Positions 1 through 64,000 of a DNA stretch of 64,000 bases are shown here, piece after piece (the stretch's first letter is position 1; each line of letters opens with the position of its first letter). The stretch lies in assembly GCF_900177345.1 (NCBI RefSeq), contig NZ_FWZT01000008.1:1-64000 (forward strand), read 5' to 3'. Below the pieces are notes generated by a model that worked only from the letters and a program-made list of their open reading frames with translations, was not told the DNA's origin and ran no database searches. The position numbers were made by a program, and so were the translations under genes. The DNA comes from Pseudobacteriovorax antillogorgiicola. Lineage in GTDB: Bacteria > Bdellovibrionota_B > Oligoflexia > Oligoflexales > Oligoflexaceae.

Positions 1-1
1 A

Positions 2-220
2 GCCACAAGTGATTACAGGTGGTTACAACGATAATGTCACAGAAACCTATCTTAAATTCTTATTCAATGTGTGTCGAACGAGCCCGGACAGCACAATGAG
101 CACTTTCTTAATTTTAATGTATCTATAGCGCCAACAGTGACTATTTATGGAAAAAGCAGCGAAGATAGCGAAGCAGCTCTATTTCATGACTTCTATGTTT
201 CCATCAATGCCTATCTTTAG
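2..220 (+). pseudogene. possible 3' remnant of a truncated or frameshifted gene
   Basis: No intact reading frame enters from the left edge. One frame is open from base 3 to a TAG at 126-128, and another is open from 56 to a TAG at 218-220. The second encodes a hydrophilic tail ending in FHDFYVSINAYL. The two could be pieces of one C-terminus joined by a frameshift around 56-125, or chance open frames. The product is not recognised. Low confidence. Confidence 0.22.
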
Positions 221-567
221 TGTAAAGTTCTCAGTTAGGCTATAAGTCCTCACTCTTAGAATTCTTCTACCTTGGCATCATCTGGAATAGTGTTGAGCCG
301 CACTCAGATTTCAAGTTGAGCGCTAGTTTCGGATCAAAAACTAGCAGCGTATCGAGACCCCACCCCTGATCGATTGAAAACAGATTTTTTCTCAAGATTC
401 TCGATCAAAGGTGGATATTCTATTGGTGAATCACTGTAGATAGCTATGGAATCTTGTAAATTACCCTTACCAATCGCAATAATCCTATGATTCCCACCTC
501 TTTTCATAAGTTTATCGTATGAAGTTAGTAAAAAATTTTAATTTGAGATTAGAGACAAGGAGTTCTC
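221..567. other. intergenic region with a small uncertain ORF
   Basis: About 350 bases without a convincing gene. On the minus strand an ATG at 505-507 opens 57 codons ending at 334-336 (begins MKRGGNHRIIAIGKG). A second minus-strand frame continues with protein-like composition to about base 250, so this could be a decayed short gene. It has no recognisable family. The end of the region (538-567) is AT-rich and carries the AAGGAG ribosome site for the next gene at about 555-560. Confidence 0.3.
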
Positions 568-1239
568 ATGTTGTCAGGAAAAAGTATTCTTTTGAAGGCA
601 TCGCTACTTGGCTTGCTTGGAGTGCAAAGCTGCGGTACAGACGCAGACTTTAGCCAAAATGGAAGCAGTCAACTTGATGGCTACTACGATAGTAGTAAGC
701 TGTGGTCGAATAAGACAATTCGGGTTTGCTGGGATGATCTATCTGATAGCAATGCGACAGATCGTCAGTATGTAAGAGATAGGATTCGCGACACATGGGA
801 GCGTCATTCGGCCCTTAAGTTTATTGGCTGGGATGAATGTGAGTTTTTTCGTGATGAAGATATTCACATCGAGGTGGATGACGTCGGACCACATGCGGAT
901 GGTCTGGGCGACGATATTTCGTTTACAGGATCTATGACGCTCAATTTCACCTTTCGAAACTGGGGTTCAAGTTGCACGTCTTCAACCAGCCAAAGAAATA
1001 ACTGCATTGGTAGCAACGCTATCCATGAGTTTGGCCATGCCCTTGGTCTTGCCCATGAACACAATAGGTCTGACCGACCCGCGAATTGCACTAGCCCTAC
1101 CCAGGGTTCGAATGGAGATACCATGGTGGGGAGCTTCGATCGTGACAGTATTATGAATTACTGCTACAACTCGTCCTACAACAACAGGTTGAGCGCAGGT
1201 GATATTCAAACCATCCAGCAAATGTACGGGACACCTTAA
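568..1239 (+). CDS. lipoprotein zinc metalloprotease (metzincin, astacin/matrixin type)
   Basis: Predicted to be a zinc-dependent endopeptidase anchored to the envelope. Residues 1-22 form a lipoprotein signal with lipobox LGVQSC, so Cys22 would be lipidated. The metzincin zinc site HEFGHALGLAH lies at 153-163, with Glu154 as the catalytic base, followed by EHNR. A Met-turn SIMNY (Met196) is present, and the C-terminus LSAGDIQTIQQMY is typical of bacterial M10/M12-like domains. There is no long propeptide between Cys22 and the catalytic domain, so its latency mechanism is unclear. An AAGGAG ribosome site precedes the ATG. The substrate is unknown. It stands alone, with an inverted repeat downstream that may end its transcript. 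The assignment to the metzincin clan is firm; the choice between astacin and matrixin families is not. Confidence 0.88.
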   Translation: MLSGKSILLKASLLGLLGVQSCGTDADFSQNGSSQLDGYYDSSKLWSNKTIRVCWDDLSDSNATDRQYVRDRIRDTWERHSALKFIGWDECEFFRDEDIHIEVDDVGPHADGLGDDISFTGSMTLNFTFRNWGSSCTSSTSQRNNCIGSNAIHEFGHALGLAHEHNRSDRPANCTSPTQGSNGDTMVGSFDRDSIMNYCYNSSYNNRLSAGDIQTIQQMYGTP

Positions 1240-1263
1240 GCCTTAGATAGCTAGTGAATCATG

Positions 1264-1320
1264 ACCTTCCGAATGAGTATTGACCTAAAAGTGGCAATAT
1301 CGTCTCTACGTTCGGAAGGT
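1264..1320. repeat. inverted repeat between two lipoprotein genes
   Basis: ACCTTCCGAA at 1264-1273 is perfectly complementary to TTCGGAAGGT at 1311-1320, with a 37-base spacer. TTTT follows the right arm on the + strand. It could be a weak terminator for the protease gene or a binding site before the next gene. The GGAAGG of the right arm lies close to the next start codons. No function is proven. Confidence 0.4.
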
Positions 1321-1342
1321 TTTCAATCATATGAGGACGATG

Positions 1343-1744
1343 ATGAAGTCTTTTAAAATGCTCTTTGGATTTATGGCTCTTGCACTATGCCTAGAGTCGT
1401 GTGTAACACAAGAGAGGATCATCAAGCCCGATGACATGGAACTTACTTTGGTTCGTATTCCCACGGGATTTGAATATGGGGTGAGCAAGGAGCCTCAAAA
1501 AAGGCGGCTGAAAATACCAGAAGCAGGGAGCGAGCTGCGCTCAAAGCTGGATCGATTGGTCAAAGTTGCTAGCTTTCGCACCTCATGCGACGAGGAGGTT
1601 TCTTACCATCGCTATATTGAAGTAAGGCATGGCGATGTGTTTCGGCGGTATGAAACAAGCAATCAGGACTGTGGCAAAGATGCTATGTTTGTCTCGGGAG
1701 ACTTGTTTGATCAGTTGTGGGGTGATTTGGCGTCGTATCAATGA
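1343..1744 (+). CDS. small putative lipoprotein, unknown function
   Basis: The product is about 133 residues. The fifth codon of the open frame (ATG at 1343) was chosen because GAGG at 1334-1337 lies six bases upstream and the product then begins with a classic lipoprotein signal, MKSFKMLFGFMALALCLESC, with lipobox LESC. ATG at 1331 or 1340 is also possible. The mature part is short, mixed in charge and has two further cysteines (in TSCDEEV and NQDCGKD), which could form a disulfide in the periplasm. No domain is recognised. It follows the metalloprotease lipoprotein on the same strand, about 100 bases away, separated by an inverted repeat. A role cannot be assigned. Confidence 0.7.
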   Translation: MKSFKMLFGFMALALCLESCVTQERIIKPDDMELTLVRIPTGFEYGVSKEPQKRRLKIPEAGSELRSKLDRLVKVASFRTSCDEEVSYHRYIEVRHGDVFRRYETSNQDCGKDAMFVSGDLFDQLWGDLASYQ

Positions 1745-1758
1745 CTCATTTGATTGCT

Positions 1759-1773
1759 GAATCGAAACGATTC
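1759..1773. repeat. short perfect hairpin in a convergent intergenic gap
   Basis: GAATCG-AAA-CGATTC lies between the convergent ends of the lipoprotein gene and the acyl-CoA dehydrogenase gene. It has no T-run on either strand. It may help end transcription from either side, but this is weak. Confidence 0.25.
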
Positions 1774-1810
1774 GATCATGGGATCATGGTTTTGATCGTC
1801 GGCTAGACCT

Positions 1811-3457
1811 TCATATCGGCCAAGCCCTTGCAATCATAAGGGAGCAATCAGTCCCTCGGGGAAGCACTCCATAGTGATGGTGAGACCCCAGCAGCCGGGA
1901 GGAGCAAAATGCGTCAGCGATTTCAGACTTAGAGTAGCGGATCAATAAGCTTGCTTGAAGAGCGAGCGCGAGGTCAATCATGACCCTTCGGCTCTGGCTG
2001 GCTAAGTGATCGCGATCTTGCAGAGACTCGGTGATTCTTTGCAAGCAAGCCTTCACTAGGGAGTTCTCACTGGCAACATCTCTAACATCCTCTAGATAAG
2101 CTTCGAGTGCTTCAGGGTGTCGGTCGATAACCCTCAATAGATCCAGTGCCTGAATATTCCCGCAGCCCTCCCAAATTGCATTGATCGGTGCCTCGCGATA
2201 AAGACGAGGCATCATGGACGTTTCCATTACCCCGCTACCGCCCAGACATTCCATGGCCTCATAGGTGTGTAGTGGCACTTGCTTGCATAGCCAGTACTTG
2301 CCTACCGCTGTTGCGATGCGTAGAAAGTTACGCTCAGTTTCGTTGTGACTTTGCTGATCGAAGGCATGAGCGACACGAAGAGCGAAGATACTGGCAGCTT
2401 CTGATTCCAAAGCTAAGTCGGCCAGCACCTGCTTCATGAGATCTTGATCGACTAACTTCTTACCGAATGCCTTCCGTTGGTGGCAGTGGTGAATGGCCTG
2501 TACTGTAGACTGGCGGATTAAACCCGCTGAGGACACAAGGCAATCAAATCTGGTATGAGCAACCATGTTGATAATGGTGGCAACGCCGCGGCCCTGTTCT
2601 CCGATGAGCCAGGCTTTAGCACCATGGAACTCCACTTCACTGGATGCATTGGAGCGATTGCCCATCTTGTCTTTAAGCTGCTGGATATAGATCTTGTTCT
2701 TGACGCCAACATCTTGCCAGCGTGGCATGAGAAAGCATGACAAACCTTCCGGTGCTTGGGCTAAGACCAAAAAGAAGTCACTCATAGGTGCTGATAAAAA
2801 GAACTTGTGACCAATAATCTCGTAAATATCGCCCCAGCTATCCTTACCTTGTGGAATCGCCTGGGTGGTATTCGCACGAACATCGCTGCCACCTTGCTTC
2901 TCAGTCATACCCATGCCGAAGATAAGGCCGCTTTTATCCCCATAGAATTGGTCCCGTGGGTCGTAGCGTCGCGAGAGAATCTGCGGTTCCAAAGCTTTGG
3001 CGATGTTTGGGTTATGCCTTAGAGTGGGGATGGCAGCGAACGTCATGGTGCCAGGGCAGCAGTGACCAGCCTCAACTTGGGTCTGCATGTACATCTTCAT
3101 GGCCCGAGCGAGATAGGCTGCTTTTTTCTGTTCCCATGGCTCAGAGTGTAAGCCGTTACGAATATAAGAGTCTAGCAAGCGATGATAGCTAGGGTGAAAT
3201 TCGATGCGATCCACACGATTTCCAAAATGATCGTGGGTTCGCAAGGTGGGTGGGAATCGATTGGCAAGATTGCCGTCATGCAAAGTTTCTTCTCTGCCAC
3301 ATAACTCGCCGAAGCTTTCAAGTTGGTCTTGCCATGTTTGCCCACTAAAATGGTTTAGCCCTTCAAGCAAAACATTATCCTGACGCAACATATTATAGTC
3401 GACAAGATCATGGCTGACATTCTCTGCGCGATCAGGGCTAGCGATTTCAAATGGCAT
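1811..3457 (-). CDS. aidB: AidB-type acyl-CoA dehydrogenase
   Basis: Flavin-dependent acyl-CoA dehydrogenase family member of the AidB branch. In E. coli, AidB is part of the adaptive response to DNA alkylation and also binds DNA. Hallmarks are the FAD/substrate loop GMGMTEKQGGSDVRANTT, the segment DKMGNRSNASSEVEF, and the C-terminal stretch LYREAPINAIWEGCGN. All match AidB much better than fatty-acid-oxidation paralogues. At about 548 residues it is close to the 541 of E. coli AidB. The open frame extends 12 codons further to a GTG, but the ATG at 3457 has AGAGG seven bases upstream whereas the GTG has no ribosome site, so the ATG was chosen. No ada or alkA gene lies nearby. The physiological substrate is unknown even for characterised AidB. 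Confidence 0.88.
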   Translation of the reverse strand: MPFEIASPDRAENVSHDLVDYNMLRQDNVLLEGLNHFSGQTWQDQLESFGELCGREETLHDGNLANRFPPTLRTHDHFGNRVDRIEFHPSYHRLLDSYIRNGLHSEPWEQKKAAYLARAMKMYMQTQVEAGHCCPGTMTFAAIPTLRHNPNIAKALEPQILSRRYDPRDQFYGDKSGLIFGMGMTEKQGGSDVRANTTQAIPQGKDSWGDIYEIIGHKFFLSAPMSDFFLVLAQAPEGLSCFLMPRWQDVGVKNKIYIQQLKDKMGNRSNASSEVEFHGAKAWLIGEQGRGVATIINMVAHTRFDCLVSSAGLIRQSTVQAIHHCHQRKAFGKKLVDQDLMKQVLADLALESEAASIFALRVAHAFDQQSHNETERNFLRIATAVGKYWLCKQVPLHTYEAMECLGGSGVMETSMMPRLYREAPINAIWEGCGNIQALDLLRVIDRHPEALEAYLEDVRDVASENSLVKACLQRITESLQDRDHLASQSRRVMIDLALALQASLLIRYSKSEIADAFCSSRLLGSHHHYGVLPRGTDCSLMIARAWPI

Positions 3458-3519
3458 GGTGAGACCTCTAAAATGTGAAAACTGTTGTTCCACTACATTC
3501 TAGAAGCCCTTGTCTGGTG

Positions 3520-4242
3520 TCAAGCGTCATCGTCGAGGTTGTGATAAACGGTCACCACATCCTCATCTTCGTCGAGAAGGTCGATCAGGCGCTCAAACTT
3601 GCTGAGAGTGTCCTCGTCGGTCACGCTCTTCTTGGTAATGGGAACCCTTACTAAAGAGGCTTCATCGGGCGTAACTCCAATTTCCATCAGTTTTTCTTGA
3701 ATCGCGCCAAATTCAGTCATCGCTCCTGACACCTCGTAGACTCCGTCGATCAGCTCGACCTCTTCAGCTCCGGCATCGATCATTGCTAGAGTAAAATCGT
3801 CTTCTGATTCAATGGCCTCGCTTGGTATCGTGAATAGGGCAATTCGATTGAAGACAAATTCTAGAGAACCTGCCGTTCCCAATGTTCCATCGCACTTGCG
3901 AAAGTAGCTCCGGACATTGGCGACCGTTCGCGTGTTGTTATCAGTTGATGTTTCCACGAAAATAGCGATGCCGCCAGGACCGTAGCCCTCGTAATAAACA
4001 TCATCAAAGCCAGCCCCATCGGACCCTTGGCCTTTTTTAATCGCTTTCTCAATATTATCCTTTGGCACATTGAGCTTTTTCGCTCTCTCAACGGCAACCC
4101 GAAGTAAAAAGTTGCTTGCCGGTTCTGAGCTTCCGCTTTTTGATGCTTTGAAAACATCTTTGAGAGCCTTCGTAAAAACCTGGCCACGAGCTTTGTCTGC
4201 GGCACCTTTGCGGACTGCTATCTTAGCTGACTTTCGTCCCAT
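3520..4242 (-). CDS. yebC: YebC/PmpR (TACO1) family protein
   Basis: Full-length 240-residue YebC family protein starting MGRKSAKIAVRK. Diagnostic segments are KLNVPKDNIEKAIKKGQG, the YEGYGPGGIAIFVE core, and NVRSYFRKCDGTLG with GSLEFVF. Family members were first described as transcriptional regulators. Later work on YebC and mitochondrial TACO1 points to a role in translation at difficult peptide motifs, so the name 'transcriptional regulator' should be taken with care. It lies 62 bases downstream of aidB on the same strand order (yebC first, then aidB), so the two may be co-transcribed. In many bacteria yebC neighbours ruvC; that is not the case here. The start is the ATG at 4242. Confidence 0.95.
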   Translation of the reverse strand: MGRKSAKIAVRKGAADKARGQVFTKALKDVFKASKSGSSEPASNFLLRVAVERAKKLNVPKDNIEKAIKKGQGSDGAGFDDVYYEGYGPGGIAIFVETSTDNNTRTVANVRSYFRKCDGTLGTAGSLEFVFNRIALFTIPSEAIESEDDFTLAMIDAGAEEVELIDGVYEVSGAMTEFGAIQEKLMEIGVTPDEASLVRVPITKKSVTDEDTLSKFERLIDLLDEDEDVVTVYHNLDDDA

Positions 4243-4422
4243 AAAAATTCCTATCCTTTATCGGGCTTATGTTTGAGCCAATCCCAGCATTTAAGTACAT
4301 GTTAGCGAGGATGGCAAGTGCCTGTGCAAGCATTCTTCAAGAGATTGGAGCGAGGGTTAAGTGCCAGAAGCAAAAAGATTTTTTAGAGAATGTGAATTCT
4401 GAGGGGAGGGGCGTGGTGGTTT

Positions 4423-4444
4423 GAGGGGGAGGGGTTGCCCCCTC
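4423..4444. terminator. G/C-rich hairpin after the 4455-5411 gene
   Basis: GAGGGGG (4423-4429) pairs with CCCCCTC (4438-4444) around an 8-base loop, starting about ten bases past the minus-strand stop codon. No T-run follows on the minus strand, so it is a weak intrinsic terminator or an mRNA 3' stabiliser. Confidence 0.35.
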
Positions 4445-4454
4445 TTCAGTTCGC

Positions 4455-5411
4455 TTAGTTGAAACCGTAATTATAGGTGTTCTGCCGCCCGTCCTTGGCT
4501 TGGATCGACCAGTAGATATGGTCGGACAAGTCATCTACGTAGAGGCGGAAAACCCAGTTGTTTTCTGTGGATTCGCCATTTTCAGGTGGATACGGCCCTC
4601 GGCTGAAGTCCAGTGAGGCTCCCTTTGTGCTTAGGACATGGCGCAGATACCAGCGGCTCACAAGGTATTCGTTAAGCGTAAAGGCTGGATGGGAAATATC
4701 CCAGTCATTTTCAGCCCCGTTGCGGGCGATGGCGACCGGGCTTTCATTGTCATCATCATCATCCATAAAGCTTACAAGCGCCCGATGGAGTGCATCGAGA
4801 AACGTGACTTGGTTGTTTTCCGCTAGTTGAGTCGCCAGCTCGGAGCGGTTGATCTGCAAGTTAACAGCCCCCAAGCCAAACTCATCCTCTAAGATCCTCT
4901 GAGCTTTGGCGATCGCGCTATCGACATCATCTGCGCGACGATCTCGCATGATTTCTTGGCCAGAGACCCGGCAGTTGAGATCCAATGTGAAGCCAAAAGA
5001 GCCGTTGATTCTTGAGAAAATCAATTTTCCATCGAATGGAGAGTTGGCATTCAAGACCTCAGGCACGAGAAGCTGAATCTGGCCGCTATCCTGCGACGGC
5101 TTTCCTAATGCCATAGGCAATAAAAACTGCTCGAAACCCTTGTAGCGAATAGGAGCGTAGTCTTGACGGTTGGCTAACTTAAAGACCTTCTCGATCTGCT
5201 CGTATTGGCAAGAGCCTGACCTGTCGCACTTGACACCTAGATCGAGTTCATAGCTAAGGAGTGAGCCACCTTGGTTTGCTGGCTCCTTGAGCCCTTCGAT
5301 CGTCGCGCGATGCCGGCTGCTCTCAGCTTCGCTCTGGCAGGTGAAAGGAGTGGCAGCTTGAATCGCTGGGGCTGCAAATGCAAGGCTTAGAAATAAAACG
5401 CGTCCGATCAT
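4455..5411 (-). CDS. secreted protein of unknown function
   Basis: The product is 318 residues with a Sec signal peptide at 1-20 (MIGRVLFLSLAFAAPAIQA, cleavage likely after AQA). The mature protein has cysteines in TCQSEA, KCDRSGSCQY and NCRVSG, suitable for disulfides. It contains a run of five aspartates near residue 219 and a C-terminal part rich in aromatic residues (WVFRLYVDD, YWSIQAKD). No family is recognised. It is probably periplasmic or exported, as nothing suggests membrane insertion. It stands alone on the minus strand, separated from the upstream leucine-rich-repeat gene by a strong inverted repeat at 5536-5570. The start is an ATG immediately before the signal peptide. Confidence 0.75.
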   Translation of the reverse strand: MIGRVLFLSLAFAAPAIQAATPFTCQSEAESSRHRATIEGLKEPANQGGSLLSYELDLGVKCDRSGSCQYEQIEKVFKLANRQDYAPIRYKGFEQFLLPMALGKPSQDSGQIQLLVPEVLNANSPFDGKLIFSRINGSFGFTLDLNCRVSGQEIMRDRRADDVDSAIAKAQRILEDEFGLGAVNLQINRSELATQLAENNQVTFLDALHRALVSFMDDDDDNESPVAIARNGAENDWDISHPAFTLNEYLVSRWYLRHVLSTKGASLDFSRGPYPPENGESTENNWVFRLYVDDLSDHIYWSIQAKDGRQNTYNYGFN

Positions 5412-5535
5412 GACGGTGTCCTTAATGAGTTCGACAAAATGGATTAACTTTTAGCTTATCTCAGTATGCCAGCCAAACATCTATTTTCGATAAATGCTAT
5501 CAAATCCTTGGATTGCAAGGAGTTCATGGGATGTA

Positions 5536-5570
5536 AATTCGTGAACCTCCACATGAAAGGTTCACGAATT
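5536..5570. terminator. 13-bp perfect inverted repeat (terminator or operator)
   Basis: AATTCGTGAACCT (5536-5548) is exactly complementary to AGGTTCACGAATT (5558-5570), with a 9-base loop. It sits between the stop of the minus-strand leucine-rich-repeat gene (5597) and the start of the next minus-strand gene (5411). Read on the minus strand the right end is followed by TTTACAT, a weak T-tract. It is most likely a terminator for the LRR gene. The symmetry would also suit a regulator site upstream of the 4455-5411 gene. Confidence 0.55.
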
Positions 5571-5596
5571 ATATGTCATAGTAGACTAGTGTCGAA

Positions 5597-7141
5597 TCAT
5601 TCAAATTCACACGTTATGTTAAAGGTGAGGCAGCCTTGTTCAATCTTTTCCTGACTTTCTTGGTCTTGAAGGCTAAAAAACACGAGTCCCCCGTTGGTGA
5701 TCAGTTTTTCAATTCCCTTGGGATAGTCTTCAAACGGAATGTCGCGGAGATATAACCTGCGAACACTTGGCTTTTCTATCGCCACTTGGCTTAAGTCTAA
5801 GTCTACGAGATCAGTTCCGGATAAGACAAGTCTGGAAACAGAATCTCGCTGACTTAAACCGGTCCAAAATTCCGGACGCGGGGTCAGCCTGGGGTTCATG
5901 CTTAGATCAAGTGCTTCGAGTTTAGGTAGCATGGTGAATATGTCTCCGACTTCTTCTAAGTCGTTCGAGGAAACCGTAAGGCTGCCTATATTTGGCATAT
6001 TGGAGCTGGCTACAAAACTCAGGTCTGAAATATTATTGCGACTTAGATCCAAATACTCACCAAAGTAGACAAAATTCGCCAGGTCCTTTGATTGAAGACT
6101 ACTTTGGATTATTTTTAGAACCCAGAGCTTTCTGCCGGTAAAGGTGTCCTTTTCGAATGTGAGAGTCGAATTGTAAAAGCTTAACCTACTAAGTGAGAAA
6201 AGAGACTCAAAGTGAAAGCGATTCAAATCTAGCTTGCTGTTTTCGATCACAACATAAAAAGCATGGCCAAGCCCTACAAGGTCGTTCACTTGTAAGCGAG
6301 GTAAATCCTGAAGGAGTATCTCTGTTTCTCTATAATCAAGGTCTTTCATCAGGTTAGCATCGATATACTCGCAACTGTCGCGGAAGATCTCTTCGAACTG
6401 ATTGCGGATGGCCAAGGATCTCTGGCAAACAGGGGTAAAGCGCCGAGAGAATCTTTTGTAATCTAAGCCGTAATGCTCTAGGTCTCCATGGAGTTCGCTT
6501 TTTGATGCCTCTTCAAAGTCAAGGGAGTGAAGGTAGTAGTTTACCCTTCTCAAGTTGTGGATGTCTTCAGGCAGGAAGAAATTCCAAAGCCATTCGTGAA
6601 CCATTAAAAAGCTATATTGGAGCGGGTGGTCTTTGAGTTCGTTGATGAGGTTGCGATCGTATTCAAAGTCGACTCCTCCCGAACGGGGAACGCGAATAAC
6701 TGCCTGAATCAAACTTCCGTCTTCGTTTTTACAGTTGTCTGGCAGATTCGATAGAATCAGTTCGTCGTCAATATCGATCAAAGGATTGGTTTGACCGTAC
6801 CAGCTGTAGTAGCGCCTGATCCCTGAATAGCCAATGGTTTCTGTGAAATAGTGAAAAGATTTATAAAGTTCGGGGAAATCTAACTTAAGTTTCCTTAAGA
6901 TTCTGTCCTTCGAGTCGTCCCAACTGTTGATACTAGCAAGTTGGGTATGCTCCATAGCCATATAAGTAAGAAGGTAGTCAAGGGTATATAGGCCTTCTAG
7001 CTCATTCGCCTCGCTGGCCAAGCAACGGATCGTATCACCACCGTTTCCCACACGAATGCCCTTGTGATTTTCTTGACTCAAAGCAGTTGAGCCTTGCCAA
7101 AGTAAGGTCGATACCAGAAGAAGATTTTTAAAATTTAGCAT
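5597..7141 (-). CDS. secreted leucine-rich-repeat-like protein
   Basis: The product is 514 residues with a signal peptide at 1-22 (LLLVSTLLWQGSTALSQ). The N-terminal two thirds (about 25-330) match no family I recognise. From about residue 360 there are irregular leucine-rich repeats: YLDLSRNNISDLSFV, SLTVSSNDLEEVGDIF, LEALDLSMNPRLT, RLVLSGTDLVDLDLS and RLYLRDIPFED. Such LRR tails usually bind other proteins. The absence of a second transmembrane segment argues for periplasmic, secreted or surface location. It is transcribed divergently from the TIGR02147 regulator gene, with 113 bases between them carrying a 13-base palindrome. Regulation by that neighbour is possible but not shown. The start is an ATG at the signal peptide. 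Confidence 0.75.
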   Translation of the reverse strand: MLNFKNLLLVSTLLWQGSTALSQENHKGIRVGNGGDTIRCLASEANELEGLYTLDYLLTYMAMEHTQLASINSWDDSKDRILRKLKLDFPELYKSFHYFTETIGYSGIRRYYSWYGQTNPLIDIDDELILSNLPDNCKNEDGSLIQAVIRVPRSGGVDFEYDRNLINELKDHPLQYSFLMVHEWLWNFFLPEDIHNLRRVNYYLHSLDFEEASKSELHGDLEHYGLDYKRFSRRFTPVCQRSLAIRNQFEEIFRDSCEYIDANLMKDLDYRETEILLQDLPRLQVNDLVGLGHAFYVVIENSKLDLNRFHFESLFSLSRLSFYNSTLTFEKDTFTGRKLWVLKIIQSSLQSKDLANFVYFGEYLDLSRNNISDLSFVASSNMPNIGSLTVSSNDLEEVGDIFTMLPKLEALDLSMNPRLTPRPEFWTGLSQRDSVSRLVLSGTDLVDLDLSQVAIEKPSVRRLYLRDIPFEDYPKGIEKLITNGGLVFFSLQDQESQEKIEQGCLTFNITCEFE

Positions 7142-7191
7142 GATTAACTCTCTCTAGAAAAACTTAGTTGGTATTGATTGCATGTTTTTTT

Positions 7192-7204
7192 CTTGAAATT
7201 CAAG
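7192..7204. promoter_or_regulatory. palindrome CTTGAA-A-TTCAAG in divergent promoter region
   Basis: A perfect 6+1+6 palindrome lies between the divergent LRR-protein gene and the TIGR02147-family HTH gene. It has the size and position expected for an operator, perhaps of the adjacent HTH protein. Binding is inference. Confidence 0.35.
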
Positions 7205-7254
7205 CAACTATATTGCACTAGTTCTATTCATGTGAAATATGAACGGGGTATACG

Positions 7255-8034
7255 GTGTCTTCTCTTGCAAGCTTTCTACAAGATGAACTCGACCTTAGGA
7301 AAAAGCGCAATCGCTATTATAACCAAAGCTCCTTTGCCCGTGATTTTAATATCTCGCGCTCCTTTTTAAGTCGTCTCTTGAAGGGCGAACGGTCTCTCTC
7401 CGATGAGAAGGTTCAAGAAATGGCGAATTTATTACCTTTAAAAAAGCGAAAGCTTTTCATTTTACTTGCCAGAAAAGCGCAAACGAAACTGGAAGTACCC
7501 TCTTTAGAAAAGAAGATCGAAAAGGAACAACGACTCAATGGCAAGAGTCTTGATCACATGACTAACGATGACTTTAAGCATATTAAAAGCTGGTATTTCC
7601 TTGCCATTCTTGAAGCATTGAAACTAGGGCGATTCACAAGGCAACATCTTTCTGAGTTTTTGGGCATCTCGCTGCCACAACTAGAACGGGCAGTGAATAG
7701 ACTCTGCCGTATGAATCTCGCTCAAGAGATTGATGGCCTCATATCTAGCAGGCACCTTGATACAAGTATCGGCGAGGGAGTCCCTTGTGCAGCAATCAGG
7801 GACTATCACCGAGAAATTTTAGATCTTTGCCGCGATTACCTGACTAAGCATTCCATGGCCACTCGAAGTTTTAGAAGCTTTGTTGTCGCAGGTCATACAG
7901 ATCTCATGAATGAAGCGGATGCAATTCTAGAAAAAGCACTTGATGAGATCGAAGACCTGTTTTCTGCAAAGCCACCTAATACTGTCTACCAAGTGTCTAT
8001 GCAACTGCTTAGGATTGGCAAACAATATCAGTAG
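7255..8034 (+). CDS. TIGR02147 family regulator (HTH + DUF4423)
   Basis: The product is 259 residues of the TIGR02147 family, known as large paralogous sets in Fibrobacter and Bdellovibrionota. The N-terminus (about 20-60) is a Cro/XRE-like helix-turn-helix, with segments SRSFLSRLLKGERSLS and EKVQEMANLL. The middle and C-terminus (about 100-259) are the family-specific DUF4423 region, including FKHIKSWYFLAILEAL and a second helix-turn-helix-like stretch (FLGISLPQLERAVNRL). The start is GTG at 7255 with GGGG upstream; the first residues MSSLASFLQDEL agree with family starts. It is probably a transcriptional regulator, but few members have been characterised. It overlaps the convergent gene 8028-8477 by seven bases at their 3' ends, and is divergent from the LRR-protein gene. 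Confidence 0.85.
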   Translation: MSSLASFLQDELDLRKKRNRYYNQSSFARDFNISRSFLSRLLKGERSLSDEKVQEMANLLPLKKRKLFILLARKAQTKLEVPSLEKKIEKEQRLNGKSLDHMTNDDFKHIKSWYFLAILEALKLGRFTRQHLSEFLGISLPQLERAVNRLCRMNLAQEIDGLISSRHLDTSIGEGVPCAAIRDYHREILDLCRDYLTKHSMATRSFRSFVVAGHTDLMNEADAILEKALDEIEDLFSAKPPNTVYQVSMQLLRIGKQYQ

Positions 8035-8477
8035 TCAGCTAGTCCCAAGAGATCGTTGTCAGTGATAAGGTAGACTTTGTACCCTGAGTGATCTGTGTGA
8101 GCCTCGCGGGTGCAGGCTGTGCAAAAAATGTTTTCTCTTGCACAAGTGTCAGATGACTCTCGGGTCGAGATACACATTTGGTAGGCTTGTGCGGTGGGAT
8201 CGTAACGGAAATGCTGATCGAAGAGGAATTTTATTCCTGAGCTGCTGCCGCTGAAAGAATAAACTTCATAGTGGGCCTTATCACTGTGATCCTTGGACTC
8301 GACATCCTTGCAAAGATACTTTTCGCTTTTACACCTGGGGTCTAACTCCCGTGTTGCCTCGGCATTGAGACGAGCATTGGTGGTTTTGCTGTCGTGATAC
8401 TGAATGGTGTCTACTTTGGTGAAGCCTTGAGCATTTAAAGAAGCCATTGCGATCACCGACAAAAGTAAATTTTTCAT
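8028..8477 (-). CDS. small exported protein, unknown
   Basis: The product is 149 residues with a signal peptide MKNLLLSVIAMASLNAQG (cleavage near residue 18). The mature chain has six cysteines in pairs (RCKSEKYLC; CISTRESSDTC; FCTACT), consistent with an oxidised periplasmic or secreted protein. No domain is recognised. Its stop codon overlaps the 3' end of the TIGR02147 gene on the opposite strand. It has an AT-rich upstream region around 8478-8500. It is supported by the signal peptide, the cysteine pattern and a clean ATG start; function cannot be assigned. Confidence 0.7.
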   Translation of the reverse strand: MKNLLLSVIAMASLNAQGFTKVDTIQYHDSKTTNARLNAEATRELDPRCKSEKYLCKDVESKDHSDKAHYEVYSFSGSSSGIKFLFDQHFRYDPTAQAYQMCISTRESSDTCARENIFCTACTREAHTDHSGYKVYLITDNDLLGLADY

Positions 8478-8691
8478 ATTATCAATCCCTATATTGTTGT
8501 TACGGATCTATTGATACAAAAGCCGATGGCTGGCGTAAATGATCGAGCGATGGCTGGTTCACAAAGAGTTGCCTGCCTGGCAACACCTTCGCGAGCCTCT
8601 ATTTCAATAGGGATTTCTTTGGAACCCTTATACTTTTTTGTCATGTTTTGACTTACCTTTGCCGAAACGTAGCAGACAGTAAGGGGGTGAC

Positions 8692-9156
8692 GTGCGGCTG
8701 CTATTCCTATTTATCCTAGTTTTTATAGATTCTTGTGGCGTCGAACATGTTTTTGGCCATAAAGTCGACCATCGCTGTGATCGTGACCTGTGGGACGTTT
8801 GGGCTGGTGAATCCTGTGGACCTGAAGAAGTTCCTGAGGGGTACACTACGGACCCAGAAACCGGCGATGTCATCTGTAAGCTTGGTCTCAATAATTTCCA
8901 ATGTAAGATTGATGTTGTTGAAGATAGTGTTTGGGCCAGTGAGGTCCATAGCTATGCTGTTCTAGGGCAGGGGACTAGCTATCAAGTCTATTACCGCTTT
9001 CTTACCAATGGCACCTATGAGCAATATGTAGTGGCTCGGTTCCCTTATTCCGAGTCTCCAATTTATGAGATGCGTACAGGTACCTTTGAAATCAACCTAG
9101 GGCTAGATGACTACGTGACCATGGATACCGTAGAAACTGGCATTGCGAGAGCTTGA
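8692..9156 (+). CDS. small putative lipoprotein, unknown
   Basis: The product is 154 residues. The start is GTG at 8692, preceded by AAGGGGGT, with product MRLLFLFILVFIDSCG; lipobox FIDSC gives lipidated Cys15. The mature part has cysteines in RCDRD, SCGPEE, ICKLG and QCKID, and a beta-strand-rich second half (SYQVYYRFLTNGTYEQYVVAR). No known domain is seen. It stands alone. Alternative open frames inside this interval on both strands lack signal peptides and ribosome sites. Confidence 0.65.
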   Translation: MRLLFLFILVFIDSCGVEHVFGHKVDHRCDRDLWDVWAGESCGPEEVPEGYTTDPETGDVICKLGLNNFQCKIDVVEDSVWASEVHSYAVLGQGTSYQVYYRFLTNGTYEQYVVARFPYSESPIYEMRTGTFEINLGLDDYVTMDTVETGIARA

Positions 9157-9455
9157 AGCACTCCAGTAGAATCACGTCCAAGGATCTTCTCCGAAACCAG
9201 GATTTGATCGGTCTTAGGGTTCTGGGACGAAGTATCACGGGTCACCCTTCGATGACTGATCGGGTCTGAACTCCAACTTTACGGTATGTCGTTTTTCGCC
9301 GCTGATGTGCACTAAACTCTAAAGAATTAATGCTCACTATCTCAAAAAAATGCACCTGTTTTTGCTAGGCTAGCGGTTATTTCCCATTTGTCTCTATGGA
9401 GTGGTTTTAGATACCGATCAACCCCGTTACGCTGGGAACAATTGGGGATTTTAAC
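9157..9455. other. intergenic region before the RCC1-like gene
   Basis: About 300 bases without a supported gene. On the minus strand a short open stretch (about 9117-9245) has protein-like composition, but it has no ribosome site and runs into the 3' end of the lipoprotein gene, so it is not called. The region just before 9456 contains GGGGATTTTAAC, which supplies the ribosome site of the next gene. Confidence 0.4.
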
Positions 9456-12341
9456 ATGATCTTTCGCACTCTTGCCATCTTTACATTTTTAACTTGGGGC
9501 TGTTTTGGAGGGCCTTACGATGAGTCTCAATCCCCAGATCAGACATCAGCCGATCCTTCCGTAAATAACACTGATCATGGAGTCGAAGCCCCTAAGAATG
9601 GGGAAGGCTCTGGCGAAACTGAGGATCAAAAGGTGTGTTCCGAAAATGGAATCGCTTTTGGCGAAGAGTGCCTCGATGGGATCATTTCTATAGATAGTTT
9701 CGGAGACAGTCGGATCGCACTCCGAACCAACAACAATCTGGTCGCTTTTGGTCGTTCGGATAATATGAAGAATTACGATGCTGTTCGAAATCAGCTCAAT
9801 ACAAACACGGTTCCTGTAAAGAAAATTGCAGGTTCTACTCAAGGAATTGCAGTTCTTCTTAGGGATGGACGTATAATTGCATTTGGTGATTTTGAAGATT
9901 CCATATTAAGCAGTTTGCATTCACAGCAAAATGTTGTGCAATTGGAAGCTAAGAACGACGGATTTTCGATTCTCGTAGGCTCTAGCCCTGAGGATGATTG
10001 CTCTGGGGGCTGCCAATTACTTTCCATAGGCGGTAGTCAGCCTGCAGCCACAATTTCAAATGCAGCCACAATTTTTGCTAGTAGTTATTCCAATGTCACC
10101 GTGGTTCGAAACACTGATAATTCTATCACTTATTTTCCGAATACTAGCCATGCACTTGCTGCAGAGGACGCCACCGGTTTTGTGAAGGTCGTTTTTGGGT
10201 ATAAGGGCGGGATAGTAGGCGTAAGAGAAGATTTAACGGGGGCTATCTGGGGGAATAATGACCAAGGAGATAGTTCCGCAATCACCGGGGCTCTCGATAA
10301 TATTGCAGAAGTAAACTTCGGTGAATATCACGGCCAAGTTATAAAAACTGATGGGTCGATCGTCGCTTGGGGGAGTACCGATTACTTTGCCTACGATGAT
10401 GCTCCTGAATACTATAGCTTTACCTCTCAATCTGCTCAGGTCGTAAATATTACAGAAGTGGTTTCATTATCCGAGTCCTCACTAGCGCGGAGTGATCAAG
10501 GGAAACTATTCTTCTGGGGGTACGTGGACAGTAATGAACGAGATATCCTATCTATCGTCGGAAATAACAAGATAATCGATATTGCAGCCTTTGATGAACG
10601 TTACATAGCTCTAACAGAGGGAGGGGAAATTTTCTATACAGGAGATGCTATGTCCCCCCTAGACGAGGGAGGGCCTATTTCTGATGTTGTTTCTATGGAA
10701 GCAGCCAATGATTTTGTGGTTTTAAGATTGTCTAATGGCAAACAACGTCTTGTAGTTCCAGATGATTCCAATACCTACGAAAAAAAACTACTATCCATAG
10801 CCTTTGCGAAATTTTCTGGCAACGAATCTGGACTTCGGGACATCTTTATTTCTGAAGAGGAAAACGGAGCGATTTTCGTTAGCAACGACCTGAATGTCTA
10901 TCCCATTGGGGAAGCTAGCGATGGTCTCGATCCTCAATACCTCGATCTATCTAAGCCTGTAGAGCAATTTTTCTTCAGCGGAGGTGGTACGCGTAGATAC
11001 GCACTCACACAAGGAGAAAAATTCTATCTTAATTTTTCGAAGTATCATAGCTATTTTTTGCCCGAAATTAACGGGAGTGAAGTGGACGAGGTGCTGTTTA
11101 CTTCTAATCTGCTGATATACGATACTAATGATATCGCAACAGTGATTGAACATGATACCGGTGCGGTTGTTACCCATACTAATATTGATTCCGTATACCA
11201 AGCGAATTATGGCTATCTCTTGCTGCAGCGACAAGAAGGGCAAGCAGACTGTACGGTTGGCTGTTCTTTAATTGTGGAAGAGCCGATTCAGAATCAAATA
11301 GATAGCTACTTAAATGATGGCGACCCCGATAATGATATTGGAGTTACTAATATCACTCAAGCCTTTGTCAGTGGGAATCAGATCTTTCTAGTATATAAGG
11401 ACGGTACCATCATCTACTTTAGAGATGTTGGGTCAGGGTTTGAAAAAATTGATCCAGTGGCCCTAAAAGGTACTACAGTCGCTAGGTTTGTAAAAAATAA
11501 CTATGACCTTGTGGGTATCACAACAGATAATAAGATAGTAAGCATCGGTCCTACGAGCAGCGGTGGGGATCCCATAAGCAACTCGTCGCGGGAGTACCTT
11601 CCTCATCTGACTTTAGAAAATGTGGTTGATGTGATTCCAACCTTCGGTGGCTTTACAGCTCTTTTATCGTCTAATGGAAATTGTGATTCAGGGTGTCAGG
11701 TGACGTCTTGGGGGAACATGGGTGTACCTTTAGATACGAGCAACCCTATGGGAGGGGCGAAAGATCTAACAGACATTGTGAGTGTGGCAGCCAGTAGCTC
11801 CGCCTTTCTAGGTGTGAGAAGTGGTGGTGAAAGGGTTGTCTGGGGTTCTCAATACGGTGGCGGAGATCCCACTTGCAGCAGTTCTTATTCCACATGCCGT
11901 ACTACAAATTCTATGTCAATTCCTCCCTTTATAGCCCAAAATTCTAACCTCGCTTCCCTGCGATCAAGCGGGTTTTGGGGTTACGATGGCACGAATTTAG
12001 ATTTTTGGGGAAGTTGGCGTTACGGTTCTATTGAAGACGACCGGACAATTGCAGACCTACAATTTATTATCGATAACGAATCTATACTCGCGTTGTTCTA
12101 TGGATCAGAAAACTGTAGTGAAGGGTGCCAATTTATAAATGTTTTGAATCGGGATCTATTCGAAAATGGGTCCGATCCGCAAGGCCAAGTCACTTCAGTG
12201 AAGACAACTGAATATGGCGTAGTTATGACAAAAAAAGACGGGACAAAGGCTGCAATTTTTGATGGCTTGCGAGCTGATACCATATTAAGCATTCCTGACA
12301 TTGACGTTCTAACACCGACAAAGAGACAAACCAGCCAATAG
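9456..12341 (+). CDS. large RCC1-like repeat lipoprotein
   Basis: The product is 961 residues. Signal and lipobox FLTWGC give lipidated Cys16, followed by an acidic, low-complexity linker (about 20-60). The rest resembles RCC1/RLD beta-propeller repeats. Recurrent blades combine a strand such as NNLVAFG, GRIIAFGD, GSIVAWGS, KLFFWGYV or RVVWGSQY with linkers such as VVSLSESSLARSDQGK. Four insertions carry the motif [DN]C-x2-GC-[QS]: Cys182/186, 599/603, 743/747 and 887/891. The last three pairs are spaced by exactly 144 residues, about three RCC1 blades. Bacterial RCC1-like lipoproteins are thought to act as surface or periplasmic binding scaffolds; no partner is evident here. It stands alone with about 300 bases upstream. 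RCC1-type architecture is likely, but individual blades were judged by eye. Confidence 0.8.
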   Translation: MIFRTLAIFTFLTWGCFGGPYDESQSPDQTSADPSVNNTDHGVEAPKNGEGSGETEDQKVCSENGIAFGEECLDGIISIDSFGDSRIALRTNNNLVAFGRSDNMKNYDAVRNQLNTNTVPVKKIAGSTQGIAVLLRDGRIIAFGDFEDSILSSLHSQQNVVQLEAKNDGFSILVGSSPEDDCSGGCQLLSIGGSQPAATISNAATIFASSYSNVTVVRNTDNSITYFPNTSHALAAEDATGFVKVVFGYKGGIVGVREDLTGAIWGNNDQGDSSAITGALDNIAEVNFGEYHGQVIKTDGSIVAWGSTDYFAYDDAPEYYSFTSQSAQVVNITEVVSLSESSLARSDQGKLFFWGYVDSNERDILSIVGNNKIIDIAAFDERYIALTEGGEIFYTGDAMSPLDEGGPISDVVSMEAANDFVVLRLSNGKQRLVVPDDSNTYEKKLLSIAFAKFSGNESGLRDIFISEEENGAIFVSNDLNVYPIGEASDGLDPQYLDLSKPVEQFFFSGGGTRRYALTQGEKFYLNFSKYHSYFLPEINGSEVDEVLFTSNLLIYDTNDIATVIEHDTGAVVTHTNIDSVYQANYGYLLLQRQEGQADCTVGCSLIVEEPIQNQIDSYLNDGDPDNDIGVTNITQAFVSGNQIFLVYKDGTIIYFRDVGSGFEKIDPVALKGTTVARFVKNNYDLVGITTDNKIVSIGPTSSGGDPISNSSREYLPHLTLENVVDVIPTFGGFTALLSSNGNCDSGCQVTSWGNMGVPLDTSNPMGGAKDLTDIVSVAASSSAFLGVRSGGERVVWGSQYGGGDPTCSSSYSTCRTTNSMSIPPFIAQNSNLASLRSSGFWGYDGTNLDFWGSWRYGSIEDDRTIADLQFIIDNESILALFYGSENCSEGCQFINVLNRDLFENGSDPQGQVTSVKTTEYGVVMTKKDGTKAAIFDGLRADTILSIPDIDVLTPTKRQTSQ

Positions 12342-12791
12342 CAGGTGACTAGCGTTCAATGCACTTGGGGAATGTTATTTGACCACCAAAAAGCCTTCTC
12401 GAAACTAAGAGAGGGTGTCCTCAATTGAGAGACATTATCAATGACTAAGCACTGGTATTCAATTGCTAAAAATCACACCCTAAGCCGCTGACCTATCGGA
12501 CATCAATGCGGAAATGACGCCCGTGACGTTTTCAGCTCTTTCTAAAGCAGCAGCCGATGCTAGGTTTACAGTAGGAGTTGAACTTTCTAAAAAGTCTCCC
12601 CTCCGCAATTGCTGCATATCCGCTATCGGACAACAATCCCCTAAAGACCCTATACACCTGTTTTTTGAGAAGCTCTGCGAACCTTAATTCTCAGTCCAAA
12701 AAAAGTTGAGCAATATTTCAAAGTTGTCTTGTCTTATATGTGAATCATGAGTAGAGGCCAGCCTCTAAAGGGAATAATCAAATAGGAAACA
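12342..12791. other. 450-base intergenic region with a near-exact 15-mer repeat
   Basis: No gene is supported. CTATCGGACATCAAT (12493-12507) and CTATCGGACAACAAT (12623-12637) differ by one base and lie 130 bases apart in the same orientation. They could be paired binding sites for a regulator of the downstream lipoprotein gene, or chance. The last 80 bases are AT-rich and probably contain the promoter of the 12792 gene. Confidence 0.35.
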
Positions 12792-13886
12792 ATGATGAAA
12801 TACGTACTACCACTTGCTTTTGCACTTTCAGTAACAGCCTGTAACAATGATGATGATAAGAAAAACTCAGATGGCCCTGGTAAAGAAGGTCAAGGCCTCA
12901 CTCTCCGGAGCACGGAAAAGCTAATGGCTGATGCCAAAATGAACGTGATCCCTAGTGACTTTAAAAACACAGCTACAAGTCCTAAAGATGTTTCTAAAGC
13001 ATTTGATAGCATGGATGCAAAGAAGCTTGTACCTCAGAAGAAAACGGCTGGCGGAGTCATTGCAAACTTCGTGAAGTCAGCATCAGCAAAGGAAGGTGGT
13101 GGAAAAGGTGGCGCTGTCGCCCCAGCTATAGCGTGTGACCAACTGTTTGACGGCATCGATACCTTTTTAGATGAGGGCAATTCTGCTGTCGGCGAGCTTG
13201 TCACAGAAGTCGATAATGCTATTAGTGGTAAAGATAATCCGATGAATCTTTACGTTGAAACACCCAAAGAAAACGAAGTATTTAGGATCAGAGCCGATAT
13301 TGAAGCCCTTGATTCCGAAGATAGCGATGAAGAGGGAACAAGTGGGAATGTTTCCGGTGATGTCATCGTAAGTGGCGGAGCAAATGATACTCAAGCATTT
13401 CTAAAGTTCTCGGGAGATATGAATATCAGCGAGCTAGAGCTAAACGATGAAGCCAGCCTTGTTGATCAGAAGATCAAGACTGATATCGAGGTGTTCGCAG
13501 AGAACGGTGATGATCCGAAGCTTGGTTTCGGTGCTGGAGTGGAGATGCTTGCTACGGATGCTGAAGGTAGCGAAGTTAAGGTCGATTCTGCGCTAAAACT
13601 TGAAATCAAGGGTGGGAAACTCCCAAGCTATACGTTAACAGGCAGTGGCAACGGAGTTTTCGAGAAAACCAAAGGAACGTTCTCCTTTGATAGCAGCTTG
13701 ACTACCCAGGAAGACTTGAGCCTTGAGTTCATCTTCGACGCTTCGCTTAGCGCTCCTGAAGGAAATGAGAAGCTAAAGATCACTTCTAAGCTTCAGAACA
13801 GCAGCAGGGGTTGCTTTGCCGTAGAAACAACTTGTGAAGGCAACGAACAAGCTTGTGATCTTGTTGTGGGCGTGGTGGCACGCTAG
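12792..13886 (+). CDS. putative lipoprotein, unknown
   Basis: The product is 364 residues. The signal MMKYVLPLAFALSVTAC gives lipidated Cys17, or Cys16 if the second ATG at 12795, which is better spaced from AGGAA, is used. An Asn/Asp/Lys-rich linker follows. The mature part is acidic and beta-rich, with several segments like FSGDMNISELELNDEASL and TFSFDSSLTTQEDLSLEF, suggesting a repetitive beta-solenoid or beta-sandwich. A cluster of cysteines closes the C-terminus (RGCFAVETTCEGNEQACD). No family is recognised. A clear hairpin at 13920-13961 ends the unit, so the gene is probably monocistronic. Confidence 0.75.
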   Translation: MMKYVLPLAFALSVTACNNDDDKKNSDGPGKEGQGLTLRSTEKLMADAKMNVIPSDFKNTATSPKDVSKAFDSMDAKKLVPQKKTAGGVIANFVKSASAKEGGGKGGAVAPAIACDQLFDGIDTFLDEGNSAVGELVTEVDNAISGKDNPMNLYVETPKENEVFRIRADIEALDSEDSDEEGTSGNVSGDVIVSGGANDTQAFLKFSGDMNISELELNDEASLVDQKIKTDIEVFAENGDDPKLGFGAGVEMLATDAEGSEVKVDSALKLEIKGGKLPSYTLTGSGNGVFEKTKGTFSFDSSLTTQEDLSLEFIFDASLSAPEGNEKLKITSKLQNSSRGCFAVETTCEGNEQACDLVVGVVAR

Positions 13887-13919
13887 CCGTAGGTCCAATC
13901 CACCTTACGTGGAGTGGTA

Positions 13920-13961
13920 GAGCCTTTTTCCGAATCCTGGGAAGATCTCGGAAAGAGGCTC
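13920..13961 (+). terminator. long hairpin after the 12792-13886 gene
   Basis: GAGCCTTTTTCCGA (13920-13933) pairs with TCGGAAAGAGGCTC (13948-13961) with one mismatch and a 14-base loop. It lies 34 bases past the stop codon. The T-tract after it is poor, so it may be a terminator or an mRNA 3' stabiliser. Confidence 0.5.
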
Positions 13962-14034
13962 GATAATGGTGGTTGTTGAGCTACAGCACCCACCAATGCC
14001 ATCGATTGAGAGCTTCAATCAGTGGTTTTAAAGT

Positions 14035-14547
14035 TTACTTAGTCGCCTCAGCAGAGACTACTTCAATTTTTAGTTGGCAACCGGGATAGAAGGTCTCATC
14101 ACTTCCTTTTTTACTATTGAGACTTTGAATAGTTAAGTTTCCAGGTCCGTCAATGATGAGACCCCTTGCAGATGACTTGAAAACTAGCGGGTAGTAGCTT
14201 TGCTGTGGGTTTTCGGGATCAGCTTCATCGAATGCTGTCAGGTAGAATGGTGATGCGTAGTTGCCAGGCTCGCAAGTAAAGTCATAATTTACAGTGTAAG
14301 CTGTTCGAGCGTCACCCACTTTTTGTTCAACAACTTTTTTCTGATCATCAAGACGGCAGTTTTCACCGTCGGTATTACAGTTGAAGTAGATGTCTTCCCC
14401 AAATCTTCTTTCCTCATCGTCAACAAGCTGAGAGGGGTCTTTAGGCAGCTTTTGTCGCTTATCTATTTCGGATTCTTTCTTGTCTTGCCCACAGGATGCA
14501 ATTATCAAAAAGCATATTAATGTAATGATATAATTAACTAATTTCAA
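14035..14547 (-). CDS. small putative lipoprotein, unknown
   Basis: The product is 170 residues. The signal MKLVNYIITLICFLIIASC has lipobox IIASC and lipidated Cys19. A charged linker (GQDKKESEIDKRQKLPKD) leads to a beta-rich domain with cysteines in FNCNTDGENCR, FTCEPG and PGCQLK. No known family is seen. It is convergent with the preceding lipoprotein gene and is followed at a distance by another lipoprotein gene on the same strand. The start is an ATG at the signal peptide. The function is unknown. Confidence 0.7.
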   Translation of the reverse strand: MKLVNYIITLICFLIIASCGQDKKESEIDKRQKLPKDPSQLVDDEERRFGEDIYFNCNTDGENCRLDDQKKVVEQKVGDARTAYTVNYDFTCEPGNYASPFYLTAFDEADPENPQQSYYPLVFKSSARGLIIDGPGNLTIQSLNSKKGSDETFYPGCQLKIEVVSAEATK

Positions 14548-14896
14548 TTTTGGAATCCTTCCTTATAGTTATAATTATGATATGATAGACTGTTTTGGTG
14601 AATATTGCAGCATCGCACCCTGATGGCCAGATCTTATGAGGGCGTAGCGATTTAGCTTGGGGTTAGAAGGCCATCGCGCTATATCGATGCTTCCCATTTC
14701 ACTCGTCACTACTCAATACTTCAGAAAGAGCCTCGATGATAGGGCTAACGCCTGTGAAGCCTGTATGTCTAAGGAGCTGGTTGCCTTGTGCTGAACAGCT
14801 CCCGATTCGGGCGGGAATCGCTGTGGCTGAAGTGCTACAGGAATCCCCCACTAGAAACGCGCAAGCGATTTAGTGGCGGGAGGCCGTCAATCGATC
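14548..14896. other. intergenic region, nothing recognised
   Basis: About 350 bases between two minus-strand lipoprotein genes. The part next to 14548 is AT-rich and likely holds the promoter of the 14035 gene. The rest is GC-balanced, with no open frame, tRNA-like or clear hairpin structure. The word AGCGATTTAG occurs twice (14646 and 14864), which may be chance. Confidence 0.35.
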
Positions 14897-15928
14897 CTAC
14901 TCTACAATTAGGAGTTGCAGCTTAAGAGCCTCTGTCTGGCTGCCACGTGAGTGAGTCGTTCCTTGGTTACTATCCCCAGCGATGTAGCGATCCTCGCCTA
15001 GACCACGGATAAGAAACGATGCAGCTCTATCACGACTTTGGGAGTAGTGTTCGAGCGAGAAGCTTTGTGCTTCGGCCGTGTAGGTGCAGCCGTAAAATGC
15101 AACTTGATCAGAGTTTGCATAATCAACAAGATCAATGCAAGACAGTTCGCAGAACTCTTGGAAAAAGCATTGGGTCGCATTGGGATTAGGAGTCGTAATG
15201 CGGTAACCAGAGTCATAAGCTTGAAAGCGTACTGGTTGTGCACTTGAACATTCCGAGAACCCCAGGCTCGTGACAATAGCCGCGTCTGTATTTAAATCGT
15301 AACTCCACCGGCTTGGGCCTGAAAGGCAGAGTCCTGAGTCTGCATGCTGAAGATAGAAGTCACGGGATCCTAGATCTGAACTTTCAAGGGCAACGGAAAG
15401 CGGCATCACGGAATTGATGGGAACGACAATGGCTTCTGAGTTCATCGGATTCGAGCTGTTGCGAACGAGTAAACTGATCGAAAGTTTTTGATTGCTGATA
15501 AATTGTCGAGGAGCCTTGCCGTTCCAATGCCAATCCCCGGTCTCGATACGGGTCATAGAAACTTCTACGGTAGACGCTCCGTTTTCCACTAAACTCGCGC
15601 GCTCTATATAGATCTGATCAACGAAGGCAGACTTTGCAGTGAGGCTTTGATCTTCGAATACAGCGCAACCGAATCCTAAGTTGGCCTCATCGCTTAAGTT
15701 TGTGTCTACTGAGCAGGACAGGAAGGCTCCACCAACCATTACTGGCTCGTTGACGGCAGTGGTGAATGAGTCTGGATCGTGAGGGGAAAGATCTTCATTG
15801 GCCTCTACTTGTGAACCAGGCTTATCTAGGGAGATAGTCGTGCTCTTCTCAGTGCTATCTAGAAAGTTATCTGCAGGTGAGCAAGACAGGGTTAGAATGA
15901 TGATTGCCATAGGTCGTGACACTTTCAT
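14897..15928 (-). CDS. putative lipoprotein with possible beta-trefoil C-terminus
   Basis: The product is 343 residues. The ATG at 15928 was chosen over an upstream TTG because GGAG lies seven bases before it and the product then starts MKVSRPMAIIILTLSC, a lipoprotein signal with Cys16. The N-terminal half is an unknown beta-rich domain. The second half (about 195-340) has the look of a ricin-type or other beta-trefoil repeat, for example FYLQHADSGLCLSG, ECSSAQPVRFQAYDSGYRI and CTYTAEAQSFSLEHY. Each combines a Cys, a Q/D-x-F core and a Y/L strand. If correct, this would suggest carbohydrate binding, but the QxW signature is not conserved, so the call is tentative. Confidence 0.7.
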   Translation of the reverse strand: MKVSRPMAIIILTLSCSPADNFLDSTEKSTTISLDKPGSQVEANEDLSPHDPDSFTTAVNEPVMVGGAFLSCSVDTNLSDEANLGFGCAVFEDQSLTAKSAFVDQIYIERASLVENGASTVEVSMTRIETGDWHWNGKAPRQFISNQKLSISLLVRNSSNPMNSEAIVVPINSVMPLSVALESSDLGSRDFYLQHADSGLCLSGPSRWSYDLNTDAAIVTSLGFSECSSAQPVRFQAYDSGYRITTPNPNATQCFFQEFCELSCIDLVDYANSDQVAFYGCTYTAEAQSFSLEHYSQSRDRAASFLIRGLGEDRYIAGDSNQGTTHSRGSQTEALKLQLLIVE

Positions 15929-16246
15929 GAAAGTCTCCAAGAGTGATATTACTATTTTGGATCACATAAATGTGCTATCGGAATCTTTACCATGATCTCA
16001 TATTTTTATTCTAAGCTGTTGAATATATAACCATATATAAGGGCTAATTCTTCCAATCTAGCTAGCTCGTTAGTGTGACTTAAGGACGTTAATACTTAAC
16101 TGATAATCGTCTGAGAAGAATTTTGAGGCTTGTCACATGATTCTGCCTACAGGTAGTGGCAGCGGGGTAGGGAGTATTGGCATTCATTTTGGGCCCTAAA
16201 TGAGAGACTGTTTTTGCAGCCTCTCTTCTTAGTTTTTGAGACCCTA
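15929..16246. other. intergenic region
   Basis: About 320 bases. It is AT-rich from 15980 to 16060, including the stretch AATATATAACCATATATAAG, as expected for the promoter of the 14897 lipoprotein gene read on the minus strand. A hairpin near 16202 is listed separately. No gene is seen. Confidence 0.35.
16202..16225. terminator. hairpin following the OsmC-YcaO gene
   Basis: GAGAGACTG (16202-16210) pairs with CAGCCTCTC (16217-16225) with one G-T wobble and a six-base loop. It starts about 20 bases beyond the minus-strand stop at 16247. The T-tract is weak on the minus strand and better on the plus strand. A plausible terminator. Confidence 0.45.
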
Positions 16247-18427
16247 CTACATTCGTTCCTGGCGAGCTTTATGAAGCTTTTCATAGGACTCGATGAGTCG
16301 CTGATGCTTGTCCAAGCCCGACAACCTATCATCAGTAGGCGTTAACCCGTGAAAGCGCATCTGTCCTTGAATAACCGCAATTACCTGATCCATTTCCTCT
16401 TTGCCAAACATCCGCTTGAGGTTTTCTGTGTAGTTGTCCAGCTCGATGCTCTCATCGAGGCTAATGGCTAGAACAGTTTGGATTGCCTGATAGTATAAGC
16501 GGCGGCTTTGGTGGAGTTCATTAAATGTCAGTAGCTCTTCCACTAACTCCTTGGCTTGATCAAGGTTTTGTAAGGCAAGATGGATCATGATTTTCAACTC
16601 ACCAATATTAAGCTGGCCCCACACACTGTTTTCATCAAAAGCTATTCCAATTAACTCCGAAATGAGAGTGTAGTTATCTTGTTCACTTTCTTCGAATCGT
16701 TCGAGCAGATCCTCAAGATCCTCGTCGTCTTGCTCATGGATATTTAAGATATCAGAGCGAAAATAAAGAGCCTTGTTGGTATTGTCCCAGATCAAGTCCT
16801 CAACGGGATAGATTTCTGAATAGCCAGGGACTAGAATGCGGCAGGCATGGGCACCGAGATCTTGGTAGTCTGCAATATAGACTTCTTTTTCCATAGATTT
16901 AAGGATATCGAGCAGATAATCATGCTCTTCTTTGGTATTACCCTCGATGTTCCAATCAGAGAAATCATAATCGCTTTTGCTGCTGAAAAACTTCCAAGAA
17001 ACCACACCGGTAGAATCAACAAAGTGTTCAACGAAGTTATTGGGTTCTGTCACCGCAAGGCTGTTGAATGTCGGTGCAGGCATGTCGTTGAGACCCTCAA
17101 AGCTCCTGCCTTGCAAGAGCTCCGTTAAACTACGCTCTAAAGCTACTTCAAATTTTGGATGAGCTCCGAAAGAAGCATAGACACCGCCCGTCTTAGGATT
17201 CATGAGGGTGACACACATCACTGGGAAACGACCCCCTAGGGATGCATCCTTCACCAGTAACGGAAATCCGCGTTCCTCTAATGACTTAATTCCTGCCTCA
17301 ATTGAAGGGTATCTGGCTAAAACGGATGCTGGAACATCGGGGAGCGCAAGTTCGTCTTCTAAGATTTGTTTTTTTACGGCTCGCTCGAAAATCTCTGATA
17401 AGCATTGAACACGAGCTTCGTGGAGACTGTTGCCGGCACTCATACCATTGCTAACGTAAAGGTTACCAACCAAGCCAACCGGCACATATACTGTTTCTTG
17501 GTCCGATTGCCTGATAAACGGCTGGGCACAGATTCCTCGCTCAATAAGCCCTGAATTGGTATCGAGAAGGTGGCCAGCTAAGAGTTCACCTTCGGGGTTA
17601 TATATTGACAGCATGGTGTCATCCATGAGGCCATCGGGAATAGGAGCATCGGGCTCAGAGTCAAACCACTTCTCATTAGGGTAGTGGACGAAGGATCGGG
17701 AGGCAATGTCTTCACCTAGGTAAAAGTCGTTGTAGAAGTAATTACAGCTAATACGCTCAAGGTACTCACCTAGTGCCGATGCCAAGGCACTTTCCTTAGT
17801 GGAGCCCTTGCCGTTGGTGAAGCAAAGCGGCGATGTTGCGTCGCGGATATGAACCGACCAGACATGGGGGACGATATTACGCCACGAAGCAATCTCAATT
17901 TTGATGCCCAGCTGAGCCAGGGCATTGGTCATGGCTTGGATGGTTTCTTCTAAGGGAGCATCTTTGCCAAGAATCATGGTTTTGGAGTTCGACGATTCAC
18001 CGTGGGAATACAGAAGACCCGCATCTTGACCCAGAGTATCCACCGATTCAATTTGAAAATCGGGGCCAGTTTGAATCACCTTTTTTACCGTACAGCGATC
18101 CATCGCTTTGAGAATACCCTCGCGGTGTTTCTCGGGAAGGTCAGCAGGAAGCTCTACCTTAATACTGAATATCTGGTTGTAGCGATTTTCAGGGTCGATC
18201 GTATTATTTTGCGAGATTCGAATGTCATCAGTTGGGATGTCTCGCGCCTTACAGTAGACCTTCACAAAGTAGGCAGCGCAAAGTGCAGACGAGGCTAAAA
18301 AATAGTCAAACGGACTAGGTGCCGTGCCGTCACCCTTGTAGCGGATTGGCTGATCGGTTGTGATGGTGAAGTCATCAAAACTTGCTTCGAGGCGGAGATT
18401 GTCTAAAAAACGTACGTTGATTTCCAT
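16247..18427 (-). CDS. OsmC domain / YcaO domain fusion protein
   Basis: The product is about 726 residues in three parts. Residues 1-135 form an OsmC-like domain (FDYFLASSALCAAYFVKVYC is the conserved helix with its Cys). About 180-560 is a YcaO domain close to E. coli YcaO, with segments ALERSLTELLQGRSF and EVYIADYQDLGAHACRILV. The C-terminal ~150 residues are helical, like the YcaO tail. YcaO enzymes use ATP to activate backbone amides. E. coli YcaO is linked to beta-methylthiolation of ribosomal protein S12 together with RimO. OsmC domains are thiol peroxidase-like. The fusion is a known architecture. ATG 18427 was chosen; the reading frame runs upstream to a TTG without a ribosome site. 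No rimO is nearby. Confidence 0.88.
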   Translation of the reverse strand: MEINVRFLDNLRLEASFDDFTITTDQPIRYKGDGTAPSPFDYFLASSALCAAYFVKVYCKARDIPTDDIRISQNNTIDPENRYNQIFSIKVELPADLPEKHREGILKAMDRCTVKKVIQTGPDFQIESVDTLGQDAGLLYSHGESSNSKTMILGKDAPLEETIQAMTNALAQLGIKIEIASWRNIVPHVWSVHIRDATSPLCFTNGKGSTKESALASALGEYLERISCNYFYNDFYLGEDIASRSFVHYPNEKWFDSEPDAPIPDGLMDDTMLSIYNPEGELLAGHLLDTNSGLIERGICAQPFIRQSDQETVYVPVGLVGNLYVSNGMSAGNSLHEARVQCLSEIFERAVKKQILEDELALPDVPASVLARYPSIEAGIKSLEERGFPLLVKDASLGGRFPVMCVTLMNPKTGGVYASFGAHPKFEVALERSLTELLQGRSFEGLNDMPAPTFNSLAVTEPNNFVEHFVDSTGVVSWKFFSSKSDYDFSDWNIEGNTKEEHDYLLDILKSMEKEVYIADYQDLGAHACRILVPGYSEIYPVEDLIWDNTNKALYFRSDILNIHEQDDEDLEDLLERFEESEQDNYTLISELIGIAFDENSVWGQLNIGELKIMIHLALQNLDQAKELVEELLTFNELHQSRRLYYQAIQTVLAISLDESIELDNYTENLKRMFGKEEMDQVIAVIQGQMRFHGLTPTDDRLSGLDKHQRLIESYEKLHKARQERM

Positions 18428-18690
18428 GGATTCCAGTCTTCCCATATGTTTCAGACGATTCTTATATAACAAAAAGGCGAAAATCGGTAGGCCACTTTTT
18501 CGAAAGCTCCGGCTGGGAAGTATAAGTTATTGTAAATAAGGGGAAAAATTGAGCTTGAAAACTGATGAATTTAGGCCAAAGCCTCTAGTCTAGGAGCCGG
18601 CAGTATTACGAAAAAGGCTGAATTTATTTAAGAAATTTTCCTTGGAAGAATTTCAATCAGAGCCGAAACCTAGAGGAAAGGAGGCATGCC

Positions 18691-19464
18691 TTGAAAAAGA
18701 TTCTCTGTGTTAAAGACCATCATTGCAATGACGAATTTATTGCTCAGTCATTCAGCAAACAAGGTATGAAAGTAGCAAAGGCCTATGGCTTTCAGGAGTC
18801 TTTTCATATCATGAGAACATTCGTTCCCGATGCTGTGCTGGTGGATATCAAGTCGTTGGAAGAGGAAAGCGGCAAGCAGTTCGTTCAGAATCTAAGGGAC
18901 AATAATCGTCTGAGTCACATTCCCATTGTGGGGATTTTCGATTGTGACTTACCAGAAGATCTCACGCGCTATCGCACCTGGGGCTGTGATGAATTCTTTT
19001 CTAAAGAGCAAGACTTGGCTGATATCTCGCGGTTGGTGAATCAGGTCATTGAACAATCGCAATTAAAGATTCCAAAAATCCTGTTGATGGAGGATGACCC
19101 TGATCTTAAAAATATTCTCAAAGATGCATTGGAACCAATCGGTGTGGCAGTCATCGATGTTTGCAATGGTTTTGACGCTATTCGGATTTTCAAAAATCAA
19201 AAATTTGATATGCTCATCACAGATATCATGGTGAAAGGCTTGAATGGCTTCCAGCTGATTGAAATGGTTAGCAAGGAGGCTCCTGACATTCCCATTATTG
19301 TGATCACAGGAGCCTACCCGAAAGGGTTTGATTCCTTTGCGACGAAACTTGGTATCAACACTCACTTTCAGAAACCCTTTGATATGGAGCTGTTCGCAGG
19401 ATCCATAGCGGAGATTTTGCAGAACCAAAGAGATGTCGCTCAAAAAATATCTATGGAACTATAA
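18691..19464 (+). CDS. double-receiver response regulator without output domain
   Basis: The product is 257 residues with two CheY-like receiver domains in tandem. REC2 (about 128-245) is canonical: acidic pocket EDD at 134-136, phospho-acceptor Asp178 in LITDIM, Thr206 in VITGAYP and Lys228 in FQKPF. REC1 (about 3-120) is degenerate: the acidic pair is replaced (CVKDHH), though Asp52 and Lys105 remain. It probably serves as a docking or modulatory domain. No DNA-binding or enzymatic output is seen. The start is TTG 18691, because a strong GGAAAGGAGG lies at 18675-18684 and the ATG at 18685 is closed at once by TGA. The convergent neighbour ends three bases away. The cognate kinase is unknown. 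Confidence 0.85.
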   Translation: MKKILCVKDHHCNDEFIAQSFSKQGMKVAKAYGFQESFHIMRTFVPDAVLVDIKSLEEESGKQFVQNLRDNNRLSHIPIVGIFDCDLPEDLTRYRTWGCDEFFSKEQDLADISRLVNQVIEQSQLKIPKILLMEDDPDLKNILKDALEPIGVAVIDVCNGFDAIRIFKNQKFDMLITDIMVKGLNGFQLIEMVSKEAPDIPIIVITGAYPKGFDSFATKLGINTHFQKPFDMELFAGSIAEILQNQRDVAQKISMEL

Positions 19465-19467
19465 ATT

Positions 19468-19974
19468 TCATGGGGTCTTGCCAGCACGTTTCTTATAGAA
19501 CCCTTCAAACCAAGTCACCCATTTCATGGTTTTCGGGTCTTGCTGGCTAAAATATTGTCGGACTCGCTTGTCTTTGAGTTGTTGCCACTCACCGCGAAAT
19601 GGGAAGGTCTTTTTGGTTTTGGCATAATATATGGTGCCTTCCATGGCTATGCCTTGCTCCTTCGCTTCGCCCTTTAAGTGGATGATAGTACCATCAGCAC
19701 TGACCCAGTGCTGAACCCACTGCTGCAATTGGGGGTCGTAGTAATTCATACTAGAGCCTTTAAGGCCTTTTTTCCCTGTCCAGGACTCAAGAATCAAACA
19801 CTCGTTCACTCGAGTGATCTCATTCAGACCGGCTTCTTTGCCATTCGCAGTGCGGACATCCCAAGTTCCCAGCCAGAAGTTAAATGCTTGATGGTTGGGC
19901 TTACTACATGGCTTTGGCTTCGACCATGTGATTGTCGCAAGCCCCAGTAGAATCGAAAATAGCGTAAGTTTCAT
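19468..19974 (-). CDS. secreted lipocalin-like protein (DUF1579-like)
   Basis: The product is 168 residues with a signal peptide MKLTLFSILLGLATITWS. The mature protein begins near the hallmark FNFWLGTWDVRTANGKEAG. It continues with repeated beta-strands (LILESWTGKKGLKGSSMNYY, QWVQHWVSADGTIIHLKGE, WVTWFEGFYKK), the pattern of DUF1579-type or related lipocalin-like barrels. Such proteins may bind small hydrophobic molecules, but no ligand is predictable. A single cysteine pair (PKPCSK and NECLIL) could bridge the N-terminus to the barrel. It is convergent with the double-receiver gene and otherwise stands alone. The start is an ATG at the signal peptide. Confidence 0.75.
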   Translation of the reverse strand: MKLTLFSILLGLATITWSKPKPCSKPNHQAFNFWLGTWDVRTANGKEAGLNEITRVNECLILESWTGKKGLKGSSMNYYDPQLQQWVQHWVSADGTIIHLKGEAKEQGIAMEGTIYYAKTKKTFPFRGEWQQLKDKRVRQYFSQQDPKTMKWVTWFEGFYKKRAGKTP

Positions 19975-20120
19975 CTGTCACCTCGATACGATGGGTTTTG
20001 ACAAACCTTACGAACTTCCTTGAGAAAGGTCAACAGTCCTTAGCTAAATTGGATTAAGGTGTTTTGAAAACCAGGAAGATGAAACGGTCTCCTGGGTATA
20101 GTTGGACTTTAGACTTGAAC

Positions 20121-20882
20121 TCAAGCCTGATGTGAAAACCCATGTGAGATCAAAATTTTTCGGTATGTGCCATCGTCCATAATTTTTTTCAGCCCTAAGT
20201 TGAAGGCATCAATGAGTTTCTTGCTATTGGTTAATTTCTTGCTCGCCAGAATATAGAGCTTGTTGGCGGAAAGAATGGGATCAAGGAAGACAAATTCTCC
20301 CTTTACTGGGTGACTCGCTTCGTATCTTGCTAGTTCGTAGCTAAAAATACCTTCAGCCATAACAACAAAGTCAAGACGACCGTTGATTAACTTTTTAATA
20401 TTCAATTCCGGTGACTTAGCCACCTGCTTCTGGAGGTAAGTCGCTGCGTCGAATTCATCGCCATTAGCAAACCCTCTTGATATTCCAATTTTATACTTCT
20501 TGAGTTCTTTTAGGCTATTGTACCGTGTAATCCCTGTTTTTTTCTGTCCGATGATTCGAATATTGATATCGTAGAGGGGAGAGCTAATGTGGAACTTGTC
20601 AGCTCGCTCCTTAGAGTAGTACGCACCCATGACAACGTCGGCTTCCCCTTTCTCACCCATGGCCAGGGCTCGTTTCCAAGGCAGAAATTGAATGGATGCT
20701 TGATGACCTGCTCTTTCAAATGCCTCTTGAACGATCTCTGTAATAACCCCTTTGTTTTTCAGTTTGGGTCCGTAGAAAGGTTCCCATTCCAGGGTCACCA
20801 TACTAACTGATTTGGCAAGTAGGCTTGAAGATAGTAAAGCGGAAAGAAAGAATAGGCTTGAGTATAAGCTACGAAGGGTCAC
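20121..20882 (-). CDS. family-3 solute-binding protein, no transporter partner
   Basis: The product is 253 residues: periplasmic binding fold of the SBP_bac_3 type, as in amino-acid ABC transporters. The segment MVTLEWEPFYGPKLKNKGVI is the typical N-terminal ligand-loop region, and GEADVVMGAYYSKERADKF and KYKIGISRGFANG are family-typical. The longer open frame to 21086 has no signal peptide and would overlap the next gene. The GTG at 20882 has GGAGG upstream and yields the export signal MTLRSLYSSLFFLSALLSSSLLAKS-like start, so it was chosen. No permease or ATPase is adjacent, so it may be an orphan receptor, as many such proteins are in this lineage. The ligand is unknown, though polar amino acids are common for the family. 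Confidence 0.82.
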   Translation of the reverse strand: MTLRSLYSSLFFLSALLSSSLLAKSVSMVTLEWEPFYGPKLKNKGVITEIVQEAFERAGHQASIQFLPWKRALAMGEKGEADVVMGAYYSKERADKFHISSPLYDINIRIIGQKKTGITRYNSLKELKKYKIGISRGFANGDEFDAATYLQKQVAKSPELNIKKLINGRLDFVVMAEGIFSYELARYEASHPVKGEFVFLDPILSANKLYILASKKLTNSKKLIDAFNLGLKKIMDDGTYRKILISHGFSHQA

Positions 20883-20994
20883 TCTGATGTCCTCCAAATG
20901 TCTCTGTGGTGCGTAATTATTATATTCTCTGAAACTAAGAGCTAGGTAGTGGAGGAAGTAAGTATTCTGAAGGAATGTTTTCGAAGGTCTACGC

Positions 20995-21594
20995 TTAGTA
21001 CCCGCAGACTTCCTTATGGATTTCAGCCTGCCGCTTGATGTTTGCTGTAACCAAGTTGTTCCTGCTATCTTCTTCCAGCTTTGCAAACCTTTGAATTATG
21101 TCATCAGCAACGACATCTCTGTCAGATAATAGTGGAGAGACCTCGACCTTTAGATCTCTGGCTGGGAAATCTTGATCTATAAATTGAAGAGCCTCATCCT
21201 GCCATAAAACCCGTATTCTTCGAATCGGTCGATCATCGACTGGCAGGCGATAGCTGAGGCAGTACTGATAGCTATTCCTATTGCAGCTATCTGTCTCTTG
21301 GGGTCTTATTGTAAAGGTATTACCGAATTCGTCTTGGAGCAAAAATTTCGGTGAAGTTGAGTCAGTATTCGAAGTTGCCTTGATTGCATAGTGGTAACGC
21401 ACACCCAATTGATGGCTCTCGTATGAAAAGGCCAGCACCTGGCCTTTAGTATAGGGTTGAATGAACTCCAGGCATTCATAGTGCTTGCTTGAGACAACTG
21501 GGCTCTGTGGAATCCAAGCTTTTTGGAGTGGATTGGTTTGGCAAGCACACCAAAGAATCGAAGGAATAATAAGACTCAACGTGCGATAATCCAT
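20995..21594 (-). CDS. small putative lipoprotein, unknown
   Basis: The product is about 199 residues. The ATG at 21594 was chosen over an upstream TTG because GAGG precedes it and the product starts MDYRTLSLIIPSILWCACQ, with lipobox LWCAC or IPSILWC. The lipidated Cys is therefore one of two neighbours. The mature part is beta-rich (RYHYAIKATSN, FRLPVDDRP-like strands) with a disulfide candidate pair in DSCNRNSYQYC and a C-terminal Cys. No family is recognised. It lies immediately upstream of the solute-binding-protein gene on the same strand, with about 110 bases between; co-transcription is possible. Confidence 0.65.
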   Translation of the reverse strand: MDYRTLSLIIPSILWCACQTNPLQKAWIPQSPVVSSKHYECLEFIQPYTKGQVLAFSYESHQLGVRYHYAIKATSNTDSTSPKFLLQDEFGNTFTIRPQETDSCNRNSYQYCLSYRLPVDDRPIRRIRVLWQDEALQFIDQDFPARDLKVEVSPLLSDRDVVADDIIQRFAKLEEDSRNNLVTANIKRQAEIHKEVCGY

Positions 21595-21672
21595 GATGCC
21601 CTCAGAATCTCTATTGCCCAAGTTACATTTTAGGTGACTTTTCGCTAAAAAGCCACCTTGGGCAGTTCGATT

Positions 21673-22518
21673 CTATAGGGTTTGGGTGTCGCAGGCACAG
21701 AGAAGGTCGCCGCCGAGCGGTGGAAACCAAGTGGTATTAGTCGGGGTTTGATCCCAATAGATCTTGCTACCCCACTTATAACAGCCAAGACCAAAGCCAG
21801 TGTCCACGGTCTCTACCTGTAAAGTGTTATCACCGTTGATCTTACGATATAGCATACCACAGGTGTTGATATTACTAGGCTGCATACTGCCAATGACGTT
21901 CAAGGTATTGATATGGGGTGTTGAGTTAACTTGACCACAAGTATAGGCACATGATGTGCTGGTCTTGAAGTAGCAGATCCCATCCAAGGTTTCCCCAGTG
22001 GAGCAATCCTGAGTAGGAAGAGGAATCTCTTCTACAAAGGCGGTGGTGACTAGGGCATCTAGCTCACTCACTTCGTTCACGTATTCGTAGACAAAGGTTG
22101 AGTTGTTGATGGCCTGGCGAATGGTGTTTGCGTCTTCTGCGCCGCTATAAGTAAATAAGATGTCCCAGTAACGACGGTTCTCGGGAAGTTTCTTGCTCAC
22201 TGATACCGTACTGAACTCTGGAGCGACTTGAACTTCATAGAAGGCCCAAGCGTTCTCTGGAGTTGCGGCTCGTTTATCAGCACCGTCGGTTAAGTGGCAA
22301 CCGACATCAACCTCGGTGTCACGCATGTCATTGATGGAGCAGAATATTGAATATCCGGGGAGGCCAGCACCTTGCTCAGATGGCCTATCGGCCTTGTTAG
22401 AGGTGGCTGCTGTAGCATTAATGGCTTGATTTCTATCGCCGTCTCCCTGGAGACTGCCACTACCATTATCACAGGACGTGATTAGTAGTAGGAAGAGCAA
22501 ACTTATTTGTCGTAACAT
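21673..22518 (-). CDS. putative lipoprotein, unknown (Asp at +2)
   Basis: The product is 281 residues. The signal MLRQISLLFLLLITSC gives lipidated Cys16, followed by Asp17-Asn18. In enterobacteria an Asp at +2 of the lipidated Cys keeps a lipoprotein in the inner membrane. Whether the Lol system of this organism follows that rule is unknown. The C-terminal half is Cys-rich (QDCSTGETLDGICYF, SCAYTCGQV, NTCGMLY, LLCACD), indicating a disulfide-stabilised extracytoplasmic domain. No family match is seen. It stands alone on the minus strand, 78 bases before the start of the next minus-strand lipoprotein gene. Confidence 0.7.
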   Translation of the reverse strand: MLRQISLLFLLLITSCDNGSGSLQGDGDRNQAINATAATSNKADRPSEQGAGLPGYSIFCSINDMRDTEVDVGCHLTDGADKRAATPENAWAFYEVQVAPEFSTVSVSKKLPENRRYWDILFTYSGAEDANTIRQAINNSTFVYEYVNEVSELDALVTTAFVEEIPLPTQDCSTGETLDGICYFKTSTSCAYTCGQVNSTPHINTLNVIGSMQPSNINTCGMLYRKINGDNTLQVETVDTGFGLGCYKWGSKIYWDQTPTNTTWFPPLGGDLLCACDTQTL

Positions 22519-22635
22519 CTCTACCTCTAACTCAGTGTGTTTTGGTCCGCATTAGGTATCGGATATTTTATGTCAAAACTTTAATCCGATTCGATAGATT
22601 AGTTAAATTAGAGAGCTATGAGTGGGAGTGCGCCT

Positions 22636-23826
22636 CTATAGTTTCTGGACCCAGTCGATTTTTGTAAGGTCGCTAGCCACCCCAAGGGCATCTTGGCTTT
22701 GATTCAGAGACAGGCGGTTGCTGAGGGAAAGGTACTCATGAAAGGTTAATGCTGCGAGATCTTTATATCGATTTCGGTGAAGCCAGCGGGTCACGGCAAG
22801 CCAGGCCAGTAGCTCCTTATCGATATTTCGAATGGAGCGAAGTTTAGGAAGAACTTTCTTCAGGGTTCCCAGCCTGCTGCTGATCGGTATTTCCTTATCA
22901 TATGCTGCCTCCACTGCTTGGCAAACCGCATAAAGGATGGGGTAGTGCTTTAGCCTCACCTCTTTATACTGGGCAAGAGAGCTCAATTTCGGGAGTTTAT
23001 TAAACCACTGAGTGCTTGGTAAGCATCTCAACCACAGAAAGCACTCTAGGAGATAGCTGGTGTGGTAATGAGGCTGCCCTCTCTTGCAAAGTTTCGTAAG
23101 CCCTAGTGGGTTCTCAGAGGCAATCATCTCAAGGCAGGTCTTTTCCCAAATAAGTTCCGTGCGATAGGGAGAGTTGTCATCAAGCTGAGCCATGTATTGA
23201 TCGCAAAGCTTCAGGGCTGCATCGCGTCGGCTAGCCAATCGCAGAGAACGAACTCGGTTCAGCTGACTCTTCATGATTGTTTGTTGGCTTTCCGAGTCAG
23301 ACTCAGCTTTATCGAAGTATGCATTTGCGAGGTGTGAGTGACCGAGGCGAAGGGAATAAATGCCCATTCCTAGCTCTCTGGTAGCAATCATCTCTGGGGT
23401 ATCATTGGAAAGGTTGGCGCTTATTTGCTGTTCCCACAAAGCTTCCAGAAATTCACCATTCGATAAGTGAATCTCTGATAGAACAAGGTGAAGCTCCCCA
23501 TAAAGAAAGCTAACCTGAGATTTGCCTGGCTTGATACCGCTCACCCGAAGAATCGCATAGGCCATGTCGGTGAGGTCTACAATCTGTTTGCGGTTCAGAC
23601 CCCCAAATCGCATATGGTGGAACAAGGCGGAAATGATGAGGATAAAGCGTTTGAGAAAACTCATGGGGTCGAGAGCAAGATCTAACTCTTTAATTTCATT
23701 CATAATAAAGTCAAGCTTTGCATCGAGGCCTTCATTGGCCACAATGGTATCAAGAAGTGACTTGGTCTCAAGTTTCACCTCTTCAACGGTCTTTTTTCGC
23801 CAGACTTCTTTAGCGGAAGCAGCCAA
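22636..23826 (-). CDS. helical TPR-like protein, unknown
   Basis: The product is about 396 residues, almost entirely alpha-helical, with TPR-like helix pairs (about 140-235: EALWEQQISANLSND, RLGHSHLANAYFDKAES). It has no signal peptide or membrane segment, so it is probably cytoplasmic. The start is TTG 23826 with AGAGG eight bases upstream; no in-frame ATG lies close by. No catalytic motif is seen. The gene is followed by no recognisable operon partner and is 163 bases from the small membrane-protein gene upstream. A scaffold or regulatory role is a guess. Confidence 0.65.
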   Translation of the reverse strand: MAASAKEVWRKKTVEEVKLETKSLLDTIVANEGLDAKLDFIMNEIKELDLALDPMSFLKRFILIISALFHHMRFGGLNRKQIVDLTDMAYAILRVSGIKPGKSQVSFLYGELHLVLSEIHLSNGEFLEALWEQQISANLSNDTPEMIATRELGMGIYSLRLGHSHLANAYFDKAESDSESQQTIMKSQLNRVRSLRLASRRDAALKLCDQYMAQLDDNSPYRTELIWEKTCLEMIASENPLGLTKLCKRGQPHYHTSYLLECFLWLRCLPSTQWFNKLPKLSSLAQYKEVRLKHYPILYAVCQAVEAAYDKEIPISSRLGTLKKVLPKLRSIRNIDKELLAWLAVTRWLHRNRYKDLAALTFHEYLSLSNRLSLNQSQDALGVASDLTKIDWVQKL

Positions 23827-23988
23827 AATTTGGTCCTCTATGGGGATGGTTGCGAGGAGTTCATCGGTATAATTTAGATTTAGCTTAAGATAGGGTTGCG
23901 AGGCTTCAGGATTACAAGATTGCCGGATGGGATACTGGGAGGAGTTTTTAGGACTCCCCCAATATGCATCGAAACAGCTCGATCATCT

Positions 23989-24270
23989 CTAGTTGACGCT
24001 GTTGTCCTTAGCCTTAAGGGCTGTGAACTGCTGGTCGAGGTTCGTGGACCGCTCGATATCCTTCAAGTCAGGTGCAAGAAAAATCGATGTTGCAACCGCA
24101 GCAGCAACAAAGGTTGCAAAGCTGATGGTGCCAGCTGAAATTTTCATGAATCTTGGTAGAGCAATTAAGTAGCGACCCAAAGAGATCGTGCGATTCTTAC
24201 TCGCAGAAAGAAATTGAATGCTAGCTTCAAACGCTCGTTTAGCAAATGGATAGGCTCCCAATTGTGCCAT
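23989..24270 (-). CDS. small membrane protein, unknown
   Basis: The product is 93 residues with one likely transmembrane helix (about 43-66, ISAGTISFATFVAAAVATSI) flanked by a basic N-terminal part and an acidic C-terminal tail. The ATG is preceded by GGGAGG nine bases away, a strong ribosome site, which supports it as a real gene despite its size. The positive-inside rule suggests N-in, C-out. No family is recognised. A short imperfect hairpin at about 23936-23960 may terminate it. Confidence 0.65.
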   Translation of the reverse strand: MAQLGAYPFAKRAFEASIQFLSASKNRTISLGRYLIALPRFMKISAGTISFATFVAAAVATSIFLAPDLKDIERSTNLDQQFTALKAKDNSVN

Positions 24271-24515
24271 GCTGTAGTCCTCCCAGTCAGTGTACTATGT
24301 CTGTTCAGTTCAAGTTATTAAGCTCATGTGATGTGGCTTATGCTCTACGGGATTTGTGCATGAAGCATACCATGGGAACAGTCGAATTTTTCTTGGGGAA
24401 TTCTTTCTGGGTGTAACGAATCTCGTTTCTGTGAACCTTACTCTCTCGAATAAATTTTTTAAAAAACTCTGTGTGACGGGCCTCAGTAAAGGGCCCCGTT
24501 GGCCTCAATTTGAAT

Positions 24516-26492
24516 CTATGAAAATCGCAAATCAAGAGTGCAAGGAAACTCTGGCCTTGAGATCTTCGGTTCAACGAAAATCTCGCCCACATGCTGTCCC
24601 ATAGCTTGAAACCGTGCTAGACGCCGACCTTCCGCCTCGTTCTCATTGACCGGCAAGGTATCATAGTTGCGACCTCCAGGGTGGGCTGCATGGATGGTGC
24701 AGGAACCCAAAGACTGCTGACAGCGAGAATCCACGAGATCGAAAACTAAGGGCGTGTGTACGGGTACTGTGGGGTGTAAGCCATGCGGCGGCCTCCATGC
24801 TTTATAGCGGACGCCGGCAACGTACGTTCCCTCCTCATTACAACGCTGCAAAGGAACTTCTTTTCGATTACAGCTTAAAACGTGATGAGGCCTCATATCT
24901 CCTGATACCATAACCTGCAATCGCTGTACTGATGAGTCAACGGCGCGGCTAACGGTGCCTTGATATGACTCTTCCCCCAACACATGCCATGGCTCCAGCG
25001 CAACACGGAACTCAATGTGAATGCCTTGCACGTTTATTTGTCCAATGATCGGAAATCGGAACTCGAAGTGAGCGCGGAACCAATCGAGCTGAATGGGATA
25101 GCCGTCACGGTTGATTTGGGCGACGACATCCTCAAAATCACTCCACACATAGTAAGGCAGCATGAAACGATCGTGGAGTTGGTTATGCCAACGGACAAGT
25201 TTTTCTACACAAGGCTTTTGCCAGAACTTAGCGATACAAGCTCGTATGAAGAGAGCCTGGACCAAGCTCATCTGAGGATGAGGTGGCATCTCAAAGCCAC
25301 GCATCTCTACTAATCCCAGCCGACCCGTTTCACTATCAGGAGTGAAGAGTTTGTCGATGCAGAATTCCGTGCGATGGGTGTTGCCTGTCATATCCACTAA
25401 GATATTGCGGAACACGCGATCGATCAGCCAGTAGGGCATGGTCTCATTTGCTGGTGGCATATTAGAGAAAGCTAACTCTAGTTCGTAAAGTGAATCGTGG
25501 CGAGCTTCATCAATCCGTGGTGCCTGGCTTGTGGGGCCGATAAAGAGCGATGAGAAAAGGTATGACAGGCTTGGGTGGTTTTGCCAAAAAGTTAGAAGGC
25601 TTCGAAGCAGATCGGGCCGCCTAAGAAAAGGGCTGTCCGCAGGAGTTTCTCCTCCGAGGACGATGTGATTACCACCACCCGTACCAACCCTCTGGCCATC
25701 GATAAGGAATTTTTCAGCAGTCAACCGACTAAGGCGGGCCTGCTCATAGACATGGCTTGTTAATTGGCTCAATTCAACCCAGGTTTTGCTAGGTGGCACA
25801 TTCACTTCAATGACGCCCGGATCTGGGGTGATTTTAAAGGAATCAATGCGAAGATCGTGAGGTGGTGGATAGCCTTCGATGCAAATTCTAGTGGATGTTT
25901 CTTGAGCTACCAATTCCAATGAGCAAATTTGATCCAAAAAAGGCTCGATTAAGCTTATAGGCGGAAGGAAAACATAAAGTACACCATCGCGAACTTCCAG
26001 GCAAAGGGCTGTTCTCACTTTGCCTACAGGATCAGATTCGAAATAGGAGTACTTGGAATCTTTTTGTGACTGCTCACGGCGTTTCTTGGCAGCCTTCGCA
26101 AGTTTGTCCCACGAATCAAGCTCTTCCAAGGGAGCTAAAGGGGTGGGTGTTGGGTCGGCATCGATCTGATCAATGCTGACAAATGGTAGGTTTTGAGTTG
26201 GTAGACGTAGGCCAATTGGTGAGTCACCGGCATTGAGCAACAAGTGTTCGGTTCTAAATTGCCAACGATTGGTAATCCACTGCTCCCTAGAGAAGGAGTA
26301 CTTGATGGGTAAAACGTATCCCGCTGGTGTATCCAGACCTTTGTAAAGAAGCGATTGCAGCCGTCGCCTTTCCGTCGCCTCGTAGAGGCTGGCTTTTAGA
26401 ATATCCCCTTCGATGGGAAGCTGGCCTTCCTTCCAAAGGTAGTAAGGTGTGTCTTCATATGCAGGCAAAATCCCCTCTGAGGGCACGGCCAA
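24516..26492 (-). pseudogene. DUF2126 C-terminal part of split transglutaminase gene
   Basis: These 658 codons encode the C-terminal two thirds of a COG4196-type protein (transglutaminase plus DUF2126). It starts with the conserved join AVPSEGILPAYEDTPYYLW, then LDTPAGYVLPIKYS, GGGNHIVLGGETPADSPFLRRP and WQNHPSLSYLFSSLF. The first codon of this frame, a GTG, is not a plausible start, since no ribosome site precedes it. The upstream frame (26396-27802) carries the N-terminal part. The two join if one base is restored near 26502 (CACTGGCC, where the parallel motif CACTTGGCC lies nearby). So the gene is either frameshifted in this strain or carries a sequence error. Together about 1,095 codons, the normal family length. 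The function of DUF2126 is unknown. Confidence 0.85.
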
Positions 26493-27802
26493 GTGCTTGG
26501 CCAGTGACTAGCAAACCGTAGAGCATCTTTGTGTGTTTGGGCCTTGTCCGCAGCTTCGCCACTCATGAGGCTTGCGTCTTGCCACATAGCTTGGCCGTCT
26601 TTGCGCCAATAGCAGTTCATGGACCAGCGGGGTAGAATCTCTCCAGGATACCACTTGCCCTGCCCATGATGAACCAAGCCATGCTTGCCATAGATCCCTT
26701 GCAAGCGCTTGAATAGGGTCTGGCTCAGTGCTTTTTTCTGCGGACCTAGAGCTTCGAGCTGCCATTCGCTGCTTTCTCGATCATCAATCGAAACAAAAGT
26801 CGGCTCGCCACCCATGGTAAGTCTGACATCTTGGTTCATAAGGTCCTGATCGATCTGCCTTCCAAGCTGGTCGATGGCCCGCCACTGCTGCTCTGAATAG
26901 GGTTTCGTGATGCGCGGGTCTTCGTGAATCCGTGTCACCTTCATGTGATGTTCCATGGTAGCTTCGCATGGATCTAAGGCTCCACTTATAGGCGCTGCGC
27001 TACTAGGGTTCGGCGTGCAGCATAGAGGCAGGTGCCCCTCCCCTGTGAGTAATCCTGAAGTCGGATCGAAACCGACCCAACCAGCTCCTGGCAAAAAGAC
27101 CTCGGTCCAGGCATGAAGATCTGTAAAATCTTCGGTGGTGCCTGATGGGCCATCGAGGCTCTTGACATCAGCTATCAGTTGAATCAAATATCCGGAACAG
27201 AAGCGGGTCGCCAATCCCAGGTGTCGAAGGACCTGACACAATAGCCAAGCCATGTCTCGGCAAGACCCACTTTTTAAAGATAAAGTTTGTTCGCAGGTCT
27301 GTACCCCAGGCTCCATACGAATCAGATAGCTCAGCTCTTTTTCAAGCCGTTGATTGATATCGATGAGGAAGTCTATTGATGGTGCCTCCCGATTAATTTT
27401 GATCGAGTTGACAAACTTTTTGAGAAGGGGCCCAGCCTCCTTAATCTCTAAGTAAGGGGTTAACTCAGCCTTTAGAGCTGTATCATAGGAAAAGGGAAAG
27501 TGCTTGGCAGAATCTTCAAGGAAGAAGTCGAATGGATTAAATACCCGGATTTCAGCGGTGAGCCCAACCTCTACGTGTAGCTGCTTAACCTTTTCAGGGA
27601 AAACCGCCCTTGCTAAATAATTGCCAAAAGGATCTTGCTGCCAATTGAGAAAATGCTTGTTGGGTGTTATCTTCAGCGAATATGAGTGAACCGGCGTGCG
27701 GCAGTGAGGCGCTGGTTTTAGTCGAACGACCTGTGGCCCTAGACTAATAAGCCTGTCGTACTGATAAGAGGTTGTATGCTGCAGAGCGACGATCATACCC
27801 AT
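26396..27802 (-). pseudogene. transglutaminase N-terminal part of split DUF2126 gene
   Basis: These 468 codons begin MGMIVALQHTTSYQYDRL with the family Bact_transglu_N domain (about 1-90). The transglutaminase-like core has Cys181 (SGSCRDMAW), His230 (TDLHAWTEV) and Asp246 (GFDPTSG), the full Cys-His-Asp triad. From about 320, MGGEPTFVSIDD and PRWSMNCYWRKDG open the DUF2126 region. The true reading leaves this frame near base 26502; the last ~35 residues here are out of frame and unlike the family. The start ATG 27802 is preceded by AAGGTAGG. Transglutaminase folds hydrolyse or transfer at Gln/Asn or peptide bonds. Here the enzyme is predicted to act with the ATP-grasp and alpha-E proteins of the same locus. 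It is divergent from the 27930 gene, sharing a 127-base promoter region. Confidence 0.85.
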
Positions 27803-27929
27803 GAGAACCTACCTTGCAAGATTGGACGAATTGGGGCCAAATTAACATAAACGGATTTTTTGAAAGCAGAATTTAGCGTGACCCATGGCGGGTTGATGCA
27901 TCGTTCTTAGCAAGTATGTAAGGTGGACC

Positions 27930-29234
27930 ATGAGTGATTTTCTGGTGATGAGTTTTGACAGTTTAAGCTCTCCGTCTATTTTTTTGGAAAACCTTCGTGA
28001 TGTACCTCACGCAAAACGATCCGGTTGGGGGGTTGCATGGTATCCTCACGATGGACCAGCAGCATCCATTGTCAAAGACTCATCGTCTAAAGACGCTACC
28101 GACCTGGCGAGTACCTTGAGCAATTGGGATAACTTTAGCTCGACCACATTTTTATGCAAGGTTCGTGGTGGTGCGAAGCGTTACACCCATCAAAATACCC
28201 AGCCGTTTAGCAGAACCTATGGAGGACGCGACTGGCTATTTATGCATAACGGCGAGCTAGATCGTGGCTCTCTTCAAGAAAAAGTCATGGCAGACAACTC
28301 TCAGTTTCTTCTGCCGATGGGGGATACCGATTCCGAGTTGATCTTTTGCTATATCTTGGGAAAAATGGCTCAACACCAATATCTAACCCTGAGTGATGCC
28401 CCTTGGGAAACGCTCCGATCTTGGCTCCAAGAACTTGAAGAGTTTGGTACGATCAACATTGCAATCTCAGACACGCGCCATACGGTGCTTTACCACGGCC
28501 AAGTGTTCGAGGATAAACTTTTTTACACCAGGGTTTGCCCACCCCATGACGAGCTGAAGTATCATTCTACAGAAGTTCACATCCTCCTCGATCGGCCCAC
28601 TGATACCAATCGCACCTTGGTGATGGCAAGCTCTACCAATTTTCCCCAGGGAGATTGGGAGGAAGTCGCACCAGGGCAACTGGTGGTTGTCAGACTTGGT
28701 GCCATTCAATACATCACCACTGACAATTCTCCAAACCAAGAGAACCATCAAGGGACAGGTCAGGATTCGCCTCATCACAGCAGCGTTAGCTCTGAGCCGC
28801 TGGAGTCTTTGATGACGCTGGATCCCAGCTCGTCGACTCGAATGCCAAAGATCATCAATGTGAAATCAATCACGCGAACTCTTGATGGTAAGCCTTTGAC
28901 GTATCGTTCCTATCGCATCCGGCACATCACAAACTACCGCTATAAAAAAGCTGTCGAGCAAAGTTCCCATATCATTCGCCTTCATCCTGTAGAAGATGAA
29001 GTTCAGGAAGTCGTTCAATCAACGCTAGAGGTTACGGTTCCGGGGGATCAGCTTTCATACGAAGATGTTTTTGGTAATCAATCGATTCACCTTCGCCTCG
29101 ACGGCCCATACGATGAACTATCGTTTATTAGTGAAAGTAAAATCAAGATTTATGCGCGCTCCATCGACGACTTCAGCTCCTCGATGCGCCGCGTATCAAT
29201 ACCCCTGGTGTGGTGCCCTGGCAACGGCAAATGA
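27930..29234 (+). pseudogene. GATase-II-like + transglutaminase N-terminal part (split gene)
   Basis: These 434 codons begin MSDFLVMSFDS. Residues 1-265 are a class II glutamine-amidotransferase (YafJ-like Ntn) domain, with SGWGVAWYPHDG, NTQPFSRTYGGRDW and the oxyanion motif FMHNGELDRG. The catalytic Cys2 of active GATases is Ser2 here. From about 320 a Bact_transglu_N domain follows (YRSYRIRHITNYRYKKAV). The frame then ends in CPGNGK, while the neighbouring frame continues with PWQRQMMSPYLLPPELPE. A missing base after 29213 (TGG-TGCCC, expected TGG-ATGCCC) explains this. The whole protein would be about 616 residues. AAGGTGG lies before ATG 27930. It is probably the first gene of the ATP-grasp/alpha-E operon. 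Confidence 0.82.
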
Positions 29235-29779
29235 TGTCGCCTTACCTGCTGCCTCCAGAGCTGCCGGAAACCCAGCTTCGCGAGTTAACGGACTTTGCGA
29301 TGAGTTTTGTCGAGCGCAACGATTATAATCTTTTAGAAACACTCAATGATATGAATCGAAGGATCTTCAAAGACTTTAAGTATGTCAGTGGCTCGACGAC
29401 CAATCTAACCACACCCTTTGATGTCTTTGTCAGTCGCAAGGGAGTCTGTCAGGACTTTGCTAATCTATTTATCTGTCTCTGCCGCTTGCTTAGTATTCCT
29501 GCGCGCTATCGTGTTGGCTATATTTTCACTGGTGGCGCTTATGAGGAACGATTGGAGCAGGCAGATGCCTCTCATGCTTGGGCTGAAGTTTATCTACCCT
29601 ACACTGGCTGGCGGGGCTTCGATCCGACCAACGGGGCAACTGCCGCCCAAGACCACATTCGTGTGGCCTGTGGGCGTAATTACCTAGATGCAACTCCCAC
29701 CGGCGGCACGATTTTTAAAGGTGGTGGGGGCGAAACCCTCAAAGTTGAGGTTCGAGTAGAGCAAACCGAGGATTCTTAA
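29210..29779 (+). pseudogene. transglutaminase core, C-terminal part of split gene
   Basis: This is the continuation of the 27930 gene in another frame. It contains the transglutaminase-like catalytic triad: Cys in SRKGVCQDFAN (codon 80 of this frame), His in ASHAWAEVY (codon 122) and Asp in RGFDPTNG (codon 138), followed by a Gly-rich tail. The GTG at 29210 lies inside the 3' end of the first frame and has no good ribosome site, so independent translation is unlikely. The active-site segments are intact, suggesting the lesion is recent or a sequence error. It is followed after 85 bases by the ATP-grasp gene. On restoring one base the pair reads as a single 616-residue enzyme. Confidence 0.82.
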
Positions 29780-29864
29780 AACGTTTCGGCCTTGGCAATC
29801 TTAAAACGGATCTGCTAAGGTCGGCCCTGGATCATCGAAAAAATTTATAGCAGAGGCCAATGCC

Positions 29865-31313
29865 ATGCGATTTGATAACCACCAACTCGATCAGTTCTAC
29901 GATGAACTCTTCCAGGAAAATGGAAGTCCGAGGCCTGGCAGCAAACCGATCATCGACCAAATCAATGCCTTACCCACCGGAGATTTAAAAAAGCGACAGA
30001 AGGCGGCAGAGATGCACCTTCTGCAAGCGGGTATAACGTTTAATGTTTATGGCAGTCGCAAAGGTAAGGAGAAAATTTTCCCCTTCGATATCATTCCCAG
30101 AGTGATACAGCATGAAGAATGGTCGATACTTGAAAAAGGCTTGATGCAGCGAATTCACGCGCTCAACCTATTTATCGATGATATCTACAATGACTGCAAG
30201 ATCCTCAAAGATGGTGTGATCCCTAAGGAAGTGATTTTAAGTGCTGAGTCCTATCGCAAGGAAAGTGTTGGGATGAAGCCACCTAATGGAGTTTGGATTC
30301 ACGTCACCGGCACCGATCTTATCCGCAATCAGGAGGGGCAGTTCTTTGTTCTTGAAGATAATTTGCGCTGCCCCTCAGGTGTATCATATGTTTTGGAAAA
30401 TCGAGAGGTTTTGAAACAAACCTTTCCCAAAGCTTTCAAAGCTATGAACGTTCTGCCTGTCCATGATTATCCTGAAAAGCTTTTGGAAACACTGCAAAGC
30501 TTATGCAGCTATCGGGATGATCCAGTAGTGGTTCTACTATCTCCAGGTGTCTTTAACTCAGCGTATTTTGAGCATGCGTTCCTTGCACAGCAAATGGGAA
30601 TTCAGTTGGTTGAAGGGCGAGACTTGACCATCCAAGGTGGTAAGGTCGTGCTGCGAACCACAACTGGCTTTGAACCCGTGGATGTTATTTATCGCCGTGT
30701 CGATGATGATTTTCTGGATCCAAAAGAGTTTCGTCCCGATTCCATGTTGGGTGTTCCAGGTCTGATGCAAGCCTATCGCAATGGCCAAGTAGCCCTCGCC
30801 AATGCAGTGGGCACTGGTGTGGCTGATGACAAAGCTATCTATGCTTACACTCCGCAAATTATTAAATACTACCTTGGTGAAGATCCTATAATCCCGATCG
30901 TGCCTACCTATATATGCTCTGATGAGAAGCAACGTCAGCATGTGTTGGATAACATTCACCAGCTTGTGGTGAAGCCTGTTAATTTGTCTGGTGGTTATGG
31001 AATGCTTATCGGTCCTAAGTCGACCAAAGCGGAGCAAGATCGTTTCAAGGAATTGATCAAAAAAAATCCAAGGACCTATATCGCCCAGCCTACCATTCAG
31101 CTGTCACGGGCTCCCATCTTGGATGGTCAGGGCTTTAGCGGCCGCCATGTGGATTTGAGGCCTTATATTCTTTATGGAAAGTCGATCCATGTGATCCCAG
31201 GTGGGTTAACCCGGGTTGCATTAAAGCCGGGGTCTCTGGTGGTGAATTCATCACAAGGAGGGGGGAGTAAGGATACTTGGATACTTTCTGAGAGCTTTGG
31301 AGGGCAAGGATAA
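29865..31313 (+). CDS. circularly permuted type-2 ATP-grasp protein
   Basis: The product is 482 residues of the CP_ATPgrasp_2 family (COG2308). Typical segments are YGSRKGKEKIFPFDIIPR, FIDDIYNDCKILKDG, FFVLEDNLRCPSGVSYVLENR, VIYRRVDDDFLDP and NAVGTGVADDKAIY. ATP-grasp enzymes ligate a carboxylate to an amine through an acyl phosphate. This permuted group is predicted, from comparative genomics by Aravind and colleagues on ATP-grasp amidoligases, to make or modify peptides together with transglutaminase and alpha-E partners. The stop overlaps the next gene's start by one base (TAATG), so translation is coupled. AGAGG lies upstream of the ATG at 29865. Length and motifs are intact, unlike the two transglutaminase genes next to it. 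Confidence 0.93.
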   Translation: MRFDNHQLDQFYDELFQENGSPRPGSKPIIDQINALPTGDLKKRQKAAEMHLLQAGITFNVYGSRKGKEKIFPFDIIPRVIQHEEWSILEKGLMQRIHALNLFIDDIYNDCKILKDGVIPKEVILSAESYRKESVGMKPPNGVWIHVTGTDLIRNQEGQFFVLEDNLRCPSGVSYVLENREVLKQTFPKAFKAMNVLPVHDYPEKLLETLQSLCSYRDDPVVVLLSPGVFNSAYFEHAFLAQQMGIQLVEGRDLTIQGGKVVLRTTTGFEPVDVIYRRVDDDFLDPKEFRPDSMLGVPGLMQAYRNGQVALANAVGTGVADDKAIYAYTPQIIKYYLGEDPIIPIVPTYICSDEKQRQHVLDNIHQLVVKPVNLSGGYGMLIGPKSTKAEQDRFKELIKKNPRTYIAQPTIQLSRAPILDGQGFSGRHVDLRPYILYGKSIHVIPGGLTRVALKPGSLVVNSSQGGGSKDTWILSESFGGQG

Positions 31314-32287
31314 TGCTAAGCCGGGTTGCGGAATCAATATACTGGATGAATCGCTATGTCGAGCGTGCTGAAAATGTTGCTCGGTTTCTTCATGTGAACT
31401 TGCACCTCATGCTCGATTATCCCGGGGAAAGCCCGCAACAGCAGTGGGAACCCCTTGTGACCACATCAGGTGATGACGAAGATTTTTTTAAGCGTTACGG
31501 TGTGGCGAGCGAAGAGAATGTCATTCGCTTTCTAACTTTTGATGAAGAAAACCCTAACTCCATCATATCCTGTCTTCACGCAGCCCGCGAAAACGGTCGG
31601 ACGATTCAAGATACGATATCTTCGGAGATGTGGGAGCATCTCAATCAGTTTTATCTCATGGTTGAAAAACACAGCCGAAAAAAGACGGTGCGAAGCCTCC
31701 ATGATTTCTATTCCAGCGTGAAAAATGCCAGCCATCTCTATGTTGGGCTGGCGGAAACAACCATGTCTCACGGTGAAGGGTGGCACTTTGGAAAGCTAGG
31801 TCGACTTCTAGAAAGAGCTGATAAAACAGCTCGGATATTGGATGTGAAGTACTTTATCCTTCTGCCAAAGTTAGATGATGTGAATACTCCATATGATAGC
31901 CTATTTTGGAGTGCTTTACTGAAATCTGCCAGTGCCTTTGAAATGTATCGCAAGCGATTTCATAAAATCTTTCATCATGACGTCGCTGACTTTTTGATCT
32001 TTGATCCTAAATTTCCTCGATCCCTTTATTGCTGCACCTTGATGGCTCAGCATTCGATGAACATGATCCAGCAAAAAATGCCAGAAACGCCTCCGGCTGC
32101 GTTGGAACTTGAAAAGCTGTTGAGAAGTTTTCAGACAAATGATATTGACTTTATCGTTAATAATGGCTTGCATGAATTTATCGATACCTTTCAATATAAC
32201 TTGAATATTGTCGGCCGGGAGATTCAGAATTCATTTTTTGCTTTGAAGCCAATTGAAGTAGAGCAGTCTTATCGCAACTGTTGCTGA
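31313..32287 (+). CDS. alpha-E domain protein (DUF403)
   Basis: The product is 324 residues of the all-helical alpha-E family (COG2307), beginning MLSRVAESIYWMNRYVERAENVAR, with the family signature spread over 1-30. Other typical segments are RENGRTIQDTISSEMWEHLN and HFGKLGRLLERADKTARILD. The domain has conserved acidic and basic residues on helices but no established enzymatic reaction. It nearly always occurs beside or fused to the circularly permuted ATP-grasp protein. Its ATG overlaps the ATP-grasp stop codon by one base, so the two are made together. No signal peptide is present, so it acts in the cytoplasm. Confidence 0.93.
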   Translation: MLSRVAESIYWMNRYVERAENVARFLHVNLHLMLDYPGESPQQQWEPLVTTSGDDEDFFKRYGVASEENVIRFLTFDEENPNSIISCLHAARENGRTIQDTISSEMWEHLNQFYLMVEKHSRKKTVRSLHDFYSSVKNASHLYVGLAETTMSHGEGWHFGKLGRLLERADKTARILDVKYFILLPKLDDVNTPYDSLFWSALLKSASAFEMYRKRFHKIFHHDVADFLIFDPKFPRSLYCCTLMAQHSMNMIQQKMPETPPAALELEKLLRSFQTNDIDFIVNNGLHEFIDTFQYNLNIVGREIQNSFFALKPIEVEQSYRNCC

Positions 32288-32336
32288 ACAACTGCAACAG
32301 CAGACTTCATAAAAGAGCTGAAGTGAGGATACCAAA

Positions 32337-33170
32337 TTGAAGCGAATATGCTTTCTTTGTCTTTTAATCAGTATGAGCTGGGTGGCACAGGCCGCCGACT
32401 TCTCGATCCAAAGTGAAGGTGGGGGGCAAGGCTACAGCTATCAAGATCTTTGGCAGCACCCTAAAGCAGAGACCGTGTCCTTACCTCTGTTGAACTATCC
32501 AGGCCAAGAGCTATCAGTGCGGGTGGTGCCTGCTCGGGAGCTATTAAAGTCTCTTGCAATCAAGGATCAGGATCGCCTTAAGTTTCATTGTCTCGATGGG
32601 TACTCAGGGTTTCTCGATCCTAAGCTACTGCTTAGTCAGGATCCAAGTCGTTCTGAGGCCTATCTTGCCATTGAGGACCCAGACAATCCTTGGCCGCCTT
32701 TACCGAAGAAAAATAACAAGGACAAGGTAACAGCAGGGCCCTATTACCTCGTTTGGAAGGAACCAAAGAAGTCGAACATTCCCCCTGAGTTTTGGCCTTA
32801 TCAGCTCAAGGGCCTTGAACTCATCAAAGGGAGCGCTTTGCCATTTGCCAAGTTGAACCCTGCTCATGGCCTAGAGGCAGGCAGCCCCATCATGCAAGGG
32901 TTTCAGGTCTATCAAAAGCGTTGTATGCAGTGTCACACCCTCAATGGCGAAGGCCCATCCACCATGGGTCCGGATTTGAATTTACCGATGAATCCAACGG
33001 AATATTTCAAGCCGGCGGCACTAAGAAAGTTTATCAAGAATCCCGCTTCGGTGCGGGAGTGGTCGGACATGAAAATGAGATGGGTCGCTGAAAACACTTG
33101 GAGTGATCAAGATATCGAGGTGTTAGTGGCTTATCTGGAACATATGGCTTCTCGTAAGCTTACGAATTAG
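32337..33170 (+). CDS. periplasmic c-type cytochrome
   Basis: The product is 277 residues with a signal peptide 1-19 (cleavage AQA-ADF). Residues 20-165 form an N-terminal domain with SVRVVPARELLKSL and LKFHCLDGYSGFL. It resembles the short periplasmic domains found before cytochromes, but is not confidently assigned. A mono-heme cytochrome c domain follows, with heme-binding CMQCH at 196-200. Distal Met candidates are Met244 or Met247 in WSDMKMRW. The start is TTG at 32337, with GAGGAT eight bases upstream. It lies 49 bases after the alpha-E gene in the same direction and could share its transcript, though no functional link is known. A hairpin at 33310-33335 lies between it and the convergent small lipoprotein gene. 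Confidence 0.82.
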   Translation: MKRICFLCLLISMSWVAQAADFSIQSEGGGQGYSYQDLWQHPKAETVSLPLLNYPGQELSVRVVPARELLKSLAIKDQDRLKFHCLDGYSGFLDPKLLLSQDPSRSEAYLAIEDPDNPWPPLPKKNNKDKVTAGPYYLVWKEPKKSNIPPEFWPYQLKGLELIKGSALPFAKLNPAHGLEAGSPIMQGFQVYQKRCMQCHTLNGEGPSTMGPDLNLPMNPTEYFKPAALRKFIKNPASVREWSDMKMRWVAENTWSDQDIEVLVAYLEHMASRKLTN

Positions 33171-33309
33171 CCGATATCTTTACCTAAGGCTAAAGAGGCA
33201 ACAAAAGTTGTGGGATATAGCCTCGAATTTGATGTTAAAACAGTAAGTCTTATCATTGATGGTTGAAAGCAAATTTGGATGAACAAACGCGGCAGGCTGG
33301 ACAGAGGGC

Positions 33310-33335
33310 AGAAGGAGCTTAGAGCCGCTCCTTCT
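33310..33335. terminator. bidirectional hairpin between convergent genes
   Basis: AGAAGGAGC (33310-33318) pairs perfectly with GCTCCTTCT (33327-33335) around an eight-base loop. It lies between the convergent cytochrome and lipoprotein genes, immediately after the minus-strand stop at 33344. T-tracts are short. A probable shared terminator. Confidence 0.55.
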
Positions 33336-33343
33336 TATTCCAT

Positions 33344-33601
33344 TTACTGGTCTAAGCAAATTGCTGGAGCACCGTTTAGGTGACAAACAATGAGCTGTCG
33401 TCCAGCAGGACCGTCAAAATTGGTGCCTGAAAGGGTATAACCAGCAGGACAAGTCTCTGCAGGGATTTCAATTTTAGCCGGGTTATCCAAACTCAAGCAC
33501 TCCTGTGGTGCTGAGCTTGTTGTAGCTTCAACTGGATCGTTGTCGTCACCACAAGCAGTTAGCGTAAGTAGAAATAGGGCTGTAATAGCAGTTAGTTTCA
33601 T
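33344..33601 (-). CDS. very small lipoprotein, unknown
   Basis: The product is about 85 residues. The second in-frame ATG at 33601 has GAGGA at good spacing, whereas the ATG at 33607 abuts the same motif. The product MKLTAITALFLLTLTACGDD has lipobox LTAC and an acidic +2/+3 region (Gly-Asp-Asp). The mature domain (about 60 residues) has four cysteines (QECLSL, ETCPAGY, IVCHLNG, AICLD), an obvious disulfide-rich module. No family is recognised. Confidence 0.65.
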   Translation of the reverse strand: MKLTAITALFLLTLTACGDDNDPVEATTSSAPQECLSLDNPAKIEIPAETCPAGYTLSGTNFDGPAGRQLIVCHLNGAPAICLDQ

Positions 33602-33860
33602 TTTCATCCTCAAATTTCAGTTTGGTTACATAGAGATTTCTGCCATAGCCGATGCATCTACTGTGCCACGTCTAGGCTATATATTTCTCGCTCCTAGCGA
33701 TGCTTGGCTTTGTAAATGGATTGAACAGCTGGATGGAAATTTTATGAAAACATAGTCGAAGTCAGCTCAACGTCGAAACTCTTCGCTTGAGAGATATCGA
33801 AATAGCACCTTTGTCTTGTCTTTACGGTAGGTTTGTCGTCTTTAAACCAACAACTCACAG
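33602..33860. other. intergenic region, nothing recognised
   Basis: About 260 bases between the small lipoprotein gene and the end of the transporter gene, both on the minus strand. It should contain the lipoprotein promoter near 33610-33700. No open frame with a ribosome site or clear hairpin was seen. Confidence 0.3.
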
Positions 33861-35420
33861 TCACTTTTGAGAAGGGGTGAGTCTACGCTCCAGATAAAAC
33901 AAGCCTCGATCAACCATCAAGGCTAGGGCCGCGGAGGGCACAGCTCCCAACATAATCAATCGGTTATCAACACTTTGTATTCCACGAAAAATCGGATTTC
34001 CCAATCCACCAGCGCCAATTAGATCCGCTAAGGTCGCCGTCCCAATCACTATCACAGCAGCAGTGCGGATGCCACCAATGATTACGGGCAGGGCTAAAGG
34101 TATTTCAATCATCGTCAAAATGTGGCGGTTGGTTAGTCCAATCCCCCGAGCTACCTCTTTCAGAACAGGATCAACTCCCCTTATTCCGAGATAGGTGTTT
34201 CGCAGAATGGGAAGTAAAGAATATAAAAATAACGCGAATATAGCAGGCTTCAAGCCGATCCCCATTATGGGGAGTAAAAAACCGAAGAGTGCGAGGCTTG
34301 GAATCGTTTGGATGACATTGGTCACAGAAAATATCGGCCCGCTCCAAGTCTCTTTCCTGGTCAGTAAGATCCCTATGGGAACCGCAAGAAGGCTAGCCAA
34401 ACCGATGGCGACCCCTGAAATCCAAATATGTTCCAAGATAATCTCAGTGATATAAGGGCGTTTTGCCCAGAGGTAGGCTGGCCAACCCAGTCGCTCCGAA
34501 TCTTCGATATTTGTGTCGCGATCCAGCTTTCCGTCATCGATTATGCCTTTTTCAAGGAGAAAGCGCCGAGCTACTTCAGCAGGGTCCAGTTTCTTTTCGT
34601 CCACCAAACCATTGAGGGTCATCATCTCTTCAGCGCTGATTTGGTCAGCGAGTATATTGAATAAGTCTTGGATAATCGGGTGTCGGTTGAGGGTCTCCCG
34701 TTTGACCAAGATCGATGCATAGTAGGGAGGGAAAAACTGCCGATCGTCTTCCAAAATTCTAAGATTATACTTTGCGATCCGGGCATCAGTGGTGAAGCCA
34801 GTAATCACATCCACTTCACCCATCTGAATGGCTTTATACATCAAGCCAGGATTGATCGAAACCCGGCGTTCGGGAGGTATGGACATATTATAGGCTTCAG
34901 TGAGGCCAATGAAGCCATCCTTTCGTTCTAAAAACTCGTGTGGCGAGCCGAATATAAAATCATTTTCCTTTGCTAAGTCAGATAGTGTCTTTACATGGGC
35001 GAGTGATTCATCAGATTCTCTCACTGCAATCCCATAGGTATTGTTGAAGCCCAGTGGTGGCGACCACACCATCTGGTAACGGCGTTCGAATTCATCTTGC
35101 ACCACTTGAAACACCTCGTCTGGGTTACCGAAGTCGGTGCGTTTTAAAATGGTGACAAAGCCTGTACCGGTATACTCCACATAAAAATCGATATCACCGT
35201 TTTCTAATGCACCGAAGGCGAGAAAGGTGCTGCCCATATTGAGCTTTCGTTCGACGGTGTAGGCTGAGCGATCTTCTATAATTTGGGCTAAAATTTCCCC
35301 TAAAATGAGTTGTTCGCTAAAGTTTTTTGAACCCACCCGCAGAGTTTTTGTATCAGCAACACTGTTTGTAGACAGGAATATCAAGAAAACTGTGGTAGCG
35401 ATCTCTTTAAGGTAGATCAA
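33861..35420 (-). CDS. betaine/choline-type ABC transporter: substrate-binding + permease fusion
   Basis: About 519 residues, one polypeptide with two parts. After a signal peptide (LKEIATTVFLIFLSTNSVADT), residues 25-290 are an OpuAC-type quaternary-amine-binding domain, with TLRVGSKNFSEQLILGEIL and DFYVEYTGTG. Residues 320-519 are a permease domain with about five membrane segments and an EAA-like loop (LKEVARGIGLTNRHI). Fused SBP-permease chains are known in OpuF- and ProWX-type systems. The role would be uptake of glycine betaine, choline or related osmolytes. The TTG at 35420 has GGGGAG six bases upstream and overlaps the ATPase stop by 14 bases. An ATG at 35456 is the alternative but leaves a longer overlap and no ribosome site. 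The substrate is inferred. Confidence 0.88.
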   Translation of the reverse strand: MIYLKEIATTVFLIFLSTNSVADTKTLRVGSKNFSEQLILGEILAQIIEDRSAYTVERKLNMGSTFLAFGALENGDIDFYVEYTGTGFVTILKRTDFGNPDEVFQVVQDEFERRYQMVWSPPLGFNNTYGIAVRESDESLAHVKTLSDLAKENDFIFGSPHEFLERKDGFIGLTEAYNMSIPPERRVSINPGLMYKAIQMGEVDVITGFTTDARIAKYNLRILEDDRQFFPPYYASILVKRETLNRHPIIQDLFNILADQISAEEMMTLNGLVDEKKLDPAEVARRFLLEKGIIDDGKLDRDTNIEDSERLGWPAYLWAKRPYITEIILEHIWISGVAIGLASLLAVPIGILLTRKETWSGPIFSVTNVIQTIPSLALFGFLLPIMGIGLKPAIFALFLYSLLPILRNTYLGIRGVDPVLKEVARGIGLTNRHILTMIEIPLALPVIIGGIRTAAVIVIGTATLADLIGAGGLGNPIFRGIQSVDNRLIMLGAVPSAALALMVDRGLFYLERRLTPSQK

Positions 35421-36147
35421 GGGCAGCTCCCCTGCAAAAGTTTGCGACAAATTCATTTACGGGCTGATCAATTAGCTGACGGGGGGTGCCTTGCTGCACA
35501 ATAGAGCCTTGATCCATGATGGCGATAAGGTTCCCTAGCTTGAAGGCTTCGGACATATCGTGGGTGACCATTAGGATTGTTTTTTGAAGCTGGCGATTGA
35601 GCTGGATCAACTCCTCATGCATGGATGATCTGATGATGGGGTCAAGGGCTCCGAAAGGTTCGTCCATGAGTAGGACAGGAGGGTCTTCCATCAAAGCTCG
35701 GGCGATGCCAACCCGCTGTTGTTGACCACCACTAAGTTCATCGGGGTAACGATCTGAAAAGCCATCTGGCGGTAGGCCTACCATATCCATCAGCTTGCGG
35801 CTTCGTTTTCGTCTTTCAGAACGTTCCCTCCCCATGGCGCGGGAAAGAATTTCGATATTTTGCCGAATCGTCATGTGAGGCATCAAGCCTACGCTTTGCA
35901 CCACATAACCCATGCCGCGACGCCAGGCAATTGGGTCTGAGGACTGATATTCGACACCGTTGATGCTAATAGAGCCTGAGCTAGGCTCAAGGAGGCGGTT
36001 GATCATCCTGAGTGTGGTCGTCTTACCGCAACCACTGCTGCCGATTAGGCAGGCAATTTGGCCTTTATCCACATGAAAGCTCACATCGCGAACGGCATAA
36101 GCGCCACCATCTTGAAATTGTTTTGAGAGCTTTTCCACATGTATCAA
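35407..36147 (-). CDS. betaine/choline-type ABC transporter ATPase
   Basis: The product is 246 residues of the proline/glycine-betaine ABC ATPase group. Walker A is GSSGCGKTTT (about 36-45), the Q-loop is YVVQSVGLMPH, the signature is ELSGGQQQRVGIARAL, Walker B is VLLMDEPFGALD, and the H-loop is MVTHD. It lacks the C-terminal CBS pair used by OpuA-type ATPases for ionic-strength sensing. The start is TTG 36147, with GGAGGAG about nine bases upstream. It is the first gene of a two-gene operon with the permease fusion, overlapping it by a few codons, a sign of translational coupling. Confidence 0.92.
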   Translation of the reverse strand: MIHVEKLSKQFQDGGAYAVRDVSFHVDKGQIACLIGSSGCGKTTTLRMINRLLEPSSGSISINGVEYQSSDPIAWRRGMGYVVQSVGLMPHMTIRQNIEILSRAMGRERSERRKRSRKLMDMVGLPPDGFSDRYPDELSGGQQQRVGIARALMEDPPVLLMDEPFGALDPIIRSSMHEELIQLNRQLQKTILMVTHDMSEAFKLGNLIAIMDQGSIVQQGTPRQLIDQPVNEFVANFCRGAALDLP

Positions 36148-36233
36148 AGGCGAGATCTCCTCCAGGAAAGACAGATTCAGGGTAATATGCTGACATGCCT
36201 GGAGGGAAGATACAAGGTGTCGAAAGTGGGCCC

Positions 36234-36914
36234 TTAGCTCTTAATGGGGCTAGGGTCGTCCAAAAGAGCCCCTTCGAGGTGGACATCCTTCCAGATGGTC
36301 TTATCCACCTGAACCCGGCGGAGGTCGGCCCCTTCGAGGTTCGCATCTGAAAAATTTGCTCGGTCAAGTTTACAGCGTCGCAGCTTGGCAGAAATGAGTT
36401 GCGCGCCACTAAGGTCTGCATCTCTTAGGTCTGCCGTAGTAAGTATGACGCCTCTTGCAGCACAGCCAGAAAGGTTGGCCCCTTGTAGATTAGCGCCGCG
36501 AAGATCCAAACCTTCTAGGCTCAAGCCCCTTAAGTCGCAGCCTCGAAGATTGGCGCGACCCCCTTGATTCGGCTTTGTTGGGTGAAGCACCGAATCCATC
36601 CAAAGCTGGTGGGCTTCAGCGAGCTGATCGAGGTCAGCTTGGTTTTCAATGGACGCCGGTTGGTTGACCGGAATCTTCAGAATTTTACTGCCAGGGATAT
36701 GGGGCGAGGCATCTTCCGCCGCCTTAATTTGATCATGGAGCCACAGTTCATCGTTGACTTTACCTTCAACCACAGCGAGCTGCGCTATCGCTAAAATCTG
36801 CTCTTCCGCCAAGGCTCGTGTCTTTGGGTTTTCCTTCAACGCACTGGCGACCATGTTGTATAAGCTGGTGTCGATGTTGTCCGGTAGATCCGCATGAGTG
36901 GTGATGCCTTCCAA
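36234..36914 (-). CDS. pentapeptide-repeat protein
   Basis: The product is 226 residues. The first 100 residues are a helical, acidic N-terminal region. From about 118 to 215 there are regular A(D/N)LXX pentapeptide repeats (NLRGCDLRGLSLEGLDLRGA, then ADLRDADLSGAQL and ANLEGADLRR). These fold as a right-handed quadrilateral beta-helix. Some pentapeptide proteins protect DNA gyrase, but there are not enough repeats or specific features here to claim this. The start is TTG 36914 with AAGGAG six bases upstream. It lies 87 bases upstream of the transporter ATPase gene, on the same strand. Confidence 0.82.
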   Translation of the reverse strand: MEGITTHADLPDNIDTSLYNMVASALKENPKTRALAEEQILAIAQLAVVEGKVNDELWLHDQIKAAEDASPHIPGSKILKIPVNQPASIENQADLDQLAEAHQLWMDSVLHPTKPNQGGRANLRGCDLRGLSLEGLDLRGANLQGANLSGCAARGVILTTADLRDADLSGAQLISAKLRRCKLDRANFSDANLEGADLRRVQVDKTIWKDVHLEGALLDDPSPIKS

Positions 36915-37116
36915 GAAAGTCTCCTTTTTAAGGGTTTCTTAACCTTTCTAACATACATAATCCCTTGGGGAGTGCCTAGAGTTTTTCCTGGGGGTCGGCC
37001 ACTCTTCAGCCTGGAAATTCTGTTTATAAATCGCTAAAGTCCGGCTAGAATAACGCCATAGCGAAGGCCTAGTGTTGTTGACACGGTAAATTGGCAGAAG
37101 TGGAGATGATTGCGAG

Positions 37117-38958
37117 ATGAAACATTACATTAAAAAAGCGTTCTCAATCCTTACTGGGATGTTCGCCCTGATTGGGCTAAGCACAACCCTACTCACTGTT
37201 GTGATGCTGATTGCCATCAGCCAGTTTCAGGGTGAGGTGTCCAGTGGTTCCGGGCTCTCAGCACCGGACATTGATGACTCCATCATCGAGATCGAACTCG
37301 ACGGCGTCATCCAAAGCCGCAGTATGGACCCACGGTCGCAATTCTTTAATGAAGTTTTCGGAGGACCGCGAGGGTATCAACTGAGCGATCTCAGGAAGAT
37401 GCTGCGTCGAGCCGCTGAAGATATCCGGGTTCGCGGAGTTTTCGTGAATATGCGCAATCCTGTAGCCAGTTTCTCGACAATGCAGGAGCTGAGACGATCG
37501 TTTATTGAGTTTCGAAAATCGGAAAAGCCCCTTTATGTGAACCTCTATGCAGGTGATACACTCACTTACTTCTTGGCGTCTGCAGGGGAGGTCATCAACC
37601 TGGCTCCCCTTGGTGGTCTCATGATCCCGGGTCCCGCATTTCAATTGACCTATTTTGGGCCAGCACTAGAAAAGCTTGGGGTTGAAATGGAAGTGTTTCA
37701 AGCAGGGAAGTATAAATCGGCTATGGAACCCTTTGTCCGGTCTGAACCTAGCGAACCAAGCCTTGAAATGTACCGTTCGATGGAATCTTCATTGAGGCAG
37801 TCGCTCATCAAAGCCATTGGCGAAAGTCGTGGGAAACCTGAAACTGACGTCGGCAACTGGTTGCGAGTATCCAGCTTTACCAGTGCTCAGGCTCTCAGCA
37901 TGGGGGCTGTGGATATGATGGATTATGAAACAGCGCTTCTCGACAAACTGAAGGAAGTTACGAAAACCGACAAGTTGGTGAAATGGCGTCCATACCTAGT
38001 TCACAGCGCTGATCTCGATGAGCCGAGGATTGCGGATGGCGACGATAAAGTCGGCTACGTGGAAGCTTCTGGGGAAATTCGCATGAGTTTTCAGAGAGGC
38101 GAGGAAAATGTTATTGCGCCGAAGCCTTTGATCAAAGAACTGCGCTGGCTTGCCAAGCAAGAGGATGTGAAGGCCATCGTGTTCCGTGTGAATAGCCCTG
38201 GTGGTTCAGCTCTTGCCTCTGATTTGATTTGGGAAGAGGTTCGGAAGCTGAATGAAGTGAAGCCTGTGGTTGTGTCTATGGGGCAGGTCGCGGCGTCCGG
38301 CGGCTACTATATCGCGGCACCAGCCAGCAAGATTTTTGCTGAGGCCCAAACGATAACAGGGTCTATCGGAGTGATTGGTGCGAGTCTGGTTGGTAAAGAC
38401 GTTCCCGATAAGTATGGCGTTCATTTTCACGTTGTCACCCAATCAGAGCGGGCCAAGTATCTAAACTTCACCGAGTCTGCCTCCGCAGAAGACAAACGCA
38501 TTATCGGTGAAAGCATCGATGACGTTTATCAAACCTTCTTAGATCGTGTAGCGCAAGGGCGAGCCAAGACCAAGGAGCAGATTCACGAATTGGCTCAGGG
38601 CCGCGTCTATACAGGCCAAGAGGCACTGGAACTAGGGCTTGTGGATCACCTCGGTGGTCGTCGGGAAGCATTCCGCATGGCGAAGGAACTTGGCCAGTTG
38701 AATCCTGAAAAACTCTATCCGGTGATGCAATATCAGCCTGAACCTCGCTCGTTTTTCGATTGCTTGGGTGCGCCTGAGCGCATGATGGAATGTCTTTCAG
38801 AATTGGAAGGTGGAATCCAATCCATGCTCATTGCTGATCCTGTAGCCAAACAGGTTCTCAAACCTATGAATCGCCTGCAGAAGCTTTTGCAAGACGACGA
38901 AGTGCTCATGTACTGGCCTGGACAAGTTCGCTGGTCTCACGGGAGTGATGCTCTGTGA
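37117..38958 (+). CDS. sppA: signal peptide peptidase SppA, 67K type
   Basis: The product is 613 residues, full-length long-form SppA. An N-terminal membrane anchor (about 12-36) precedes two tandem ClpP-like halves. The catalytic dyad of E. coli SppA maps to Lys200 (FQAGKYKSAMEPF) in the first half and Ser394 (VAASGGYYIAAPASKIFA) in the second. It clears remnant signal peptides in the inner membrane. The ATG start is 16 bases after GGCAGAAG. Its stop overlaps the GTG of the next gene (GTGA), so the DUF58/Bat-like genes are translationally coupled to it. This is unusual, since this slot normally holds a MoxR ATPase. No MoxR gene is seen in the window. Confidence 0.95.
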   Translation: MKHYIKKAFSILTGMFALIGLSTTLLTVVMLIAISQFQGEVSSGSGLSAPDIDDSIIEIELDGVIQSRSMDPRSQFFNEVFGGPRGYQLSDLRKMLRRAAEDIRVRGVFVNMRNPVASFSTMQELRRSFIEFRKSEKPLYVNLYAGDTLTYFLASAGEVINLAPLGGLMIPGPAFQLTYFGPALEKLGVEMEVFQAGKYKSAMEPFVRSEPSEPSLEMYRSMESSLRQSLIKAIGESRGKPETDVGNWLRVSSFTSAQALSMGAVDMMDYETALLDKLKEVTKTDKLVKWRPYLVHSADLDEPRIADGDDKVGYVEASGEIRMSFQRGEENVIAPKPLIKELRWLAKQEDVKAIVFRVNSPGGSALASDLIWEEVRKLNEVKPVVVSMGQVAASGGYYIAAPASKIFAEAQTITGSIGVIGASLVGKDVPDKYGVHFHVVTQSERAKYLNFTESASAEDKRIIGESIDDVYQTFLDRVAQGRAKTKEQIHELAQGRVYTGQEALELGLVDHLGGRREAFRMAKELGQLNPEKLYPVMQYQPEPRSFFDCLGAPERMMECLSELEGGIQSMLIADPVAKQVLKPMNRLQKLLQDDEVLMYWPGQVRWSHGSDAL

Positions 38959-39839
38959 TCTCGCCTGAATTACGGAAGCAAATCAAAACTCTTCAATTAA
39001 AGGCTGGCCACGATGTGAGCAACATCCTGGCTGGTGAGTATGTCTCGGCTTTCAAAGGTCGAGGCATGGAGTTTGATGAAGTTAGAGAATACTTTCCTGG
39101 GGACGATGTTCGCGCTATCGACTGGAATGTGACAGCGCGCATGGGTCAGCCTTTCATCAAAGTCTTTCGCGAAGAGCGTGAGATGACCCTGATGCTGATG
39201 GTGGACGTTAGCCCCTCTCAATTTTTTGGAACCCAAGAGAAGAGTAAAGTGGAGATCGCGGCTGAATTGGCTGCAGTACTGGCATTCTTAGCCATTCGGA
39301 ACAACGATAGGGTTGGAGTGATCCTGTTTTCGGATCATGTGGAGCAGTACATTCCCCCAATGAAGGGGCGGTCCCATATTTGGAATATTATTCGTTCGGT
39401 TCTGAGCCACGAGCCGAAGGGAAGAGCGACAAAACTCGACGAGGCCATTAGTCACTATCTACAGGTTATCAAGAGACGCAGTTTATGCTTTCTTATTTCA
39501 GACTTTCTTACCGAGGGTTACGAAAATAAACTCAAGCAGCTCGCAGCACGCCACGACTTGGTTTGCGTTGATATTGAAGATCCCCGAGAACAAGAGTGGG
39601 TTGATGCCGGATTGCTTGCTATCCAAGATAGCGAAACTGGGGAGCAGCTGGTGCTTGATTCGGGAGACCCTAATCTTTGGCGTCAGATCGAAGAGGCTTG
39701 GCAGGAGAAAGTTGATGGGCTTCAAGGTTTAGCACGAAAGTCAGGTTTTGATATCTTGAGCCTCCGAACCAATCAATCCATTGTTGATGGGTTGATGGCG
39801 GTATTCAAGCGTCGGGAACGACGGCAAAGGAGGCGCTGA
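38955..39839 (+). CDS. DUF58 domain protein
   Basis: The product is 294 residues of the DUF58 family (COG1721), which belong to MoxR/Bat neighbourhoods and carry a von Willebrand A-like fold. Family marks are GRGMEFDEVREYFPGDDVRAIDWN in two pieces and MLMVDVSPSQFFGTQEKSK, a degenerate MIDAS. The start is GTG 38955 overlapping the SppA stop by four bases, and it ends overlapping the BatA-like start by one base (TGATG). No signal peptide is present. It probably assists assembly or folding of envelope components with the two downstream VWA proteins, but its biochemical role is not established. Confidence 0.9.
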   Translation: MISPELRKQIKTLQLKAGHDVSNILAGEYVSAFKGRGMEFDEVREYFPGDDVRAIDWNVTARMGQPFIKVFREEREMTLMLMVDVSPSQFFGTQEKSKVEIAAELAAVLAFLAIRNNDRVGVILFSDHVEQYIPPMKGRSHIWNIIRSVLSHEPKGRATKLDEAISHYLQVIKRRSLCFLISDFLTEGYENKLKQLAARHDLVCVDIEDPREQEWVDAGLLAIQDSETGEQLVLDSGDPNLWRQIEEAWQEKVDGLQGLARKSGFDILSLRTNQSIVDGLMAVFKRRERRQRRR

Positions 39840-40777
39840 TGACCTTTGCATACCCTTATTTACTATTGTTTTTGGTACCCATTGCCATTTGGTTTGTTTG
39901 GTCCTGGCGGCGGACTACAGTGAAACCTCTAAAGTATCCAAGTCTGCGTGGCTTTGAAGTGCGGTCGATGACCTGGACCCGGTACCTTCATCGACTCCCT
40001 CTCATGCTACGAGTCCTGGCTATTATCCTGGTCCTGCTCGCCGCAGCGCGACCACAAGAGGTGGAACACGAAGTGCGGAAGTCAGGAGAAGGTCTCGATA
40101 TTCTATTAACGATAGACACCTCTGGTAGTATGAAGCAAAGCATCTCTTACCAGGGGCAGTGGGTTTCTCGCTTGGCAGCAGCTAAGGCTGTGGTGGGGAA
40201 TTTTATAGAGAAAAGGATCGACGACCGAATGGGCTTGGTGGTGTTCGGTGAGAACGCCTTTACCCAGGCACCGTTGACCTTAGACCATGACGTCCTGAAG
40301 AGCTTTGTAGATAATATCTATCTTAGGATGGCTGGCGACGGCACAGCCATTGGCTCAGCCATTATTACCAGCGTCAAACGCATGAAGGACCTGGAGTCCA
40401 AGTCGAAAATTGTGATTCTCCTGACTGATGGTCAAGACACAGTGGGAAAGGTGGGACCCCAGGCAGCAGCCAGTGCTGCCCGAGACTTAGGAGTCAAGAT
40501 CTACACGGTTGGTATTGGCGACCGCAGATCCCGTGATCTCGATGAACCGACTCTCAAGATGATCGCGCAAACTACAGGGGGTCAGTACTTTCGAGCTGCA
40601 AATGTGGAAAATCTGATCGAAGTCTATGAAACCATCAACCAGCTGGAAAAGAGTCGTGTGGAGGTCAAAGACTTTAGCCGCTACCATGAAAAGCACGAGA
40701 GTTTTCTGATTCCTGGTTTGCTCTTGTTGGCACTAGAGTTGCTGTTTCAACTGAGTCGATGGAGGGTTGTGGCATGA
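39839..40777 (+). CDS. BatA-like VWA domain membrane protein
   Basis: The product is 312 residues. Two N-terminal hydrophobic segments (about 5-22 and 58-76) precede a VWA domain with MIDAS DTSGSMK and later Thr and Asp sites (DGTAIGSAI, LLTDGQD), and a third hydrophobic segment is C-terminal (about 288-305). The layout matches BatA of the Bacteroides aerotolerance operon, where loss affects oxygen tolerance. It is embedded between DUF58 and BatB-like genes with one- and four-base overlaps. It is expected in the inner membrane with the VWA domain exposed. Confidence 0.9.
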   Translation: MTFAYPYLLLFLVPIAIWFVWSWRRTTVKPLKYPSLRGFEVRSMTWTRYLHRLPLMLRVLAIILVLLAAARPQEVEHEVRKSGEGLDILLTIDTSGSMKQSISYQGQWVSRLAAAKAVVGNFIEKRIDDRMGLVVFGENAFTQAPLTLDHDVLKSFVDNIYLRMAGDGTAIGSAIITSVKRMKDLESKSKIVILLTDGQDTVGKVGPQAAASAARDLGVKIYTVGIGDRRSRDLDEPTLKMIAQTTGGQYFRAANVENLIEVYETINQLEKSRVEVKDFSRYHEKHESFLIPGLLLLALELLFQLSRWRVVA

Positions 40778-41784
40778 CTTGGGGAGACGCTGAATACCTG
40801 TGGTTGCTAACTTTAACCCCGTTGGTATCGATTCTTATCATCCTTTCGAATATGTTTCGCAAGAAGCGCTTAGCTCGCTTTTTGGGTCAGCGATATAAAG
40901 ACTTAAGTCAGTCTTTGGAACGCAGGCGACAGGTTCTCTACCGTTGTCTAGCGTTAAGTTTGGCGTTTGCCTGCATTTGTATAGCCCTGGCTCGTCCTCG
41001 CTGGGGATATGAATGGCGAACCCTTGAACGGAAGGGTGCTGACATTATGGTTGTCGTGGACGTATCGAAGAGTATGAACGCTGAAGACATCAAGCCCAAT
41101 CGCTTACAGAGAGCACGGCGAGAAATCATCGATCTGCTTTCGATGTTGCAAGGTGATCGGATTGGTCTACTACAGTTTGCTGGTGTTGGCTTCGTTCAGT
41201 GCCCCTTGACCCTCGACTATATGGCCATGGAGCTTTTCCTCGATAGTCTTGGTGAAAGTATGATCCCTGTGCCAGGGTCTGCAATAGGCAATGCAATCCG
41301 CCTGGCCCATAAGAGCTTAATGGAAAGTGCTACTGAAGGCTCGGTCGGTAAATCGATCATTCTGATTACGGACGGTGAAGATCACGAGAGCGGTCCAATT
41401 CAGGCCGCTCAAGATGCTGCTAGTGATGGTGTGCGAATCTACCCCATTGGTATCGGCTCAGAAGGTGGTGCACCTATCCCCGACGGCGACGGCGGCTACG
41501 TAAAAGACCAGTCAGGTCGGATGGTTCTGTCGCGCTTGGATGAAGGTACCCTCGAAGAGATCGCTAGAATCACGGAAGGTCGTTACGTACGATCGACTAC
41601 TGGCGATCTCGATTTGGATATCATTTATAGTCAGCATATTCGCAAGGACCTGAAGCCGGGAAACATCGGTGAAACTCGGGAAAAGGTGTGGCATGAAAGC
41701 TTCTGGATCTTCGCCGTTGCAGCGATGTTTATACTGATATTCGATTTTCACATCCAAGGCCGAAGGCTAAGTACTGAAAAATAG
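40774..41784 (+). CDS. BatB-like VWA domain membrane protein
   Basis: The product is about 336 residues. The ATG at 40774 was chosen over the ATG at 40759 because GGAGG lies eight bases before it and it then overlaps the BatA stop as ATGA. An N-terminal membrane segment and a second one near 55-73 precede a VWA domain with MIDAS VDVSKSMN. A C-terminal membrane anchor (about 308-326, WIFAVAAMFILIF) follows. The mate of the preceding BatA-like protein. The C-terminal part ends in a short basic tail. Confidence 0.9.
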   Translation: MTWGDAEYLWLLTLTPLVSILIILSNMFRKKRLARFLGQRYKDLSQSLERRRQVLYRCLALSLAFACICIALARPRWGYEWRTLERKGADIMVVVDVSKSMNAEDIKPNRLQRARREIIDLLSMLQGDRIGLLQFAGVGFVQCPLTLDYMAMELFLDSLGESMIPVPGSAIGNAIRLAHKSLMESATEGSVGKSIILITDGEDHESGPIQAAQDAASDGVRIYPIGIGSEGGAPIPDGDGGYVKDQSGRMVLSRLDEGTLEEIARITEGRYVRSTTGDLDLDIIYSQHIRKDLKPGNIGETREKVWHESFWIFAVAAMFILIFDFHIQGRRLSTEK

Positions 41785-41868
41785 GCTTATATTGACTTAA
41801 CTGTTGAAAATGGCGTGATTATTCGCTAAAAATCCAGCGTTTACCTGATTTATGCTGGAAGTAGATTT

Positions 41869-42837
41869 ATGAAATCGTCAACCTCGGCAGCAAGTGATTT
41901 TTTCTTGGCCTTCGTGCTATTCGTCATCATGGCCTTGACCGGCTATATTGTCCTAAGTATGGGGCTTGAGCGAACTGGTGCGATCCACTCCAGCGGTAAG
42001 GGCAAGCCCATAGAAAACCAAGTGCCTCAAGAATCACATCAGGGCAAGCCCAGCGATTCACCACCTCCGGGCCAAAATGATAGCCAGGCGGAAGCTGCTG
42101 CTTCGACGCCGAACGAAGGTCTCTCGAAGCAGGATTCTGCTGGAAAGACCTCGGATAACAAAGATGTGACTCACTCGATTCAAGACATCGTTAGTACCGT
42201 GGATCAAGGCCAATGGCAGGTTGCGGAAGCGATGTTGCTTGAATATCTTAAGCTACACCCCAATGATGAGCAGGCTTTGGTGGAAATGGCTATGATTCAA
42301 CTGATCGACAAGCGGGACTCCCTTGCGGCCAAACCGTATTTGGAAAAGGTCGCTCTGGGAAATCCCAATAACGAATCGGTCATTAACGAACTCCTAACCA
42401 TCTACGAAGAGACCAATACCTATCAGGAAGGCTTGGCGTTTCTTAAGTCAATTCCCAATGAAAAGCGAAACTCTGGGATTGTTGACTATGGCATCGGTAG
42501 TGCCTTAGTGGGTCACGGGGATAGTGAAGGAGCTGTAGAATACTTATACCGCGCCCTAGACCAGGGGGGTGTCGAGCGAGCCACTGTGCAGGAGACCCTT
42601 GCGGATGCCTTTCTCGATGCTGGCCGCGTGGATGAGGCGATTCAGGGTTACATCGAGCTCCTAGACCAAGGAGGCTCTACGGAGCGCCAGCGAGCGCTTA
42701 ACGTAAAGGTGGTGACGGCTTATTTGGATCGCGGTGATCAAGACTTGGCTGTTGAAACTGTTCGCGAATGGCTAAGGGAGCATCCTCAAGACGAATTTAT
42801 GAATGATCTTTTTAAGGATATTAGCTCTTTGGAATAA
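41869..42837 (+). CDS. membrane-anchored TPR protein (BatC/BatE-like position)
   Basis: The product is 322 residues. A single membrane anchor (about 11-33) is followed by a Gln/Ser/Pro-rich linker (about 40-105) and at least four TPR-type helix pairs (for example QVAEAMLLEYLKLHP, YLYRALDQGG, VDEAIQGYIELLDQ). It lies 84 bases after BatB, where Bat operons commonly carry TPR proteins. It probably binds the VWA proteins; sequence cannot show this. A clear terminator follows at 42846. Confidence 0.82.
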   Translation: MKSSTSAASDFFLAFVLFVIMALTGYIVLSMGLERTGAIHSSGKGKPIENQVPQESHQGKPSDSPPPGQNDSQAEAAASTPNEGLSKQDSAGKTSDNKDVTHSIQDIVSTVDQGQWQVAEAMLLEYLKLHPNDEQALVEMAMIQLIDKRDSLAAKPYLEKVALGNPNNESVINELLTIYEETNTYQEGLAFLKSIPNEKRNSGIVDYGIGSALVGHGDSEGAVEYLYRALDQGGVERATVQETLADAFLDAGRVDEAIQGYIELLDQGGSTERQRALNVKVVTAYLDRGDQDLAVETVREWLREHPQDEFMNDLFKDISSLE

Positions 42838-42845
42838 AAAAATAG

Positions 42846-42870
42846 CCCTTACCCAGGAGGGTAAGGGTTT
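42846..42870 (+). terminator. intrinsic terminator of the sppA-bat operon
   Basis: CCCTTACC (42846-42853) pairs with GGTAAGGG (42860-42867) around a short loop and is followed by TTT. It lies nine bases after the TPR gene stop and has A-rich sequence before it. Confidence 0.75.
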
Positions 42871-43125
42871 GAGGGGACCAAGGACTGAGTATTCAGCCTA
42901 GACTGCATTGCCTGCAGCCAATAATAGATTCGGCTCTTTCCCCGAACATTTTAGCTCTCGCCTTTAACATCTAGTAATCACTAAATTATTTTTTTTAAAT
43001 CTGACCTCATTCCGGGAAATCACTTTAGCCGGGATTTTGTTTTATTTCTCAGAGTTAACCCTAATCTGTCGAATTTGCTAGATTATGTTATGATAAAACA
43101 AGATCAAATGACCAAGAGGGTTGCT

Positions 43126-43785
43126 ATGTCTTCAGAAGCCACAAAGCTCGATGAGAAATCTTACTCATTGAAAGAGTTCGATGAGATCTTCTTTTTGATA
43201 CTGAACGACCTTGGGGTGAATGCCATCAAAGGAGCGGCGGACTGTACGGATGCGATTTTTCGCCTTTCGTCCAACTATGTTGATCGTCCAGCTTTCGAAG
43301 CTCTTAAAAAGTTCTACGATCTCTACTTCAGCTCGGGTGATGTTGAGATCAGCAAAGACTCCGTGAACCAAGAAGTTAATGAGCTATTCGAAAAGATTCA
43401 AAAGAAAATCTCAGAGGGTGGCAACACTGATGATATAGAAGAGAATGAGGACCAAAAGAAGCAGCGCCTTGGCTTAGCGGGAGTTCAAAAACAGCTGGAG
43501 GGCTTGATTACCTTAAATGCTGGCATTAAGCGGCAGATTATCCCGGCATTGACATCTATGCAGTTTGAAGATGCAGTCAGCCAGCGAATGGATCACCTCC
43601 TACGTGGGTGGAAAATGATCAATGTCTTTTTGCATAACACAGCGCTTCTGGATGCTGAGCCTTTAGCCCGAGAATTGGCGAATACGTGCTCCTCGGTAGA
43701 AGAAACCCAAGCGTATTACAAAACGGTTCTGGGTGAAGAAGCCCCAGAAGGTCAAGGTGAGCGGAGTATTTTCTTAGAATTCTAA
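43126..43785 (+). CDS. CheZ-like phosphatase candidate 1
   Basis: About 219 residues, helical, cytoplasmic. The ATG at 43126 is preceded by AGAGGG; the frame extends 17 codons further to a TTG but without a ribosome site. The segment MQFEDAVSQRMDHLLRGW fits the CheZ active-site pattern D-x3-Q (Asp149 and Gln153 in this numbering), where CheZ inserts Gln into the CheY active site. A similar motif is present in the next gene. It follows the operon terminator at 42846 and is 16 bases from the next gene, so they are a pair. Overall it does not look like classical CheZ, so a CheZ-like receiver phosphatase is a hypothesis. Confidence 0.65.
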   Translation: MSSEATKLDEKSYSLKEFDEIFFLILNDLGVNAIKGAADCTDAIFRLSSNYVDRPAFEALKKFYDLYFSSGDVEISKDSVNQEVNELFEKIQKKISEGGNTDDIEENEDQKKQRLGLAGVQKQLEGLITLNAGIKRQIIPALTSMQFEDAVSQRMDHLLRGWKMINVFLHNTALLDAEPLARELANTCSSVEETQAYYKTVLGEEAPEGQGERSIFLEF

Positions 43786-43801
43786 CGAGGAGAACGACTG
43801 T

Positions 43802-44341
43802 ATGACTATGGCCGCGCAGACACTGGTTGAGAAATACCTAGAATTTACAAAGGATTCACTGAACTGGTGTGCAAAGGAATCAGAGGAATCCACTTCGAAG
43901 GTTTCCAATGCCATCGATTCGCTACTAAAAGATACGGCAAGGGTCTCGGAGCTGTCTACGGAGAGTCTCACGGCCATTGAAGGTCTTCATGCAAAATTAA
44001 AGGTTCACTTCGAGTCGGGCGCTTCTGTAGAAGACTTGATCAAAACATTGCAAGAGCTGGCTAATGATCATGACGAGATTAAAAATGTGATCCACCCGAT
44101 TATCGAATCCCTTCAGTTCCAAGATCGCCTGCGACAAAACCTAGAAAATATCGAAAAAATGATCCCTTGCTGGCTCAAGCATCGGCAGGCGGTCCCGGAA
44201 GGTGCTAGTGCTGAGCAGTTGCGCGCCTTCGGTGAAAATTTGCTAAACTGCACCACCATGAAGGAAGAGCGAGACTATGTTCGAGGCCATATTGATGGGC
44301 TGAAAGAAGAGGAAGAGAAAGAATCGGTCATGCTTTTCTAG
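43802..44341 (+). CDS. CheZ-like phosphatase candidate 2
   Basis: The product is 179 residues, helical, with segment SLQFQDRLRQNLENIEKM carrying Asp108 and Gln112, again the D-x3-Q spacing of CheZ (E. coli Asp143, Gln147). The surrounding long helices (about 1-100) are compatible with a four-helix bundle. The ATG is preceded by GAGGAG nine bases away. It is the second of the tandem pair and ends ten bases before the convergent recombinase gene. No cheA, cheY operon or flagellar gene is in the window, so the target could be a stand-alone receiver such as those at 47635, 52673 or 18691. Whether it really dephosphorylates a receiver is untested. Confidence 0.65.
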   Translation: MTMAAQTLVEKYLEFTKDSLNWCAKESEESTSKVSNAIDSLLKDTARVSELSTESLTAIEGLHAKLKVHFESGASVEDLIKTLQELANDHDEIKNVIHPIIESLQFQDRLRQNLENIEKMIPCWLKHRQAVPEGASAEQLRAFGENLLNCTTMKEERDYVRGHIDGLKEEEEKESVMLF

Positions 44342-44351
44342 TTCTATAAGG

Positions 44352-44954
44352 TCAGAGCTGCTGCACCATTTTATGAACCGCTCCGTAGCTAATGCCCAAG
44401 TCCTTAGCGATCGCTCTGAGGCTTAAGCCTTGGGCTCTCAAAGAGCGAACTTGCTCTTTGTGCTCCTCGGTGAGTTTACTCGGGGGCCCTAGCTTGACGC
44501 CCCGCTTCTTCGCTGCCTCAAGGCCCGCTTTGACCCTTGTCACAATTGTTTGGCGTTCGATTTCTGCAATTTCAGCAAATGCTGCGAGCATGGTTCGTCT
44601 GAAAGGGTTTTCGTGTCCGAGGTTCAAGACAGGCTGGGTCACAGAAATAAATCCTACCCCGAGTTCGTCGAGAGATAGTAGAGTTTTGATAGCGTCAGAA
44701 GCATTTCTGCTAAAGCGATCGAGACGATATACGACGATCGTATCGATTTTTCCGCTCTGCGCGAATTTTAAGAGATCTTGGTAGCCTGGCCTTTTATCTG
44801 TGCTACCGCTGATGCCTTCATCCTGAAATACAGATATTTTTCGTGGTTTCTTACTGTCTTCCAGAAGGTTGAGCCAAGTTTCTACAGCCTGCTTTTGGCT
44901 TTGCAAGTCTTGCCGTTCTGTTGACACCCTATAATAGATAGCAATGTGTTTCAT
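44352..44954 (-). CDS. serine recombinase (resolvase/invertase), copy 1
   Basis: The product is 200 residues. The resolvase-type catalytic domain has Ser11 in YYRVSTERQ and Arg residues in VYRLDRFSRN, and the conserved ENPFRRTMLAAFAEIAEIER helix is intact. A C-terminal helix-turn-helix follows (LSLRAIAKDLGISYGAVHKM). Small-serine-recombinase length is normal. AAGGAGG precedes the ATG. A paralogue of about two-thirds identity by eye lies at 53115-53729, in the same orientation. No transposon ends are seen. A symmetric sequence at 44975-44993 lies just upstream of the start. It could act on res-like sites or an invertible segment. Confidence 0.9.
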   Translation of the reverse strand: MKHIAIYYRVSTERQDLQSQKQAVETWLNLLEDSKKPRKISVFQDEGISGSTDKRPGYQDLLKFAQSGKIDTIVVYRLDRFSRNASDAIKTLLSLDELGVGFISVTQPVLNLGHENPFRRTMLAAFAEIAEIERQTIVTRVKAGLEAAKKRGVKLGPPSKLTEEHKEQVRSLRAQGLSLRAIAKDLGISYGAVHKMVQQL

Positions 44955-44974
44955 TTGCCTCCTTTTCGCATACT

Positions 44975-44993
44975 GTTCTTTAGATCAAAGAAC
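44975..44993. promoter_or_regulatory. 19-base dyad upstream of recombinase 1
   Basis: GTTCTTTAGATCAAAGAAC is a perfect 7+5+7 palindrome, 20 bases upstream of the recombinase ATG. Size and position suit an operator or a recombinase half-site pair. I did not find a copy upstream of the second recombinase gene. Confidence 0.4.
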
Positions 44994-45145
44994 TCTTTCG
45001 CAAGCTTATTATAGCAGTCTTACTTTGTCGAATAGGTTTTTGCCTAGGCACATAGGATCTTCGGACTTATATTCAGCGACTAAGACTTTTGTTTAAGAAT
45101 AATCACAGGATGCCGATGCTATGGAGGCTTCGTAGAGAAGGTTGT

Positions 45146-46792
45146 ATGAAGACTTCGAACTGGTTAAATTCAACAAAAGAATTCCTCCAACCTTCAGTTG
45201 CTAACCAACTGATGCTATGGATCATAGTGTCCTCTTTTGTTGTCACACTAGGGGTGTCCACCGTTCAACTCTACTTTGATTTTAGGGCTAGTATTGAATC
45301 TCTTGAAGAGGATTTGCAAGAGATTCAAAGGACCATGGTGCCGAGTCTCACTCGCAGTGTTTGGCTGATGGATCGCGAGCAAATTCATGTGGGAATGAAA
45401 GGCCTACTGCTTTACGACAAAATTGTGACGGTTAAGATAGAGGCCGAAGATGGTAGTGTGTTCGAGTTAGGCGAGACTGACTCTGAAGAGATTAAGGAAA
45501 AGACCTTTGCCATGGAGTTCAAAAATCAGGAGCAGGCTTGGAAGTTAGGAACCATTGTGCTGCAGGTGGATATGGCGCCAATCTACCGAAACCTGTGGCG
45601 CGAAGGTGGAGACATCCTTTTCAACAACCTCATTCTAGTCGCTACGATCGTATTCATCGTTATTTGGTTTACTCGATTTTTAATTGCTCAGCCTTTATCG
45701 ATTCTAGCCAATCATGCCCGAGGCATCCGATTTCGAGATAAGCAAGAGAACATGGATCACAAGTACATGAGTTACAAGCATGAGATTGGTCAAGTCTTCC
45801 GAGCAGTCGCTCAGCTAGAAGAAAACCTCACGGAAGATTATCGCATTCGGCTGAGAGCTGAAGATGCCTTAAAGAAATCCCAGGAAAAGCTCAAGGAATT
45901 GATAAAGTCGCGAACCAAGCAATTGGACGAAGCAACCAATGATTTGGTAGAGTCATCCCGTAAAGCAGGGATGGCTGAAGTTGCCACTGGGGTGCTTCAT
46001 AATATTGGGAATGTGATCACCGGTGTCAATGTCAATGTCCAAAGTCTAGAACAGTACTATCGTAAGTCAGCGTCCCATCGCTTGCCTGATTTGGTTAAAC
46101 TGTTCGAATCCCAAGGGGATCAGCTGCCCGAATACCTCTCTGATAGTAAACGGCGAGAGTCTGTGGTAGGTTACATGAATGCAATCGTTTCTGATTTAGA
46201 AAAGAATCGTGAGGCGCACTTACAAACGGTTCAAAGCCTCAGCCAAAACATCAAACATGTCATGCAGCTAGTATCACAGCAGCAGGCCAATGCCAAGCAC
46301 TCAGGTATTATCATCAACTTTTCCATCACTGATGCTATTCAAGACGTTCTGGATTTGAAGGCTCATGATATCAACTCAAACCAGATTGAAGTCACTTTCA
46401 ATGACGAAACCCAACTATCCATATCGAGCGATCGTCACAAGGTTCTTCAGATTTTGACCAACCTTATATCAAATGCCATACAAGCCACGGAGCGCTTGGA
46501 TCGCCCTCGCAGTATCAACATTCATCAGAAAAAAATGGGAGCCTTTGTTCATATTGACATTAGGGATAATGGCATTGGCATTCCGGCTGAGAATATCGAT
46601 AAGCTGTTCCGCTTTGGCTTCACAACTAAGCCAACGGGCAACGGCTTTGGGCTGCATAGTAGTGCCATTGATGCGACCGAACTTGGTGGCAAGCTCAGCG
46701 TCTTTTCAGAAGGGCCGAATAAAGGTGCGACGTTCAAATTAAAGATCCCGTTGGAGTCTAAGAAAGCCACCACGGTGGAGCAGGCCGGCTAA
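45146..46792 (+). CDS. membrane sensor histidine kinase
   Basis: About 548 residues from the ATG at 45146 (AGAAGG before it; ATGs at 45110 and 45116 are alternatives). TM1 at about 22-43 and TM2 at about 159-180 flank an extracytoplasmic sensor of about 115 residues. A HAMP-like segment and a coiled-coil follow. The H-box is GMAEVATGVLHNIGN with His285. The ATP-binding domain has N-box LISNAIQ, G1 DNGIGIP, F-box FRFGFTTK and G2 GNGFGLHSS, so it is complete and likely active. The sensor domain is not recognised. Candidate partners are the single receivers at 47635 and 52673. It stands in a region with no DNA-binding response regulator, so signalling may end in protein interactions. Confidence 0.9.
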   Translation: MKTSNWLNSTKEFLQPSVANQLMLWIIVSSFVVTLGVSTVQLYFDFRASIESLEEDLQEIQRTMVPSLTRSVWLMDREQIHVGMKGLLLYDKIVTVKIEAEDGSVFELGETDSEEIKEKTFAMEFKNQEQAWKLGTIVLQVDMAPIYRNLWREGGDILFNNLILVATIVFIVIWFTRFLIAQPLSILANHARGIRFRDKQENMDHKYMSYKHEIGQVFRAVAQLEENLTEDYRIRLRAEDALKKSQEKLKELIKSRTKQLDEATNDLVESSRKAGMAEVATGVLHNIGNVITGVNVNVQSLEQYYRKSASHRLPDLVKLFESQGDQLPEYLSDSKRRESVVGYMNAIVSDLEKNREAHLQTVQSLSQNIKHVMQLVSQQQANAKHSGIIINFSITDAIQDVLDLKAHDINSNQIEVTFNDETQLSISSDRHKVLQILTNLISNAIQATERLDRPRSINIHQKKMGAFVHIDIRDNGIGIPAENIDKLFRFGFTTKPTGNGFGLHSSAIDATELGGKLSVFSEGPNKGATFKLKIPLESKKATTVEQAG

Positions 46793-46888
46793 AGCTATAT
46801 AGCGGTGTTCGCCGATCGACTAGTCGTTGCAGCTCCTAGCCTATTGCCCTAGAGTGTGGCTTGATCGTATTTTTTGGAGGACTACCGT

Positions 46889-47218
46889 ATGGACACAATT
46901 GAACCGAAACAACTATTCCAAAAGCTAGAGCAAGGGGATGCAAAACATCTTTTAGATGTCCGATCTCCTGAAGAGTTTGCGGAAGTTCATGCCAAAGACG
47001 CCATCAATTTGCCCCTGGACCAGGTGAATATCGATAGCCTTCGGGATGCTCTACCTCAATTGGGTGATGAAGATAGAATTTATGTGATCTGTCGTTCAGG
47101 GCAAAGATCGATGATGGCTTGTCAGATGCTTGAAAATGCTGGTCTTACCAACACTTTGGTGAATGTTGAAGGTGGCACTATGAAGTGGGTTGCAGACGAC
47201 CTGCCTCAAGGCAACTAA
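46889..47218 (+). CDS. single-domain rhodanese-like protein
   Basis: The product is about 109 residues, a single rhodanese domain. The ATG at 46889 is preceded by GGAGG eight bases upstream; the frame extends five codons to a TTG. The active-site loop CRSGQRS has catalytic Cys68 and the usual preceding strands (LLDVRSPEEFAEVH). It may act as a sulfurtransferase or persulfide carrier in the cytoplasm. It ends 39 bases before a very strong terminator, so it is probably monocistronic. Confidence 0.9.
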   Translation: MDTIEPKQLFQKLEQGDAKHLLDVRSPEEFAEVHAKDAINLPLDQVNIDSLRDALPQLGDEDRIYVICRSGQRSMMACQMLENAGLTNTLVNVEGGTMKWVADDLPQGN

Positions 47219-47257
47219 CCATAACCATGACATACTGCATTTGAAACAAAGAATAGA

Positions 47258-47298
47258 CAAAAAACAAGCGACCCAACTCTTGGGTCGCTTGTTTTTTG
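47258..47298. terminator. strong 19-bp bidirectional terminator
   Basis: CAAAAAACAAGCGACCCAA (47258-47276) is perfectly complementary to TTGGGTCGCTTGTTTTTTG (47280-47298) around a three-base loop, with A-run on the left and T-run on the right. It ends the rhodanese gene. Confidence 0.92.
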
Positions 47299-47634
47299 TG
47301 GCTGATCACCATCAAATCTTGGCGAGATCATTCTTTCTTAAGGGTAAAGATAGAAGCTTTCTTCGGGCAGCCGTAAGAAAGTGATCGAGGCTTTCATATT
47401 TTCTAGCCTAACAATGGGATCTAGCATGGGTTTTATAGCCGATTCAGACCGACAATTCTTACCTAATTTTTTTCTTGGGAAGTCTTAAATTGCAAAAAGT
47501 GTCACCGATGGTGCTTCATATAAGGCAACAGTCATCGAGTTAATGTCTCTGAACCTTAAAGATGATGCCGTACTTTTAGTGCTAACCAGCATAATCCCTT
47601 GGTAAAAACAAGATTGAACCGTAGAGAGGTTTTC
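47299..47634. other. intergenic region before a receiver gene
   Basis: About 336 bases. The 47345-47375 segment holds a short inverted repeat (CTTTCTT ... AAGAAAG, loop 11). The rest is AT-rich and should contain the promoter of the receiver gene at 47635. No open frame with a ribosome site is seen. Confidence 0.35.
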
Positions 47635-48012
47635 ATGAGTAAAAGTAAGCTTCGAGTCTTATATGTCGATGACGATCCATGCCAACTAGAAGTTGCGAAG
47701 GAGTTACTAACTCTTCACTTTGATGTGGAAGTTGCTTTTTGCACTCGGAAAGCCATGGAAATCTTGGACGACGATCACTTCGATTTACTGATTACAGATA
47801 TTGAAATGCCGCAGGAATCTGGCTTCACATTTGCCAAAAAAGTTAGGGGCAGGCACCCAGAGTTAGGGATGATCGCCGTTTCTGGGGGGGATCAGGACTC
47901 CGTGGAGCAATTTCGTCAGGAGTCCATTTCATTGTTTTTTGATTATATCCAAAAACCTGTGCAATGGGACGATCTAATAACCCGGTATTCAAATGACTCT
48001 GCCAACTCCTGA
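47635..48012 (+). CDS. single-domain response regulator (CheY-like)
   Basis: About 125 residues. The ATG at 47635 has GAGAGG six bases upstream. Receiver residues are complete: acidic Asp12-13-14, phospho-acceptor Asp55 (LLITDIEMP), Ser83 (AVSGGD), Lys107 (IQKPVQW). No output domain is present, so it presumably works by protein-protein contact or as a phosphate shuttle. It ends four bases before the convergent PhoX-type gene. It lies about 0.8 kb downstream of the histidine-kinase gene, with a strong terminator between; a phosphorelay is possible. Confidence 0.88.
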   Translation: MSKSKLRVLYVDDDPCQLEVAKELLTLHFDVEVAFCTRKAMEILDDDHFDLLITDIEMPQESGFTFAKKVRGRHPELGMIAVSGGDQDSVEQFRQESISLFFDYIQKPVQWDDLITRYSNDSANS

Positions 48013-48015
48013 GCG

Positions 48016-49308
48016 TTACGAAAGTTGATTCGGGTTGGCCTCTGCTGTTTTTAGATAGCTCTCGAATGGCCCCTCAATGGCAACCGTCAGCCCTTGAACT
48101 TGTAAGTTGGCAAATAATGTCTTGCCATCCGGTGAAAAGCAGACTCCTGTAAACTCACCATAGCCAGCAGCATTCTTTGCCAAATCATATATCTGGCCTT
48201 CTTTACCTATGATTCTAAGATGGGGTGTGCGGCCACCATCTTCTGCTACTACTACCAGTCCTGAAGGGCTGACTGTAATATTATCTGGGGAGTCTAGAGC
48301 AGCTGGATTTTCTGATTGAGCGATCAAGGTTAAGGTTTGCTTGGCGATGTTGTAGCGGAAAATCTGCCCCGTTTTCGTGGGGCCGCCATCAGTAGAGACT
48401 AGATAAACCTCTCCATCTGCATACCATAAGCCTTCACCACGACTCACCACGGCTGCGCCTTGGGCTTGCGACCGATGACGAAGGTCATCGTGCGGACTGT
48501 CTTGATTGGGAATATCGATCCAAGTCACAGACCAAGTTTTGCCAACTTTAGCTTTGCTAGAGCTGAGGTGCTTTTTGGGTTCTCCTTGAACCATCATTGC
48601 TTGGAAACGGCCATCACCAAATGGTTTTGCCTTGTCCTTAGGCACGAAGCGGTAGAAACAGCTATCACCACGGTCTTCGGACAGATAAGCTGTGTGATCA
48701 GCAGGGTCGATACAGACGGCTTCGTGGTTCATGCGGCCATAATTTTTAATGGCTTGAGCTTTTTGGACCTTGTTTGCTTTAGGATCGCATAAGAAGACAT
48801 AGCCATGATTTTCGGCGACAGTTTCCTCGCAACTTAACCAGCCCCAAGGACTCACACCGCCAGCACAGTTGATATGGGTTCCCGTGAGAACAAGGTTCCG
48901 GCTTTTGGTGGTCTTAGCCTTAGCGTCAAGGACAAGTCTGGTGACGCCGCCGAAACCGTTGGCATCGTAGGCTTCTTTAGGAGCGTCTTTACTTGTAGGA
49001 TAGGGTCTTGGGTCGCGGTGGGATGGACTCATCTCATGATTGCGGAGCAAAACGAGATCGTCCCCAAGCTGAAAGCATCCCATACCATCAGGGCGCCCTG
49101 GTGACACGTAGCCATCGTCCATTTTTTGCCCGCTTTTGTCTAAAACCTTATAGCTGAAGCCTTTGGGCAGATCTAGAATCTTATCTTTGTCTTTCAGGAG
49201 CTGACCCTGTGGCTTAGTTTTAGCCCAAACTGTGATCGATTGAAAACAGGATGCGGTTGCCACACCAAAGCTGCCAGCAAGCATCCGGCGGCGGTCGAAT
49301 TGTGTCAT
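48016..49308 (-). CDS. PhoX-family (DUF839) protein with Tat signal
   Basis: The product is 430 residues. A twin-arginine signal (FDRRRMLAGSFGVATASC) implies export in folded form. The mature protein has PhoX-family landmarks: GYVSPGRPDGMGCF, LLRNHEMSPS, SWGWLSCEETVAENHGYVF in pieces, MNHEAVCIDP and YLSEDRGDSCFYRFVP. PhoX enzymes are calcium/iron phosphatases. Family members with conserved acidic ligands are common, but many are annotated only as DUF839, so phosphatase activity is likely but not certain. It is separated from trkH by 20 bases on the same strand, so transcription may continue from the trk genes. Confidence 0.85.
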   Translation of the reverse strand: MTQFDRRRMLAGSFGVATASCFQSITVWAKTKPQGQLLKDKDKILDLPKGFSYKVLDKSGQKMDDGYVSPGRPDGMGCFQLGDDLVLLRNHEMSPSHRDPRPYPTSKDAPKEAYDANGFGGVTRLVLDAKAKTTKSRNLVLTGTHINCAGGVSPWGWLSCEETVAENHGYVFLCDPKANKVQKAQAIKNYGRMNHEAVCIDPADHTAYLSEDRGDSCFYRFVPKDKAKPFGDGRFQAMMVQGEPKKHLSSSKAKVGKTWSVTWIDIPNQDSPHDDLRHRSQAQGAAVVSRGEGLWYADGEVYLVSTDGGPTKTGQIFRYNIAKQTLTLIAQSENPAALDSPDNITVSPSGLVVVAEDGGRTPHLRIIGKEGQIYDLAKNAAGYGEFTGVCFSPDGKTLFANLQVQGLTVAIEGPFESYLKTAEANPNQLS

Positions 49309-49328
49309 GATAGTCTTCTTTCTTTTTT

Positions 49329-50885
49329 CTACGCTTGTTTCCAGAACCTTGGCGAGAATATAACCAGTACCGTGAAAACCTCAAGACGGCCAATCAACAT
49401 CCAAAGAGTCAAAATGACTTTAGACATATCTGACAGCCAGGAGTAGTTCTGAGTTGCTCCCACCATTGAGAAACCTGGCCCGATATTATTCAAGGTGGCA
49501 ATAGATGCCGTAAAGGCTGAGACTCCATCAATCTCGGGCTCGATAATGATTAGCATAACTGCGCCTAGAAAGGCTAGTAAGATTACCGCTAAAATATGAA
49601 GGAGGATGGCGATTTTCATATGGTCTTGAATGATGTGGCGACCGAGCTTGATCGGGCGAACGACGTTGGGGCGATAGACTTTTTCCAGTTGGGCAAAGAA
49701 TAGCTTAAAGGATGATACGATTCGAATCACCTTGATACCACCGCCGGTAGACCCTCCACAGCCACCGATAAACATCAAGCTCACAAGCACCAGCTGGCAA
49801 AGCTGTGGCCACATGTCAGAATCAGCATTGGAAAAGCCTGTGGTTGTTAGGATCGATACCACTTGGAATGCCGCATCACGAAGAGTTTGTTCGATGGAGC
49901 CACCAGGTTCTTGACCATTCATATCCACATAGTTATGACCGTGGATTGTCAGAGCAATGATTGCAGTGGCTGTGAGAATGATCGCGACATAGGCCCGAAA
50001 CTCGATATCATTGAATAGATCGCGCCACTTTCCCTGAAAGAATTGGTAGTAAAGTCCGTAGTTGACCCCGGCGATCATCATGAAGAGAATCATCACCCAT
50101 TGCACCGAAGGAAGCATGGTTCCTGCGCTTTCATTGAGCACGCTAAAGCCTGCTGTTGCTGCGGTTGAAAAAGCAAATGTAATCGCCGAGAACACCGAAA
50201 GCTCGGGATCTAACATCAGCATCAAGATCACTTGAAAGGCTGTGAATCCGCAGTATATAAGCCATAAAGAACGGGCAGTTTCTTGAATTTTTGGGGTACT
50301 GCCATCTTTCGTGATACCAGTGGCTTCGGCGCTAAAAAGCTTTTTATTTCCTCCAGCTATCATCGGCAAAATAGCAACGAAGAGAACGACGATTCCAAGA
50401 CCTCCATACCATTGCAATAAGGCTCGCCAGAATAGAAGCGAATCGGGAATGCTGGGAATGTCGGTTAAGATACTCGCCCCAGTGGTTGTCAGACCACTCA
50501 CGGTTTCAAACACACAGTTGATTAGGTTTCTAAAAGGGCTGTCGAGACCTGTGACTTCATATGCAAACCGAGCCCAGAAAAAGAAAGGAAATGCGGCAAT
50601 CACGGAACCCAAAGACCAACTTAGGAATACGAGGAGAATCGCCTCTGACTTGCCAACATTGGTATCTGCTTGGCGGTTGAGAAATAAAAGTGCCATGCTG
50701 ATAAGGAGCCCCATTGAGATGCCTGTAAGAATCCCTAGGAGGGGCAGGGTCGCAAGTTTAGTGGCTGCCGGGTCATGGGCTTGTTGGACAAAATCATAGG
50801 AAGCAATTCCCAGGGGAATCACCATACCCGCTGTGAGTAGCAGGAGGAGGAGGCCTAGGATTTTACCGACTGCCGAAAAATTCAT
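49329..50885 (-). CDS. trkH: potassium uptake protein TrkH
   Basis: The product is 518 residues, a multi-spanning K+ channel-like subunit of the Trk/Ktr family. Pore-loop signatures repeat four times: TVSGLTTTGASIL, AFSTAATAGFSVL, VSILTTTGFSNAD and ATLNNIGPGFSMV, forming the selectivity filter. It needs TrkA for gating, which is encoded immediately upstream on the same strand with only three bases between stop and start. The ATG lies just after the TrkA stop. Size is normal for the family. No other potassium genes are present. Confidence 0.95.
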   Translation of the reverse strand: MNFSAVGKILGLLLLLLTAGMVIPLGIASYDFVQQAHDPAATKLATLPLLGILTGISMGLLISMALLFLNRQADTNVGKSEAILLVFLSWSLGSVIAAFPFFFWARFAYEVTGLDSPFRNLINCVFETVSGLTTTGASILTDIPSIPDSLLFWRALLQWYGGLGIVVLFVAILPMIAGGNKKLFSAEATGITKDGSTPKIQETARSLWLIYCGFTAFQVILMLMLDPELSVFSAITFAFSTAATAGFSVLNESAGTMLPSVQWVMILFMMIAGVNYGLYYQFFQGKWRDLFNDIEFRAYVAIILTATAIIALTIHGHNYVDMNGQEPGGSIEQTLRDAAFQVVSILTTTGFSNADSDMWPQLCQLVLVSLMFIGGCGGSTGGGIKVIRIVSSFKLFFAQLEKVYRPNVVRPIKLGRHIIQDHMKIAILLHILAVILLAFLGAVMLIIIEPEIDGVSAFTASIATLNNIGPGFSMVGATQNYSWLSDMSKVILTLWMLIGRLEVFTVLVIFSPRFWKQA

Positions 50886-50888
50886 AAT

Positions 50889-52232
50889 TTATCCGTAGAG
50901 ATCCATGAGAGTAGGTTCGATGCCTTCAGGGCCAATCACGATCAGAATATCCTCTTCAAATACACAGTCAGTCGCTTTAGGAGTGAAAACCATATTGCTT
51001 CGTTGGATCGCCGCGACAAAGGCATGCTGAGGAAAGGACACCTCTTCAAGTTTGAAGCCAACCGCAGAACCTTTCTTAGCTGTCATTTCATAAACGTGGA
51101 AACTACCGTCGCCTAGGGTGGTGACTGTTTTAATAGGGGAATCGTCCATCAGGCGAAGCAATTCCTTTGCTGCTTCCATTCTTGGACTGTAGCAAAAATC
51201 GATGCCCACCTCTTCCAAGGCGCTCAGATAGGTGGAATTATGGATGACTGCAAAGGTTGATTCTACGCCAAGCTTTTTTGATTGCAGTGCAACAAGGATA
51301 TTTCTCTCCTGGTTGTCGCTTAGAGACAGTAGGGCGGCACATCGTTCCAGGTGTTCACTCTCGAAGGTATGAATATCTAGAGTGTCCGCAGCAAGGACTG
51401 TAACTTTTGGGTAGTTGGCAGCCAATTCGTTAGCCCGCTCAAGGTTCTGCTCAAAGAGGCGGATGGAAATATCTTGATTTTTTAAATGGGCGATCACCCA
51501 TTCAGCGGTAGAACTGCCTCCGGCAATGGCGATCTCTTTACTTTTTCTTTTTTCCTTAGAAAAAATGCCCTTGATCTGTGTGTAGCGATCCCTAGGACCA
51601 ATCATGGTCACAATATCATTGTGCAGCAGCTCAGTATTAGCGTTCGGAATGACTAGTTCCCCATCCCGGCGGAGTTTGATAATTCTCAGCCCCTCTGGAA
51701 GTTTGATGTGACGTAGGGGTAGATTGGCCACCTTGCTATTGTGATCGATCCGATACTGGTGAAGTTCGATCTGGTCTCTGGCGAAGCTTTGAATGGCCAT
51801 GACTCCAGGGTCGTTGATGTGGGAACAGATCGAGCGGGCAGTTAATTCCTCTGGATAGATCAGGTGATCGATCCCAAGGCCCTTAGCATAGTTAAATCGG
51901 GCGCTGGTTCGATAGTTGCGATTGTGGATTCGGGAAATCACTTTGCGAGCCCCCAGCTGCTTGCCTAAGGCCCCTGATAGCAAGTTGATCTCATCGAGAC
52001 TAGTTGCCGCTATCATCACATCGCTATTATGGACCTTAGCATCGGAAAGAACGTGAGCGTGGCAGGAGGAGCCTAAGACCATTTTGGCCTCGACCACCTG
52101 GCTCAGCCTTTCGAGACAGTCGGCGTTTTCGTCTATGACCGTCACGCTATGGCCATTCTCGCTCAGCAGCTGTGCTGCAAAGCTACCAACCTCTCCAGCG
52201 CCGCTGATCACGATCTCTTTTGATTGCTTCAT
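50889..52232 (-). CDS. trkA: Trk potassium uptake regulatory subunit TrkA
   Basis: About 447 residues, two repeats of NAD-binding RCK_N plus RCK_C domains. The first Rossmann motif is ISGAGEVGSFAAQLL and the second is IAGGSSTAEWVIAHL. The ATG at 52232 is chosen because GAGGTGAT precedes it; the frame continues 14 codons upstream. It gates the TrkH pore in response to nucleotide. Long divergent intergenic region upstream (440 bases). Confidence 0.95.
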   Translation of the reverse strand: MKQSKEIVISGAGEVGSFAAQLLSENGHSVTVIDENADCLERLSQVVEAKMVLGSSCHAHVLSDAKVHNSDVMIAATSLDEINLLSGALGKQLGARKVISRIHNRNYRTSARFNYAKGLGIDHLIYPEELTARSICSHINDPGVMAIQSFARDQIELHQYRIDHNSKVANLPLRHIKLPEGLRIIKLRRDGELVIPNANTELLHNDIVTMIGPRDRYTQIKGIFSKEKRKSKEIAIAGGSSTAEWVIAHLKNQDISIRLFEQNLERANELAANYPKVTVLAADTLDIHTFESEHLERCAALLSLSDNQERNILVALQSKKLGVESTFAVIHNSTYLSALEEVGIDFCYSPRMEAAKELLRLMDDSPIKTVTTLGDGSFHVYEMTAKKGSAVGFKLEEVSFPQHAFVAAIQRSNMVFTPKATDCVFEEDILIVIGPEGIEPTLMDLYG

Positions 52233-52672
52233 ATCACCTCGGTCATTCCTGTCTCGACTCCTACTTATATCCAACCATTTTCTGAATCTTACAAAACGAA
52301 GGAAAGGTCAAGAAATCCGCAAAGAAATCTGTGATTTTTATGGTTTTTGCGGGGAAATGGTTTCCTTGTTGGTATAAATTACAGCCACCTTGGCATCTTT
52401 ATTATAACAAGGGGGCCTTGACACTGATAAGATGCAAAGCGCGCCCAGTTGAATATTCGTAGCACTTAAATTCTAAAATTTCTAACATGGCTTTGATTGG
52501 AACTAGGCAAGAATGCAGCATTGGTGCCGCTATTGAAATGTTGCTATTATAGTTACAAGCCTAACAAAGCACGCGTTCGATCGTTTCTAAATGAAGCGAG
52601 ATACTTGGATAGCTTCCAAGTTGCGGAAACTGTGGTAATATGGATGTACTGATCAGAGAACGGAGGATCTGA
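52233..52672. other. divergent intergenic region between trkA and a receiver gene
   Basis: About 440 bases. It contains AT-rich stretches (52360-52410) and a TTGACA hexamer at about 52418 without a good -10 downstream. No gene is supported. It should hold divergent promoters for trkAH (minus) and for the receiver at 52673 (plus). No convincing operator is seen by eye. Confidence 0.35.
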
Positions 52673-53044
52673 ATGGCTAAAGTCTTAGTTGTTGATGATT
52701 CTGAGATGCAGCGCAACAACATTAGAGACATCATTGTCCAGCGTGGCCATGAAGTGATCACTGCAGCAAACGGACAAGAAGGTATCGAAAAGTATCAGGC
52801 GAACACGATCAATCTGGTTCTCGCTGACCACAACATGCCGATTCTAACTGGGTTAGAAATGTGTAAAGAGATCCACTCCATTGCTAATGGTAGTCCGCCA
52901 CCGATCATCATGATCACAACGGAAGTGGGTGATGAAGAAATTAAAGCCCAAGCCAAGCAATATGGGGTGAAAGCCTGGCTCGTAAAGCCTTACAAGAATG
53001 AAGCAATCGATCTGATTCTCAAGAAGCTACTTGCTAGCCAATAG
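52673..53044 (+). CDS. single-domain response regulator (CheY-like)
   Basis: The product is 123 residues and close to the consensus CheY fold: acidic Asp8-9, phospho-acceptor Asp52 (LVLADHNMP), Thr83 (MITTE) and Lys106 (LVKPYKN). The ribosome site is CGGAGG. No output domain is present. Its N-terminal and active-site residues are typical of PilG/CheY-type single receivers. Candidates for phosphatase control are the CheZ-like pair at 43126-44341, but they are separated by 8 kb. The gene is followed by a candidate terminator at 53056 and a convergent recombinase gene. Confidence 0.9.
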   Translation: MAKVLVVDDSEMQRNNIRDIIVQRGHEVITAANGQEGIEKYQANTINLVLADHNMPILTGLEMCKEIHSIANGSPPPIIMITTEVGDEEIKAQAKQYGVKAWLVKPYKNEAIDLILKKLLASQ

Positions 53045-53055
53045 TCCCGCAGCCT

Positions 53056-53083
53056 AAGCGCGAATCCCCTTCCGACCGCGCTT
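53056..53083. terminator. hairpin between convergent genes
   Basis: AAGCGCG (53056-53062) pairs with CGCGCTT (53077-53083), followed by TCTAGC. The loop is 14 bases. It separates the receiver gene from the convergent recombinase 2. Confidence 0.45.
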
Positions 53084-53114
53084 TCTAGCTATCCTGAAGT
53101 TCAAGAGCAAAGTT

Positions 53115-53729
53115 TTATGCCTCAATATCGGGCCCTTTGATCAGAGTTTGTACAGTGCCATTGCTTAAGCCAGTTTCCTCTGCGATTTCCTTATAAGATA
53201 GACCTGTAGAACGCAGTTTTCTGGCTCGGAGCTGCGCATCTTTTGTGAGCTTAGACGGGCGGCCAAGGCGAACTCCCCGTTTCTTCGCTGCATCGAGTCC
53301 AGACTTGACCCTCGCGACGATGGTTTCCCGTTCGATCTCTGCAATCTCTGAAAATGCTGCTAGCATGGTTCGGCGAAAAGGGTTTTCATGACCTAGGTTC
53401 AGGACGGGTTGGGTGACAGAGATGAAGGCGACCCCTGCCTGATCGAGGGTTAAAAGAGTTTGAATTGCATCGGTTGCATTACGACTCATCCGGTCCAGTC
53501 GATAGACGATGATCGTATCAATTTTTTGTTCGAAAGCTGTTTTTAAAAGCTTTTGATACCCAGGGCGATTATTGGTTTTACCCGAGATGCCCTGATCCTT
53601 GAAAACTTTAATAGACTTAGGCTGGCGTTCCGTTGGAAGGCTTTTGAGCCAGGTTTCGACTGCATTCTGTTGGCTAGCTAGATCCTGCTTATCGGTGGAT
53701 ACACGGTAGTATATCCCAATACTTTTCAT
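53115..53729 (-). CDS. serine recombinase (resolvase/invertase), copy 2
   Basis: The product is 204 residues. Catalytic Ser11 is in YYRVSTDKQ, the Arg motif is VYRLDRMSRN, the long helix ENPFRRTMLAAFSEIAEIER is identical to copy 1 except for one residue, and a C-terminal helix-turn-helix (LSYKEIAEETGLSNGTVQTL) follows. Identity with copy 1 is high in the catalytic half and lower in the HTH, so the two may recognise different DNA. Same orientation as copy 1, 8.2 kb apart, with ordinary genes between. AGGGA precedes the ATG. Confidence 0.9.
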   Translation of the reverse strand: MKSIGIYYRVSTDKQDLASQQNAVETWLKSLPTERQPKSIKVFKDQGISGKTNNRPGYQKLLKTAFEQKIDTIIVYRLDRMSRNATDAIQTLLTLDQAGVAFISVTQPVLNLGHENPFRRTMLAAFSEIAEIERETIVARVKSGLDAAKKRGVRLGRPSKLTKDAQLRARKLRSTGLSYKEIAEETGLSNGTVQTLIKGPDIEA

Positions 53730-53920
53730 GACTTATATCCCTAGAAATCCAAAAATAGACCATCAGCTTGTGGGATTACGAGCCGTCAGATGTCTTTCCA
53801 GCTCGTTAGATGGGTTTCATTATGATCCATTTGTCTGATTTCGTCTTGCATATTTTTTGGGAAACTTTGTCACTTTTGCAATTTTGGAGCGAATTCTTAT
53901 GCAACTAGACGAAGGGAGGA

Positions 53921-55198
53921 GTGATGAAGCTCATTCGGTGCTTGCTAGCTACCATGATCTTGCTAGGCAGTGTTAACGCTCAGGGCCAAACCGTCCGTGT
54001 TGATTGGATCGAAGTTGTTGGCTTAAGAAAAACTAGCGATCGAGTGATCCTACAGCTTCTCGAACTTGAAATCGGTGCGAGGGTTGACACTGTCGATATA
54101 GAGCGTGGGGTGAGGCGGATAAGAAACACGCGCTTATTCACGGATGTTCAGTACCGCCTTGAAGAGCGTGGCGATGAACGAGTTTTGATCGTTCATGCAA
54201 AGGATCGTTGGACGACAATTCCCATTGCTAAATTCAATTCTGGAGGTGGCGTTCAGCAGTTGATTCTTGGTGTTTACGACCCCAATATTGCTGGGTCGTA
54301 TCTAGAAGCAGGAGCGCAGTTGGAACGTCTCGAAGATATGAATTCGGGGGTGATATGGTTCAAGGCACCGCATCTGATGGGGAGTCGCTTTAGTCTTAAT
54401 CTTCAGCTCTGGAACACCAATCGGATGAGAACGTTCTATGATCAAAAATCTTCAGGTCCAGAAGAAATTGATGGCTATCTCCAAACTCGAAAACAATTGG
54501 TAATCATCTTATCCCATGAGGTTTCAGAGTATCTGTCGTGGACCGCGGGGGTCGAAAGGCATCAGGATTTTTTCTCGTTGGACTATGTTACTGATGAAGT
54601 TATCGTCGCGAGAGGCGCCGCACCACTGCCGCAGAATACTGATCTAGCGAAGTTCAGTCTTGGCCTCCAATTGGGCCGTATGGACTATGGGGAATATCTG
54701 GTAGATGGCCTGCAGGCAAACATAGATTCAAGCATATTCGAGGGAACTTCGAGTGATCGTAATAAGTTTGTTCAGATGGAACTTGGATTACACTATAGCA
54801 AGACAATTTCTGGCCAACATACCTTCGCGCAACGTTTCTTATGGGGTCGGACAGACGCTCAAGACCAGCAGTATCGCTTCTACTTGGGAGGTCTTGATCG
54901 TATTCGTGGTTTTGTAGACAATCGGTTTAGTAGTGATAACTTTTGGCTCAGCAATACTGAGTTCCGCTATCTGACGGCTCGATGGACTCATATTCTTCTC
55001 CAAGGAACGGTGTTTACTGATATTTTGAGTACCGCGGAGGGGGGCGAAGGTGATGGAGTAACTGCGGCAAGCGCAGGGTTTGGACTTCGCTTTATTGCAC
55101 CTCGTATTTATCGATTCGTCGGTCGTATCGATTACGCTGCGACCCTCCGCAAGACGGACGAACAGCATGTCAGCTTTGGTGTTCAGCAATTTTTTTAG
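53921..55198 (+). CDS. outer-membrane protein of the Omp85 family
   Basis: The product is 425 residues with a signal peptide (LIRCLLATMILLGSVNAQ, cleavage near NAQ-GQ). A single POTRA-like domain follows (about 25-95, VDWIEVVGLRKTSDRVI and ERGVRRIRNTRLFTDVQY). The rest is a beta-barrel with the L6 motif region GGLDRIRGFVDNRF, matching the VRGF/Y hallmark, and a C-terminal Phe-Phe typical of outer-membrane barrels recognised by BamA. Full BamA has five POTRA domains; the single one points to a smaller TamA/FhaC/lipid-transport type member. Ribosome site GGGAGG. The partner is unknown. Confidence 0.88.
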   Translation: MMKLIRCLLATMILLGSVNAQGQTVRVDWIEVVGLRKTSDRVILQLLELEIGARVDTVDIERGVRRIRNTRLFTDVQYRLEERGDERVLIVHAKDRWTTIPIAKFNSGGGVQQLILGVYDPNIAGSYLEAGAQLERLEDMNSGVIWFKAPHLMGSRFSLNLQLWNTNRMRTFYDQKSSGPEEIDGYLQTRKQLVIILSHEVSEYLSWTAGVERHQDFFSLDYVTDEVIVARGAAPLPQNTDLAKFSLGLQLGRMDYGEYLVDGLQANIDSSIFEGTSSDRNKFVQMELGLHYSKTISGQHTFAQRFLWGRTDAQDQQYRFYLGGLDRIRGFVDNRFSSDNFWLSNTEFRYLTARWTHILLQGTVFTDILSTAEGGEGDGVTAASAGFGLRFIAPRIYRFVGRIDYAATLRKTDEQHVSFGVQQFF

Positions 55199-55313
55199 CA
55201 TGAGTTGATGTTGCCTCTTTCTTAGCCACGGTTTGAATCCATCGTTGACAAGTGAAGATCAAATACACAAATATATGGTGATTTATTCATATGATAGTGA
55301 AGGAGAAGCATTC

Positions 55314-56447
55314 ATGGCGCGGACTCAGTCGATGACTCATGGATCTCAAGCAAACCTATGGCTACAATCGCGATCCTTTGACTTAATATTTGTTACAGGC
55401 GGTGCAATATTCACTCTGCTTGTAGCAGCACTTGCGTTTCAAACGCCGCGGCTGCTACCCATTTTCTTCTGGATGTGGATCGTATTATTTGAAGGTTCTC
55501 ATTTCTGGGCGACCTTGAGTCGAACTTACTTTGATCGTGACTTTCGGTCGAAGCATAAGCCGTTGTTGTGGGGTAGCATGTTGTTTTTCGCATTGCCATT
55601 AGCTTGTGTGATTGTTGATCAGTACCAGCAGCAAGTGTCTACCATGTTGCTTTACGGTTTCTTTATTTTTACCTGGTCCTTATTCCATAATTTACGTCAG
55701 CACTACGGATTTCTTAGTATCTATGGCCGCAAGGCCGGAGTCAGCGAGTTTGATCGGGATCGTCTGAAGCAGGTGCTCTATCTAGGTGTCGGTGCCTGCC
55801 AGGCCTACTTCTTACTTAATTTTAAGATGCCAGGTGTATTTAGCCTCAATGGCCTTCAAGATCCCAACTGGATGTTTCTTAGCTCAGTATTGCCATTGGT
55901 CTTGTTCGCCCTAGCTGTAATTTGGTTTGCTTTGCAGGTTTGGGAGCATCGTCATCGCTATGGTCCCAAGCTTTGGCCCTCGGCATACTATATTGGTATC
56001 TGCCTTGTTTTTTACGGAATCATGTTTTTCTATATTGCGCCCCAAGATCGTTTCGTGCAAAGCCTCGGTGGTGGCGAAACACTGATGCTGATAGCTATTA
56101 TGAACTCACTTTTCCACAATATTCAGTATCATGCTATCGTTTGGTACTACGGTCAGAAACGGTATCAAGATCCTCATGGCAGTGAAAAATTTGGCACCGC
56201 AAAGCTACTTAACGGTCAAACCCTTAATTATTTGGTCTTCGCCTTGCTCGCGGGAGCAATCTTTGGCACCATCACTTGGTTTGTAGGAGACTGGCCGGAT
56301 TGGAGTGGGTCTTGGGATCAAGTGGGCGCCCACTCCTGGGCCTACGTTGTTTTCTTTGGTATCATTGGCCATCATTTTTTTATGGATCAAAAGATTTGGC
56401 GACCTAGTAAGCAAAAGGATTTGAAGTCATATCTTAAAGTTCAGTAA
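55314..56447 (+). CDS. polytopic membrane protein with His clusters, unknown
   Basis: About 377 residues. The ATG at 55314 has AAGGAG eight bases upstream, while the open frame begins 27 codons earlier without a ribosome site. Eight or so hydrophobic segments are seen. Conserved-looking His motifs lie at membrane borders: SHFWATLSRTY, FHNLRQHYGF, FHNIQYHAIVWYY, GHHFFMDQKIW. HX4H and HH patterns recall membrane di-iron oxygenases or hydroxylases, but the exact HX3-4H/HX2-3HH spacing of fatty-acid hydroxylases is not met. The gene is followed after 13 bases by a PLP enzyme gene with a GGAGG site, so the two are likely an operon. Function unknown. Confidence 0.75.
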   Translation: MARTQSMTHGSQANLWLQSRSFDLIFVTGGAIFTLLVAALAFQTPRLLPIFFWMWIVLFEGSHFWATLSRTYFDRDFRSKHKPLLWGSMLFFALPLACVIVDQYQQQVSTMLLYGFFIFTWSLFHNLRQHYGFLSIYGRKAGVSEFDRDRLKQVLYLGVGACQAYFLLNFKMPGVFSLNGLQDPNWMFLSSVLPLVLFALAVIWFALQVWEHRHRYGPKLWPSAYYIGICLVFYGIMFFYIAPQDRFVQSLGGGETLMLIAIMNSLFHNIQYHAIVWYYGQKRYQDPHGSEKFGTAKLLNGQTLNYLVFALLAGAIFGTITWFVGDWPDWSGSWDQVGAHSWAYVVFFGIIGHHFFMDQKIWRPSKQKDLKSYLKVQ

Positions 56448-56460
56448 GGCAGGAGGGGCT

Positions 56461-57639
56461 GTGAACGAAATTAAGAGTGAGCCATTGAGTCTATCCACTC
56501 AAGCTGCACAGGCATTGGGCTGGGTAGAGCCTGGGTTTGGTGGCATTGTCCCTCCTATCTATATGGCATCGTCTTACGAGCGAGATGAGACAGGTCGCTA
56601 TCCGGGAAATCACTCTTATACTCGCGATCAGAACCCTAGCTTTGATCAGGCAGAAGCATTGTTAGCTAGCATGGAGGGTGGAAGTGCCTGTATGCTGTTT
56701 GCCTCTGGTATGGCTGCAGCTACTTCGATTTTCGAAGTCTTAGCTCCAAGTGCTCATGTGGTCATCCCAAAGAAGATGTATTTTGCGATTCGTATGTGGT
56801 TGCAACGTTTGGCTGCCAAGGGAAGGATTCGCCTCAGCCAAGTGGATCATCATGATCTCGAAGGATTGACCCAACTTATGGAGATTGATCCGTTTGATCT
56901 TATGTGGATCGAAACTCCAGCGAATCCTAGTTCTGAAATCATTGATATTAGAGCTTGGACAGAAGTTGCTCATCAAGGTGGGGCTAAGGTCGTTGCTGAT
57001 AACACTCTCGCGACTCCTGTGCTAACGCGACCTTTGGACTATGGAGTAGACCTGGTCATGCACTCTGCCTCGAAGCAGTTAAACGGTCATGGTGATGTTG
57101 TTGCAGGTGCTTTGGTCACAGCTAAGCAAGACAAATTTTGGGAAGACCTTCAATTCGAACGCGGATATCGAGGAGCTATTGTAAGCCCGACCGCTTCCTG
57201 GCTCTTGCTAAGGGGCATGCGAACCTTACATCTTCGGGTGCCTGCAAGTGCTGCCTCAGCCTTGCGTATTGCAAATTTTTTAGAAGCTCAATCTATGGTA
57301 GAGTCTGTTCTATACCCCGGCTTAGAAAGTCACCCTGAGCATTACTTGGCAAAACAACAAATGCAAGAGGGCTTTGGGTACGTTGTTACGTTCGCGCTAC
57401 GGGGAGGCGAGAAAGAAGCTCGGCATTTTATTTCAAACCTGAAGCTGTTTAAGAATGCTTCTAGCTTAGGTAGTGTTGAGAGTCAGGCTGAGTTGCGTGC
57501 CTTAACCGAAGGTGAGGCCTCTATTATCAAGTCAAACCTCATTCGGCTTTCAGTAGGAATAGAAAGTTGTGATGACCTGATCCATGATCTAGAGCGCGCA
57601 TTTTTTTCTTCATCAGATCGCTGTCATGGATCTAAGTAA
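56461..57639 (+). CDS. PLP-dependent trans-sulfuration family enzyme
   Basis: The product is 392 residues of the Cys/Met-metabolism PLP family (cystathionine gamma-synthase, beta-lyase, methionine gamma-lyase group). The PLP Lys is Lys205 in HSASKQLNGHGDVVAG, Asp180 (VVADNTLATPV) binds the pyridine nitrogen, and SYTRDQNPSFDQAEALLASM and LFASGMAAATS are family motifs. Substrate specificity within the family cannot be read from sequence. The start is GTG 56461 with GGAGG seven bases away. It follows the His-rich membrane protein gene by 13 bases. Confidence 0.9.
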   Translation: MNEIKSEPLSLSTQAAQALGWVEPGFGGIVPPIYMASSYERDETGRYPGNHSYTRDQNPSFDQAEALLASMEGGSACMLFASGMAAATSIFEVLAPSAHVVIPKKMYFAIRMWLQRLAAKGRIRLSQVDHHDLEGLTQLMEIDPFDLMWIETPANPSSEIIDIRAWTEVAHQGGAKVVADNTLATPVLTRPLDYGVDLVMHSASKQLNGHGDVVAGALVTAKQDKFWEDLQFERGYRGAIVSPTASWLLLRGMRTLHLRVPASAASALRIANFLEAQSMVESVLYPGLESHPEHYLAKQQMQEGFGYVVTFALRGGEKEARHFISNLKLFKNASSLGSVESQAELRALTEGEASIIKSNLIRLSVGIESCDDLIHDLERAFFSSSDRCHGSK

Positions 57640-57667
57640 GCAATAAAAACGACATATCTAGAAGTGT

Positions 57668-57702
57668 GAGGCGTCCGCAAGCGATGGCGGAATACTAGCC
57701 TC
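57668..57702 (+). terminator. composite hairpin after the PLP enzyme gene
   Basis: GAGGC (57668-57672) pairs with GCCTC (57698-57702), and inside it TCCGC (57674-57678) pairs with GCGGA (57687-57691). GTTTA follows. A plausible terminator, 28 bases past the stop codon. Confidence 0.4.
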
Positions 57703-57833
57703 GTTTAGGGCTCACTCATAAGTAGCTGGAACTCGGTTCTGGTTTTTCTTGGAACGTGCCTTGCTTCTGAAACTTTTGATTGTTGGAACGGATGCCCATA
57801 AGCTGATTTTTGATTTTGTAAAGGAACATGCCC

Positions 57834-58172
57834 ATGAGACAGCTTCTAATTCTCTTTGCTTTTTTCATGACTTCAAACCAGGTGATTGCCTTGGAGTGTC
57901 AAAAGGTTGGCAAAAACTATATTTGCGATCCTAATCTAAACGCTAATGCTATAAAGTGTACGGATTTGGAGGTTGCAGCCTGCTCAAGCTCGTTTGAGGC
58001 ACATGGTTTACAATGTCGCGTTGCTGATGACTCTACGGGAGAGTACTGCACAGATATATTCCTAGTTGAAGCTGGCGAATGCTCCTTGATCAAAACTCGT
58101 GAACGATGTGAGGATGCTCGCTCCCTTTACCGGGTCGACTGTCAGTGGCGGGCGGGGGTATGTGAAGGCTGA
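57834..58172 (+). CDS. small Cys-rich exported protein, unknown
   Basis: About 112 residues. The ATG at 57834 is preferred for spacing from AGGA (the ATG at 57828 is two codons upstream). A signal peptide (RQLLILFAFFMTSNQVIA) leads to a mature region of about 90 residues with ten cysteines (for example LECQKVGKNYICD, QCRVADDSTGEYC, CQWRAGVC). Five disulfides are likely. No family is recognised. It is convergent with the TPR gene at 58183, ten bases between. Confidence 0.65.
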   Translation: MRQLLILFAFFMTSNQVIALECQKVGKNYICDPNLNANAIKCTDLEVAACSSSFEAHGLQCRVADDSTGEYCTDIFLVEAGECSLIKTRERCEDARSLYRVDCQWRAGVCEG

Positions 58173-58182
58173 TCTCGACTGT

Positions 58183-59349
58183 TTAGGACGCTTGAAATAG
58201 CTTTGCTTCGCAAAGCTGCTTAAGATCCAAAGCCTTGGGGTTCTTGGGATCATATTTTAGAGTTGAGTCTGCATAGTGAAGGCAGGCCTTCCAATCCTCG
58301 GCCCGTTTGTAAGCGAGCGAGATATTGAGAAGGATCTTATATCGCTTGGATGCATCGATATGGCGATAGACCTTCTTGTATATAGCGATGGCTTCACGGT
58401 ACTTTCCCTCACGAGACAGCTGATTGGCTGTCTCGTTTAGCATTCGCATCTCTTCCAGAGTCGGTTTCTTGAGGCCGCCCAGTTTTCTTTTTAAGTCTTC
58501 AAAGTTGCGATAGTTGAGGACCGATGTTTTCAAGCTTTTGTCAACATTAGGCAGGCCTTTGAACTGAGACTTGCGTAAGGTTTTATCGTCGTTTGGGACT
58601 CCCTTGAACTTAGAGCGCTCTCGTTTTTTTTCTTCCTCTTCCTTAAGGTAGTTGACTTTACCTTGCTTGATTTTATTGAAGAGCTTGTAGTTTAGATAGT
58701 ACTCCATCGGGAGTTCGTCTTTCATGTCTTCGAACTCCTTGAGGAGTTCGATCACAGGAAAGTATTTTTGATGGGTAAGAAATAGGTTTTTTAAGATTTC
58801 AAAAGCAGTTCGACGATTGTTTTTCTTCATGTAGAGAACACCGCGCATATAGACGCTGTTCAAATCAGAAGAGATGGCTTCAATCTTTGATGGTTCAACC
58901 ACATAGACGCCGTTTAATATATCTTGCCAGATCGGGTAGAGTTCCTGCTCGGGCATATCGACGAGAGCCTCCTCATCGAACACCTCTTCTAAATGGGTTT
59001 TCAGATTTTCTTCACTGTAAAGATGAGTGTAGAGGAAGTGGTCTTTTAAAATGTTTTTCGCAGTACTGAGGTCATTATCGCGAATATAGACCTGATCGTG
59101 AAACGGAGCATAGGATTGATTGAGGCGAATCAACCTACGGCTGAGATCATCTTCGCTAATGTCAGTCATATTAAAATAAAGAATGATTTTAAGGATCACT
59201 TCTTTCTTGAATATATGATCATCGTATTGTCGATAAGACGATACCGAGGTGCTGGCTCGGCTATGTTTATCGAGAAACGATTGCATGGAGCTCTCGAACG
59301 CGGAGTCTTTCTCATCAGAAAGATTTAAAATTAGAATCGTACCTTCCAT
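58183..59349 (-). CDS. TPR protein with internal repeat, unknown
   Basis: The product is 388 residues, cytoplasmic, with no signal. The N-terminal part (1-150) is helical and acidic. Around residues 245-285 two copies of a 15-residue unit are present: KFKGVPNDDKTLRKS and QFKGLPNVDKSLKTS. A Lys/Glu-rich coiled-coil precedes them, and two TPR-like helix pairs close the C-terminus (YREAIAIYKKVYRHI, WKACLHYADSTLKYDPKNPKA). The duplicate unit could bind an acidic partner. The start is an ATG. No family assignment. Confidence 0.72.
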   Translation of the reverse strand: MEGTILILNLSDEKDSAFESSMQSFLDKHSRASTSVSSYRQYDDHIFKKEVILKIILYFNMTDISEDDLSRRLIRLNQSYAPFHDQVYIRDNDLSTAKNILKDHFLYTHLYSEENLKTHLEEVFDEEALVDMPEQELYPIWQDILNGVYVVEPSKIEAISSDLNSVYMRGVLYMKKNNRRTAFEILKNLFLTHQKYFPVIELLKEFEDMKDELPMEYYLNYKLFNKIKQGKVNYLKEEEEKKRERSKFKGVPNDDKTLRKSQFKGLPNVDKSLKTSVLNYRNFEDLKRKLGGLKKPTLEEMRMLNETANQLSREGKYREAIAIYKKVYRHIDASKRYKILLNISLAYKRAEDWKACLHYADSTLKYDPKNPKALDLKQLCEAKLFQAS

Positions 59350-59440
59350 TGTCTACCTCACGCAACTTCTATCGGTAGACCGGGAATTTTCCCAAGGAAG
59401 CTGTATTTATTCATATGGTTTCGATGTCTTAGGGCTTGAT

Positions 59441-59737
59441 CTAGGTCTTGAATTCTTTTTTCAACGCTTGCATCTCCTTTATTTTAGCATCAAGTAAGCC
59501 TTCTAAGGCTTGTCTGAAATAAACTTCAAGGTCCTGGTCTGAGCTCCCTGAGTTTGAAATGATGCGGTCGTACAGTGAGCGAGTATCTTCGCTGACACTC
59601 AAGGTAATCTTATGATCGCTGAGGTAGTCATCAATCAGGTCGCGAACGAGACCGCTGAGGTTTAACCCCTTTTGGTTCAATGCTTCATACTGGTCGTCGC
59701 GGACGAGAAGGCTGATTCGCTTGAGAGATTTATCCAA
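59441..59737 (-). CDS. ribbon-helix-helix DNA-binding protein
   Basis: The product is 98 residues. The N-terminus RISLLVRDDQYEALNQKG forms the beta-strand and helix A, and LSGLVRDLIDDYLSDH is helix B of an Arc/MetJ/CopG-like fold. The C-terminal half is acidic, possibly for oligomerisation. The start is TTG 59737 with AAAGG about nine bases upstream. Divergent from the PspC gene 59971, and the 16-base palindrome at 59868-59883 in the shared region is a natural operator candidate for an RHH dimer pair. Confidence 0.85.
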   Translation of the reverse strand: MDKSLKRISLLVRDDQYEALNQKGLNLSGLVRDLIDDYLSDHKITLSVSEDTRSLYDRIISNSGSSDQDLEVYFRQALEGLLDAKIKEMQALKKEFKT

Positions 59738-59867
59738 TGGCTAGGCCTTTCTTTTAGGTAGACTTCAGCTAGCCGTTTAACTAGCAATGATGATTGGGCA
59801 ATTAAAAGATTACACAGTTAAGCATCAATATACACAAAAACAACTAAACTTTTCAAGATGCATACCG

Positions 59868-59883
59868 ATACATATCTATGTAT
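59868..59883. promoter_or_regulatory. palindrome ATACAT-ATCT-ATGTAT, operator candidate
   Basis: A 6+4+6 inverted repeat lies just upstream of the -35 of the PspC gene promoter and 131 bases from the RHH start. Size and AT-richness resemble RHH operator sites. Binding is inference. Confidence 0.45.
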
Positions 59884-59890
59884 ACTGGTG

Positions 59891-59919
59891 TTGACATTTA
59901 AATTAATCTACAATATTAG
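59891..59919 (+). promoter_or_regulatory. sigma-70-type promoter of the tandem-PspC gene
   Basis: A perfect -35 TTGACA (59891-59896), 17-base spacer and -10 TATTAG (59914-59919) give a likely start near 59926, 45 bases before the ATG at 59971. The clearest promoter in the window. Confidence 0.75.
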
Positions 59920-59970
59920 TATATATGACAAACTTGATAATAACCAGATGATCTAAAAATAGGAAGAAAC

Positions 59971-60399
59971 ATGGAATATCAAACGATTACAGTAAGCCCC
60001 GAAATTGATAGGCATAAGTGGGTTCGGTCCTCAGATGGCATTTTAGCGGGTGTATCCGGCGGAATTGCGAAGTCATTTGGAATCGATCCCTGGATCGTCA
60101 GGCTTGTTTGGGCAGTAGCCTTTTTGGCCTTTGGAACTGGTTTGTTTGCATATGTTCTTTTGGCTGTCAGCTTGCCCAGGGAAGATCGGCTTGCGGAAGC
60201 CTATGAGGGGCGGCTTCTTGGGGTATGTGCTCGGGTAGCTTCACGGCTGAACCTCGAAGTTGGACTAGCTCGGTTCTTTGCGCTTCTTCTAGCAATCATG
60301 TCCTTCGGGGTGACTCTCGTTGGCTATCTCATCCTACACTTCGTTCTAGAAAATCAGAATTCATACCGAGGTAAAGTTACAAACTCATGGCAAAAGTAG
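59971..60399 (+). CDS. tandem PspC domain membrane protein
   Basis: The product is 142 residues with two successive PspC domains: the first (about 18-72) contains GILAGVSGGIAKSFGIDPW and IVRLVWAVAFLAFGTGLFAY, and the second (about 78-127) contains RLLGVCARVASRLNLEVG and the following membrane helix. Each contributes one hydrophobic helix. PspC proteins act in phage-shock or envelope-stress responses, but single-domain homologues occur without the pspA system, as here. Ribosome site GGAAGA. A strong promoter is upstream and a strong terminator downstream, so it is monocistronic. Confidence 0.88.
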   Translation: MEYQTITVSPEIDRHKWVRSSDGILAGVSGGIAKSFGIDPWIVRLVWAVAFLAFGTGLFAYVLLAVSLPREDRLAEAYEGRLLGVCARVASRLNLEVGLARFFALLLAIMSFGVTLVGYLILHFVLENQNSYRGKVTNSWQK

Positions 60400-60402
60400 G
60401 GT

Positions 60403-60430
60403 AAAAGGGAGACTTGGTCTCTCTTTTCTT
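60403..60430 (+). terminator. terminator of the PspC gene
   Basis: AAAAGGGAGAC (60403-60413) pairs with GTCTCTCTTTT (60417-60427) with one G-T pair, then CTT. It is a short-loop intrinsic terminator. Confidence 0.8.
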
Positions 60431-60464
60431 GGTTTCTGAAACAACTTGAGGCTGCGGTCAGTCA

Positions 60465-60875
60465 TTAGTTGAGTAGATAGTCTAGCGTGAAAGCTGCTTG
60501 GTCTCGACCTTTTTCGAAGAACTTGAAGTCTTGAATCCCTACTTGATCTAGAATCAAAGCCACTTGGTCCTTACTTGGAGACTCCGCAAGACAACATAAT
60601 TCCAGCATGACTTTGTCGAGCCGCTGATATAAAAACTCTAGCTTCTGGGTGTATGCTTTTGCCTTGATAGAGTTGCCGTGAAACGTCATATAATCTAGTA
60701 GGTGCTTCGCAATCATCCAGGTATTATTTACAACACCACGATAGCTCAAAGTTCCGCTTTCACCAGAGTTGGTAATGGTTGCTCGACCAAGGCTAAATAA
60801 TAGCAGTTCTAGATGAGAAGTGTTCACATCCGATGGCTGTGGTGTTGTACTAGGGCTGGGAACTAACCTAAGCAT
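60465..60875 (-). CDS. small helical protein, unknown
   Basis: The product is 136 residues and helical, with no signal or membrane segment. The ATG has CCAGGAG about six bases upstream, a strong ribosome site. The middle (TWMIAKHLLDYMTFHGNS to AYTQKLEFLYQRLDKVM) is compatible with a helical bundle. No family is recognised. Convergent with the PspC gene; upstream region 60876-61105 is divergent with 61106. Confidence 0.62.
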   Translation of the reverse strand: MLRLVPSPSTTPQPSDVNTSHLELLLFSLGRATITNSGESGTLSYRGVVNNTWMIAKHLLDYMTFHGNSIKAKAYTQKLEFLYQRLDKVMLELCCLAESPSKDQVALILDQVGIQDFKFFEKGRDQAAFTLDYLLN

Positions 60876-61105
60876 GTCAATCTCCTGGAATCAAAATCGT
60901 GCGACTTGTAGGCTGTACCCTTCTTTTCGGTCTCTCTTTGTTTGCATTTAGGTGAACTTTTAAGTAATTGATACTTAACTAAAATATGGATAGGTTCACA
61001 ATTATGAGTGGGAGTTTTGAGTCTTTGGCGAGGTAAGAATTGCTTGGCTATGCTTCCCTAAGACTTGTTAGAATATAAGCTGGCACCCCACGAATAAAGA
61101 TTACT

Positions 61106-62680
61106 ATGGATGACTTCGGACAACTTGTAAAAGTTGATGCACGTGCTTTGGAAACGCTCCAGATCGAAGCATCGTTTTCCTATAAGCTTCAGATTACTGG
61201 AAAGGACGGTCGGGTTATAAGCCCTCAGTCTTATAAAGTGGAATCGTTCTTCGTCTTGCCGAGTCAATTGCGTTCTTCTGCTAAAAACTACTCCATTGAA
61301 GATTTCTACCGTGATTTAAAGTCGTATTTTAGTTTTCGCTTTCCGAAGCTTTCGTTTAAGGAAATCATTGGAGAGGGGAGGGGGGAAGAGTCTTGTCCCC
61401 TTGTTCGAATCGAAAAATTCTTGATGGGCTATCAACGGGTCGGTCTAAATCATGATGAACGGGACTACCTGTTCCAGGAATCAAAGCTTTGGGCATGTGC
61501 GGTATACTATTTCACAGATCGAAAGGCTAGCAAACTCTATAAGCATCTTATGAAAAAAGAGTCCGAACCTGCCGCGGATATCTTGCTCCAAACTCTCGCT
61601 AGGCTGACTAAAGCTACGCAGAGGTGGTTTGACGTAAGGCATAGAATTCTAGTCTATGCTCCGGAAACGAAGCTTGAAGTTAAGCAGATCGATGAGTATC
61701 TCGTCATTGTCCTGAGGGACTTTCTCTTGAAAAGTTTGGATCGGCTTCAACGTGACATTCCCGATCCCTTTTTACTGAAGAAAATATCATCTCATTTAAG
61801 GCTTCTTCGGTGGTATAGCTCTAAGATGGGGCTATACTGGGTGGATGACTCTAGCAGTGACGATGAAAAACTAGAGTACTCCTACCATCGTGGTTTACTG
61901 AAGCGGGTGATTTGGTCGGCATTGTATATTGAAACGAGGACACAGCCGTTGTTTAAGCTGCGTCGGCAAATGGGGGCGATGTTTGCTGCAGCGGTGGCTG
62001 GTCTTTGGGCAGTCTTAGCAGAACTGATGATACGATCCTCAGATTCAAATTTTCGGTCCATCAGCACCAGTGGATTTATCTTTGCCACAGCACTTGTTTT
62101 GGCTTACGTTCTCAAGGATCGAATCAAAGAGCTTGGTAAGAATCGATTTAAAAGGGGCTTTTTACGTCGCCTGCCCGATGAGCAGAATGATATGATTTTT
62201 GATCAAGGATCTGCCTTACAAAAGAAGGTAAAGGTGGGGACCTACAGCGAATATGTTGATAAGCTCAATAGCTCTCAATTGCCAGATGATATTAAACGAC
62301 AGCTAGCTCATCATATGGATGTGGCTGAGGGGCCAAGACCGGTTATTCGTTATACGAAGCAGATTGAAGTTCGAAAGAAACAGCTACTGAGGCTAAACCT
62401 CAAAGCTCGTGCGCTCTATGACTTCTTCCGGCTCAATCTCTCAGCCCTGATGTTCTTTGCAGAAGAAGGCAATGAACAGTGCCGGATTCCCACCCATGAT
62501 CTGAAACTCACATGGACGAGGTTGCCAAAGATTTACAAGGCGGATCTTATTCTCAGAATCAGCGGTAAGACTAAAGCCAGTATGACTCCATGCTATCGCC
62601 ATTATTTATTTACTCTCTCCAGGCATGGTATCCATCAAGTTGAGGAATTAGGGGCTCACGATGAAGATGTTCTTGATTGA
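61106..62680 (+). CDS. unknown protein with two membrane segments
   Basis: The product is 524 residues. Residues 1-280 are a soluble, mixed alpha/beta region. Two membrane segments are seen at about 293-310 and 320-338 (AAAVAGLWAVLAELM; GFIFATALVLAYVL). Residues 340-524 are a second soluble domain with several Arg/Lys patches (for example RKKQLLRLNLKARALYDFF). No conserved motif is recognised. The ATG at 61106 lacks a clear ribosome site. Convergent with the kinase-like gene 62726. Function cannot be assigned. Confidence 0.65.
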   Translation: MDDFGQLVKVDARALETLQIEASFSYKLQITGKDGRVISPQSYKVESFFVLPSQLRSSAKNYSIEDFYRDLKSYFSFRFPKLSFKEIIGEGRGEESCPLVRIEKFLMGYQRVGLNHDERDYLFQESKLWACAVYYFTDRKASKLYKHLMKKESEPAADILLQTLARLTKATQRWFDVRHRILVYAPETKLEVKQIDEYLVIVLRDFLLKSLDRLQRDIPDPFLLKKISSHLRLLRWYSSKMGLYWVDDSSSDDEKLEYSYHRGLLKRVIWSALYIETRTQPLFKLRRQMGAMFAAAVAGLWAVLAELMIRSSDSNFRSISTSGFIFATALVLAYVLKDRIKELGKNRFKRGFLRRLPDEQNDMIFDQGSALQKKVKVGTYSEYVDKLNSSQLPDDIKRQLAHHMDVAEGPRPVIRYTKQIEVRKKQLLRLNLKARALYDFFRLNLSALMFFAEEGNEQCRIPTHDLKLTWTRLPKIYKADLILRISGKTKASMTPCYRHYLFTLSRHGIHQVEELGAHDEDVLD

Positions 62681-62725
62681 TGTTTTTGAATTTTTGAGTT
62701 AAAGGACCATCGGTCGATTTTAAGC

Positions 62726-63880
62726 TTACGATAGGCTTTCTTTTGAACTTACTCTCACCATTTCAGACCTATCAGAGTAGGATGTTAATTCAATTGAACT
62801 CTGCTCTGTAAGTTCATTCATCTTGTGTACAACCTCGACGACTCGTTCCATTGCTATACGAATTCCTGAAATCTGCTGCTGATTTAAGTTTCGACCATTT
62901 TGCATTTGTTTTAGATATCCGAGTACGATGGCTGCTGGGTTGTTGATTTCATGGTTGTATGTAGCGATGGTGGAATGAATGCCATTTAATTTTGCTTTTT
63001 GGGTGAGTAGATCTCGTCTTTGGTGCTCCAATGTTTTTTCAATTATGAATAATAAATACCTGTCGTTCAGTGGTCTGCATTGCGATTCGAATACCCTATT
63101 ATCTTGGGTAGTAAATTCGAACTTTGAGCATAATATCCGTCGAAGATTGTAAGACTCTGTCTGATTAGAAACTATGGTGAAAACTTCAACTATACTCTTG
63201 CCGCTAGCTGAAATTCTAAAGTCGTGCTTAAACTTTTGATTGCAAGTAAGAACAATTCCCTTGTCATTTAGCTCTACGATCGAGCTTGGTTGAGAATCCT
63301 GAATCAATATGAGCTTATTGATAAGATCTTGCCGGAATGTCTCATAGATGCAGGCACAGACCCAGCTAACTGACAGCATAACAATACAATAGGTGAATCT
63401 CACCTGGCTGAGCTTAACAGGATCCAAAAGGTTGCTGGGTGTCATGTCTTCGAAGAAAAGATACACAATAGAGCAAGTAAATATAAGAAATAAAGTAAAT
63501 ACCGACGTTGCAGTGATTCCAATTAGAAAACTTGAAGCTACTGGAATTACATACATGAATAAGCAGATTGTTGCATCTGTCCCTCCTGAATTGAAGAGTC
63601 CTGATAGTAGGCAGATAATAAAGCCTATACATAAGAACCATCGAGGCCAAGTTGCTTCGGGTTTACGTAAACTTACAAGGCCTGAAAAACAAATGATTCC
63701 TAGACCGACGTTTAACATAGAATTTGTCATTAATGAAGGAGTCTCAATTGCGCCACGCAATGGTACAATGATAGCAAGAGTAAGAGATAGTACTAGGGTG
63801 AAAATCAATGAAAGCTTTGCCTTGAATGCAGTGTCAAAAGGTAGAAGATCTAACTTGAAGTTCCAATATCTCATGAACAT
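62726..63880 (-). CDS. membrane PAS / HisKA protein lacking the ATPase domain
   Basis: The product is 384 residues. Five or six membrane segments (about 22-178) are followed by a PAS-like domain (about 198-285). The HisKA-type region (about 298-360) has the His box TYNHEINNPAAIVLGYL with His310. The protein ends about 20 residues later; there is no HATPase_c domain. Downstream sequence on this strand ends within 50 bases at the convergent gene, so no remainder of the kinase is nearby. It may act as a phospho-acceptor or dominant partner for another kinase. The start is ATG 63880, or ATG 63874, which is better placed for ACGGA. Confidence 0.72.
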   Translation of the reverse strand: MFMRYWNFKLDLLPFDTAFKAKLSLIFTLVLSLTLAIIVPLRGAIETPSLMTNSMLNVGLGIICFSGLVSLRKPEATWPRWFLCIGFIICLLSGLFNSGGTDATICLFMYVIPVASSFLIGITATSVFTLFLIFTCSIVYLFFEDMTPSNLLDPVKLSQVRFTYCIVMLSVSWVCACIYETFRQDLINKLILIQDSQPSSIVELNDKGIVLTCNQKFKHDFRISASGKSIVEVFTIVSNQTESYNLRRILCSKFEFTTQDNRVFESQCRPLNDRYLLFIIEKTLEHQRRDLLTQKAKLNGIHSTIATYNHEINNPAAIVLGYLKQMQNGRNLNQQQISGIRIAMERVVEVVHKMNELTEQSSIELTSYSDRSEMVRVSSKESLS

Positions 63881-64000
63881 TCCGTCAAATAAATGAAGTC
63901 ATTTGCATATGATAGTTACTTGATTTCATGGCTCTCCGAAAGAGCAGATTTGAGTTTGATGATCTTAGTTCCTACATTATCGTTCTGAATAGAAGTAATT

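Follow-up and report, generated by a model that had tools for sequence, protein, structure and literature searches.

Do two small helical proteins, encoded side by side in Pseudobacteriovorax antillogorgiicola, act together on receivers in the manner of the phosphatase CheZ? In bacterial chemotaxis CheZ is the enzyme that terminates the signal. Its aspartate orients the enzyme on the receiver, its glutamine positions the water that attacks the receiver aspartyl phosphate, and its C-terminal peptide tethers CheY. Receiver phosphatases set the duration of the chemotaxis signal, and many bacteria with full chemosensory arrays have none that is recognisable. The two genes, here called A and B, lie in a stretch of 64,000 nucleotides that we term the window. 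They are on the same (+) strand with a spacing of 16 bases, and each contains a D-x3-Q motif, FEDAVSQ in A (D149 and Q153) and FQDRLRQ in B (D108 and Q112), as the first-pass annotation of the window had reported. Gene A starts at ATG 43126 and its stop is at 43785; the mechanical open reading frame begins at TTG 43075. The features are:

43126..43785, + strand: gene A, a 219-aa helical CheZ-like protein with the motif SMQFEDAVSQR (D149, Q153) and the tail RSIFLEF
43555..43587, + strand: motif block SMQFEDAVSQR of A, residues 144-154, codons counted from ATG 43126
43802..44341, + strand: gene B, a 179-aa helical CheZ-like protein with the motif SLQFQDRLRQ (D108, Q112) and the tail ESVMLF
44108..44137, + strand: motif block SLQFQDRLRQ of B, residues 103-112, codons counted from ATG 43802

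Of the 59 proteins of the window 36 contain a bare D-x3-Q, as do about 50% of 782 neighbouring proteins. Since half of proteins have it, its presence in two is not evidence by itself, and we rejected it as such. It becomes evidence only through conservation and through the register that B shares with CheZ. Homologues were sought in 58 genomes of the class, and the 'phylum' search comprised the same 58. A and B are adjacent at 19 loci in 17 genomes, always with A upstream and with gaps of 1-62 bases, and an eighteenth genome has a fragment of A where a contig ends. Within the B family F106, Q107, D108 and Q112 are invariant (19/19 homologues), and the D-x3-Q block is the most conserved part of the protein. 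In the A family D149 and R154 are invariant among the 19 tandem homologues, the aspartate being present in 22 of 22 when three fusion proteins are included; position 153 is glutamine in 17 of the 19, with histidine and lysine in the other two. Lack of conservation in homologues, which the first-pass annotation had named as counting against its proposal, is thus not what we find.

The conserved block of CheZ consists of AXXFQ and then DXXXQ (PMC7750401). In B the FQ precedes the aspartate, and residue 103, at -5 from D108, is alanine in 13 of 19 homologues and serine in five, including B of the window. The A family matches the AXXFQ block only partly, with S-M-Q-F/C-E. Our references for CheZ were Pfam PF04344, the E. 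coli protein (PDB 1kmi chain Z) and an alignment of seven Proteobacterial sequences. Five of the 16 near-invariant columns of B (L, F, Q, D and Q) coincide with conserved columns of CheZ in a single register, compared with 0 of 500 column shuffles. By the same column-shuffle test the near-invariant columns of A have no register match with CheZ.

Direct membership of the CheZ family is not supported. The search with a CheZ profile that the first-pass annotation had suggested, run with PF04344, went against membership: B scored 14.4 bits (E = 0.035), below the curated cut-off of 30.7 bits, and A had no score. Using hhalign, A or B compared with the seven-sequence CheZ alignment gave results equal to those of reversed decoys, profile searches of the PDB did not find CheZ, and the Foldseek search described below was null. 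We therefore call the proteins CheZ-like, and not CheZ. The profiles tried for CheC, CheX and FliY (PF04509 and PF13690) gave no match in A or B at E values up to 10, and neither protein has a family above cut-off in Pfam, NCBIfam or PHROGs. A plasmid search with B gave no match, and no description of the A/B family was found in a literature search that covered few subscription papers.

The likeness to CheZ lies in helical character, similar length, the AXXFQ-DXXXQ block of B and a C-terminal tail ending in phenylalanine. There are also differences. A and B are two different proteins whereas CheZ is one homodimer, no cheY adjoins them, and the CheZ tail VDDLLxSLGF, which forms the CheY-binding helix, is absent from both. 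In its place B has a short acidic-hydrophobic tail; 16 of the 18 complete B proteins end in phenylalanine, mostly preceded by an acidic and two hydrophobic residues. There is a precedent for a diverged CheZ. In 2010 Lertsethtakarn and Ottemann reportedly described a remote Helicobacter pylori CheZ that is too diverged for ordinary similarity and is still a phosphatase. That is a single protein, in contrast to the A and B pair, and we liken the two by description only.

The D-x3-Q motif had been placed on a helix, and for B the AlphaFold2 model (pLDDT 79, pTM 0.61) bears this out. It contains helices at 5-48, 53-72, 76-89 and 91-130 together with two short ones, and D108 and Q112 lie in the fourth. 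On a helical wheel the angle between the hydrophobic moment and the aspartate and glutamine is ~150-170 degrees in each of A, B and CheZ; 41% of control sites pass the same test. By this measure the motifs of A and B would face away from the hydrophobic side of their helix, as in CheZ. The fusion protein is predicted to be all-helical (pLDDT 74, pTM 0.69), and the model is best in the linker and around the points where the two motif helices end. When the fusions were aligned by MAFFT together with all A and B sequences the A rows were placed on the B half. Folding therefore used an alignment of A sequences only, so that the model of the B half rests on three sequences. In CheZ the hairpins form a dimeric four-helix bundle. 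Foldseek comparison of the long-helical B and fusion models with the PDB yielded nothing at E <= 0.001, and 1kmi (CheZ) was absent among the 50 matches listed; the method is ill suited to long helical hairpins.

A and B are themselves homologous. Direct comparison by hhalign gives a probability of 97% (E = 5.6e-11) and a search with the A profile recovers B (6e-8), from which we take the two to be distant paralogues. The pairwise distances within the two families are correlated (mirror-tree r = 0.88, a value reached by 0 of 5000 permutations), which indicates joint inheritance and is not proof of contact. Three Pseudomonadales MAGs (L108-L110) each encode a single protein of 406-419 aa that matches both profiles, with the A half first. 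Such a fusion suggests binding between the separate chains, without proving it. In all three the B half retains QFQDRIRQ. The A half retains QFED and has S, L or A in the position of the glutamine, which is therefore lost in all three. This loss, together with the two exceptions among the tandem homologues, points to B as the catalytic protein and A as its partner. To describe A and B as two copies is a little inexact; with B strictly conserved and A tolerating loss of the glutamine, partner is the more fitting word for A.

The first-pass annotation had also remarked that the region has no chemotaxis genes. This is true of the surroundings, but the genome has 13 CheW-domain matches and one FliM. 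Of the 37 genomes with six or more CheW-domain matches 18 have the A-B pair, and of the remaining 21 none has it (Fisher p = 6e-5, uncorrected for phylogeny). Every one of the 18 genomes with the pair has chemosensory arrays. Among the 58 genomes there is no association of the pair with FliM, and three pair-bearing genomes have no FliM; the output may therefore be something other than the flagellar motor. CheZ above the Pfam cut-off is absent from all 58 genomes, as is CheC. CheX-type domains do occur, with 12 matches in the window's own genome, so that a different phosphatase of CheY-P may exist there. Twelve is an unusually large number for one genome.

The A profile finds two paralogues in the same genome, at 2.5e-8 and 4e-4, and a third protein there carries a block like that of B:

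L082:832-1518 and 1938-2633, contig C1: A-profile matches with a CheY-like receiver between them
L083:9551-11296, - strand, contig C25: cytoplasmic MCP with a C-terminal LSLQFQDITRQ block and the tail DVLFF

The paralogue-receiver-paralogue arrangement recurs in genome G030. Operons with this layout, a stand-alone CheY-like receiver between two CheZ-like paralogues, lie at L082:832-2633 (contig C1) and L084:8863-10608. The C1 paralogues share the D-x3-Q-R motif with A. They differ from A and B in flanking a receiver, and in having neither FQ before the aspartate nor a phenylalanine tail. Of the positional evidence they hint most strongly that the superfamily may act on receivers, and as a candidate for a dedicated receiver-phosphatase module an operon of this type is stronger than A and B themselves.

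The MCP resembles B in its motif region, and its tail resembles those of some B homologues. It differs in that a chemoreceptor signalling domain precedes the block and in that only about 40 columns match B. Its C-terminal part aligns by hhalign with B at E = 4.8e-6 and with CheZ at E = 3.5e-4, compared with 0.04-0.6 for reversed decoys, and would link B to CheZ by an indirect chain only. In many genomes of the class the best sub-threshold match to CheZ is a protein similar to this MCP, suggesting a receptor with a CheZ-like element as an integral part. When the genome was scanned for acidic-hydrophobic-FF C-termini these were not enriched relative to the control, and the MCP was the only match in a frame of more than 100 codons; the shared tail is therefore suggestive only.

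From these comparisons a CheZ-like receiver phosphatase is the most likely function of the pair; the observation that drew attention to the locus was correct, and the reasoning attached to it was weak. We give somewhat better than an even chance to such a phosphatase with B as the catalytic subunit and A as its partner. A and B would then be two subunits, each a long helical protein, of a phosphatase for a CheY-type receiver of a chemosensory system. B would hold the catalytic block, its aspartate orienting the protein on the receiver and its glutamine positioning water for attack on the aspartyl phosphate, as in CheZ. Its short acidic-hydrophobic tail ending in phenylalanine may plausibly tether a partner, as the tail of CheZ does CheY. 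A would be the paired subunit. It keeps the aspartate yet can lose the glutamine, and so it probably completes a helical bundle or regulates B.

That the pair is inseparable in bacteria with no recognisable CheZ suggests that the CheZ off-switch has a version in two parts, though this is not proof. A fuller proposal is of a split, obligate two-subunit CheZ with a catalytic B and an A drifting to a pseudo-enzyme, fused elsewhere, replacing CheZ in a class without it, beside a phosphatase-receiver-phosphatase operon of the same superfamily. We offer this tentatively, and would not expect all of it to hold. If the phosphatase reading is true, a two-subunit CheZ-like family fills the phosphatase gap in the Oligoflexus/Pseudobacteriovorax group, and it shows the division of a homodimeric signalling enzyme into catalytic and non-catalytic chains. 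Both proteins are small and soluble, which makes the idea directly testable.

The alternative that survives best, though we think it unlikely, is that the pair has no catalytic role. A and B would then serve as a sink for CheY-P or as a localisation factor by binding a receiver or array protein of the chemosensory system, and the conserved D-x3-Q face would be a docking surface. The dispensable glutamine of A, in tandem homologues and fusions alike, would fit this, as would co-occurrence with CheW and not FliM. So would the cytoplasmic MCP, which carries the same block and a DVLFF tail at its C-terminal end and in which the two could conceivably be structural. A docking face would not obviously need glutamine, however, and B has it in 19 of 19 tandem homologues and in the B halves of all three fusions.

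In its genomic surroundings the pair keeps no constant company; the adjoining genes differ between lineages and, apart from the cases given next, are unrelated. Directly upstream of A and B we find, by eye:

37117-42837: Bat-type operon (DUF58, two VWA proteins and a TPR protein)

In the window's family the pair lies after this operon and before a serine recombinase gene (Pfam), and in another family (genome G013, L072) it precedes a Bat-type operon. A and B could then be helical proteins with an incidental D-x3-Q and some other function, for example one tied to this operon. Bat-like genes do adjoin the pair in two families, the bare motif is present in half of proteins, and the tests of CheZ membership fail. 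Nevertheless the block is the most conserved part of B and is in register with CheZ, and with the chemosensory co-occurrence and the receiver-flanking paralogues this makes an incidental motif improbable.

There remains the original proposal, in which the nearby receivers were the substrates. Both are confirmed as stand-alone receivers (Pfam Response_reg):

47599-48012: receiver, reported at 47635
52673-53044: receiver, with 44% identity to that of the C1 operon

That A and B act separately as phosphatases of these two in a local phosphorelay draws on their proximity, on that identity and on a histidine kinase at 45089, but we regard it as very unlikely, since neither receiver is kept near A and B in any relative examined, where no receiver or che gene is retained next to the pair and the neighbours vary by lineage. 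Of the dedicated receiver phosphatases originally suggested, the link to the window's receivers falls away; what stands is that the two proteins are helical and related, with a conserved D-x3-Q that the helical wheel places outward, that B has FQ and mostly alanine before it, that the pair tracks arrays, and that receiver-flanking paralogues exist.

The histidine kinase (45089-46792) has CHASE5 and HATPase_c domains, and Pfam found no HisKA. Two small hemerythrin-like proteins, recognised by eye, follow the A-B pair in another genome (G044, L077:5120-7292). Two related serine recombinase genes in the window, at 44352-44954 and 53115-53729 (both - strand), are ~8 kb apart, and several relatives in the window's family keep two such genes near A and B.
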